Part shown: positions 1-36,044 of the stretch, piece after piece | Numbering within the stretch: the first letter of the stretch is position 1 | Layout of the letters: every line of letters begins with the position of its first letter | Assembly (NCBI GenBank): GCA_028280415.1 | Contig: JANQLV010000073.1 | Location: 1 to 36,044, forward strand | Source: Saprospiraceae bacterium | GTDB lineage: Bacteria; Bacteroidota; Bacteroidia; Chitinophagales; Saprospiraceae | Reading direction: 5' to 3' | DNA length: 36,044 nucleotides | Notes under the pieces: model-generated | The model's database searches: none | Told to the model about the DNA's origin: nothing | The model's input: only the letters and a program-made list of their open reading frames with translations | Translations under genes and position numbers: made by a program

Positions 1-1
1 G

Positions 2-1363
2 ACAGTAGATGTGTGGATACTAGACGTAAACGGAAACTGGGCATATGTATCAACATACATCCTAGTTCAGGATAACGTTGCTCCTTTCTGTAACGGTCCA
101 TCTGCTTCTATCGCAGGTCAGGTTGAAACAGAAGAAGCTCAAATGGTTGAAAGTACAATGGTACAATTGACAGGTGGAGCTCCAGGTGTACCTGAGTTCG
201 AAGAAATGTTGACAGGTGACGACGGTCTTTACGGATTCCCTGGTCTTGCTTCTGGCGGAAACTACGTTGTAACTCCTGAGAAAGACATCAACCCACTTAA
301 CGGTGTATCTACATTTGACCTTGTTAAGATTAGCCAGCACATCTTGGAAGTTGAGTTATTACCTTCTCCATATAAGATCATTGCTGCTGACGTTAACAAC
401 GACGGTAATGTAACTACATTTGACTTGATTCAACTACGTAGATTGATCCTATTCATCGATACTGAATTCCAAAACAACACTTCTTGGAGATTTGTTGAAG
501 CGGACTTCGTATTCCCGAATCCACAGGATCCATTTGAAACGACCTTCCCTGAAGTATTTACTGTAAACGGCCTTTCTGCAGCTGAAATCGCTGATTTCAT
601 CGCTGTTAAGATCGGAGACGTTAACTGTAGTGCTTCTCCAAACTCTCTAGTTGGAGGTAGCGAAGATCGTTCTACTGGTGAATTGACATTGAGCGTACAA
701 GACGAAGCATTGAAAGCTGGTGAGACTTACACTGTAGATTTCACAGCTAAAGACTTCGAAGCAGTTTACGGATACCAGTTTACTTTAGGATTTGATAGCG
801 ATGCTGTTGAGTTCGAAGGTATCGAAGCTGGTACTTTGACTAACTTGAACGATGCTAACTTCGGTATGGCTATGGTCAACGAAGGTATTATCACAACAAG
901 CTGGAACAACTCAACTGCTGTTTCTATGGATGCTGATGCTGCTCTGTTCAGCGTAACATTCACAGCTACTGCAGATGCTCAATTAAGCGATGTTATTAGC
1001 ATCAACTCTCGTTACACGAAAGCTGAAGCTTATAACAACAATGGTCTGTTGGATGTAAATGTTGAGTTCAATACTGAGAATGGTGTTTCTGTTGCAGGTG
1101 GAGTTTTCGAACTTTACCAAAACCAGCCTAACCCATTCAAAGATGAAACTAACATTAGCTTCAACTTACCAGAAGCTGGTTTCGCTACTTTGACTATCTA
1201 CGATGTATCTGGAAAAGTACTAAGAACTGTTGAAGGTGATTTTGCTAAGGGTTACAATGAAGTAACAATCAACCGCAGCGAGATTGCTGGAACTGGTGTT
1301 CTTTACTACCAGCTAGATACTGAAAATGATTCAGCTACTAAGAAGATGATTCTTATCAAGTAA
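2..1363 (+). CDS. T9SS-secreted dockerin/cohesin-like surface protein (5' truncated)
   Basis: The reading frame is open to the left edge, so the N-terminus and signal peptide lie outside the window; the GTG at 11 is only an internal codon. Counting from that codon, residues 1-30 look like the end of an HYR/Ig-like module. Residues 33-90 resemble a CnaB-like strand-rich domain. Residues 91-147 contain two dockerin-like Ca-binding repeats (DINPLNG and DVNNDGN, each followed by TFDL). Residues 222-355 resemble a cohesin-type beta sandwich. The last ~85 residues form a type-A T9SS sorting domain (NQPNPF, YDVSGK, and an ending KKMILIK). The protein is probably exported by T9SS and anchored on or released from the cell surface. 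Codon use is biased toward AAC, GAC, TTC, GGT and CGT compared with the neighbours, which suggests high expression (inference). Ligand and precise role are unknown. Confidence 0.85.
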   Translation, partial: TVDVWILDVNGNWAYVSTYILVQDNVAPFCNGPSASIAGQVETEEAQMVESTMVQLTGGAPGVPEFEEMLTGDDGLYGFPGLASGGNYVVTPEKDINPLNGVSTFDLVKISQHILEVELLPSPYKIIAADVNNDGNVTTFDLIQLRRLILFIDTEFQNNTSWRFVEADFVFPNPQDPFETTFPEVFTVNGLSAAEIADFIAVKIGDVNCSASPNSLVGGSEDRSTGELTLSVQDEALKAGETYTVDFTAKDFEAVYGYQFTLGFDSDAVEFEGIEAGTLTNLNDANFGMAMVNEGIITTSWNNSTAVSMDADAALFSVTFTATADAQLSDVISINSRYTKAEAYNNNGLLDVNVEFNTENGVSVAGGVFELYQNQPNPFKDETNISFNLPEAGFATLTIYDVSGKVLRTVEGDFAKGYNEVTINRSEIAGTGVLYYQLDTENDSATKKMILIK

Positions 1364-1384
1364 TTGAATTGATACTGATTGTGT

Positions 1385-1417
1385 GGAAGGGAAAATTCTT
1401 TGTTGATTTTTCCTTCC
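1385..1417 (+). terminator. Hairpin just downstream of the dockerin-like gene
   Basis: GGAAGG-G-AAAA (1385-1395) pairs with TTTTTCCTTCC (1407-1417) across an 11-base loop, 21 bases after the stop codon. No T-tract follows, so it may be a 3' stabilising hairpin rather than the terminator itself; a stronger terminator lies at 1491-1530. Confidence 0.4.
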
Positions 1418-1470
1418 TCATTACAATCAGCTCTAAAAATATCTGCTCAAGAGCCGGTTTAAGAATGCTT

Positions 1471-1545
1471 TAAAATCGGTTTTTGGGATGGCCTCTCTCC
1501 GTGCGAAGTTGGAGGGGGGCTTTTTTTATTTTATAAAAATAGCCC
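1471..1545 (+). terminator. Rho-independent terminator with overlapping second hairpin (element A)
   Basis: Hairpin I pairs GCCTCTCTCC (1491-1500) with GGAGGGGGGC (1511-1520), 10 bp including two G-T pairs, followed directly by seven T. Hairpin II reuses the G-tract: 1517-1528 pairs with 1534-1545 (11 of 12 pairs), so the two are mutually exclusive. The leader (AAAATCGG, five T, GGGATGG) is nearly identical to that of the element at 5648-5720. It probably terminates the dockerin-like gene. The rest of the spacer to 1866 is AT-rich and I see nothing firm in it. Confidence 0.7.
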
Positions 1546-1866
1546 ATCAAATTCTTATAAAGTTTTTTAAATTGCCATAAGTTTTTTTAACTTTATGTAG
1601 AAATAATAAACAAGCAATTTACGCTCATCTACCTCACAATCATTATAATATAATTATACCGTTTGAATAACTGAAAGCACCCTTTTGGATAGCTTTTTCC
1701 CCATTCATCGATTTTAAAAAACCTACTAGATATATCTGCGAAAATTAATTTGCTGAATAGTTTATGTCTTTAAACTATCTGCTGATTTATTATCATATAG
1801 TGAGAAAATAAATTTTGATCATCTGGAAAAAGAAGGGTTAAGTTTTCCGAATTTAAACATATACAA

Positions 1867-4857
1867 ATGTTAGAAAAATCTACAATTAAACAATTTCGCA
1901 AACCTAAGCTAAATAGCTTATTGATTTTGCTGAGTTTGCTATTTAGTACTACTCTGTTAAATAGCCAGACAAGTATCGAATGCCTCTATCCATTCGTACC
2001 AACAGATTGTACACCATGTATAGATCCGAGTGAAAACATGGTCAACATTACCTCGGATTGTAATGCCGGATATAATTTGACAATTGGCGATCCGGTTTTA
2101 GTCAGTGGTTTTGGTAATTGCCCTGGAGCAACGTATTCAGTGACTTATACGGTCAATGATAATTGCGGTTCTTCTGCTTCCTGCTCCCAGACCTGGGTAA
2201 TTCAAAACAATGGCCCGCAAATTGAATGTCCTATGGATTTATACCTTGATTGCGGTAATCCTAACAATGATATTTACATTGATTATTGGTTGAGTTCAGT
2301 AAGTGCCACATCGGATTGCCCGATTATTGGCCAAAATGTATCAAATACTTATAACCCTAATTGGATCAATGGTGCATGTCCAAGTGGATTCCAAACTGTT
2401 ACTTTCTTTGTAATGGATGAATGTGGTCGTTCAAGTACATGTAGTGCTACTGTTTTTGTACTGGATCATGAAGAACCAGTATTAGTAAAACCAGCCGAGG
2501 ATTTACTGGCAGTTTGCAGCTATAATACACCGCATGATTTCGAAGACTGGCTTAACTCGCAGGGCGGCGCGATTGCTGAAGATCAATGTTCAAATGTTAG
2601 CTGGTCAACGATTCCTGCCAATCCCCAATTGCCTTTGGCCTGTGATGAAATAGAAGTTACATTTGTTGCAACAGATGGTTGTGGCTGGCAAGTTTCTACT
2701 TCTGCAACATTCGAATTAATTGACTGCCATCCACCGGTTATTACAGAACAGCCAGTGGATATGACCATTGAGTGCCCCAATGATATTGATAGTGCCCTCA
2801 ATGATTGGTTGAGTAATAATGGGGGAGCCATGGCAGAAGATGCTTGTGGTACGAATATTTTCTGGATGACAGATCCTATGAATCCGGAACTGAGTGATGA
2901 TTGCGGAAATACGGGAAGTGTAACGGTAGTATTTATCGCAAAAGATGATTGTGGAAATGAAGCTATGACAGAAGCTGCTACTTTTACAGTAACAGATAAT
3001 ACCCCTCCGGTATTTACTTTTGTTCCGGATGATATAACACTTGATTGTAATGATGATCCGGTATTTGGAACACCAGTAGCAGAAGATGCTTGCGGGACAG
3101 TGACTATTACCAGTGAAGATACGGAAACGGGAAGTGATTGTGATGGTACGGCAACCCGTACCTGGACCGCAACGGATGAATGCGGTAATACGGCTACAGC
3201 ATCGCAAACTGTTACATTTAGCGATACCACACCGCCAACCTTTACTTCTGTTCCGGATGATCAAACCATTGAATGTGTTGATGATGTAAGCTTTGGTACA
3301 CCAGAAGCAACGGATGATTGTGGTATGGTGAGTATTTCGTCCAGCGATAATACAGAATTAAAGGTAGAAGGTGGTTTTTCAGGTGATCAGGAAGTCCCAC
3401 CATCTGGCTCTGATGGCTCGGGAATGACAATGGGGACCTATAATCCGGGAACTGGCAAGTTGATGATTGAAGTATCTTTTTCAGGATTATCTGGAAATAC
3501 ACAAGCGGCACATATCCATAGAGGAGAAGAGGGAGAAAATGGGCCGGTTGTATTTGTCTTACCAATCCCCACAGATGTTACCTCTGGCGACTTTTCTTAT
3601 ATGGTTGATTTGGATACGGATCAGGCGGCAGATTTGGAAGATGAAAATTATTATATTAATATTCATACCGAGGCATTCCCCGCAGGGGAGATTAGAGCCC
3701 AACTTTTTGTAAAGGACTGTATAGGTTCTACTACCCGTACCTGGACTGCAACGGATGATTGTGGAAATACAGCCACTGCTTCTCAGACCATTTCTTTCTC
3801 TGATACCCAGGCTCCTGTACCAAGCGAAATGCCAGATGATATTACTGTTTCCTGTGGTGAAGACGTAGTATTTGCAGATGATCCGACCTGGACAGATAAC
3901 TGTGATACGGATATCTTTATCTCTATTGAGGATTTGACGGAAGATGATCCGGATTTTTGTATCGTATATGTACGGGCCTGGTCGGCAATCGATGATTGTG
4001 GCAATTTAGGAACGACAAAACAAAGAATTTTCGTAGAAGACAGTGAGCCACCAGTGTTTACCTATGTTCCTCCGGTACTGGATATTGACTGTATGGTACC
4101 TCCATTCGACTTCGAAGAGCCAATTGCGGAAGATAATTGCGGAGAAGTGACGCTTACTTATGTCGATGAAGCGCCGAATGGAAGTATTTGCGATATTGGT
4201 GCAGCTTATGTAAGAGCTTATACGGCAACGGATGATTGTGGAAATACCGCTACGGTTGATGTTGTGATCTGGGTAGATCCTGACCAGGGACCTCCGGAAT
4301 TTACTTTTGTTCCTGAAGATCTTACTTTCTTTTGTGCCGATGGTGATCCACAAATTCCAGATGCAATAGCTGTTGATGATTGCGATCCGGATGTAGTAAT
4401 CACTTTTGAAGATGAATTTAATACCGACCCGGAGGATTGCGGAAATGGTTACGGTTATGATATTATCCGTACCTGGACGGCAACCGACCATTGCGGAAAT
4501 CAAACGACTGCGGTGACTCTGGCATGGGTTAAAGGTCCTCTTTCTATACTTCCTCCGGATTTTGGAAATAATGGAAAATTTGAACAGGATCAAAGCCTGG
4601 AAGGTCAATATGACTTTGAAATAAATCCGAATCCGGCTACTAATCATCTGAATGTATTATTCAATTCTCCAATTGAACAACACTCGGTTATTAGAGTATA
4701 TGATATACTAGGTAAAGAAGTAATGAAGCATTCTGAAAACGCTGTTACGGGTACTAATAATGCCCAACTGGATGTGAGTAAATTGCTTCCCGGAACTTAC
4801 CTGATTTCTCTGGAATCGAACGAGCAAATGGTGACGAAAAAGTTCATCAAACGTTAA
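1867..4857 (+). CDS. T9SS-secreted HYR/Ig-repeat protein with an internal CHRD domain
   Basis: This is a 996-residue secreted protein. Residues 1-34 are a signal peptide with a hydrophobic core (LLILLSLLF) and probable cleavage after NSQ. About eight cysteine-containing HYR-like repeats follow, recognisable by ATDxCGN and FTxVPDD motifs. Residues about 498-614 form a CHRD domain (QEVPP, AAHIHRG, GEIRAQL) sitting inside one HYR repeat. The last ~80 residues are a type-A T9SS sorting domain (NPNPAT, YDILGKEV, TKKFIKR). HYR repeats are adhesive or spacer modules and CHRD domains occur in secreted proteins of unclear function, so adhesion or matrix formation is plausible. No catalytic motif is visible. 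The start is the only Met before the signal peptide. Confidence 0.85.
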   Translation: MLEKSTIKQFRKPKLNSLLILLSLLFSTTLLNSQTSIECLYPFVPTDCTPCIDPSENMVNITSDCNAGYNLTIGDPVLVSGFGNCPGATYSVTYTVNDNCGSSASCSQTWVIQNNGPQIECPMDLYLDCGNPNNDIYIDYWLSSVSATSDCPIIGQNVSNTYNPNWINGACPSGFQTVTFFVMDECGRSSTCSATVFVLDHEEPVLVKPAEDLLAVCSYNTPHDFEDWLNSQGGAIAEDQCSNVSWSTIPANPQLPLACDEIEVTFVATDGCGWQVSTSATFELIDCHPPVITEQPVDMTIECPNDIDSALNDWLSNNGGAMAEDACGTNIFWMTDPMNPELSDDCGNTGSVTVVFIAKDDCGNEAMTEAATFTVTDNTPPVFTFVPDDITLDCNDDPVFGTPVAEDACGTVTITSEDTETGSDCDGTATRTWTATDECGNTATASQTVTFSDTTPPTFTSVPDDQTIECVDDVSFGTPEATDDCGMVSISSSDNTELKVEGGFSGDQEVPPSGSDGSGMTMGTYNPGTGKLMIEVSFSGLSGNTQAAHIHRGEEGENGPVVFVLPIPTDVTSGDFSYMVDLDTDQAADLEDENYYINIHTEAFPAGEIRAQLFVKDCIGSTTRTWTATDDCGNTATASQTISFSDTQAPVPSEMPDDITVSCGEDVVFADDPTWTDNCDTDIFISIEDLTEDDPDFCIVYVRAWSAIDDCGNLGTTKQRIFVEDSEPPVFTYVPPVLDIDCMVPPFDFEEPIAEDNCGEVTLTYVDEAPNGSICDIGAAYVRAYTATDDCGNTATVDVVIWVDPDQGPPEFTFVPEDLTFFCADGDPQIPDAIAVDDCDPDVVITFEDEFNTDPEDCGNGYGYDIIRTWTATDHCGNQTTAVTLAWVKGPLSILPPDFGNNGKFEQDQSLEGQYDFEINPNPATNHLNVLFNSPIEQHSVIRVYDILGKEVMKHSENAVTGTNNAQLDVSKLLPGTYLISLESNEQMVTKKFIKR

Positions 4858-4905
4858 ATTTATAGCCGTTTTTACGTTTAGTTTAAACCTGCTAAACGGC
4901 TAAAA

Positions 4906-4950
4906 GAAAGGAGTTTTATTCAATAGAATAAGGCTCCTTTCCTTTTTTTT
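4906..4950 (+). terminator. Rho-independent terminator of the HYR/CHRD gene
   Basis: GAAAGGAG (4906-4913) pairs with CTCCTTTC (4934-4941). An inner stem TATTC/GAATA lies around the AATA loop, and eight T follow (4943-4950). A smaller hairpin (GCCGTTT/AAACGGC) lies upstream at about 4864-4900. Confidence 0.8.
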
Positions 4951-5220
4951 AAGCAGCTTTTGAAAAAGCGGTAAAAAAAAGGAAAAATATGACATTATTT
5001 GACAAATTTATGGAGGTTTTCTTTGAAGTTTTTCCTTGTAGTTAAGAATAAAAGATTCTGATTTTTGTTTTTGTAAAACACTGATAAACAGTTGTTTATG
5101 CTAGCTTTTACAAAGCTAGGGGAGATGTCTTATAAAAAATAAAGATAAAAATATCTAATTTGTTAAAATTCAATATTAAAAATACCTTTTTTGGGGTATA
5201 AGTACTATAAATATATAGTT

Positions 5221-5228
5221 TATATTTG
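5221..5228 (+). promoter_or_regulatory. Possible Bacteroidota -7 box in the spacer
   Basis: TATATTTG matches TAnnTTTG exactly. The nearest TTTG upstream (5190-5193) is 27 bases away, too far for the usual 19-21, so only the -7 half is supported. No gene follows on this strand. Confidence 0.3.
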
Positions 5229-5647
5229 CAATGCGTACTGTTATAGTACGTTGAACAAAGACAGATTATAATTCCAATACCGAAACAACAAGTTATATGA
5301 TAAGATAATCCACTTTCCCTATTTACTAAGATGCAGAGGATTACTTTTACATGAACATTTTCAACCAGCATTTCTAAAATTCCAGATATTTACTATCCTC
5401 TTCATTTGGAAAGTTTAACCTTATTTATTCGTACATAGTTTTACTATGTCCATCCTTATCATTTAAGTCGTTTGAATTTGATTGTCAGTGTGGCTGATGA
5501 CGAATTTATCTGTCTGACTTAACAAAAAAGTTTGAATAAAATCTAATGGGTTGTGGTCGTAGAAGAGCAGAGGGTTTCAGCTTTTTGTATACTGATTTGA
5601 CTAAAGAATTGGGTAATTATATTAATGGTAACTGTTTAGAGATTTAT

Positions 5648-5720
5648 TTTAAAACGGTTTTGGGATAGTCCCTCTTCACTAAAGTGTGAAGGGGGATTGC
5701 TTTTTTAGCATATCCCCCTT
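5648..5720 (+). terminator. Terminator with overlapping second hairpin (element B, related to 1471-1545)
   Basis: The leader AAAACGG, four T, GGGATAG matches element A. Hairpin I pairs GTCCCTCTTCAC (5668-5679) with GTGAAGGGGGAT (5686-5697), then a T-tract follows (5701-5706). Hairpin II reuses AAGGGGGAT (5689-5697), pairing it with ATCCCCCTT (5712-5720), helped by TGC/GCA across the T-rich loop. The stems differ in sequence from element A while the double-hairpin layout is kept. Hairpin II could also end minus-strand transcription from the gene that stops at 5756. Confidence 0.65.
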
Positions 5721-5755
5721 TATGGATCGATTTTACTTTTAAAAATTAATATTTC

Positions 5756-7657
5756 TTAACGCATTACTGATAATTTTCCAGTAGCTATTTTCCCGGATTT
5801 TGAGACAGCCTGATAAACATAAATACCGGATGCCCAAGTTTGGACAAGAATACTTTCCATACCTGTTCCGGCATTGAGAAAATAGCTATCCATCAACTGA
5901 CCATTCATATTAAATACATTAAATTCAATGGACTCGTCAAGTGATGAGTATTCGATATTAATTTGCTCAAGGGAACTGTATACCGATATATCCAGGTTTG
6001 AAGGTATCTCTGGAATCGAATTGGGTCCCTCAAAGCTTGAAGAAACGAAGCCATTAAAATTCTCTCCATCTACTGAAGTAAAATCTCCGGCAAAATAAAT
6101 CTCATTTTGAAAGCTTACCGCTGCAGTCACCCTGCCATTAAAATCTGCACCTTCCTGGTAATATTGCTCCGAATTTGTAAAAGGAGTATTCACAATATAA
6201 ATTCCTCTGCTCCATGTTCCAACGACTGGTTCGAATCTTAAATTACCATAATAAATAACCCTGTCCTTGAAAGGAATAATACCTCTAATGAAATCATCCT
6301 GATCAGTATCGATCGGGAAAAAATAACCTATATCTTCCCATAAACCATTTCCAAATACACTTGCAAATGAAAAATCATCCAGCATGGATCGCTCACCGGT
6401 AAATATAAAACCATCGTGAAGCAATACCGAACCGATTATTTCAAAATCGTGTTCAAATCCGACGGTCCAATTATTTTCCGATAGACTCCAGTAAGCCATA
6501 TAAGTGGTCTCCAAATGATTAATATCGGGATTGCTGGAAGCGACAGCAGTTTCATTGAAATCACCGGCAACCAGGATATTATTTCCAATATGGGTAATAT
6601 CTGTAACTTCACCATCAACGGAGAAATCACCATCATAGTTTATAGCGTCAAGATTACTCAGACTAATCATCGCCAAATCGTTGATAATATATTCCTGGCT
6701 GTTTTCTAACTGAAAATCTCCTCCGATAAACAAATGACCATAGAAGTCGATCGTATTAATAGAACCTTCAATACTGGAGAAATTGAAGCCATTCCACTCA
6801 CCGCCTTGATAATAAGCCAGATTTATTATTTCAGGATGATCATTTACATAAAAATCTCCGGCTATATATATTCTGCCGTTTTCCGTAACAATCATATCTT
6901 TGATTTCTCCGCTTATACCATTTCCGAGACCAGACCATTGACTGCCATTCCAGGCAGCAATTCCATTAGCGGCAGTTCCATCTATTTCTGTAAAATCACC
7001 GGCGATATAAAGCATTTGATCCTGGTAATTTCCCATTACATTGATTGTACCATTAGTACCGCCACCATTACCGACCTGATTCCAGTATTGTTGCGTAGGA
7101 GGATAGCCCGGTTGTATCCAGGCTAATTCGTCAAGTGTAAAACCAAATGCTTCTGCCCATTGACTGAGTTCGGGATATATAATATCTAATTCACTGACAT
7201 AGGCATAATTATTTTCTTTGGAAATCTGATTCGCAATATCTTCGAATCCGGTCTCGATCATTAAATATCCTACGGCACAGGCTGTGCCAAAATTATCAAT
7301 AAAATAAGGTTGGCGCTGGGGGTGATAATGATTGACCGGGAAGCATTCATTCTCGTAATAAGTCTTTAAAATATCCAGTGCCTGCTGGCGTTTTTCCAAC
7401 TGATCATGGCTCAGATTATGATCCGTTGAATTTCTCAAATACAGCTCTACCAGGTATAAATGTGTACGAATGCGTTGAACATCATTTTCGAAAATCAAAG
7501 AATGATCCAATGTACCGGAAAGCTCGTATTTTTGCCACTCTTTATTAACCTCTTCAAGATGATTAATCAGCTTTGTCTCAAAGCCGGGGGCAATAGATGC
7601 CAGTAAATGAGTGTAGCAATAAAAGAAGAATAGAAAAATAGTAAATGATTTTTTCAT
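5756..7657 (-). CDS. T9SS-secreted protein with conserved N-terminal domain and propeller-like repeats
   Basis: This 633-residue exported protein has a signal peptide at residues 1-20. Residues about 25-185 form an alpha-helical domain with distinctive motifs (RTHLYLVE, PYFIDNFGTACAVGYL, DELAWIQPGYP). I recognise this as a pattern in Bacteroidota secreted proteins but cannot name its function. Residues 190-545 carry repeated blade-like segments with AGDFT or GGDF motifs, suggesting a beta-propeller. The C-terminal ~80 residues are a T9SS-type sorting domain (NMNGQL, ASGIYVYQA). It is convergent with the upstream gene-free spacer. A role at the cell surface is likely; substrate or partner is unknown. 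Confidence 0.8.
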   Translation of the reverse strand: MKKSFTIFLFFFYCYTHLLASIAPGFETKLINHLEEVNKEWQKYELSGTLDHSLIFENDVQRIRTHLYLVELYLRNSTDHNLSHDQLEKRQQALDILKTYYENECFPVNHYHPQRQPYFIDNFGTACAVGYLMIETGFEDIANQISKENNYAYVSELDIIYPELSQWAEAFGFTLDELAWIQPGYPPTQQYWNQVGNGGGTNGTINVMGNYQDQMLYIAGDFTEIDGTAANGIAAWNGSQWSGLGNGISGEIKDMIVTENGRIYIAGDFYVNDHPEIINLAYYQGGEWNGFNFSSIEGSINTIDFYGHLFIGGDFQLENSQEYIINDLAMISLSNLDAINYDGDFSVDGEVTDITHIGNNILVAGDFNETAVASSNPDINHLETTYMAYWSLSENNWTVGFEHDFEIIGSVLLHDGFIFTGERSMLDDFSFASVFGNGLWEDIGYFFPIDTDQDDFIRGIIPFKDRVIYYGNLRFEPVVGTWSRGIYIVNTPFTNSEQYYQEGADFNGRVTAAVSFQNEIYFAGDFTSVDGENFNGFVSSSFEGPNSIPEIPSNLDISVYSSLEQINIEYSSLDESIEFNVFNMNGQLMDSYFLNAGTGMESILVQTWASGIYVYQAVSKSGKIATGKLSVMR

Positions 7658-7864
7658 AGCGAAACGGTTTGTGAAATTGCAAAATACAATTTCGATTAAA
7701 AAAAGAAATAATCATTCACAATGGATTTTGTCTAAAGTTCAGGTCTTTAAAAAGCATTTCAAAGTATCTGAGGGGTAATTTTTGTAAAATAAGAAGCATA
7801 TCTCTTATTCGTGCAATCCGGATTTGAGTATGGAAAAACAAAAGACACAAATCGAATTATATAT

Positions 7865-7872
7865 TATCTTTG
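7865..7872 (+). promoter_or_regulatory. -7 box abutting the ruvX start
   Basis: TATCTTTG fits TAnnTTTG exactly and ends four bases before the GTG start at 7877. Transcription would then begin at or within a few bases of the start codon, implying a leaderless or near-leaderless mRNA. No TTTG lies at the right distance upstream. Confidence 0.4.
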
Positions 7873-7876
7873 CGCC

Positions 7877-8299
7877 GTGGCAAGAATATTGGCAATTGAC
7901 TATGGTACCAAAAGGGTAGGGCTGGCGGTTTCTGACCCCTTGCAGATTATTGCTAGCGGTCTGGATACGATAAGCAGGGATGCTGTTTTTGATTTTTTAA
8001 AAAAATATATAGCCGAAGAAGAGGTCGAGACAATGGTTATAGGGATGCCAATGCATCTTGATGGGCGACCCGCTCAGATAGCTGCACAGGTTGAAGATTT
8101 TATAAAAACATTTAAAAAACTTTTTCCGGCTATCGAAGTTGTTACTCAGGACGAGCGATTTACCTCGGAGGATGCAAAAAAAGTGATTTTGCAAAGTGGT
8201 GCTAAAAAGAAAAAGAGAAGGGATAAAGCTTTAGTAGATAAAGTAGCTGCCGTTTTGATTTTACAGGATTATATGGAATCGAGAAGAAAATTATTTTAA
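7877..8299 (+). CDS. ruvX: RuvX/YqgF family putative Holliday junction resolvase / pre-16S rRNA nuclease
   Basis: The 140-residue product has the RNase H-like fold motifs of YqgF: ILAIDYGTKRVGLAVSD at the N-terminus with the first catalytic Asp at residue 8, then VIGMPMHLDG, DERFTSEDA and DKVAAVLILQDYM. In E. coli the family is linked to 5' processing of 16S rRNA and was proposed as a resolvase. I chose the GTG at 7877 over the farther upstream ATG at 7811 because family members begin a few residues before ILAIDYG. The upstream 22 codons look non-coding and contain a -7 box. def follows 87 bases downstream on the same strand. Confidence 0.88.
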   Translation: MARILAIDYGTKRVGLAVSDPLQIIASGLDTISRDAVFDFLKKYIAEEEVETMVIGMPMHLDGRPAQIAAQVEDFIKTFKKLFPAIEVVTQDERFTSEDAKKVILQSGAKKKKRRDKALVDKVAAVLILQDYMESRRKLF

Positions 8300-8336
8300 C
8301 CCTAGTTGTGATAAATGAGCGGAAATAATTAAAGTC

Positions 8337-8378
8337 GAAAATCGAATTAACGAACCACGAATTAACGAATAACGAACA
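8337..8378 (+). repeat. Degenerate CGAA heptad tract upstream of def
   Basis: CGAA recurs about every 7-8 bases (CGAAAAT, CGAATTAA, CGAACCA, CGAATTAA, CGAATAA, CGAAC) and ends a few bases before the def ATG. The core resembles the strict heptads at the right edge of the window. Confidence 0.5.
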
Positions 8379-8386
8379 TAGAAAAA

Positions 8387-8947
8387 ATGATTTTACCTAT
8401 TTATGCCCTGGGTCAACCGGTATTGAAAAAAGTAGCGAAGCCTATTGATCAGGATTATGAAGGATTAAGCGAGCTGATCGACAGTATGTGGGAAACCATG
8501 TATCATGCGCATGGAATAGGATTGGCAGCACCGCAAATTGGGAAATCTATTCGCCTTTTTATTGTAGACACGGTACAGGCTATGGAGGAAGGCAAAGCAG
8601 ATGAAGGGATTAAGCGCGTTTTTATTAATGCACAAAAGCTGGAAGAGGCTGGTGACCCCTGGGATTACGAAGAAGGTTGCCTGAGCATACCTGATGCCCG
8701 TGGGGATGTCAAACGGCCACCCCAGGTAAAATTGCGTTATATGGACGAAAATTTTGTTGAAAAGGAAGAAGTCTTCACCGGGATCAATGCCAGAGTAATT
8801 CAGCATGAATACGACCATATTGACGGAATTCTTTTTATCGAACATTTGAAACCACTTAAAAGAAGATTACTCAAACGACGTTTGGAGAATATCCGAAAAG
8901 GAAAAATAAATTGTGAGTATAAAATGAAATTTGCCAGATTGAAATAG
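8387..8947 (+). CDS. def: Peptide deformylase
   Basis: This 186-residue cytoplasmic metalloenzyme removes the formyl group from nascent N-terminal Met. All three signature motifs are present: GIGLAAPQ (43-50), EGCLS (96-100) with metal ligand Cys98, and HEYDH (140-144) with ligands His140 and His144 and catalytic Glu141. Length and domain limits fit the family, with a basic C-terminal tail (LKRRLLKRR) typical of many Bacteroidota forms. The gene lies downstream of ruvX and is flanked on both sides by CGAA/TTCG heptad tracts, which may form its 5' and 3' untranslated regions. Confidence 0.96.
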   Translation: MILPIYALGQPVLKKVAKPIDQDYEGLSELIDSMWETMYHAHGIGLAAPQIGKSIRLFIVDTVQAMEEGKADEGIKRVFINAQKLEEAGDPWDYEEGCLSIPDARGDVKRPPQVKLRYMDENFVEKEEVFTGINARVIQHEYDHIDGILFIEHLKPLKRRLLKRRLENIRKGKINCEYKMKFARLK

Positions 8948-8948
8948 T

Positions 8949-8992
8949 CTCGTATTTCGTATTTCGTATTTCGTGTTTCGTGTTTCGTGGTT
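8949..8992 (+). repeat. TCGTATT/TCGTGTT heptad tract between def and rnhA
   Basis: Right after the def stop there are about three copies of TCGTATT, then two of TCGTGTT and a partial copy. Read on the minus strand these are ATACGAA and ACACGAA, the same CGAA-core heptad pattern as upstream of def and at 35848-36044. Confidence 0.7.
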
Positions 8993-9011
8993 TGATAGAA
9001 GAGGATGAACA

Positions 9012-9647
9012 CTATTTTCTACCGAAATCGGCCGGTATCTCTCCCCATTCCCGGGTCTTCCATTTCAGGATTGGATTTTTATAAGTATTATTTTTCAGCC
9101 ATTGTTCCCCTCGTTTAATCAGCTGAAATAATTTTTCATTGACAGGGGAGCGTTCCAGTTTGGTTTGTACTTTTTTATTGCGTACCCAGGACATCGCAAT
9201 TTTCGAATCGGAGTAAATAGGTTTCGTAAAAGCTTCGATTTTCTGAAGATAAGCCAGGCCGTGAACCAGCGCTAAAAATTCTCCGATATTATTGGTCCCT
9301 TTTCTAAAAACGCCGATTCTGAAAATTTCATCCCCGGTTTTAGTATCTACTCCCCGATATTCCAGATCACCCGGATTTCCACTACAAGCAGCATCTACCG
9401 AGATGCTATCCCAGTTAATTTCAGCTCTGGCCGCTTCGCTCAGTACCGGCTTCGGACTCTTCTTTCCATCCCCTGTTTTAATAAAATCGGAAAAATTACC
9501 CCGGAATGCCGCTTCTGCTGCTTCTTTTGTTTTAAAAGATTTGTACTTGGCATTCGGATATCCCTTGATCTGCAATTGACATTTTGCCCAGGAATCGAAA
9601 ACGCCAATATTATTACCCTCCCAAACCACATAATACTTCTTTGCCAT
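9012..9647 (-). CDS. rnhA: Type 1 ribonuclease H with N-terminal hybrid-binding domain
   Basis: The 211-residue product degrades the RNA strand of RNA-DNA hybrids. Residues 3-50 match the eukaryote-like RNase H1 N-terminal hybrid-binding domain (KYYVVWEGNNIGVFDSW, KSFKTKEAAEAAF). The catalytic domain starts near 80 with VDAACSGNPG (Asp85), then NIGEFLALVHGL (Glu123), YSDS (Asp147) and EIPADFG (Asp207), giving the full DEDD set. The ATG at 9647 is preferred over a TTG three codons upstream. The gene converges on def and diverges from tatD. Confidence 0.92.
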   Translation of the reverse strand: MAKKYYVVWEGNNIGVFDSWAKCQLQIKGYPNAKYKSFKTKEAAEAAFRGNFSDFIKTGDGKKSPKPVLSEAARAEINWDSISVDAACSGNPGDLEYRGVDTKTGDEIFRIGVFRKGTNNIGEFLALVHGLAYLQKIEAFTKPIYSDSKIAMSWVRNKKVQTKLERSPVNEKLFQLIKRGEQWLKNNTYKNPILKWKTREWGEIPADFGRK

Positions 9648-9946
9648 AAAAATCAATCAATTTTAAATTTCCATAAAACTAAAAGATATATTTCAAAAGG
9701 GGAAAATACCAGTGTCTTATTAAGTTGTTCGCGAAATAACTTCCCCATCATGTATTCTGTTATTTTGCGGCAAATTGACGAATCACATATCCATATACCC
9801 CTTTCAAACAGTCAATTAGGCACTTCACTTAAATAAGGTTACTTAACACTCAATTTTCGCATCATTAATACAAAGAAAACAATCGCGAATTAAATAATAT
9901 AAAACTAAATATCTACTTTTGTTTTGAATCAACGCAGAATGATTAG
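9648..9946. other. Divergent rnhA-tatD intergenic region
   Basis: About 300 AT-rich bases without a credible gene. It contains an imperfect palindrome at 9722-9742 (AAGTT-G-TTCGCGAA-AT-AACTT), which could be an operator or chance, and a -7 box serving tatD at 9914-9921. Confidence 0.35.
9914..9921 (+). promoter_or_regulatory. tatD -7 promoter box
   Basis: TACTTTTG matches TAnnTTTG exactly, 25 bases before the tatD ATG, giving a short 5' leader. No clear -33 TTTG is present. Confidence 0.45.
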
Positions 9947-10714
9947 ATGGAGTTTATTGATACACATGCCCATTTGTATGTGAAACAGTTTGATGAGGAT
10001 AGAAAGGAAATGCTCGAAAGGGCGAGGTCTCAGCAAATCACCCGTTTTTATCTACCTAACATTGATAGTACCTCAATTGATGCAATGCTCGAACTGGAAG
10101 CAGCATATCCGGAGGATTGTTTTGCGATGATGGGAGTACATCCCTGTTCTATAAAAGCGGATTATAAAGAAGAGTTGAAAATAGCAGAAAACTGGTTGAA
10201 AAAAAGACCATTTGTAGCTGTAGGAGAGATTGGAATTGACCTGTATTGGGATAAGACCTTTGTAAAAGAACAACAAGAGGCTTTTAGGATTCAGATTAAC
10301 TGGGCCAGAGAACTGGGGATACCCTTTGTCATTCATTCCCGTGATTCACTGGATATGACTATTGACATAGTGGGATCGGAGCAAGATGGAAATCTTAAAG
10401 GTATTTTTCACTGTTTTGGCGGAACGGTCGAACAGGCCCGAAAGATTATTGATCATGGTTTTTACATGGGAATAGGAGGAGTACTGACTTTTAAAAAGTC
10501 CGGACTGGATATGACTTTAAAGACAATTGATTTGGACTATTTGGTATTGGAAACGGATGCTCCCTATTTATCTCCAACGCCATTTCGGGGTAAACGCAAT
10601 GAAAGTGCTTACATACGCCAAATTGCAGATAAATTAGCATCTGTAAAAGAAATACCTTTGGAAAAAGTTGCCGGGGTAACTACTGCAAACGCTTTGAAAA
10701 TATTCGGGGAATAA
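9947..10714 (+). CDS. tatD: TatD family metal-dependent hydrolase (DNase)
   Basis: The 255-residue TIM-barrel amidohydrolase is predicted to act as a metal-dependent DNase in the cytoplasm. The metal ligands are visible: HAH (His7, His9), Glu94 in VGEIGIDLYW, His130 in FVIHSRD, His155 in FHCFGGT, and Asp204 in LETDAPYL. The ending with SANALKIFG-like sequence (TANALKIFGE) is normal for the family, and length is typical. It is a single gene with its own -7 box and a short hairpin right after the stop. Confidence 0.93.
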   Translation: MEFIDTHAHLYVKQFDEDRKEMLERARSQQITRFYLPNIDSTSIDAMLELEAAYPEDCFAMMGVHPCSIKADYKEELKIAENWLKKRPFVAVGEIGIDLYWDKTFVKEQQEAFRIQINWARELGIPFVIHSRDSLDMTIDIVGSEQDGNLKGIFHCFGGTVEQARKIIDHGFYMGIGGVLTFKKSGLDMTLKTIDLDYLVLETDAPYLSPTPFRGKRNESAYIRQIADKLASVKEIPLEKVAGVTTANALKIFGE

Positions 10715-10738
10715 GCCCTTTTTCTGCAAAAAAAGGGC
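10715..10738 (+). terminator. Short hairpin directly after tatD
   Basis: GCCCTTTTT (10715-10723) pairs with AAAAAGGGC (10730-10738), starting immediately after the TAA. There is no T-tract after it, so termination efficiency is uncertain. Confidence 0.35.
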
Positions 10739-10817
10739 AGATAACGGATTTGAAGCAGAGAATGTTTCATTTTTGTTAATAAATATTAATGTTTCCCGGC
10801 ATGTTTATGCAAAAAAT

Positions 10818-10848
10818 TTTGAAAAGTTACTTTAATTTACAATTTTTG
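10818..10848 (+). promoter_or_regulatory. Promoter of tRNA-Ser
   Basis: TTTG (10818-10821), a 19-base spacer, then AATTTTTG (10841-10848) fits the Bacteroidota TTTG-N19-21-TAnnTTTG pattern with one mismatch. Transcription would start near 10855, about 90 bases before the mature tRNA. Confidence 0.6.
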
Positions 10849-10946
10849 TGTCTATGGGAATTAAAAGTATTCCCGGTTAATTACATTCACGTCCATCCAG
10901 TACTACCAAATAATTCGATAGGATGTAATAAACAGGACTCAAATCA

Positions 10947-11034
10947 GGAGAGGTGCTCGAGTGGCTGAAGAGGCACGCCTGGAAAGCGTGTGTGCGTCAA
11001 AAGCGTACCGAGGGTTCGAATCCCTCTCTCTCCG
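10947..11034 (+). tRNA. tRNA-Ser (anticodon GGA)
   Basis: This 88-base class II tRNA has acceptor stem GGAGAGG paired with TCTCTCC plus discriminator G. The anticodon stem CACGC/GCGTG encloses loop CTGGAAA with anticodon GGA at 10981-10983. A long variable arm follows, then T-arm GAGGG-TTCGAAT-CCCTC. CCA is not encoded. GGA reads UCC and UCU serine codons. Confidence 0.95.
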
Positions 11035-11181
11035 CTAGTGGTTTTAAGAAGGACTGAGATTACCATATCTCAAAAATCGTAAAGGAATCAAGAACACATT
11101 GATACTTGTCACAGTTACAAACGGATAGATAACAGGCCCGGGAAGTGTAACTTCTAAAAACAGACTTCTGATAAAAAACAA

Positions 11182-11189
11182 TAGTTTTG
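11182..11189 (+). promoter_or_regulatory. Possible -7 box of the exb operon
   Basis: TAGTTTTG matches TAnnTTTG, about 76 bases before the exbB start. A second near match (AAACTTTG, 11201-11208) lies closer. No -33 box at the proper spacing. Confidence 0.35.
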
Positions 11190-11265
11190 TTATAAAGGTC
11201 AAACTTTGAAAAACAAACATATTTTCTAACTAACAATTTAAAACATTCGTAAAACCTTTTTGATT

Positions 11266-11991
11266 ATGCGAAAATTATTAGCACTTATGCTTGTCTTCGG
11301 TATAGCGATGATCTCTGGAGCGACCGAACTTATGGCGCAGGAATCCGCTGGAGGAGACAGTGGATACCAAATTTTGAAGCAGTATTTCATCGATGGAGAC
11401 TGGAGATTTATGAGCTTCGTATTGATTTGTTTGATTTTAGGTCTGGCATTCTGTATCGAGCGGATTATTACGCTTAATATTGCGAGTGCTAACACAGACA
11501 AATTGCTAAGAAGAATTGATGAAAATCTTAAAGCCGGAGATATGAATGGCGCTATGGAAGTAGCCAAATCTACGCAAGGGCCAACGGCAAGTGTTCTTTA
11601 TGAAGGCTTGAAAAATGCAGACCAGGGACCGGAAGCAGTTGAGAAAGCAATAGTTTCTTACGGAGCTGTTCAAATGGGTAACCTTGAGAAAGGATTAGTT
11701 TGGATTTCTCTATTTATTGCTATTGCACCGATGCTTGGGTTCATGGGTACGGTAATCGGTATGATCCAGGCTTTCGACGAGATCGCCAGAGTTGGAGACC
11801 TTTCTCCATCAGTTGTTGCAGGTGGTATCAAAGTGGCACTTTTGACAACGGTATTCGGTCTTATCGTGGCTATTATTCTACAAATTTTCTACAATTATAT
11901 CATCTCTAAAATTGATAGCATTGTAAATAAAATGGAAGATTCTTCTATCGCTTTGGTAGATGTAATGGCTTCTAATAATGTATTTAAATAA
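11266..11991 (+). CDS. exbB: MotA/TolQ/ExbB proton channel family protein
   Basis: The 241-residue inner-membrane protein should form the pentameric proton channel that works with ExbD to energise TonB-dependent outer-membrane transport or a Tol-like process. Residues 1-24 are a signal-like hydrophobic segment ending near MAQ. Transmembrane helices lie near 48-66, 146-168 and 190-212. The conserved family core is visible: LVWISLFIAIAPMLGFMGTV, GMIQAFDEIA and VAGGIKVALLTTVFGL. The ATG at 11266 is used; a TTG two codons upstream is unlikely. It is first in a four-gene operon with two exbD genes. Assignment to ExbB rather than TolQ is by context. Confidence 0.88.
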   Translation: MRKLLALMLVFGIAMISGATELMAQESAGGDSGYQILKQYFIDGDWRFMSFVLICLILGLAFCIERIITLNIASANTDKLLRRIDENLKAGDMNGAMEVAKSTQGPTASVLYEGLKNADQGPEAVEKAIVSYGAVQMGNLEKGLVWISLFIAIAPMLGFMGTVIGMIQAFDEIARVGDLSPSVVAGGIKVALLTTVFGLIVAIILQIFYNYIISKIDSIVNKMEDSSIALVDVMASNNVFK

Positions 11992-12011
11992 CATAATCAA
12001 AAAGGTCTGAT

Positions 12012-12485
12012 ATGTATAAATTTTTGACAAAAAACGGGCAAACGATCTCGTTTCTCGTAGGCTTGTTGATTACCGTTGTTTTTCTGGCATTAGTTTTCGG
12101 AGGCTTAGAGAATTTCAATGCGCTTGGTGAAGAAGAAGCCCGCGAATCCAATTTGTTTAATTTTGGAATCAATGCGGCAGTTGGACTGATCATAATCTGT
12201 GCAATCGGAATGATCGCCTTCATCTTTATTAACGTAATCACAAACCTTAAAGGCAATCTGAAGCTGTTAATCGGTTTGGTTGTTATATTTGCTTTGTTCT
12301 TTATTATGTTCGGCGGAGCTACTTTCGAGGCTGAAGGAACATTACTGGGAGATTTGCTTAGAGATAAGAATATTTCTTCAGGACAAAATGGTTTTATCGT
12401 TGGAGGAATCTGGACGGCAGTCATTTTGACCTTGCTTGCTTTTGCATCTTTCATCGTATTGGAAATTGTAAATTTCTTTAAATAA
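12012..12485 (+). CDS. Four-helix membrane protein of the exb operon
   Basis: The 157-residue product has four clear hydrophobic segments, near residues 12-31, 50-75, 83-100 and 128-152, with short loops. I do not recognise a named family. It starts 20 bases after exbB and ends six bases before the first exbD, so it is translated in the same operon and is probably an accessory subunit or assembly factor for the proton channel complex (inference from position). Similar small membrane proteins occur between exbB and exbD in Bacteroidota, but that is from memory and unverified. Confidence 0.7.
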   Translation: MYKFLTKNGQTISFLVGLLITVVFLALVFGGLENFNALGEEEARESNLFNFGINAAVGLIIICAIGMIAFIFINVITNLKGNLKLLIGLVVIFALFFIMFGGATFEAEGTLLGDLLRDKNISSGQNGFIVGGIWTAVILTLLAFASFIVLEIVNFFK

Positions 12486-12491
12486 TTCATT

Positions 12492-13043
12492 ATGGCTAGA
12501 AGTAGTAGAAGTAGAATGTCCAATGAGATCAATGCAGGTTCGATGGCCGACATCGCATTCTTGCTTTTGATCTTCTTCCTGGTTACTACTCAGATCGTTG
12601 AGGATAAGGGAATTCGTGTTGCCTTACCACCTTGGTCTGAAGAAGAGCCTGATATTACTAAACTAAAAACGCGTAATGTGTTCTCCGTATTGGTAAATGC
12701 TCAAAACCAGTTACTTGTTAGAGGTGAAATCGCCAGCATAGATCAACTTAGAGAAAGAGCAAAAGAATTTATTGCTAATCCTACTAAACGAGAGGATTTA
12801 TCTGAAAGTCCGAAAAAAGCAATCATCTCATTAAAAAATGACCGGGGTACGAATTACAAGACCTATCTCAGCGTTTATAATGAATTGAAAGCTGCATATA
12901 ATGAACTCTGGAACGAGGAAAGCCTTCGAATGTACGGTAAGCCTTATTCTGATGAGCTTCCACTGAGTATGCGAAAGGCAGTACGTGAAAAATTTCCGCT
13001 TGTTCTTTCGGAAGCTGAACCTACTGCATTTGGAGAAGAGTAA
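12492..13043 (+). CDS. exbD: ExbD/TolR family biopolymer transport protein (first copy)
   Basis: The 183-residue protein has a basic cytoplasmic N-terminus, one transmembrane helix (residues about 18-36) with the essential Asp20 in GSMADIAFLLLIFFLV, and a periplasmic domain. The Asp carries protons in the ExbB channel. The periplasmic region is longer than in typical ExbD (about 140 residues), with a C-terminal extension rich in charged residues (RMYGKPYSDELP). It is the third gene of the operon. Confidence 0.88.
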   Translation: MARSSRSRMSNEINAGSMADIAFLLLIFFLVTTQIVEDKGIRVALPPWSEEEPDITKLKTRNVFSVLVNAQNQLLVRGEIASIDQLRERAKEFIANPTKREDLSESPKKAIISLKNDRGTNYKTYLSVYNELKAAYNELWNEESLRMYGKPYSDELPLSMRKAVREKFPLVLSEAEPTAFGEE

Positions 13044-13105
13044 ATACAGGTGTTTAACCTTGTCGAAAAAACTACCTTTATTGCTCAATCAAAAAAAATT
13101 GAATT

Positions 13106-13573
13106 ATGTCTAAATTTCAGAAAAAAAGAGGAAAATCATCTCCGGCGATCTCTACCGCTTCATTGCCGGATATCATTTTCATGCTTCTGTTCTTTTTCAT
13201 GGTAGTGACCGTTCTTAGAGATTCTGAATTAAAACTCAAAATCGTTACTCCGCAAGCGACAGAATTGACCAAGCTTGAAGAAAAATCACTGGTTAATTAT
13301 CTGTACATCGGAAGACCATTGGAAAGGTTTCAGGAAGAATATGGTACTGCTCCAAGACTGCAGCTTAATGATAAATTTTCTACAGTGAACGATATTCCCG
13401 TATTTTTGGAACAACACAAAGTGAAAGTTCCGGAGAAAAAACGTTCCCGTATCACTTCTTCTTTGAAGGTAGATGGTGAAGTTACTATGGGAATTGTTCA
13501 GGATGTAAAAACTAAATTGCGTAAGTCCGGACAGTTAATCGTAAATTACTCTGCTAAACAAAAAAGCGATTAA
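13106..13573 (+). CDS. exbD: ExbD/TolR family biopolymer transport protein (second copy)
   Basis: The 155-residue protein has a basic N-terminus, a single helix (about 20-38) with Asp22 in SLPDIIFMLLFFFMVV, and a periplasmic domain ending in QLIVNYSAKQ. It differs strongly from the first copy, so the two probably form a heteromeric ExbD pair or serve different partners. It follows the first copy by 62 bases and ends the operon at a strong bidirectional terminator. Confidence 0.88.
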   Translation: MSKFQKKRGKSSPAISTASLPDIIFMLLFFFMVVTVLRDSELKLKIVTPQATELTKLEEKSLVNYLYIGRPLERFQEEYGTAPRLQLNDKFSTVNDIPVFLEQHKVKVPEKKRSRITSSLKVDGEVTMGIVQDVKTKLRKSGQLIVNYSAKQKSD

Positions 13574-13588
13574 TTTTAATTACGCTTT

Positions 13589-13627
13589 AAAAAAAGCCGA
13601 ATCATCCATCAGTGATTCGGCTTTTTT
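13589..13627. terminator. Bidirectional terminator between exbD and the DUF4293 gene
   Basis: GCCGAATCA (13596-13604) pairs with TGATTCGGC (13613-13621), flanked by an A-tract on the left and a T-tract on the right. It can terminate both the plus-strand exb operon and the convergent minus-strand gene. Confidence 0.9.
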
Positions 13628-13644
13628 ATTAGAGCACATTTTCC

Positions 13645-14088
13645 TTATCTCAATCGATCCATTGAGCTGACCAATTTGCTATCTTTATTGATATAATACT
13701 GAGCTAGAAGCGCAAAAACTAAAAATGCAATTGGCAGTGAAAAGCCAATGATATTTTCACTATCCTCTCCTTCCTGCAATCCCGCAGAATTATTCATATA
13801 AAAAACGATGACCATGATAAAACCAATGATATTGGCAATAATCGCCAGCCTTCCTAAAAGCAATTGACTTTTCCGGTTTTTGAATAAAAAGATGCTAATG
13901 AAAGCCAGGCCCCCGGCTATACAAAATAGAGCCAATAAGGCAATACTGTCATTTATATCATAAACGCCATCCTTATAAAGCTCCGAACTTTCAACCGGGG
14001 AAGGAGTGGTTCCAAAAGGAAAAGCAAACAGACAAAAAGCGCAAGCTGCTGCAAGTAATAAAAATATGGATTGTATTCTTTGAATCAT
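13645..14088 (-). CDS. DUF4293 family membrane protein
   Basis: The 147-residue product begins MIQRIQSIFLLLAA, the hallmark start of DUF4293 proteins, which are confined to Bacteroidota and of unknown function. It has four predicted membrane helices: residues about 5-23, 45-66, 73-95 and 108-128. The ATG at 14088 is chosen over an in-frame one 47 codons upstream because it matches the family start and has a -7 box right before it. It converges on the exb operon and diverges from the FAD oxidoreductase gene. Confidence 0.8.
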   Translation of the reverse strand: MIQRIQSIFLLLAAACAFCLFAFPFGTTPSPVESSELYKDGVYDINDSIALLALFCIAGGLAFISIFLFKNRKSQLLLGRLAIIANIIGFIMVIVFYMNNSAGLQEGEDSENIIGFSLPIAFLVFALLAQYYINKDSKLVSSMDRLR

Positions 14089-14107
14089 AACTGTAGATTT
14101 TTGTGCA

Positions 14108-14115
14108 CAAATATA
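14108..14115 (-). promoter_or_regulatory. -7 box of the DUF4293 gene
   Basis: On the minus strand this reads TATATTTG, an exact TAnnTTTG match, 19 bases before the chosen ATG at 14088. It supports that start. The rest of the divergent spacer to 14390 shows no gene. Confidence 0.5.
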
Positions 14116-14390
14116 AAGTTTTAGGATTTCAATTAACCGGATTTTCAGACTGCAATTCTCCTGAAGAAGATAAAAAGATATAAACATCATTATGGCATGA
14201 GGTTCGGCTACTGGTTCTTCTTCGATCAAAACATCGAAACAATATCAATATCACTAATTATCCCTATTCGTGCTGTAACAATTTCAGTTCTGGGCATTAT
14301 CCCTTTTATAGCCTTTCAGTGTATATTTTTAAAAATAGATATACTGTAAGATAAAAGGACAGATGGATACTAAGATATGCGAATACTTAT

Positions 14391-14398
14391 TATTTTTG
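14391..14398 (+). promoter_or_regulatory. -7 box of the FAD oxidoreductase operon
   Basis: TATTTTTG matches TAnnTTTG exactly, 45 bases before the ATG at 14444. No -33 box is clear. Confidence 0.45.
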
Positions 14399-14443
14399 TT
14401 ATCCAACTACCCGGAATTCCTCTAACCTTATAGTCATATATCT

Positions 14444-15601
14444 ATGGAAGGGAAAAGCACTTCTTTATTTAGCCATTGGGAAAAAACTGTTTTTTTTGAC
14501 AAAATCGACCTGGTGATTATCGGGGGAGGGATAGTCGGAACCAATGCCGCTATTCGATTGAAGGAATTACATCCCGGTTGGAAAATCGTCATTCTTGAAC
14601 GAGGTACCTTGCCATTGGGGGCAAGTACCCGAAATGCCGGTTTTGCCTGCTTTGGAAGTATGACCGAATTACTGGATGATCTGGAAAACCAGAACCAAAA
14701 GGAAGTCTTTGACCTGCTTGAACGCCGCTGGAAGGGGCTGCAAAGGCTAAGGCAAAGAGTCGGAGATCAACAGCTGAATTATTATAATTATGGCGCTTAT
14801 GAGCTTTTTCATGCCTCGGAAGAATACGAATTCAAACAGTGCATGGACAAGCTTGAAGCTTTCAATCAGGTTTTAAAAGAGATCACAGGTATAGAGGAAG
14901 TATTTGAAGTAAAAGACCAACGAATTAAAGACTTTGGCTTGGCAGGGATAAAACATCTGATCTATAATAAAGCCGAGGGACAACTCAATCCCGGCAGGAT
15001 GATGCAAGAACTTTGGAAGCTTGCCCGGTCCATGGAGATTGAAATACACTGTGGGGTAGAAGTAAATCAACTTCAAAATCATGATGGTGGCGTAAAGCTA
15101 TGGTGTAATGAACGACTTCAATTTTCCGCAGCACGAGCATTGCTGGCAACCAATGGTTTTACCAAAAGACTCTTTCCCCACCTGGAGGTCTTGCCCGCCA
15201 GAAATCAGGTATTGATTACCAAGCCTGTTTCGGCGCTTAAACTAAAAGGCTGTTTTCATTATGATAAAGGTTATTATTACTTTCGCAATGTCGGGGATCG
15301 CATTCTGTTAGGTGGAGGAAGAAATCTGGCAAAGGAGGAAGAGCAAACTGACGAATTTGGGCATACAGATATCATACAAAATAAGTTGAAACAATTGCTG
15401 AGTGAAATGATTCTGCCGGACAACCCCTTCGAAATAGATCATTGGTGGAGTGGTATTCTGGGTGTAGGCCCTAAAAAAGCACCAATAGTAGAAAGAATTG
15501 AACCAAATATATTTACAGCTGTACGTTTAGGAGGGATGGGGGTAGCTATTGGTACGCTGGTAGGCGAACAAGCGGCAGAGTATATTACGGATATCGTATA
15601 A
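14444..15601 (+). CDS. FAD-dependent oxidoreductase (DAO/glycine oxidase-like)
   Basis: The 385-residue protein has a Rossmann dinucleotide-binding motif, VIIGGGIVGTNAAIRL (GxGxxG at 27-32), with ILERG at the end of the second strand. GASTRNAGFACFGS is typical of the D-amino-acid-oxidase superfamily where the flavin contacts lie. The C-terminal RLGGMGVAIGTLVGEQAAEYI closes the FAD site. The substrate is not evident; related enzymes oxidise amino acids or small amines. It is cytoplasmic with no signal peptide, and is followed after 38 bases by the OstA-like gene, though no functional link is obvious. Confidence 0.85.
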   Translation: MEGKSTSLFSHWEKTVFFDKIDLVIIGGGIVGTNAAIRLKELHPGWKIVILERGTLPLGASTRNAGFACFGSMTELLDDLENQNQKEVFDLLERRWKGLQRLRQRVGDQQLNYYNYGAYELFHASEEYEFKQCMDKLEAFNQVLKEITGIEEVFEVKDQRIKDFGLAGIKHLIYNKAEGQLNPGRMMQELWKLARSMEIEIHCGVEVNQLQNHDGGVKLWCNERLQFSAARALLATNGFTKRLFPHLEVLPARNQVLITKPVSALKLKGCFHYDKGYYYFRNVGDRILLGGGRNLAKEEEQTDEFGHTDIIQNKLKQLLSEMILPDNPFEIDHWWSGILGVGPKKAPIVERIEPNIFTAVRLGGMGVAIGTLVGEQAAEYITDIV

Positions 15602-15639
15602 AAAGACACGTTGGTAATAGAAATTGCGTTATAGATACG

Positions 15640-17445
15640 ATGGAAATCAAAAAAATATTGCGGGTACTTTTTTTTATGATTTTGGGCTTGGGCACACAGG
15701 CTCAGGTGATACCAATTGAAGAATCTCCCCCGGATACAGCCAAACCTCAAAAAGTGATCGTTGAGCATTCCAATATTTTTCAGGGATTTGTTGACGAAGA
15801 GGGTAAAGAGACACACTATTTGAAAGGGGAGGTAGAGATGCGTCAGGGAAGCACTTTTATGTCCTGCGATACGGCTATACTTTTTGTAGAAGAAAATAAC
15901 GTGATCGCCTATGGAAATGTGTTGATTCAACAGGGTGATTCACTGGCAGTTTATGCGGATTCCCTTTTTTATAATGGGAATGAACGGGTTGCGGATTTAT
16001 TCCGTGACGTTAGCCTGAGTAGTAAAGAACAGCAACTTTTTACAGAGTTATTGAAATACGATTTGAAAACCAAGGTAGCTACCTACTTTACCGGAGCTAC
16101 GCTTACAACGGACTCCACGCAACTGACTAGCCGGAAGGGCTATTTTTATGTGTCAAGAGATGAGGCCTATTTCAAGGATACGGTATTTGTCGTGAATGAA
16201 AAATTCTCAATGGTTTGTGATACTTTAAAATATAATGTAAAAACCAAGGAAGCTACCTTTCTGGGCCCCACCAGGATAGATCAGAATAATAGTAAAATCT
16301 ATTGCGAACGCGGCACGTATAATACGGAAACCCGTAATGCTGTACTGTACGAAAATGCACAATTTATCAAGGAAGATCAGCAGGGGACCTCGGATACTAT
16401 TATCTACGATGGGAAACTGAAAGAGCTGATTATGAAGGGGAATGCCAAGTTCCGGGATAATGATAAAAAAGCGAGTGCCGATCAAATTGTATACGAGGAA
16501 GAAACGGAAATTACCCGTATGGAAGGGAATGCAATCTATGATAGCAAGACCCAGCATATTGAATCGGACATTATTATTTATAATAAAAAGGAAGCAACCT
16601 ATAATACCATGGGCCGTTCTACAGTCGTCGATGGCTCTAATATTTTACAAGCCGATAGTATTAATTTTGATGATGAAAAGGGGCTGGGCTATGCCCAGGG
16701 GAATGTTGTCTGGGTCGATACTGCTGAGCAAATTACAATCGTCTGTCAGGAGGCGGATTATGAGAAAGAAACGGATTATATATTAGCGCGGGGAGGGCGT
16801 CCGTTACTAATTACCTTGATTGATGATGATTCGCTTTTCCTTAGCTCTGATACACTCGTTTCTTTACGGGAGAATCCCGAGGATAGCCTCCGAACACTTT
16901 TTGCCTATAATGATGTACGCATTTTTAAAAATGACTTGCAGGGAATTTGTGACTCTTTGGTATACAGTACTGCGGATTCGGTGTTTTTCTTTTATCAGAA
17001 TCCCGTAATCTGGTCGGATAGCACCCAGTTTTCTGCTGATACCATGCAAATACAAATGGTCAATAACAAAATGGATAAAATATTTTTACAGGATAAATCA
17101 TTTATCATAAATTCGCCGGACGAGATATTTTTTAATCAAATCAAGGGAAGAAGTATTACAGCTTATTTCATTAATGATGATTTGAATAGAATGAAAGTTG
17201 AAGGCAATTCAGAAACGGTGTATTATACGCTTAACGAGGATAATGCTTATACTGGAGTTAATAAAACACTTTGTAGCGAAATGATGCTTTATTTTGCTGA
17301 AAACAAGGTTCAGAATATACATTACTATAACAAGCCATCCGGAAATTATGCTCCCATTGATAAAATCAATCAAAGCGAATATATTCTGGACGGTTTTAAG
17401 TGGGAAATAGATAAAAAACCTAAATCATTGGAAGATTTGTTTTAA
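15640..17445 (+). CDS. OstA/LptA-like organic solvent tolerance family protein
   Basis: The 601-residue exported protein has a signal peptide (residues 1-21, ending GTQAQ). The rest is a long run of LptA/OstA-type beta-jellyroll repeats, with alternating phrases such as GNVLIQQGDSLAVYADSLFY and MKGNAKFRDNDKKASADQIVY. The family bridges the periplasm and moves lipopolysaccharide to the outer membrane. It is much longer than E. coli LptA (about 185 residues), as is common for Bacteroidota OstA-like proteins. It lacks the large LptD barrel. Only three bases separate it from the BatE-like gene, so co-translation is likely. Confidence 0.82.
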   Translation: MEIKKILRVLFFMILGLGTQAQVIPIEESPPDTAKPQKVIVEHSNIFQGFVDEEGKETHYLKGEVEMRQGSTFMSCDTAILFVEENNVIAYGNVLIQQGDSLAVYADSLFYNGNERVADLFRDVSLSSKEQQLFTELLKYDLKTKVATYFTGATLTTDSTQLTSRKGYFYVSRDEAYFKDTVFVVNEKFSMVCDTLKYNVKTKEATFLGPTRIDQNNSKIYCERGTYNTETRNAVLYENAQFIKEDQQGTSDTIIYDGKLKELIMKGNAKFRDNDKKASADQIVYEEETEITRMEGNAIYDSKTQHIESDIIIYNKKEATYNTMGRSTVVDGSNILQADSINFDDEKGLGYAQGNVVWVDTAEQITIVCQEADYEKETDYILARGGRPLLITLIDDDSLFLSSDTLVSLRENPEDSLRTLFAYNDVRIFKNDLQGICDSLVYSTADSVFFFYQNPVIWSDSTQFSADTMQIQMVNNKMDKIFLQDKSFIINSPDEIFFNQIKGRSITAYFINDDLNRMKVEGNSETVYYTLNEDNAYTGVNKTLCSEMMLYFAENKVQNIHYYNKPSGNYAPIDKINQSEYILDGFKWEIDKKPKSLEDLF

Positions 17446-17448
17446 GGT

Positions 17449-18213
17449 ATGAAAATAATCAGACGTTCAATTTATTTGTTATTGTTTTGCCTCCTTGCTG
17501 CTGTCTCTGCTTTTGCCGAAGATTCTTCTGCGCTGAAAGCGGCTGAGGAAGCCTATCAAAATGGTAACTTTGCGAAAGCGATTAAAGAATACGAGCAATT
17601 ATTAGCGGATGGTTACAAATCTTCTGACCTACATTATAATCTTGGAAATGCCTATTACCGCGCCAGGGATTTAGGTCGGGCAGTACTCCATTTGGAAAAA
17701 GCAGCTTTGCTGAATCCCCGGGACAAAGATATTCGACATAATCTGAAAGTAGTCAAAAAAAATATTCCCGATCAGATCGAAACGATTCCTCCTTTTTTTA
17801 TTCAACGCTGGTGGGATACTCTGCAAGCCTTATTCAATCCGGCCTTATGGGGCATTATTGGTTTATTGATACTTTGGGCGGGCATTGGAGGTTTGATTGT
17901 CTGGCTCAGAGCGGATAGTCGCCAAAAACGCAAGCAGGGTTTTACCCTGGGAGTCGCTGCCTTATTACTATGTATCCTTCCTGTTTCTATCGCTTTCAGC
18001 ACCATAAAAGAAATGCAAAATAGCCAGCGGGCGGTTATCCTGGTATCCGAAACGAGCCTCAAAAGTGCTCCGGATGAAGTAAGTGAGGAAATTTTGCGAT
18101 TACACGCCGGAATCAGTCTAAGAGTGCTGGATGAAATCGGTGAATGGAAAAAAATCCGCCTCAGCAACGGGGAAGAAGGCTGGTTAGAAACCAAAGTTTT
18201 GGGATTTATCTAA
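17449..18213 (+). CDS. batE: BatE-like TPR and SH3-domain membrane protein
   Basis: The 254-residue protein has a signal peptide (1-23), TPR repeats at about 27-108 (KAAEEAYQNGNFAKAI, DLHYNLGNAYYRARDLGRA), two membrane helices (about 132-152 and 165-186), and a C-terminal bacterial SH3 domain (about 192-254, ending EEGWLETKVLGF). This order matches BatE of the Bacteroides aerotolerance (bat) operon. The other bat genes (moxR, batA-D) are not in the window, so the gene appears separate from them, unless they lie elsewhere. The symbol is by architecture only. Confidence 0.75.
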   Translation: MKIIRRSIYLLLFCLLAAVSAFAEDSSALKAAEEAYQNGNFAKAIKEYEQLLADGYKSSDLHYNLGNAYYRARDLGRAVLHLEKAALLNPRDKDIRHNLKVVKKNIPDQIETIPPFFIQRWWDTLQALFNPALWGIIGLLILWAGIGGLIVWLRADSRQKRKQGFTLGVAALLLCILPVSIAFSTIKEMQNSQRAVILVSETSLKSAPDEVSEEILRLHAGISLRVLDEIGEWKKIRLSNGEEGWLETKVLGFI

Positions 18214-18349
18214 ATCCAATACCGCATAGCAAATAACTTTTCAAAGTCAGTTGATATACAATTATTTTTCTAATATAGAAAAACTAGGCAGTGTTTTTGC
18301 AAACGATACTATGAGTTTCCTGTAAAACAAACATCTATCGTTAATTGAA

Positions 18350-19003
18350 ATGAAAGCTTTTAATAAATTTCGTAAAACACTATTTGAAAGTTTAAATTCT
18401 TCTGAATATGTTTTTTTAAGTCCCATTCCACCGGAGAATGCTACTAATTACATTGAAATTCTTCTCCAGGATAAAGAATTACAACCGATTATTGATCACC
18501 TCAAACAGTTACCGGATCTGAATAGTGTTACTTTAACCAGCTCATTCCAGTGTTCAAAAGTGATGCTCAAATTCAAGGACAATGCGGAAATGATCATCAA
18601 TTTTGTACATCAATTTGCTTATAAATCTCTGATTTATCTGGACGAAGAAGAGGTTTTGGAAAGAAAGGTAAAGGATGGAGATTCGTTTTGGATTCCCTGT
18701 GTCGAACATATATTTGAGCATTTTATATTGAAGAGTTTCCTGAACTTTCAGGGAATTGGTAAATCCGTCTTTCAATATTTTAATGAATTTCACATTCTCG
18801 TACAAGAAGATTTACTGGATTATTTTAATATGAAGTACGGGACCGGTTTTTCTAATATTTATCAGCTCACGGATTTTAATGATCAACAAAGAGAACAAAT
18901 AGTTCATTATCTCAGACAACGTCCAACGAATAAACTAATGAAGAAGATTAATACCCAATGGCACAGTTTTCTGGGAGCGATGAAACAAGCCCGGGTGGTT
19001 TAA
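18350..19003 (+). CDS. Unrecognised cytoplasmic protein
   Basis: I do not recognise the 217-residue product. It lacks a signal peptide or membrane helix. It is mixed alpha/beta with a moderately acidic N-half. Visible features are a DSFWIPCVEHIFEHFILKSF segment (about 110-130) and a basic C-terminus. The first segment faintly recalls regions in carbohydrate-biosynthesis nucleotidyltransferase-like proteins, too weak to name. It stands alone between the batE-like gene and the minus-strand ribosomal genes. Codon use and amino-acid pattern support real coding. Confidence 0.65.
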   Translation: MKAFNKFRKTLFESLNSSEYVFLSPIPPENATNYIEILLQDKELQPIIDHLKQLPDLNSVTLTSSFQCSKVMLKFKDNAEMIINFVHQFAYKSLIYLDEEEVLERKVKDGDSFWIPCVEHIFEHFILKSFLNFQGIGKSVFQYFNEFHILVQEDLLDYFNMKYGTGFSNIYQLTDFNDQQREQIVHYLRQRPTNKLMKKINTQWHSFLGAMKQARVV

Positions 19004-19318
19004 AATCGGGATACGCAATTGTTATTTAGCTAATTTTTGATGATTTACCGGCACGTTTTTTCCCGGAAAGGTATATGCCGGGATAATCTGGCTGTTCTGG
19101 CCATTCAATAAGCAACACCTTCTCTCCTTTTAGCACAAACGTTCAACAAAACCTTCTGCTGATCCAGAAAGCTTTTACCTTTTATTGGTGATAGAATCTT
19201 CTCTGCTCATTCCATTAGTTTGTTATAGCAATAATGCTTAGATCCCGTTTGATAGTACATCGAGGTGAAAAACAAGAGATGTGAAGGGAATAGGGGAGAA
19301 GGGACTTGAAAGTAGGGC
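19004..19318. other. Spacer downstream of the unrecognised gene
   Basis: About 315 bases with no credible gene. A 6-bp inverted repeat (CCGGCA 19048-19053 with TGCCGG 19076-19081) is too short to interpret. No T-tract terminator is visible for the plus-strand gene. Confidence 0.4.
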
Positions 19319-19348
19319 AAAAAAAAGCCCTATCTGGGAGATAGGGCT
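19319..19348 (-). terminator. Terminator of the rplU-rpmA operon
   Basis: On the minus strand AGCCCTATCT, a 3-base CCC loop and AGATAGGGCT form a perfect 10-bp stem (19326-19348), followed by seven T. It lies 39 bases beyond the rpmA stop. Confidence 0.9.
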
Positions 19349-19387
19349 AACAACAAAAAATATAAAGCTATGAAAACTAAAACTATT

Positions 19388-20017
19388 TTATTCTTCCTCT
19401 GTAGAAGCATTGGCTACTTTTCCTCCGTCCAATTCATCTTGCCATGCTTTTAATTTATCCCATTCTCCGGCAGCAGCCATCTCGGCTTGGGCTGGCCATG
19501 TAGTGGGATCGTGTGCTTTGTACCGGTTACCGGCAGCGGCTAAAATCTCTTTAATTTTTGCTGCTTCAGTACTTGCTAATGCTGCAAAGGTACTAATTCC
19601 TGCATTATTTAGCAATTCTGCGATCTTTGGACCGATACCTTCGATTTTTTTCAAATCCTCCGCTTCAGATTTAACAACTTCCTCTGCTTTTGGTTCAACG
19701 ACCGGTGCGGAAGATGCAACTTTCTTAGCAGGTTTTACTTTTGCTACTGTTTCTGCAACTTCACCTGCAGGAATTACATTAACAAAAGTGCGGTTTAATC
19801 TTTTCTTTTTAAAGACAACTGTACCGCCAGTTAGTGCAAATAGAGTGTGATCCCGACCCATTCCAACGTTTTCGCCTGGGTGAAATTTAGTACCTCGTTG
19901 ACGAACTATAATACTTCCGGCCTTTGCTGCTTGTCCACCGAAAAGTTTTACTCCTAGATACTTAGGATTACTGTCCCGTCCGTTGTCTGTACTACCTACT
20001 CCTTTCTTATGTGCCAT
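19388..20017 (-). CDS. rpmA: 50S ribosomal protein L27 with C-terminal helix-hairpin-helix extension
   Basis: Residues 1-86 are a canonical L27 ([39 protein letters not shown]), whose N-terminus reaches the peptidyl-transferase centre. L27 usually ends near residue 85-90; this one continues to 209. Residues 87-119 are an Ala/Lys/Glu/Pro linker. Residues 121-198 form a helix-hairpin-helix domain ([20 protein letters not shown]) with a conserved tail ([20 protein letters not shown]). Such HhH tails bind nucleic acid in other proteins. From memory, Bacteroidota L21 proteins often carry a similar tail, but here L21 is short. The gene follows rplU by 77 bases in one operon. Confidence 0.93.
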
Positions 20018-20094
20018 TTGTAACTATTTACAATGATTAAAAATAAGATGTAATGATGAGAATTGAAAGTGTTTAACGAAAAAATTGAAAAAAT

Positions 20095-20406
20095 TTAACC
20101 TTTAATGCTATCAATCTTCAATTTAGTAAAACTTTGACGATGTCCATTCTTCTTTCTGTAACCTTTTCTACGTTTCTTTTTGAAGATGATCACCTTATCT
20201 CCTTTTTGGTGCCCAAGCACCGTAGCGCTTACGGAAGCAGCGCTGATTACCGGCTTGCCTATTGAGGTTTTACCATCATTTTCAACCAGATGAACCTGAT
20301 CAAAGCTGATATTGTCACCCTCGGAGGCTTCTAGCTGGTGGACGAAGATCTCCTGACCTTCCTCGACTTTGAACTGTTGACCAGCTATTGTTACGATTGC
20401 GAACAT
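20095..20406 (-). CDS. rplU: 50S ribosomal protein L21
   Basis: The 103-residue protein matches L21: MFAIVTIAGQQFKVEEGQ at the start, GKPVISAASVSATVLGHQKGDKVIIFKKKRRKGYRKKNGHRQ near the C-terminus in broken stretches, and TKLKIDSI at the end. It binds 23S rRNA in the large subunit. Length is standard, with no extension. It is first in the rplU-rpmA operon behind a full-consensus promoter. Confidence 0.97.
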   Translation of the reverse strand: MFAIVTIAGQQFKVEEGQEIFVHQLEASEGDNISFDQVHLVENDGKTSIGKPVISAASVSATVLGHQKGDKVIIFKKKRRKGYRKKNGHRQSFTKLKIDSIKG

Positions 20407-20465
20407 TTAACTATGATTTTTAATTAAAAAGTATTCAAAAACAAGAATATTTTCGAAATTGACTG

Positions 20466-20497
20466 CAAAGATACATTTTATTAGCATAAATACCAAA
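20466..20497 (-). promoter_or_regulatory. rplU-rpmA promoter (full consensus)
   Basis: Read on the minus strand: TTTG (20497-20494), exactly 20 bases, then TATCTTTG (20473-20466). This is a perfect Bacteroidota -33/-7 pair. Transcription should start near 20459, giving a leader of about 50 bases. Confidence 0.8.
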
Positions 20498-20675
20498 GGA
20501 AAAGCGGACTAAATAGACCTGTTTTATGATCCCAATGAAGAATTTATTTAAAGTTTGACTTCTCGCAGGAAGAGTAAATTTTGTTCTGAATAAGGCATTT
20601 TTGCCGCTTGCAGCTGAAAATGAAATTTTGGAACAACTCTAATAAAAGCTCGAACCACTAAAAGCATAACTGGCC

Positions 20676-21896
20676 TTAAATGATATTTCTCAATCTAAAT
20701 CTTTTTTTCAATACGATCCCGTCTCTGATTATGGTCATTTTGATCTCTTTTCCCACCTTTCCTTGTAGCCTTCGCGCTAAGCCACTCATTGACATATAAC
20801 TAACCGGTATCCAGTTGAATTTTTTGATCCGGTCTCCTCGCATAAACCCGGCTTCTGCAGCAGGAGAATCGGGAACGACAAAACTGATCGTATAAGTATT
20901 CAAATCTGCGCCACTTGCCAAAAAAACCAGTCCACTACGATCAAATTTGAAACTGTTTTTGAATTTTTTATTGGGTTTTAAATACAGTTTTTGACGATAA
21001 TAATCGATGATTACTTCAAAACGACTCAGTATTTTATTGCCAATTAAACCATTTCGATTATTCAAATCTGTAGAATCCAGGTATTGATAGAGTTCATGGT
21101 AGTTTGCAATCAGATTGTTAAGTCGTAAATTTTCACTAATGCGCAGTTCGTGAAAACGACCGATAAAGCCTTCCATTGTACCACCTAATCCACGGCCAAT
21201 ATTCGCTCTCACAATCTTATCGGGCAAATCGAGCGCCGGATGCGTATCCGTGTACAATAATAAAGTTAGACTAGCGCCGGAATCTATTAGTAGGCGGATA
21301 TTTGCAGTGGAATCCCGGGGGAATAGTTTGGAATCGACATCTATATAAGGTTTGTTTTTGTAAATACTGATTGGGATTTCCTCGTGATTTTTAGGAGCTT
21401 TGAAATGCTGTGGATCATAAAGAGTAATCAATTGTTTTTGATAATTGATCTTCACTACATAACGTCCAAAGAAATTAGCTCCGATTATTCCGTGTACTTC
21501 AATTCCGGTCAGGGCTTCAAATTCAAAGTAATCATCTCCCATAACTAAAAAGTCCTGCCGGGGGTTTTCTACCGGACCTACTTTGAGCCGGACATTTCGG
21601 GCGAGATAGGCGGTAAGGACAGTCGACATATCTGCTCCCATTATTTTAAATTCCTTTTCATAATGCAATCCAATCATATCGGCAATTTCTCGCTTGGTAA
21701 GTATAGTATACTCTGCGCCGGTATCGAATACGAATTTTAGAGGTAATGCATCATCGAATTGAATATTTATGATAATGAAATTGTTTTCGAAAGTGAAGGG
21801 AATATCAAATCTCTTCTTCTTGGTGACAAGGTGTTGGGAAGCGGTTTCACTACAGACCAGGCTTATTAGTAAAAGTAGGAGTATTAAACGCTTCAT
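20676..21896 (-). CDS. Exported retropepsin-like aspartyl protease with PDZ domain
   Basis: The 406-residue protein starts MKRLILLLLLISLVCS, a signal peptide with a possible lipobox-like Cys. Two aspartyl-protease motifs lie in one chain: FVFDTGAEYTIL (Asp58) and LLIDSGASLTLL (Asp205), each with the hydrophobic-DTG/DSG-A pattern, with GIIGANFFGRY between them. Residues about 320-406 are a PDZ domain (VVPDSPAAEAGFMRGDRI). The ATG at 21896 is preferred over one 24 codons upstream because the signal peptide begins there. It probably acts in the periplasm or at the outer membrane; its substrate is unknown. It diverges from the SusC gene. Confidence 0.85.
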   Translation of the reverse strand: MKRLILLLLLISLVCSETASQHLVTKKKRFDIPFTFENNFIIINIQFDDALPLKFVFDTGAEYTILTKREIADMIGLHYEKEFKIMGADMSTVLTAYLARNVRLKVGPVENPRQDFLVMGDDYFEFEALTGIEVHGIIGANFFGRYVVKINYQKQLITLYDPQHFKAPKNHEEIPISIYKNKPYIDVDSKLFPRDSTANIRLLIDSGASLTLLLYTDTHPALDLPDKIVRANIGRGLGGTMEGFIGRFHELRISENLRLNNLIANYHELYQYLDSTDLNNRNGLIGNKILSRFEVIIDYYRQKLYLKPNKKFKNSFKFDRSGLVFLASGADLNTYTISFVVPDSPAAEAGFMRGDRIKKFNWIPVSYMSMSGLARRLQGKVGKEIKMTIIRDGIVLKKRFRLRNII

Positions 21897-22392
21897 GTTA
21901 ATGTTTATGCTTCTATTAATCAAAAGACAATATACATCATAATATTTAATCAACTTGTCGTTTGTCAAGTATGATTATAAATGTATCAAACGGCTACAGT
22001 TTGTCAGATGTTTATTTGAAAAAGTTAATTTTATATATGTTAAATCGAACTGAACTACAGCGACTTGAAATAACCATAATAAAATATTTTATTTCAATAA
22101 AATAAGAGAATAATTTATATCTTTGTTCGTGTTTTATATACAAACTACCAATCTGAAATCTTGATTTTCTTTTTGAAAACAGAATTGTTCAATTTATTAT
22201 TTAATAGTGCTAGTTGTCATGACTTGGTAATTAGATCATCTATCTTTTAGAGATTTTGAATTAATCCTTTTTCACAGTTTTCCTGAAAAATTTCGCAAGT
22301 TTTAATTTTCTGTAACTGCCATTTGAGCTAAGCCTGTAAGGAATTTAGTCAATTGGTTTTTTGTCTATTTTATTAACCAAATCTAGTATTGT
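21897..22392. other. Divergent protease-susC intergenic region
   Basis: About 500 AT-rich bases with no gene. It contains a perfect plus-strand -7 box (22118-22125), implying a susC leader of about 260 bases, long enough to hold regulation, but I find no recognisable riboswitch. Confidence 0.45.
22118..22125 (+). promoter_or_regulatory. Probable -7 box of the susCD operon
   Basis: TATCTTTG matches TAnnTTTG exactly. A weak TTTC lies 22 bases upstream in place of TTTG. Transcription would begin near 22131. Confidence 0.45.
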
Positions 22393-25338
22393 ATGAAACT
22401 TAAATTAGACTTAAGGTATTCGTTCTTACTCTTGTTGGTGATGATTGGGACCTTATCGATGGCCCAACGCACGATAAGCGGTATAGTAACCGATACGGAA
22501 ACTGCAGAACCCTTGATTGGAGCTTCTGTAGTAATAGTTGGGACATCTAAGGGAGTTATTACTGACTTTGACGGGAGATACTCAATCGATGTTCCGGAAG
22601 ATGCTAAAGCATTACAGTTTTCTTACACCGGCTATTCTGTGATGGAGGTTGAACTGGGAACTTCCAATACCCTTGATGTCCAGCTATCGGCTGGAACGAT
22701 ATTGGACGAAGTAGTGGTGATTGGATATGGGACAGTAAAAAAAGAGGATGCGACCGGCGCAGTTCAGACGGTAAGTCCGAAAGCGTTTAACAGAGGTGCA
22801 GTCACTTCTGCACAAGAATTACTTTCAGGTAAAGTTGCCGGAGTGCAAATCATAACGGATGGTACGCCGGGAGGAGGTTCAACGATCCGTATCCGGGGTG
22901 GTTCTTCACTCAGTGCTTCTAATGATCCCTTGATCGTGATCGATGGTGTACCGCTAGCTCCCGGAACTGTCAATGGTGGACGAAACCCGCTAAATTTGGT
23001 TAACCCTAATGATATTGAATCTATGACCGTACTCAAAGATGCATCTGCTACTGCTATCTACGGTTCGAGAGCTTCAAACGGGGTGATTATTATTACGACT
23101 AAAAAAGGAAAATTAGGCAAAAAGATTTCTGTCAACTACAATGGTAGTGTTGGTATCAGTCAGGCTGTAAATACCGTTGATCTGCTGGACGCAAATCAAT
23201 ACCGTGCTTTGATAGAAGAACGCTTCCCGAATGCCAATGATCCGGCACGAACCCTGCTCGGGGATGCCAATACCAACTGGCAGGATGAGATTTTGCAAAA
23301 CGCACTTTTTCATGATCATAACGTCAATATCTCTGGTGGCGTAGCCAATATCCCTTATCGGGTATCATTGGGTTATACCGATCAGGAAGGTATCCTGAAA
23401 ACAGATGAGTTTAACCGAACCACCATAGGGGTCAATCTTACCCCCGGCTTTTTGGATAATCGTTTGCAACTCACTGCCGGACTTAAAGGTAGTTTTGCAG
23501 ATAACCACTTCGCAGATCGCGGAGCCTTTGGTAATGCGGTGAGATTTGATCCCACTCAACCGGTATTCGTAGAAGATCAAACTTACGGGGGCTATTATAC
23601 CTGGCTACAATCCAGTGGAAATGGTGAGCCGAATAATTTGGCACCTACGAATCCTGTAGCGCTACTGGAGCAAAGAGCTGATGAATCTACTGTCAATCGG
23701 TTGATAGGAAACTTTCAGGCGGACTACCGCTTTGCATTTTTACCGGAGCTTAGAGCTAACCTGAATCTGGCTTATGATCGAAGTAAAAGCGAAGGTACCG
23801 TTAAGGTATCCGAAAAGGCAGCTTTTGCTTTTGATCCGGTAGATGGAAACGGAATAGATAATAGTTATGAGCAGACGAGAGAAAACTCTTTATTGGAGTT
23901 TTATCTGAATTATGCAAAAGATTTTGGAAAGCACCGGTTCGACATCATGGGAGGTTACTCCTGGCAAAAATTTGCAAACGAGAGTTCTTTTAGAAATTCT
24001 AATATCACGGGAACAGAAGTGGAGGAAGGAGTAGACAGTGATGAGCTATTTTTATTATCTCTGTTCGGGCGTCTGAATTATACCTTCAACGAAAAGTTTT
24101 TACTGACTGCTACTTTAAGACGTGATGGTACTTCCCGTTTCTCTCCGGACAATCGCTGGGGATGGTTTCCGGCTCTTGGCTTAGCCTACAAAATCATTGA
24201 TGGACAAACCGGAGTGCTTAATAATCTTAAGCTAAGGCTAGGCTATGGTCTTACCGGACAGCAAGATGTGGGAGGTTCATATGTATCACAAGCCAGATAT
24301 CTGGCGAGCTTCGAAAATGCACAGTACGGGTTTGGTAATGATTTCATTATTACGCTTAGACCGGAGGCTTACGATGCAAACATCAAATGGGAAGAAACTA
24401 CTACTTATAATGTCGGACTGGATTATACCTTATTCAATAATCGTATCTACGGAGCCGTTGAGTATTATATTCGCGAAACCAAAGACTTGTTGAATACTAT
24501 TGATGTTCCCGCTGGAAGTAATTTTAGAAATAGAGTTACGACCAATGTTGGAGATTTAGAAAACAGAGGGGTAGAAGTATCGGTAAACATAGTGCCAATC
24601 CAGACAAAGGATATGTTGTGGGATTTTGGATTTAATATCACCGCAAATACCAATGAAATTACCAGACTTACAGCTACGGATGATCCAAGCTTTATAGGCG
24701 TTCCCACTGGAGGAATCGATGGTGGAGTAGGAAATAATATTCAGATTCATCAGGTAGGCTCTCCAGCCAGTTCTTTCTACGTGTACGAGCAAATCTACGA
24801 TGAAACCGGAAATCCGATTGAAGGTTCTTATGTAGACAGAAATAATGATGGTATGATTTCTCCGGAAGATTTATATATCAATGAAGATCCGGCACCGGAT
24901 GTATTCCTGGGTTTCACTTCTACGTTTTCGTATAAAAACCTGGATTTTTCTTTTGCCGGCCGGGCTAATTTTGGAAACTATGTTTATAATAATGTGCTTT
25001 CCAGCCAGGGGATCTATGATAATCTGTTCCAGTCCACTTTCTTTACCAATAACGTACATGCACAAACCCAACAAGTCAATTTTCAACAGCAACAGCTTTT
25101 TAGCGATTTTTATTTAGCAGATGCCTCTTTCCTGAGGTTTGATCACATTACTGTTGGTTACAGCTTTAATAATTTGTTTAACGAAAAGATTGATCGAATT
25201 AAATTATTCTTGACGGTACAAAATCCATTTGTGATTACCAGTTACGATGGGGTAGACCCTGAAATCAACGGGGGGATTGATAATAATATTTATCCAAGAG
25301 CAAGAACTTATTTGCTTGGAGTAAACTTGAATTTGTAG
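22393..25338 (+). CDS. SusC/RagA family TonB-linked outer membrane transporter
   Basis: The 981-residue protein begins with a signal peptide (about 1-24, ending SMAQ). A carboxypeptidase-D-like regulatory domain follows (RTISGIVTDTETAEPLIGASVVI, about 26-105). The TonB-dependent plug starts with DEVVVIGYGTVKKEDATGAV and includes STIRIRGGSSLSASNDPLIVIDG. The rest is a 22-strand-type barrel ending in YLLGVNLNL. It imports large nutrients across the outer membrane using TonB/ExbBD energy. It is followed 122 bases later by its SusD partner. Length is near the family norm. The ligand is unknown, as no degradative enzyme lies nearby. Confidence 0.95.
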   Translation: MKLKLDLRYSFLLLLVMIGTLSMAQRTISGIVTDTETAEPLIGASVVIVGTSKGVITDFDGRYSIDVPEDAKALQFSYTGYSVMEVELGTSNTLDVQLSAGTILDEVVVIGYGTVKKEDATGAVQTVSPKAFNRGAVTSAQELLSGKVAGVQIITDGTPGGGSTIRIRGGSSLSASNDPLIVIDGVPLAPGTVNGGRNPLNLVNPNDIESMTVLKDASATAIYGSRASNGVIIITTKKGKLGKKISVNYNGSVGISQAVNTVDLLDANQYRALIEERFPNANDPARTLLGDANTNWQDEILQNALFHDHNVNISGGVANIPYRVSLGYTDQEGILKTDEFNRTTIGVNLTPGFLDNRLQLTAGLKGSFADNHFADRGAFGNAVRFDPTQPVFVEDQTYGGYYTWLQSSGNGEPNNLAPTNPVALLEQRADESTVNRLIGNFQADYRFAFLPELRANLNLAYDRSKSEGTVKVSEKAAFAFDPVDGNGIDNSYEQTRENSLLEFYLNYAKDFGKHRFDIMGGYSWQKFANESSFRNSNITGTEVEEGVDSDELFLLSLFGRLNYTFNEKFLLTATLRRDGTSRFSPDNRWGWFPALGLAYKIIDGQTGVLNNLKLRLGYGLTGQQDVGGSYVSQARYLASFENAQYGFGNDFIITLRPEAYDANIKWEETTTYNVGLDYTLFNNRIYGAVEYYIRETKDLLNTIDVPAGSNFRNRVTTNVGDLENRGVEVSVNIVPIQTKDMLWDFGFNITANTNEITRLTATDDPSFIGVPTGGIDGGVGNNIQIHQVGSPASSFYVYEQIYDETGNPIEGSYVDRNNDGMISPEDLYINEDPAPDVFLGFTSTFSYKNLDFSFAGRANFGNYVYNNVLSSQGIYDNLFQSTFFTNNVHAQTQQVNFQQQQLFSDFYLADASFLRFDHITVGYSFNNLFNEKIDRIKLFLTVQNPFVITSYDGVDPEINGGIDNNIYPRARTYLLGVNLNL

Positions 25339-25460
25339 AACGTTTAATTAATGCCGAAGAATGAATGGATTGATTCTCAAAACATTTAATCATCGGTATC
25401 ATTTGAAATTAATGGCATTTTAGAGTTATCATCATTTTTTGATTTAAAAACTTTAGAATA

Positions 25461-27041
25461 ATGAAAATATTTAATAAAATTTCTTTTTTGCTATTCGGGG
25501 TATTACTGGCTTTCCCGGCTTGTTTTAATGATCTGGATACGACTCCGACTGATCCGGATGAATTGACTTCTGAGGTGGTTTTTAGAAATGCGGAAGCTTA
25601 TCGCCAGTTTATTGCAAAAATTTATGCCGGGCTAGCGCTTAGCGGTCAGCAAGGCCCTGCCGGTCAACCGGATATAGATGGTATTGACGAAGGTTTTTCA
25701 ACATACCTTAGACAATACTGGAAAGCTCAGGAATTATCAACTGACGAAGCTGTAATTGCCTGGAATGATGGAAATATCCACGATTACGAGCAACAGGATT
25801 GGACCTCTGCCAATGAATTCGTAACTGCTATGTACAACCGCATCATGCTACAGGTAGTGTATTGTAACGAGTTTATCAGAGAGAGTGAAAATGACAAATT
25901 GGATGATAGAGGAATTTCCGGTACTATCCGTGAAGAAATGCCTTTCTATCGGGCAGAAGCCAGATTTTTACGTGCTTTGAGTTACTGGCACGGTTTGGAT
26001 ATGTTTCGTAATGTTCCTTTTGTAACCGAAGAGGATAAAATTGGTGCTTTTTTTCCGGAGCAAACCAATGCAGTTGATTTATTCAATTACATAGAGTCTG
26101 AATTATTGGCCATTGAATCTGAATTAGCTGCTCCCGGAGCGAATGAATACGGAAGAGCAGATCAGGCCGCTGCCTGGATGTTGTTGGCAAAACTTTACCT
26201 CAATGGAGAAGTATACAAGGGGCAGTCTTATTATGATCAATGTATAACTTACTGCAATAAAATAACCGGAGCCGGTTATAGTATCGATCCGGAATATCAG
26301 GGAGTTTTCCGTGCGGATAATAATGAATCCCCTGAAATGATTTTCCCGGTAGTTTTTGATGGAGAATTTTCCAGAACCTGGGGTGGAATGACTTTCGTTA
26401 TCCATGCTGCTATTGGAGGCTCTATGGTTCCTGCTGATTTTGGTATAGATAATGGTTGGGGTGGGACTCGTACAACCAGTGCTTTGGTTGCAAAATTTGA
26501 TACGCTCAACGATGGACGGGCCATGTTCCACACCGATGGGCAAACGCTCGAAATCGAAAATGTAGCCAATTTTACCGAAGGCTATGCAATTACTAAATTT
26601 ACAAACTTGGATCGCAACGGAAATATCGGTTCGGATGCTACTTTCCCGGATACGGATTATCCGATGTTCCGCCTGGCTGATGCTTACTTAATGTATGCCG
26701 AATCTGTTGTACGTGGCGGTGCAGGAGGCGACCGGGCAACAGCTCTGGGATATATCAATGAATTGAGAGAAAGAGCTTATGGTGATGATAGTGGAAACAT
26801 TACGGATGGAGAGATGGACCTGCAATTTATTATTGATGAGAGAGCCAGAGAATTATACTGGGAAGGCCATCGGAGAACGGATTTGATTCGCTTCGGTCAA
26901 TTTAGCGATACCGATTATTTATGGCCCTGGAAAGGAAATGTAGCAGGGGGAGAATCCCGGCCCGCTTTCTATGACGTTTTCCCGATACCTAACGCGGATA
27001 TAACGGCTAATCCTAATCTTAAGCAAAACGATGGTTATTAA
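25461..27041 (+). CDS. SusD/RagB family nutrient-binding outer membrane lipoprotein
   Basis: The 526-residue protein has a lipoprotein signal with the lipobox FPAC and lipidated Cys21. The following acidic stretch (DLDTTPTDPDE) suits a surface-exposed lipoprotein. SusD-like TPR helices include FYRAEARFLRALSYWHGLDMFRNVP, and the C-terminal RagB/SusD region has DERARELYWEGHRRTDLIRFGQF. It caps the SusC barrel and binds the substrate. No susE/F-like or CAZyme gene follows before the next, convergent gene, so the ligand could be a glycan or a peptide. Confidence 0.94.
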   Translation: MKIFNKISFLLFGVLLAFPACFNDLDTTPTDPDELTSEVVFRNAEAYRQFIAKIYAGLALSGQQGPAGQPDIDGIDEGFSTYLRQYWKAQELSTDEAVIAWNDGNIHDYEQQDWTSANEFVTAMYNRIMLQVVYCNEFIRESENDKLDDRGISGTIREEMPFYRAEARFLRALSYWHGLDMFRNVPFVTEEDKIGAFFPEQTNAVDLFNYIESELLAIESELAAPGANEYGRADQAAAWMLLAKLYLNGEVYKGQSYYDQCITYCNKITGAGYSIDPEYQGVFRADNNESPEMIFPVVFDGEFSRTWGGMTFVIHAAIGGSMVPADFGIDNGWGGTRTTSALVAKFDTLNDGRAMFHTDGQTLEIENVANFTEGYAITKFTNLDRNGNIGSDATFPDTDYPMFRLADAYLMYAESVVRGGAGGDRATALGYINELRERAYGDDSGNITDGEMDLQFIIDERARELYWEGHRRTDLIRFGQFSDTDYLWPWKGNVAGGESRPAFYDVFPIPNADITANPNLKQNDGY

Positions 27042-27141
27042 AAATTATAATAAATAAAACTCAATATGAATCATCCCGGATTTTGGTTTATATCCCCCGC
27101 GAAAATGAATGTTGCATAACCATTTATTGCTTCGTAAAACG

Positions 27142-27192
27142 GGTATGAGGTTTTAGGTATTTGGTGACCCGGAATACCTAAAACCCAATACC
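27142..27192. repeat. Long imperfect inverted repeat downstream of susD
   Basis: GGTTTTAGGTATT (27149-27161) pairs perfectly with AATACCTAAAACC (27173-27185) over an 11-base loop. Flanking GGTAT and ATACC extend it to about 20 bp with one bulge. There is no T-tract. It may act as a terminator for susCD or be a mobile-repeat remnant. Confidence 0.6.
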
Positions 27193-27198
27193 AAAAGC

Positions 27199-27327
27199 CT
27201 AAACCAATTTCGTGGAGCTTAAAAACTTTTGGTATTCTATAATTCTCTTTAATGGCACTAAAATTCGAGATGACTCATGTTTGTTAAAGGCATCCAGGAG
27301 TATGGTCTTACCTACTCCTGAATATCC
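27199..27327 (-). pseudogene. Remnant of a P-loop ATPase (Walker A fragment)
   Basis: Immediately after, and in frame with, the stop codon of the YrdC-CitE-MaoC fusion gene, the minus strand encodes 42 codons starting GYSGVGKTILLDAF, a perfect Walker A P-loop (GxxGxGK[ST]) followed by a plausible helix, then RILVPLKRIIEYQKF and a stop at 27199. It has no start codon and no Walker B. I interpret it as a decayed piece of an AAA or similar ATPase left by a rearrangement. A chance eight-residue match is possible but unlikely. Confidence 0.4.
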
Positions 27328-29991
27328 CTAAACTTTTCTCCACATACGCCAGGTCATTCGCGCACAGATTCTGTGGTGCAGTTTTGGACAATAAGTCTTG
27401 CAAATTAGCTCTATCTCACTGGGCTTGATAGACGGACTTTGTAATAAATCATTCGGAATCTCAACATTGATTAAATCTTTTTCTGCATCCAGATTTTTCA
27501 GACCAAAAGTTCTGATCGTGAGACACTCTATATCCTTATTGATCTTTTCAACATCAATAATATAAGACATCGCACCAATGGCATCCTCGTGGTGAATTTT
27601 ATTAATATGCATCGTATCGAGGATTTCATGATCGATAGCAAAACGCAGGTCTCGACTGGCTGATCCGTGGATCATAGGAATGATAAAACCACCACAGACC
27701 ACGAGGCCCTCCATCCCGTAACGCGCATTATTGATATGCAACGGGTGGGTGTTTTTATACAGTGTACTGTAGGCAAGACTATTACTTAAGCCCATTGGTC
27801 GGGTAATGCTGTGAAAGATTAATTCATCTTTTTCAAACTTTGCCTGGTTTTGCACTAAGGGAGAATTTATTTTCTTGACTTCCCGCAAGATTTTGTGCCG
27901 GAGATAGTGGTAAGGCTCTTCTTCAAAAAATGCATAATCCCTGTGATGCTTCTGTGGCTGTCCGGGGCGGATATTTATGGGATCGATAAAAGGGAAAAGC
28001 GAGTTCCGGTTCATGCTGACAACCCGTTGATTATGTTGATTAATCAAAAGCATCCGGGTTTTAAAAATCGTATACTTTTTATTCGAAGAAGTAACGATAT
28101 CATCCAGAATCATTACTGATCGCAAGGTGTCACCAGGATATGCCGGCCGCTCGTAGATTACATTGCTGATCCCCAGATGAAACAGGCTGGATTCTGAAAA
28201 ATTCTCAACGACCAGGCAGAGTCCCAGATTTACGAGATTTTGAAAAGGAATCAATCTGCCTTTTAAACCTAATCTTTTACAAAATTCTGCACTGGTTTCT
28301 AATGGATTCCCGGTCTGAACCATACTCTGCCAGGAAGTAATCCAGGATTCGTCGATGGTAACCTCATAAGGACTGTTGATGATCTGTCCCGGGAATGCTT
28401 CCTTATAATCTAAACCGTAACGAATAGCCCGGCCTTTTCTCGAAGATACTTTTGATCTCATTGGTTGATATATTCTTTTTTTAAGTTCCGTTTTTATCTT
28501 TTTTATGATAGGAGGTGCTACAAATTCATCGTCGATGATTTGACATCCTCCTTTATACTGATTTAAAATATGCTCGTATTTATTTTTTTTATCAGGGCTG
28601 AGCCCAAAAATAGAATTGATTTTTTCCTGTTGTTCAAAAGTCAGAGCTACTTTTCCATCCAGCCCCATTTTCATACTATCCAGCGCATCTTTTTCCAGAC
28701 CGGGAATATTCTTTACATCTTCAAAGGGCGTATCGAAAGCATATAATCCGGCTTCTTTTGCCGCACTTAAATAGAGCATGCGTACCGTATGAAGATTGAG
28801 CATATTTCTTTGTGCATGCAATGCTCCGAATAAATCTGCATGGCCCAAAAACATTGCAATATTCCGCGGAGATGCTTTGGCGATTTCATTAGCTTTATTC
28901 AATGCTTCCGGGGTTTCGATGATCGGGAAAAAACGAAAAGTCTGATCTGGTAAACCTAGCTTTTTTTCCATCTTGCTGATTTTGTGATCATAGGTTTTTA
29001 CATCATCCGGACTCCTTAGCATTGGTAAGGCAAAAGCATGAATTTTCTTTGTATAGCGGATGCCAAGATCTTTTTCCAGTTCTGCTGTTTTTTCCAGCTC
29101 ATTAAGTCGAACTACAATGAAATGATGATCCAGCGTATTCAGGTTCGCATGCTTTTCGATGAGCATTCTGGCCAGTGGTTTTTTATCGACCGGGCATCCA
29201 TCTTCCAGGTCCAGAGCCAGCCAGTCCATTTCCCGGATATACGGGATACGGGCGAAGGTACGTTCATTGAAGGTTTGCAAAAAAATACATGATCTAAAAC
29301 CTGGTTGGCGCGTATTGGTATGCTCCAAGGTGTCCAGATGATTTGTAATCATATAGCTTTCTATAGCCAGTGCTTTAATTCTGGCGGCATACACGCCTTC
29401 TCTGAAAAAGGACCTTTTTGTCAGATCAATAATGCTGGAGGTAATAGTGTCGATCCTGCCACGCTCTTCGACCAGACTCAGATCATCACTACCAATTAAT
29501 AAATCCGTTTTTTGAACGAAGTCCAAATGCAAGTCTTCGGTTTTGAAACAATTTCCAGTACCAGCTTTATTGGCGCTGGAAATAGTGACCAGAACTCCTT
29601 TTGTCCAGGCATACGCTGCCAATCTTGTCATAAAGGGATCTAAATTCATAAAAAAGGCAATAGTGCCATTAGATTTTGTGAGAAAAGGAAGTTTTTGAAC
29701 CGCTGGATGATCATGGTTTACATTTTCAATGAAACCAATTGGCGTGTGAAACTTGAAGACATCTTTTTTGAATTCTGAGGGCGTAAGTTGGTCGAAAATA
29801 TTCGGAGTTGCTAGTATTCCACTCGGCTTTGTATGGGGGCGCTGTTTTAATTTGTATAACTTATTTACACCTTTGGTTGTGATAGCTAAGATTCCATAAC
29901 CTAATTTTGAAGGAAGCACAATGACACCGTCTTTGATAAGTATGTCAAAAACTCCCTTCACTGTTTTGTGTACAGCAAGAGATTGTAACAT
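27328..29991 (-). CDS. Three-domain fusion: YrdC/Sua5-like, HpcH/CitE-like lyase, MaoC/mesaconyl-CoA hydratase-like
   Basis: The 887-residue cytoplasmic protein has three parts. Residues 8-210 match YrdC/Sua5/TsaC (VIVLPSKLGYGILA, LKQRPHTKP, TISSANKAG, TSSIIDLT, FFREGVY), a family that makes threonylcarbamoyl-AMP for tRNA t6A. Residues 228-505 match the HpcH/HpaI aldolase/citrate-lyase-beta family (LALDLEDG with Glu263, VVRLNE, FPIIETPEAL with Glu359, FLGHADLFGAL with Asp386), which cleaves or forms malyl-CoA-type compounds. Residues about 525-880 match a MaoC double hotdog like mesaconyl-CoA hydratase (ERPAYPGDTL, THPLHINNARYG). The last two suggest C4/C5 acyl-CoA chemistry. The role of the YrdC part is unclear. 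The gene starts at an ATG with a -7 box upstream. Confidence 0.8.
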   Translation of the reverse strand: MLQSLAVHKTVKGVFDILIKDGVIVLPSKLGYGILAITTKGVNKLYKLKQRPHTKPSGILATPNIFDQLTPSEFKKDVFKFHTPIGFIENVNHDHPAVQKLPFLTKSNGTIAFFMNLDPFMTRLAAYAWTKGVLVTISSANKAGTGNCFKTEDLHLDFVQKTDLLIGSDDLSLVEERGRIDTITSSIIDLTKRSFFREGVYAARIKALAIESYMITNHLDTLEHTNTRQPGFRSCIFLQTFNERTFARIPYIREMDWLALDLEDGCPVDKKPLARMLIEKHANLNTLDHHFIVVRLNELEKTAELEKDLGIRYTKKIHAFALPMLRSPDDVKTYDHKISKMEKKLGLPDQTFRFFPIIETPEALNKANEIAKASPRNIAMFLGHADLFGALHAQRNMLNLHTVRMLYLSAAKEAGLYAFDTPFEDVKNIPGLEKDALDSMKMGLDGKVALTFEQQEKINSIFGLSPDKKNKYEHILNQYKGGCQIIDDEFVAPPIIKKIKTELKKRIYQPMRSKVSSRKGRAIRYGLDYKEAFPGQIINSPYEVTIDESWITSWQSMVQTGNPLETSAEFCKRLGLKGRLIPFQNLVNLGLCLVVENFSESSLFHLGISNVIYERPAYPGDTLRSVMILDDIVTSSNKKYTIFKTRMLLINQHNQRVVSMNRNSLFPFIDPINIRPGQPQKHHRDYAFFEEEPYHYLRHKILREVKKINSPLVQNQAKFEKDELIFHSITRPMGLSNSLAYSTLYKNTHPLHINNARYGMEGLVVCGGFIIPMIHGSASRDLRFAIDHEILDTMHINKIHHEDAIGAMSYIIDVEKINKDIECLTIRTFGLKNLDAEKDLINVEIPNDLLQSPSIKPSEIELICKTYCPKLHHRICARMTWRMWRKV

Positions 29992-30570
29992 AATTGAAGC
30001 TTTGAGGATTATACAAAACCCCTTGATCTATAATCAAAGGTAATAAAAAATCATAATATGATCTCTGAATAAACTGTGCTTATTTTATATTGAATGGGAT
30101 ATGCATTATTGCCAGAGTAAAAGCAATATTTTTACAATTCTTCTATTTGAGAGCGGAAAGTAGAAGCAAGTTATTCGGTGTAAAAACGCCTAATTTTTCG
30201 GTACTGTTATAAATACAATAAAAAAACTTTTGGTAAGAGCGATATATGCTTGAAATAGAACTATAAGGTAATCAAAATTAATTCCATTTTCACCTTTTAG
30301 ACTACATTTTTGAATTTTCTTAACAGCCTGGAAGATGAATTCCGACTCTATTATTAAAATCCTGTATTCATTAGCATAAAATAGAGGGCCTAATCGTTCG
30401 GTTTTGACTTTTAGATGACGAAAATGTATTAATCGCAGAATTATTTCCTTTTCAAGACATAGAATATCTAAACATTTTAGAAAGCGGCTTGAAATACGCC
30501 TTTGCTTTCCCTGCAATGTTAGTAGAGAAAGATCGATTTTTATAAGAACCGATTTTTGGCCTTTAGAGAG
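29992..30570. other. Gene-poor spacer upstream of the fusion gene
   Basis: About 580 AT-rich bases. A minus-strand open frame (30190-30516, 108 codons) has no recognisable motif or promoter and an unusual composition, so I do not call it. A -7 box for the fusion gene lies at 30035-30042. A direct repeat of CGATTTTT lies near 30534-30558. Confidence 0.4.
30035..30042 (-). promoter_or_regulatory. -7 box of the fusion gene
   Basis: On the minus strand this reads TACCTTTG, an exact TAnnTTTG match, 43 bases before the ATG at 29991. No -33 box at the right spacing. Confidence 0.4.
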
Positions 30571-30741
30571 TTATTCTTTGGGAAGTTGATCAAGTTGTTT
30601 TAGAATTTCTTCTGCTTCTGCCCTTTTCAGGTCACTTGCTTTCCTATCCGTATGAGAAAGCTGATAGGATTCTTCCATCAATTTTTTGTACTGCTTGTTA
30701 AGCGTTTCTCGCTTCGACTTCTTTTTAAATAATCCAAACAT
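30571..30741 (-). CDS. Lacal_2735 family small protein
   Basis: A 56-residue ORF starts MFGLFKKKSKRETLNKQYKK and continues with LMEESYQLSHTDRKASD and AEAEEILKQLDQL. I recognise this as the Lacal_2735 family, small highly charged Bacteroidota proteins of unknown function. It is predicted to be one or two amphipathic helices with a short hydrophobic N-terminus and a Lys cluster, possibly membrane- or nucleic-acid-associated (inference). ATG start, TAA stop. It stands alone, divergent from the small membrane-protein gene at 30892. Confidence 0.8.
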   Translation of the reverse strand: MFGLFKKKSKRETLNKQYKKLMEESYQLSHTDRKASDLKRAEAEEILKQLDQLPKE

Positions 30742-30891
30742 GATATCTTTTTTTATTAAACCTGAAAAGACATAAATGGTTTAGACCATATTCTTAAAAA
30801 AGAAATTTGTTATCAGATAAATTTTGCATTTGGTCGAGCAAATATTATAAGCTGCCATTATTGGCCTTATCTTATAAAAAATGTAAATATT

Positions 30892-31158
30892 ATGGCCTTT
30901 TCAACACACAATATTGTATCGGTAAAAAATAACCAGGCACTTCGCAAGAAGATTAGCTATTTTAAGAATCAGAAAGCAACCATCAATCGAAGCCAGCGTA
31001 CAACTTCTGAGTTTAATACTTTTAATCCTGTGAAAGATGCCTATTCTCTGACCCAGGAACGTCGAAGGAAAATGTTCAGAAAGGGGATTTTACTTAGCCT
31101 GATCTTTCTTTTTAGCATTTTTGTTATTGCGCTCGGAGCGGTATGGTTGATGGCTTGA
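30892..31158 (+). CDS. Small single-pass membrane protein, unrecognised
   Basis: The 88-residue product has a basic, polar N-terminal ~60 residues (KKISYFKNQKATINRSQR, QERRRKMFRKG) and one strongly hydrophobic C-terminal helix (ILLSLIFLFSIFVIALGAVWLM), so it is likely tail-anchored with the basic region in the cytoplasm. No family is recognised. It lies 86 bases upstream of yebC on the same strand, but yebC has its own -7 box. Confidence 0.6.
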   Translation: MAFSTHNIVSVKNNQALRKKISYFKNQKATINRSQRTTSEFNTFNPVKDAYSLTQERRRKMFRKGILLSLIFLFSIFVIALGAVWLMA

Positions 31159-31201
31159 TTGAAAATTTTCAGAGAGAGCGGGATTTTTTTCAATGAAGCG
31201 G

Positions 31202-31209
31202 TATATTTG
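31202..31209 (+). promoter_or_regulatory. yebC -7 promoter box
   Basis: TATATTTG matches TAnnTTTG exactly, 35 bases before the yebC ATG. No clear -33 TTTG. Confidence 0.45.
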
Positions 31210-31244
31210 CAGAAAAATTTAGATAACGTTTAATACTTACAAAA

Positions 31245-31973
31245 ATGGGAAGAGCATTTGAAGCCAGAAAAGCGTCGAAGTTTGCGCGATGGAACAAAAT
31301 GGCCAAGGAGTTTACTAAAGCAGGTCGTCAAATCACTATAGCAGTAAAAGCTGGTGGTCCTGATCCGGAAAGTAATATCGCTCTTCGCCGGGCTATCCAG
31401 AATGCTAAATCCGTTCAGATGCCCAAAGATCGGATCAATGCCGCCATTAAAAAAGCTTCTGATAAAGATACCAGTAATTTTGATCAGGTAGTATACGAAG
31501 GAATGGCGCCTCATGGTGTAGCCGTTATTGTGGAAGCCGCTACGGATAATTCAGTTCGAACAGTGGCCAATGTTCGCTCTTATTTTAGGAAAAAAGACGG
31601 TTCACTCGGTACGCAGGGAATGCACGATTTCATTTTTGACCGCAAAGGTGTTTTTTATATCAAAAAAGAAGATTTTGGAGAACGGGATCTGGAAGAATTT
31701 GAACTGGACTTTATTGATTACGGGCTCGAAAAAATAGAAGAAGAAAAAATAGAAGATCAGCCTTTCATTCAGGTATACGTAGCCTTTGAGGATTTTGGGA
31801 AAATGCAGGAGGCCCTGGAGCAAAATGATATCAAAGTCGATAAATCAGAATTGGAACGCATTCCGAATCATACCAAAGCGCTAAACGATGAGCAGGTAGA
31901 TGATGTACTTGCTTTGATCGATCTGATGGAGCAGGATGATGATGTGACCAACGTTTTTCATAATCTTGCATAG
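31245..31973 (+). CDS. yebC: YebC/PmpR (TACO1) family protein
   Basis: The 242-residue protein has the family N-terminal pattern (MGRAFEARKASKFARWNKMAKEF in broken form, PESNIALRRAIQNAKSVQMPKDRI), the central VYEGMAPHGVAVIVEAATDN and the NVRSYFRKKDGSLG segment. Family members were described as transcriptional regulators and more recently as translation factors that relieve stalling at proline stretches. Length fits. It is followed 12 bases later by the NUDIX gene, probably in one transcript. Confidence 0.92.
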   Translation: MGRAFEARKASKFARWNKMAKEFTKAGRQITIAVKAGGPDPESNIALRRAIQNAKSVQMPKDRINAAIKKASDKDTSNFDQVVYEGMAPHGVAVIVEAATDNSVRTVANVRSYFRKKDGSLGTQGMHDFIFDRKGVFYIKKEDFGERDLEEFELDFIDYGLEKIEEEKIEDQPFIQVYVAFEDFGKMQEALEQNDIKVDKSELERIPNHTKALNDEQVDDVLALIDLMEQDDDVTNVFHNLA

Positions 31974-31985
31974 TCTGATCCTCCT

Positions 31986-32417
31986 TTGTCTTCACCTCAA
32001 TATCCTCGTGTTGGTATCGGTATAATTATCGAAAACGAAAAAAGTGAAATCCTGATAGGCAAGCGCAAAGGCAGCCATTCTCCATACTATTCCATACCCG
32101 GAGGTAGCCTTGAAATGGGAGAAACCTTTGAAATGGCCGCTATTCGGGAGGCTTTGGAAGAAACTGGTTTACATATTCTTGATCCAAAAGTCATTAATGT
32201 AAGTAATAATCTTCGAACCTTTAAAGAGTCTGGAGTCCATTTCATTTCGGTTAATCTTTACACCAACCGGTTTAGCGGTATTCCCAGGGTTATGGAACCC
32301 CTTAAATGTGAAATGTGGCAATGGGTCAGTCCGCAGAATTTACCCATGCCACATTTCGATGCCAGCGAATACGCTGTAGAATGTTATTTAAAAAAGGATT
32401 TTTATAGAAAACTCTAG
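31986..32417 (+). CDS. NUDIX hydrolase
   Basis: The 143-residue product has a complete Nudix box at residues 40-62 (G, five residues, E, seven residues, REALEETGL), giving the metal-binding helix. The leading GIGIIIENEKSEILIGKRKG fits MutT/NUDT-like nucleotide hydrolases. The substrate is a nucleoside diphosphate linked to another group; which one is unknown. No ATG is available before the conserved domain: the frame opens at the yebC stop, so the TTG at 31986 is the likely start, consistent with translational coupling. Its stop is 17 bases from that of the convergent sortilin-like gene. Confidence 0.85.
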   Translation: MSSPQYPRVGIGIIIENEKSEILIGKRKGSHSPYYSIPGGSLEMGETFEMAAIREALEETGLHILDPKVINVSNNLRTFKESGVHFISVNLYTNRFSGIPRVMEPLKCEMWQWVSPQNLPMPHFDASEYAVECYLKKDFYRKL

Positions 32418-32434
32418 ACAAGTTCTAATGGCTC

Positions 32435-35400
32435 TTATTCCAGTTTAATGGGTTCATAGGTTTTGAACAAGGAATATTTAACCTTCTCCACTTCTTCCTG
32501 ATAGGCTGCCCAATCCTTTTCGAAAAACGCATTGACTTTGTCAATTACGATCTTTGCTTCTTTCTCGGCTTTTTTAGTAGCAAAGCGGGCCATTTGATTG
32601 GGCGGTCCATCAGAAGCCCGGATATAACCACTTGCGGAAAATAAATGTCTGTTTAGCGTGTTCGGATTACGCTGAATCCCTTTCAAATCGGGCTTATCTG
32701 TAAACAAACCCTGAAGCATGCTGATGCTATCCTGCACAGACTTTCCAAGTTTTTTAATCTCCTTTTTCGTACTATCCGGAGCATTGACTAATTGTTCATT
32801 AACCAGCTTGATGGTTTTTTTCGCAGATTTTAACCGATCGAAGGCCATGGTAGCTTTTCTAACCAATTCAAAAAAATCATCCGTTGCTTTCTGCTGAGCC
32901 AGCATTTCCTGATTGCTAATATCGAGCCGTGGATCAGCAAGTACCTTTACATAAGTAGAATCTTTATGGTCCCCAAACGTAGCAGTTACTTTGTATTTGC
33001 CTGGTAGTACTGATCCTCCACTGGGAGGATTAGCATCGGGCCTTCGATCGCGATGGGATGGATAACTAACGCCGTTGCGATTCAGTCCCCAGTACAGACG
33101 AGTCAGGGCCGTATCCGGTTTTACCGAATAATTGCGAATCGTATCTCCCGCCTGATCGTAAACGACTATATGAACCTTCTTCCCGCGCTTTTTCTTGGCT
33201 TTTTTAGGTTGATCTTCTTTACCTTCTTCTTTGGATTTTTCATCTTCTTTCTTCTTTTTTGCTTTCTTTCCTTTTCTCTTTTTCTCTTTTTCTCCCTTTG
33301 CTTTTTTAGCGGGAGGTTTTACCCACATCCCGATCGAAGCACCTCTACTTTTATTACTGCCAATAAAATCGCCATCGGCTGCAAACCTGATTCCGTCTAC
33401 TGATCGATAAGAAGCCAGATAAACGTCGGCAGCATCAAATAAAGCAAATTCCCGTTCAAGTACCTTCCCCTGCGTTTTTGCAATTTCTCTCAATGGACGA
33501 ATGTCATCCATGATCCAGGCTGCCCGGCCAAAAGTACCAATGATCAGATCGTGCTCGCGGGGGTGAATTTTCATGTCTATGGTAGAAACCGAAGGAAAAG
33601 CTTTCCATTTTTGCCAGCTTTGCCCTTTATTAATACTGAAATAAAGCCCATAGTCCGTGCCGAGGAACAGTAAATTGGGCTCGACCAAATCCTGGACGAT
33701 TGAATGGCAATGCCCTTTGACCTGTTTCCCGCTAACTAATCGTTTCCAGCTTGCACCATAATCAGAAGTGTGAAAAACATAAGGCTGATAATTATTCCGG
33801 CGATAGTCATTGACCACCACAAAGACTTCTCCTTTTTGATGGGGAGATACTTCAATTTGCGGAATCCAGCTTCCTCGTACAAAACCGGGCATTTCAGAAG
33901 CGAAGTTGGTCCAGTTTTTACCAGCATCTCTTGTCAATTGCAAGTTGCCATCATCCGTACCGACCCAAATAACATTCTTGTCGTGAGGACTCGGAGCAAT
34001 CGCCAAAATAGTCGTATAGTTTTCTGCATTGGTTGCATCAATCGTCAGGCCACCACTTATATCCTGTTTTTGTTTTGAGGTATCATTGGTCGTTAGATCC
34101 GGAGAGATGATGGTCCAGCTCTGTCCCAAATCTTCGCTTTTATGGACGTACTGGCTACCGTAATAAATCCCGGAATTATTAAAGGGGTCTTGCGCTAATG
34201 CTGCATTCCAATTGTACCGCAGTTTTTCACCTTCCGGATGATAGGGACGGATATACTGAGTATGTCCGGTTTTTTTATCAAAATAGGCAATATTACCACC
34301 CTGGGACATTGCCCATCCATATCTTGGATCATCTTTATTAATCACTACATCAAAACCATCACCAAACATTACCTCCTGCCAGTCCTGATTACGAATACCA
34401 CCAGACTTCCAAACGTATCCCGGGCCGACCCATGAACCATTGTCCTGCATACCACCGGCAATATTATAGGGAATAGACCAATCATAATTGATGTGATAAA
34501 ATTGTGCTACCGGAATGTTATCAATGAAATCCCAGTTTTCTCCGCGATCCCGGGAGATATTAAGGCCACCATCATTTCCTTCAATGATGTAATTTGGATT
34601 ATCCGGATGAATCCAAAATGCATGGTGATCCGGATGCACTCCCTTTCCATAGTCGAGAACGGTTTTAAAAGTTTTTCCCCCATCTTCACTTTTCGAAACA
34701 TAGGACCAAAGATTCCAAATGCGGTTTTCATTCTGTGGGTCAACATAAATTTCGGAATAGTAGAAAGGACGGTTACCAATATTCTTTTTGGAAACAAGCG
34801 ACCATTTCATACCTCCATCAGTTGATTTGTATAATGCATTTTCTTTGGCCTCTACGAGTGCATAAACAAGATTCGGTTTGGATGGAGCTATAGCCAGTCC
34901 AATACGTCCGAGATCACCTTTAGGCAAACCTTCCTTGTTACCAATTTTTTTCCAGTTTTCGCCGCCATCATGTGTGATATAAATAGCAGAGCCTTTACCA
35001 CCGGAGTTAAAAAACCAGGGTTTTCTGCCATGTTCCCACATAGCTACAATAAGCTTTTTGGGATTGCCGGGATCGACAACCATATCCGCCACTCCGGTTT
35101 CCTGATTGACATAAAGAATTTTTTTCCAGGTTTGGCCACCATCGATGGTTTTATAAACCCCTCGATCTTCGCTTGGCCCCCAGGGCGAGCCGGTAACTCC
35201 GGCATAAACGATATCGGGATTATCCCGGTCAATAATGATGCGGTGAATAACCCGGGTATTTTCGAGTCCCATCTGCTTCCAGGTTTTTCCGCCGTCGATA
35301 CTTTTAAAAATTCCTTCGCCGGTATTCATGGAATTACGGGGATTACCTTCTCCCGTGCCAACCCAGATTTCGCTTGGATTTTTTTGATTGATTTTGATAG

Positions 35401-35671
35401 AGCCTACCGATTGAACCGGGGCTTCATCGAAGATGGGTTCCCAGCGGACCCCCCCGCTTTCAGATTTCCAGACACCACCGGAAGCAGTTCCGACGAAGAT
35501 ACGCTGATCATTGCTTAGATCAACATCAATACTGGTTACCCTTCCACTCATTCCAGCCGGGCCGATATTACGGATTCGCATTCCGCGTTTTAGGTGATCG
35601 AGGTTAATTTCCTGAGCTGACAAACTTAAGGAGGTAAGCAAGCATAACAGGACTAAGTAGGTTTTTCTCAT
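32435..35671 (-). CDS. Secreted sortilin/VPS10-like BNR-repeat protein
   Basis: The 1078-residue exported protein has a signal peptide (1-19, ending LSAQ). Residues about 25-740 hold ten or so Asp-box/BNR motifs (SxDGGxTW-type: KSIDGGKTW, KTIDGGQTW, KSTDGGMKW, LTRDAGKNW), forming one or two beta-propellers like sortilin/VPS10 or sialidase-fold proteins often named glycosyl hydrolase in databases; catalytic residues are not evident. Residues about 786-833 are a Lys/Glu-rich low-complexity insert. A short beta domain (HIVVYDQAGDTI) and a helical C-terminal part follow. There is no T9SS sorting domain. A protease-like or binding role is possible. Confidence 0.85.
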   Translation of the reverse strand: MRKTYLVLLCLLTSLSLSAQEINLDHLKRGMRIRNIGPAGMSGRVTSIDVDLSNDQRIFVGTASGGVWKSESGGVRWEPIFDEAPVQSVGSIKINQKNPSEIWVGTGEGNPRNSMNTGEGIFKSIDGGKTWKQMGLENTRVIHRIIIDRDNPDIVYAGVTGSPWGPSEDRGVYKTIDGGQTWKKILYVNQETGVADMVVDPGNPKKLIVAMWEHGRKPWFFNSGGKGSAIYITHDGGENWKKIGNKEGLPKGDLGRIGLAIAPSKPNLVYALVEAKENALYKSTDGGMKWSLVSKKNIGNRPFYYSEIYVDPQNENRIWNLWSYVSKSEDGGKTFKTVLDYGKGVHPDHHAFWIHPDNPNYIIEGNDGGLNISRDRGENWDFIDNIPVAQFYHINYDWSIPYNIAGGMQDNGSWVGPGYVWKSGGIRNQDWQEVMFGDGFDVVINKDDPRYGWAMSQGGNIAYFDKKTGHTQYIRPYHPEGEKLRYNWNAALAQDPFNNSGIYYGSQYVHKSEDLGQSWTIISPDLTTNDTSKQKQDISGGLTIDATNAENYTTILAIAPSPHDKNVIWVGTDDGNLQLTRDAGKNWTNFASEMPGFVRGSWIPQIEVSPHQKGEVFVVVNDYRRNNYQPYVFHTSDYGASWKRLVSGKQVKGHCHSIVQDLVEPNLLFLGTDYGLYFSINKGQSWQKWKAFPSVSTIDMKIHPREHDLIIGTFGRAAWIMDDIRPLREIAKTQGKVLEREFALFDAADVYLASYRSVDGIRFAADGDFIGSNKSRGASIGMWVKPPAKKAKGEKEKKRKGKKAKKKKEDEKSKEEGKEDQPKKAKKKRGKKVHIVVYDQAGDTIRNYSVKPDTALTRLYWGLNRNGVSYPSHRDRRPDANPPSGGSVLPGKYKVTATFGDHKDSTYVKVLADPRLDISNQEMLAQQKATDDFFELVRKATMAFDRLKSAKKTIKLVNEQLVNAPDSTKKEIKKLGKSVQDSISMLQGLFTDKPDLKGIQRNPNTLNRHLFSASGYIRASDGPPNQMARFATKKAEKEAKIVIDKVNAFFEKDWAAYQEEVEKVKYSLFKTYEPIKLE

Positions 35672-35847
35672 TGTTAAGTTTTTAAAAAGTAGAGTTTACT
35701 GAGTATGTTTTTGAAAATCTCACATTAAGCAAATAGGACGGCTCGTGTATGGCATACCGCCTGCAATAAAGATATTGAAAAGATAGCTGCTTAAGAAATC
35801 GAAAAGAAAAACTTTGGAAAATGGAAAGCCAGTGATAATTTTTATTA
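35672..35847. other. Leader region of the sortilin-like gene
   Basis: About 175 bases between the gene start and the heptad array. I find no full TAnnTTTG box on the minus strand and no other feature. Confidence 0.35.
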
Positions 35848-36044
35848 AACCTCGAACCTCGAACCTCGAACCTCGAACCTCGAACCTCGAACCTCGAACC
35901 TCGAACCTCGAACCTCGAACCTCGAACCTCGAACCTCGAACACCGAACACCGAACACCGAACACCGAACACCGAACACCGAACACCGAACACCGAACACC
36001 GAACACCGAACACCGCACACCGAACACCGAACACCGAACACCGA
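35848..36044. repeat. Two-tier heptanucleotide tandem array
   Basis: Thirteen perfect copies of CTCGAAC (35851-35941) are followed without a gap by at least fourteen copies of ACCGAAC (35942-36044), with one variant unit (ACCGCAC, 36012-36018). The array runs off the right edge. Open frames through it encode monotonous heptapeptide repeats on the minus strand and are not genes. It lies about 180 bases upstream of the sortilin-like gene start. Confidence 0.95.

Follow-up and report, generated by a model that had tools for sequence, protein, structure and literature searches.

A three-domain fusion of a YrdC-like domain, a CitE-like lyase and a double-hotdog hydratase in Saprospiraceae

Introduction

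What chemistry might be served by a protein that joins a YrdC/Sua5-like domain, a CitE-like lyase and a MaoC-type hydratase in one polypeptide? The question arises from a contig of a Saprospiraceae bacterium (GenBank assembly GCA_028280415.1, JANQLV010000073.1), of which the whole stretch of 36,044 nucleotides analyzed here is called the window. An earlier note on this DNA, made from its letters, described such a gene, knew of no enzyme with this order of domains and proposed that an ATP-dependent activation may be coupled to C4/C5 acyl-CoA chemistry, or else that the YrdC domain regulates by binding a ligand. No published description of the order was found by literature search among the matches listed, judged by title, and no paper combining the fusion's terms was found either.

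Proteins of the Pfam family PF01300, which includes YrdC, TsaC/Sua5 and YciO, are frequently annotated as enzymes of tRNA t6A synthesis. For YciO this annotation has been argued to be wrong, and its function is described as still unsolved (excerpt of PMC12506659). YrdC-like domains also occur within larger enzymes: HypF and TobZ are ATP-dependent fusions of YrdC-like with Kae1-like domains that use carbamoyl phosphate (excerpt of PMC10321239). The protein studied here shares with HypF and TobZ the placement of a YrdC-like domain in a larger enzyme, but differs in its lyase and hydratase partners.

Architecture of the gene

The three-domain fusion is confirmed. The open reading frame, the Pfam matches and a hotdog profile agree with the earlier description of a single 887-codon frame joining YrdC/Sua5-, CitE- and MaoC-type domains (Table 1). 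Pfam places Sua5_yciO_yrdC on residues 17-199 (40.3 bits, cut-off 25.1, E 3e-10) and HpcH_HpaI on residues 233-449 (91.7 bits, cut-off 25, E 5.5e-26); MC_hydratase matches residues 535-685 with 18.1 bits, which is below the cut-off of 26.5 (E 0.0016). The YrdC and MaoC segments, for which the earlier note regarded a missing profile match as fatal, were thus both matched, the MaoC segment under Pfam's own cut-off. A C-terminal profile built from three relatives matches 4e3e, a MaoC-domain dehydratase presumably of Chloroflexus, over positions 16-319 (profile positions 19-318; E 8.4e-10) and 8hgn chiefly over the first hotdog (E 3.4e-5); as the match to 4e3e spans both hotdogs, both halves of a double hotdog are present in the third domain.

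The motif positions reported earlier were found again, namely K49-R51 within KLKQRPHTKP (47-56), SSAN (138-141), E263, E359, D386 and N747-THPL-H752. That these residues are kept holds for KxR, SxN, E359, D386 and N747/H752, but not for E263, which is Gln in three of the five proteins compared. Apart from the fusion, its genome contains no PF03328 match at E <= 0.001. An AlphaFold prediction from three rows reached a pLDDT of 38.1, and no conclusion was drawn from the model. Residue roles in the YrdC, hotdog and lyase parts follow excerpts of PMC10321239, PMC10164722 and PMC3832036, respectively.

Table 1. Position of the fusion gene and its parts in the window
Feature	Coordinates	Strand	Basis
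Whole gene, 887 aa + stop	27328..29991	-	ATG start; in-frame homologues in L017, L018, L119
YrdC/Sua5-like domain, residues 1-215	29347..29991	-	Pfam PF01300 17-199, 3e-10; subfamily tree
ATP-site motif KxR (K49-Q-R51)	29839..29847	-	Invariant in 4/4 fusions; role per PMC10321239 (excerpt)
ATP-site motif SxN (S139-A-N141)	29569..29577	-	Invariant in 4/4 fusions
CitE-like (HpcH/HpaI) lyase domain with lid, residues 233-500	28492..29295	-	PF03328 5.5e-26; RipC NCBIfam 233-500
E359, Mg ligand by homology	28915..28917	-	Alignment; PMC3832036 (excerpt)
D386, Mg ligand by homology	28834..28836	-	Alignment; PMC3832036 (excerpt)
A492 replacing lid aspartate	28516..28518	-	Alignments
N-terminal hotdog, residues 525-690 (S599, R662)	27922..28419	-	Profile match and alignment
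C-terminal hotdog, residues 691-887	27331..27921	-	Profile match and alignment
N747-T-H-P-L-H752, hydratase catalytic pair by homology	27736..27753	-	Alignment; PMC10164722 (excerpt)

Distribution and neighbourhood of the fusion

A search of other Bacteroidota, as the earlier note had suggested, recovered the architecture three more times. A Saprospiraceae metagenome-assembled genome (MAG; L017) carries the full order with 72.3% identity to the window protein over 887 aligned residues, a member of another genus of the same family (L119) carries it in frame with 32.8% identity, and a Chitinophagales MAG (L018) carries it in frame with 34.7% identity until the contig end cuts the protein after 731 aa. 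Because the order is kept in four genomes, in which the other proteins are 33-72% identical to that of the window, both chance and a frame joined by sequencing from separate genes, the artefact that the earlier note had feared, are ruled out. A 659-aa protein (G1299, L124 8429-10405; 33.7% identity to the window protein) consists of CitE and hotdog parts and lacks the YrdC domain, and among the open reading frames of at least 90 aa in its 19-kb region none encodes a YrdC by profile; the YrdC domain is therefore not always needed. L019, the third locus confirmed in the genome scan, matches only in part, at 24% identity, and was discarded because its reading frame has a chimeric look by eye.

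The distribution is patchy. Counting the window's genome, a full or contig-cut fusion was found in 3 of 59 relatives, 3 of 155 genomes of the family, 3 of 396 of the order and 1 of 395 of the phylum, these samples overlapping, and it is absent from the same-genus genomes G003 (99% complete) and G002 (75%). A one-per-species collection of 84,980 genomes yielded at least two fusions, L119 not being among the matches; this count is a lower bound, since two short lyase patterns were used and genomes that nearly duplicate the window's may be missing from the collection. In IMG/VR, 41 stretches fit a pattern and none was confirmed, while a tblastn search of plasmids returned 200 matching records, none covering 80% of the query. 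Between the window and L017, the YrdC part is 60% identical, against 76-79% for the other parts; no dN/dS is given for this pair because dS is saturated.

The window copy is surrounded by genes for SusC/SusD (SusD by eye), YebC, NUDIX and VPS10-type proteins, that of L017 by a trehalase and an aldose epimerase. With no identified immediate neighbour common to the two, the operon context of the window copy is uninformative. Promoter and terminator scans stayed at chance level. At the end of the window (35682-36041) lie near-identical short repeats, translated as GVRCSVF and RGSRFEV units.

In L119, the fusion is preceded on the same strand by an MDR oxidoreductase gene whose end lies 37 bases short of it. 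L018, which belongs to another family of the order, has this gene in front of its fusion as well; the L018 copy contains a masked stretch and shares 64% identity with that of L119 over 179 aa. The gene thus stands before the fusion in two of four loci. Next to the window copy, the L017 fusion and the bidomain gene, no MDR gene turned up among the immediate neighbours, some of which were scanned with Pfam. The nearest NCBIfam models of the MDR protein are quinone reductases, followed by acrylyl-CoA reductases, with all 25 scores shown lying under the cut-off.

The YrdC subfamily

Besides the fusion, three genes of the window's genome exceed the PF01300 cut-off. One of them, the C41 protein, clusters with E. 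coli YciO (100/99), and another, the C49 protein, carries the Sua5 motifs PGM, HY and APSAN (motifs after an excerpt of PMC10321239). The separate tsaC/sua5 gene that the earlier note had proposed to look for is hence present as a Sua5-type gene, so that the genome need not rely on the fusion for t6A.

Among PDB entries, the best match of the YrdC domain is 3l7v (3.1e-8), the uncharacterized YrdC-fold protein SMU.1377c of Streptococcus mutans, compared with 0.012 for the threonylcarbamoyl-AMP synthase entry 9d3h and 0.72 for E. coli YrdC. SMU.1377c stands alone (295-aa chain; 261 aa in its close relative of L075) with no lyase or hydratase attached, and this relative falls into the clade of the fusions. 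Trees that included five streptococcal-type proteins separate fusion, Variovorax and streptococcal-type YrdC sequences from TsaC, Sua5 and YciO, with supports of 95/90 in a first tree and 98/98 in a second one (99/98 when Variovorax is omitted, 96/99 when the streptococcal rows are); with L119 added the clade reaches 94/94 and its branches are long. We therefore assign the domain by sequence to a TsaC-paralogous subfamily distinct from both TsaC/Sua5 and YciO. Since the branches are long and the four fusion domains form no resolved clade once L119 is added, the fusion may have originated once or more often. The YrdC profile also matched (4.8e-16 to 1e-12) in 26 Bacteroidota genomes other than that of the window. 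These proteins were rejected as members, as they look like ordinary YciO/TsaC-like proteins and all 24 valid rows fell outside the subfamily in the first tree (BAC_L066, a wrong reading frame, was dropped and L048 left out; later trees used 11 of the 24).

The fusion domain has KxR and SxN in common with TsaC/Sua5 and YciO. In the alignment KxR, K55, SxN and R197 are invariant in the four fusions and kept in both proteins of the Variovorax tandem pair described below. Of the threonine-site positions, T33 reads S/S/T/T in the four fusions, S181 varies as S/A/N/N and R195 is Arg. The position of Sua5 N62 is Lys in the fusions.

Genomic company of the subfamily

The sole plasmid match at E 0.01 is a tandem YrdC pair on a Variovorax megaplasmid, where the order reads transporter parts, PEP-mutase/ICL-type lyase, YrdC, YrdC, AMP-binding CoA ligase, LeuC-like and LeuD-like. 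The cluster (L040 7384-14430) resembles an organic-acid catabolic operon.

In G1076, which its likeness to SMU.1377c marks as probably streptococcal, leuA, leuB, leuC, leuD and yrdC follow one another on one strand (L075 7980-13765), the uncharacterized YrdC-like gene immediately after leuABCD. Among 97 genomes of this probably streptococcal family, the YrdC protein occurs in 38, at 85-100% identity, and LeuD in 71; all 38 YrdC-bearing genomes have LeuD, and 33 of the 71 with LeuD lack YrdC. The gene adjoins leuD in 30 of the 38 genomes, including two of eight judged by coordinates, and lies away from it in the remaining eight, while at 28 of 30 fetched loci the two are within 1.5 kb. The co-occurrence has a Fisher P of 1.8e-7, from which relatedness was not removed and which is confounded by descent. 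In the phylum of G784, 398 genomes searched with a profile lacking any streptococcal row yielded only G1076 at E <= 1e-12, so the subfamily is rare or diverse. Of the new hints to function, the occurrence of YrdC together with hydro-lyases in three settings is the strongest, albeit a correlational one; it suggests that this YrdC branch has an unexplored metabolic job.

The lyase and hydratase domains

The barrel and the equivalents of Arg76, Glu141 and Asp168 are common to the fusion and to 3qll, which we take to be RipC, malyl-CoA lyase (4l9y) and CLYBL (5vxc), whereas the lid Asp is replaced by Ala in the fusions and, in two of them, Glu44 by Gln. Across the four fusions and the bidomain protein, D261, D264, R295, E359 and D386 are kept throughout; the E263 position is Glu in two of the five and Gln in three, two of these being fusions. 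All four fusions have Ala at the lid position and the bidomain protein has Gly. Two HMMER alignments (3qll, 1u5h) and two MAFFT alignments agree on this column, which its conservation suggests to be that of Asp299 of malyl-CoA lyase, the printed alignment to 4l9y ending before it, and over the 35 lyase rows, from which the truncated duplicate C2_L014 was dropped, it reads D 12, E 9, G 11 and A 3. The lid Asp is conserved throughout the superfamily with one exception: proteins clustering with a malyl-CoA thioesterase have Glu instead (excerpt of PMC3832036). NCBIfam scores are all below cut-off (RipC 92.6 vs 375; CitE 89.3 vs 443.4; haloarchaeal malyl-CoA lyase 17.3 vs 500).

Outside the fusions, the nearest lyases belong to a Bacteroidota cassette of CitE1, a MaoC protein of about 155 aa and CitE2; of the 10 loci in which such a lyase occurs, 8 have all three genes. 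In place of the usual lid Asp, CitE1 has Glu in all 8 rows and CitE2 Gly in all 10 distinct rows. Judged by title among the matches listed, no published description of this cassette was found. Its loci (L010, L013 and L111-L118, e.g., L113 8067-10210) are by eye of polysaccharide type, and a PglD-like acyltransferase (by eye) mostly adjoins the cassette. Fusion, bidomain and CitE2 lyases split from the lid-Asp lyases with 99/97, in a tree that drew on 6 of the 10 CitE2 lyases of the cassette and 3 of the 9 long lyases, and in a larger tree fusion and CitE2 lyases split from all others with 83/90. The bidomain lyase groups with the fusions (100/98), its placement relative to the gain of YrdC having a support of 47/24.

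The hotdog part shares the double hotdog and the equivalents of Ser79, Arg142, Asn226, His231 and Gly249 with mesaconyl-CoA hydratase (4e3e, 8hgn). S599 and R662 (Ser79 and Arg142) occur in all five proteins, N747 and H752 (Asn226 and His231) in the three full-length fusions and the bidomain protein, the L018 protein ending earlier, and G767 (Gly249) wherever the sequence reaches. The fusion differs from the hydratase in being joined to a lyase and in Phe71, which is replaced by Leu, Asn85 by His and Tyr248 by Cys or Ser.

Discussion

The fusion is a variant built from known families, and the uncharacterized YrdC subfamily is its most interesting part. The architecture and its conservation, the subfamily grouping and the retained ATP, Mg and hydratase residues are observations, whereas substrates, direction and the YrdC reaction are proposals. 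The explanation that we favour, tentatively and at somewhat less than even confidence, is a hydratase-lyase that acts on dicarboxyl-CoA acids and whose YrdC domain uses ATP to activate the substrate. The hotdog would hydrate or dehydrate a dicarboxyl acyl-CoA of C4-C5 type, the lyase barrel would make or break an aldol-type bond in sequence with it, and the YrdC domain, from a subfamily that would work alongside hydro-lyases of branched hydroxy-(di)acids, would most likely spend ATP on activating or conditioning the acid, as an adenylate or carboxy-adenylate, for both. The outline of the earlier note's proposal is thereby supported in part, by the three real domains, the separate Sua5-type gene and the retained ATP and hydratase residues. 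Chemistry on C4/C5 dicarboxyl-CoA is favoured because of the Ser79, Arg142, Asn226 and His231 equivalents and the company that the YrdC subfamily keeps elsewhere; a plain methylmalyl-CoA or citramalyl-CoA lyase is disfavoured because of the lid Ala in all four fusions and the Gln at E263 in two of them. The same two replacements, together with the changed F71, N85 and Y248, also count against our own explanation, as do the bidomain protein without YrdC, the LeuD-bearing genomes that lack the YrdC protein or carry it away from leuD, the missing resolved clade of the four fusion YrdC domains and the different neighbours of the window copy and L017. The YrdC domain need not activate the acid, since the Variovorax cluster has a CoA ligase of its own. 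As to direction, the lost lid base, the MDR gene and the biosynthetic-looking cassettes make us lean toward synthesis, whereas the general family favours breakdown.

A more explicitly synthetic route would be reductive elongation, in which the lyase joins a keto acid to an acyl-CoA by condensation, the hotdog then removes water from the product, the separate MDR protein reduces the enoyl-CoA and the YrdC domain contributes regulation or bicarbonate chemistry. The MDR gene just upstream on the same strand in L119 and L018 is consistent with this, as are the quinone and acrylyl-CoA reductases among its NCBIfam neighbours and the polysaccharide-biosynthesis-like loci (by eye) in which the closest non-fusion lyases lie. 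The gene accompanies only half of the fusions, however, MDR proteins in general are very varied and every family score shown falls short of its cut-off; we regard elongation as rather unlikely. Alternatively, YrdC might be a nucleotide-sensing or structural module without chemistry, leaving catalysis to the hydratase-lyase pair. It is the least conserved part of the protein, its S181 position varies and one homologue does without it, but the invariance of KxR, K55, SxN and R197 across the fusions and both Variovorax proteins, as well as the existence of stand-alone relatives, speak for a reaction, so that we give a silent domain only a limited chance. Very improbable, in our judgement, is that the domain makes threonylcarbamoyl-AMP, acting as an additional t6A enzyme fused with unrelated partners: the KxR and SxN motifs and the R195 equivalent would allow it, but the domain groups apart from TsaC/Sua5, scores 31 bits on TIGR00057 against a cut-off of 123.2 and shares its genome with the Sua5-type gene at C49, whose PGM and HY motifs are in place.

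We speculate, and hold it for improbable, that there is a third, unrecognized branch of the YrdC fold, made up of enzymes that use ATP and perhaps bicarbonate and share work on hydroxy-(di)acids with hydro-lyases. The fusion would then be a small soluble builder of carbon chains that proceeds by decarboxylative aldol condensation, dehydration and MDR reduction, largely on one polypeptide; such a condensation is conceivable because the fusion lyase has lost its enolate-making base.

If this were true, the leuABCD-yrdC arrangement of streptococci, the Variovorax tandem pair and the fusion would all be instances of a third metabolic branch of the YrdC fold. The union of a YrdC domain with a hydratase and a lyase, together with the stand-alone relatives beside leucine-type hydro-lyases, provides a direct clue that part of PF01300 does acid metabolism, and the fusion offers a testable substrate class on a single protein.
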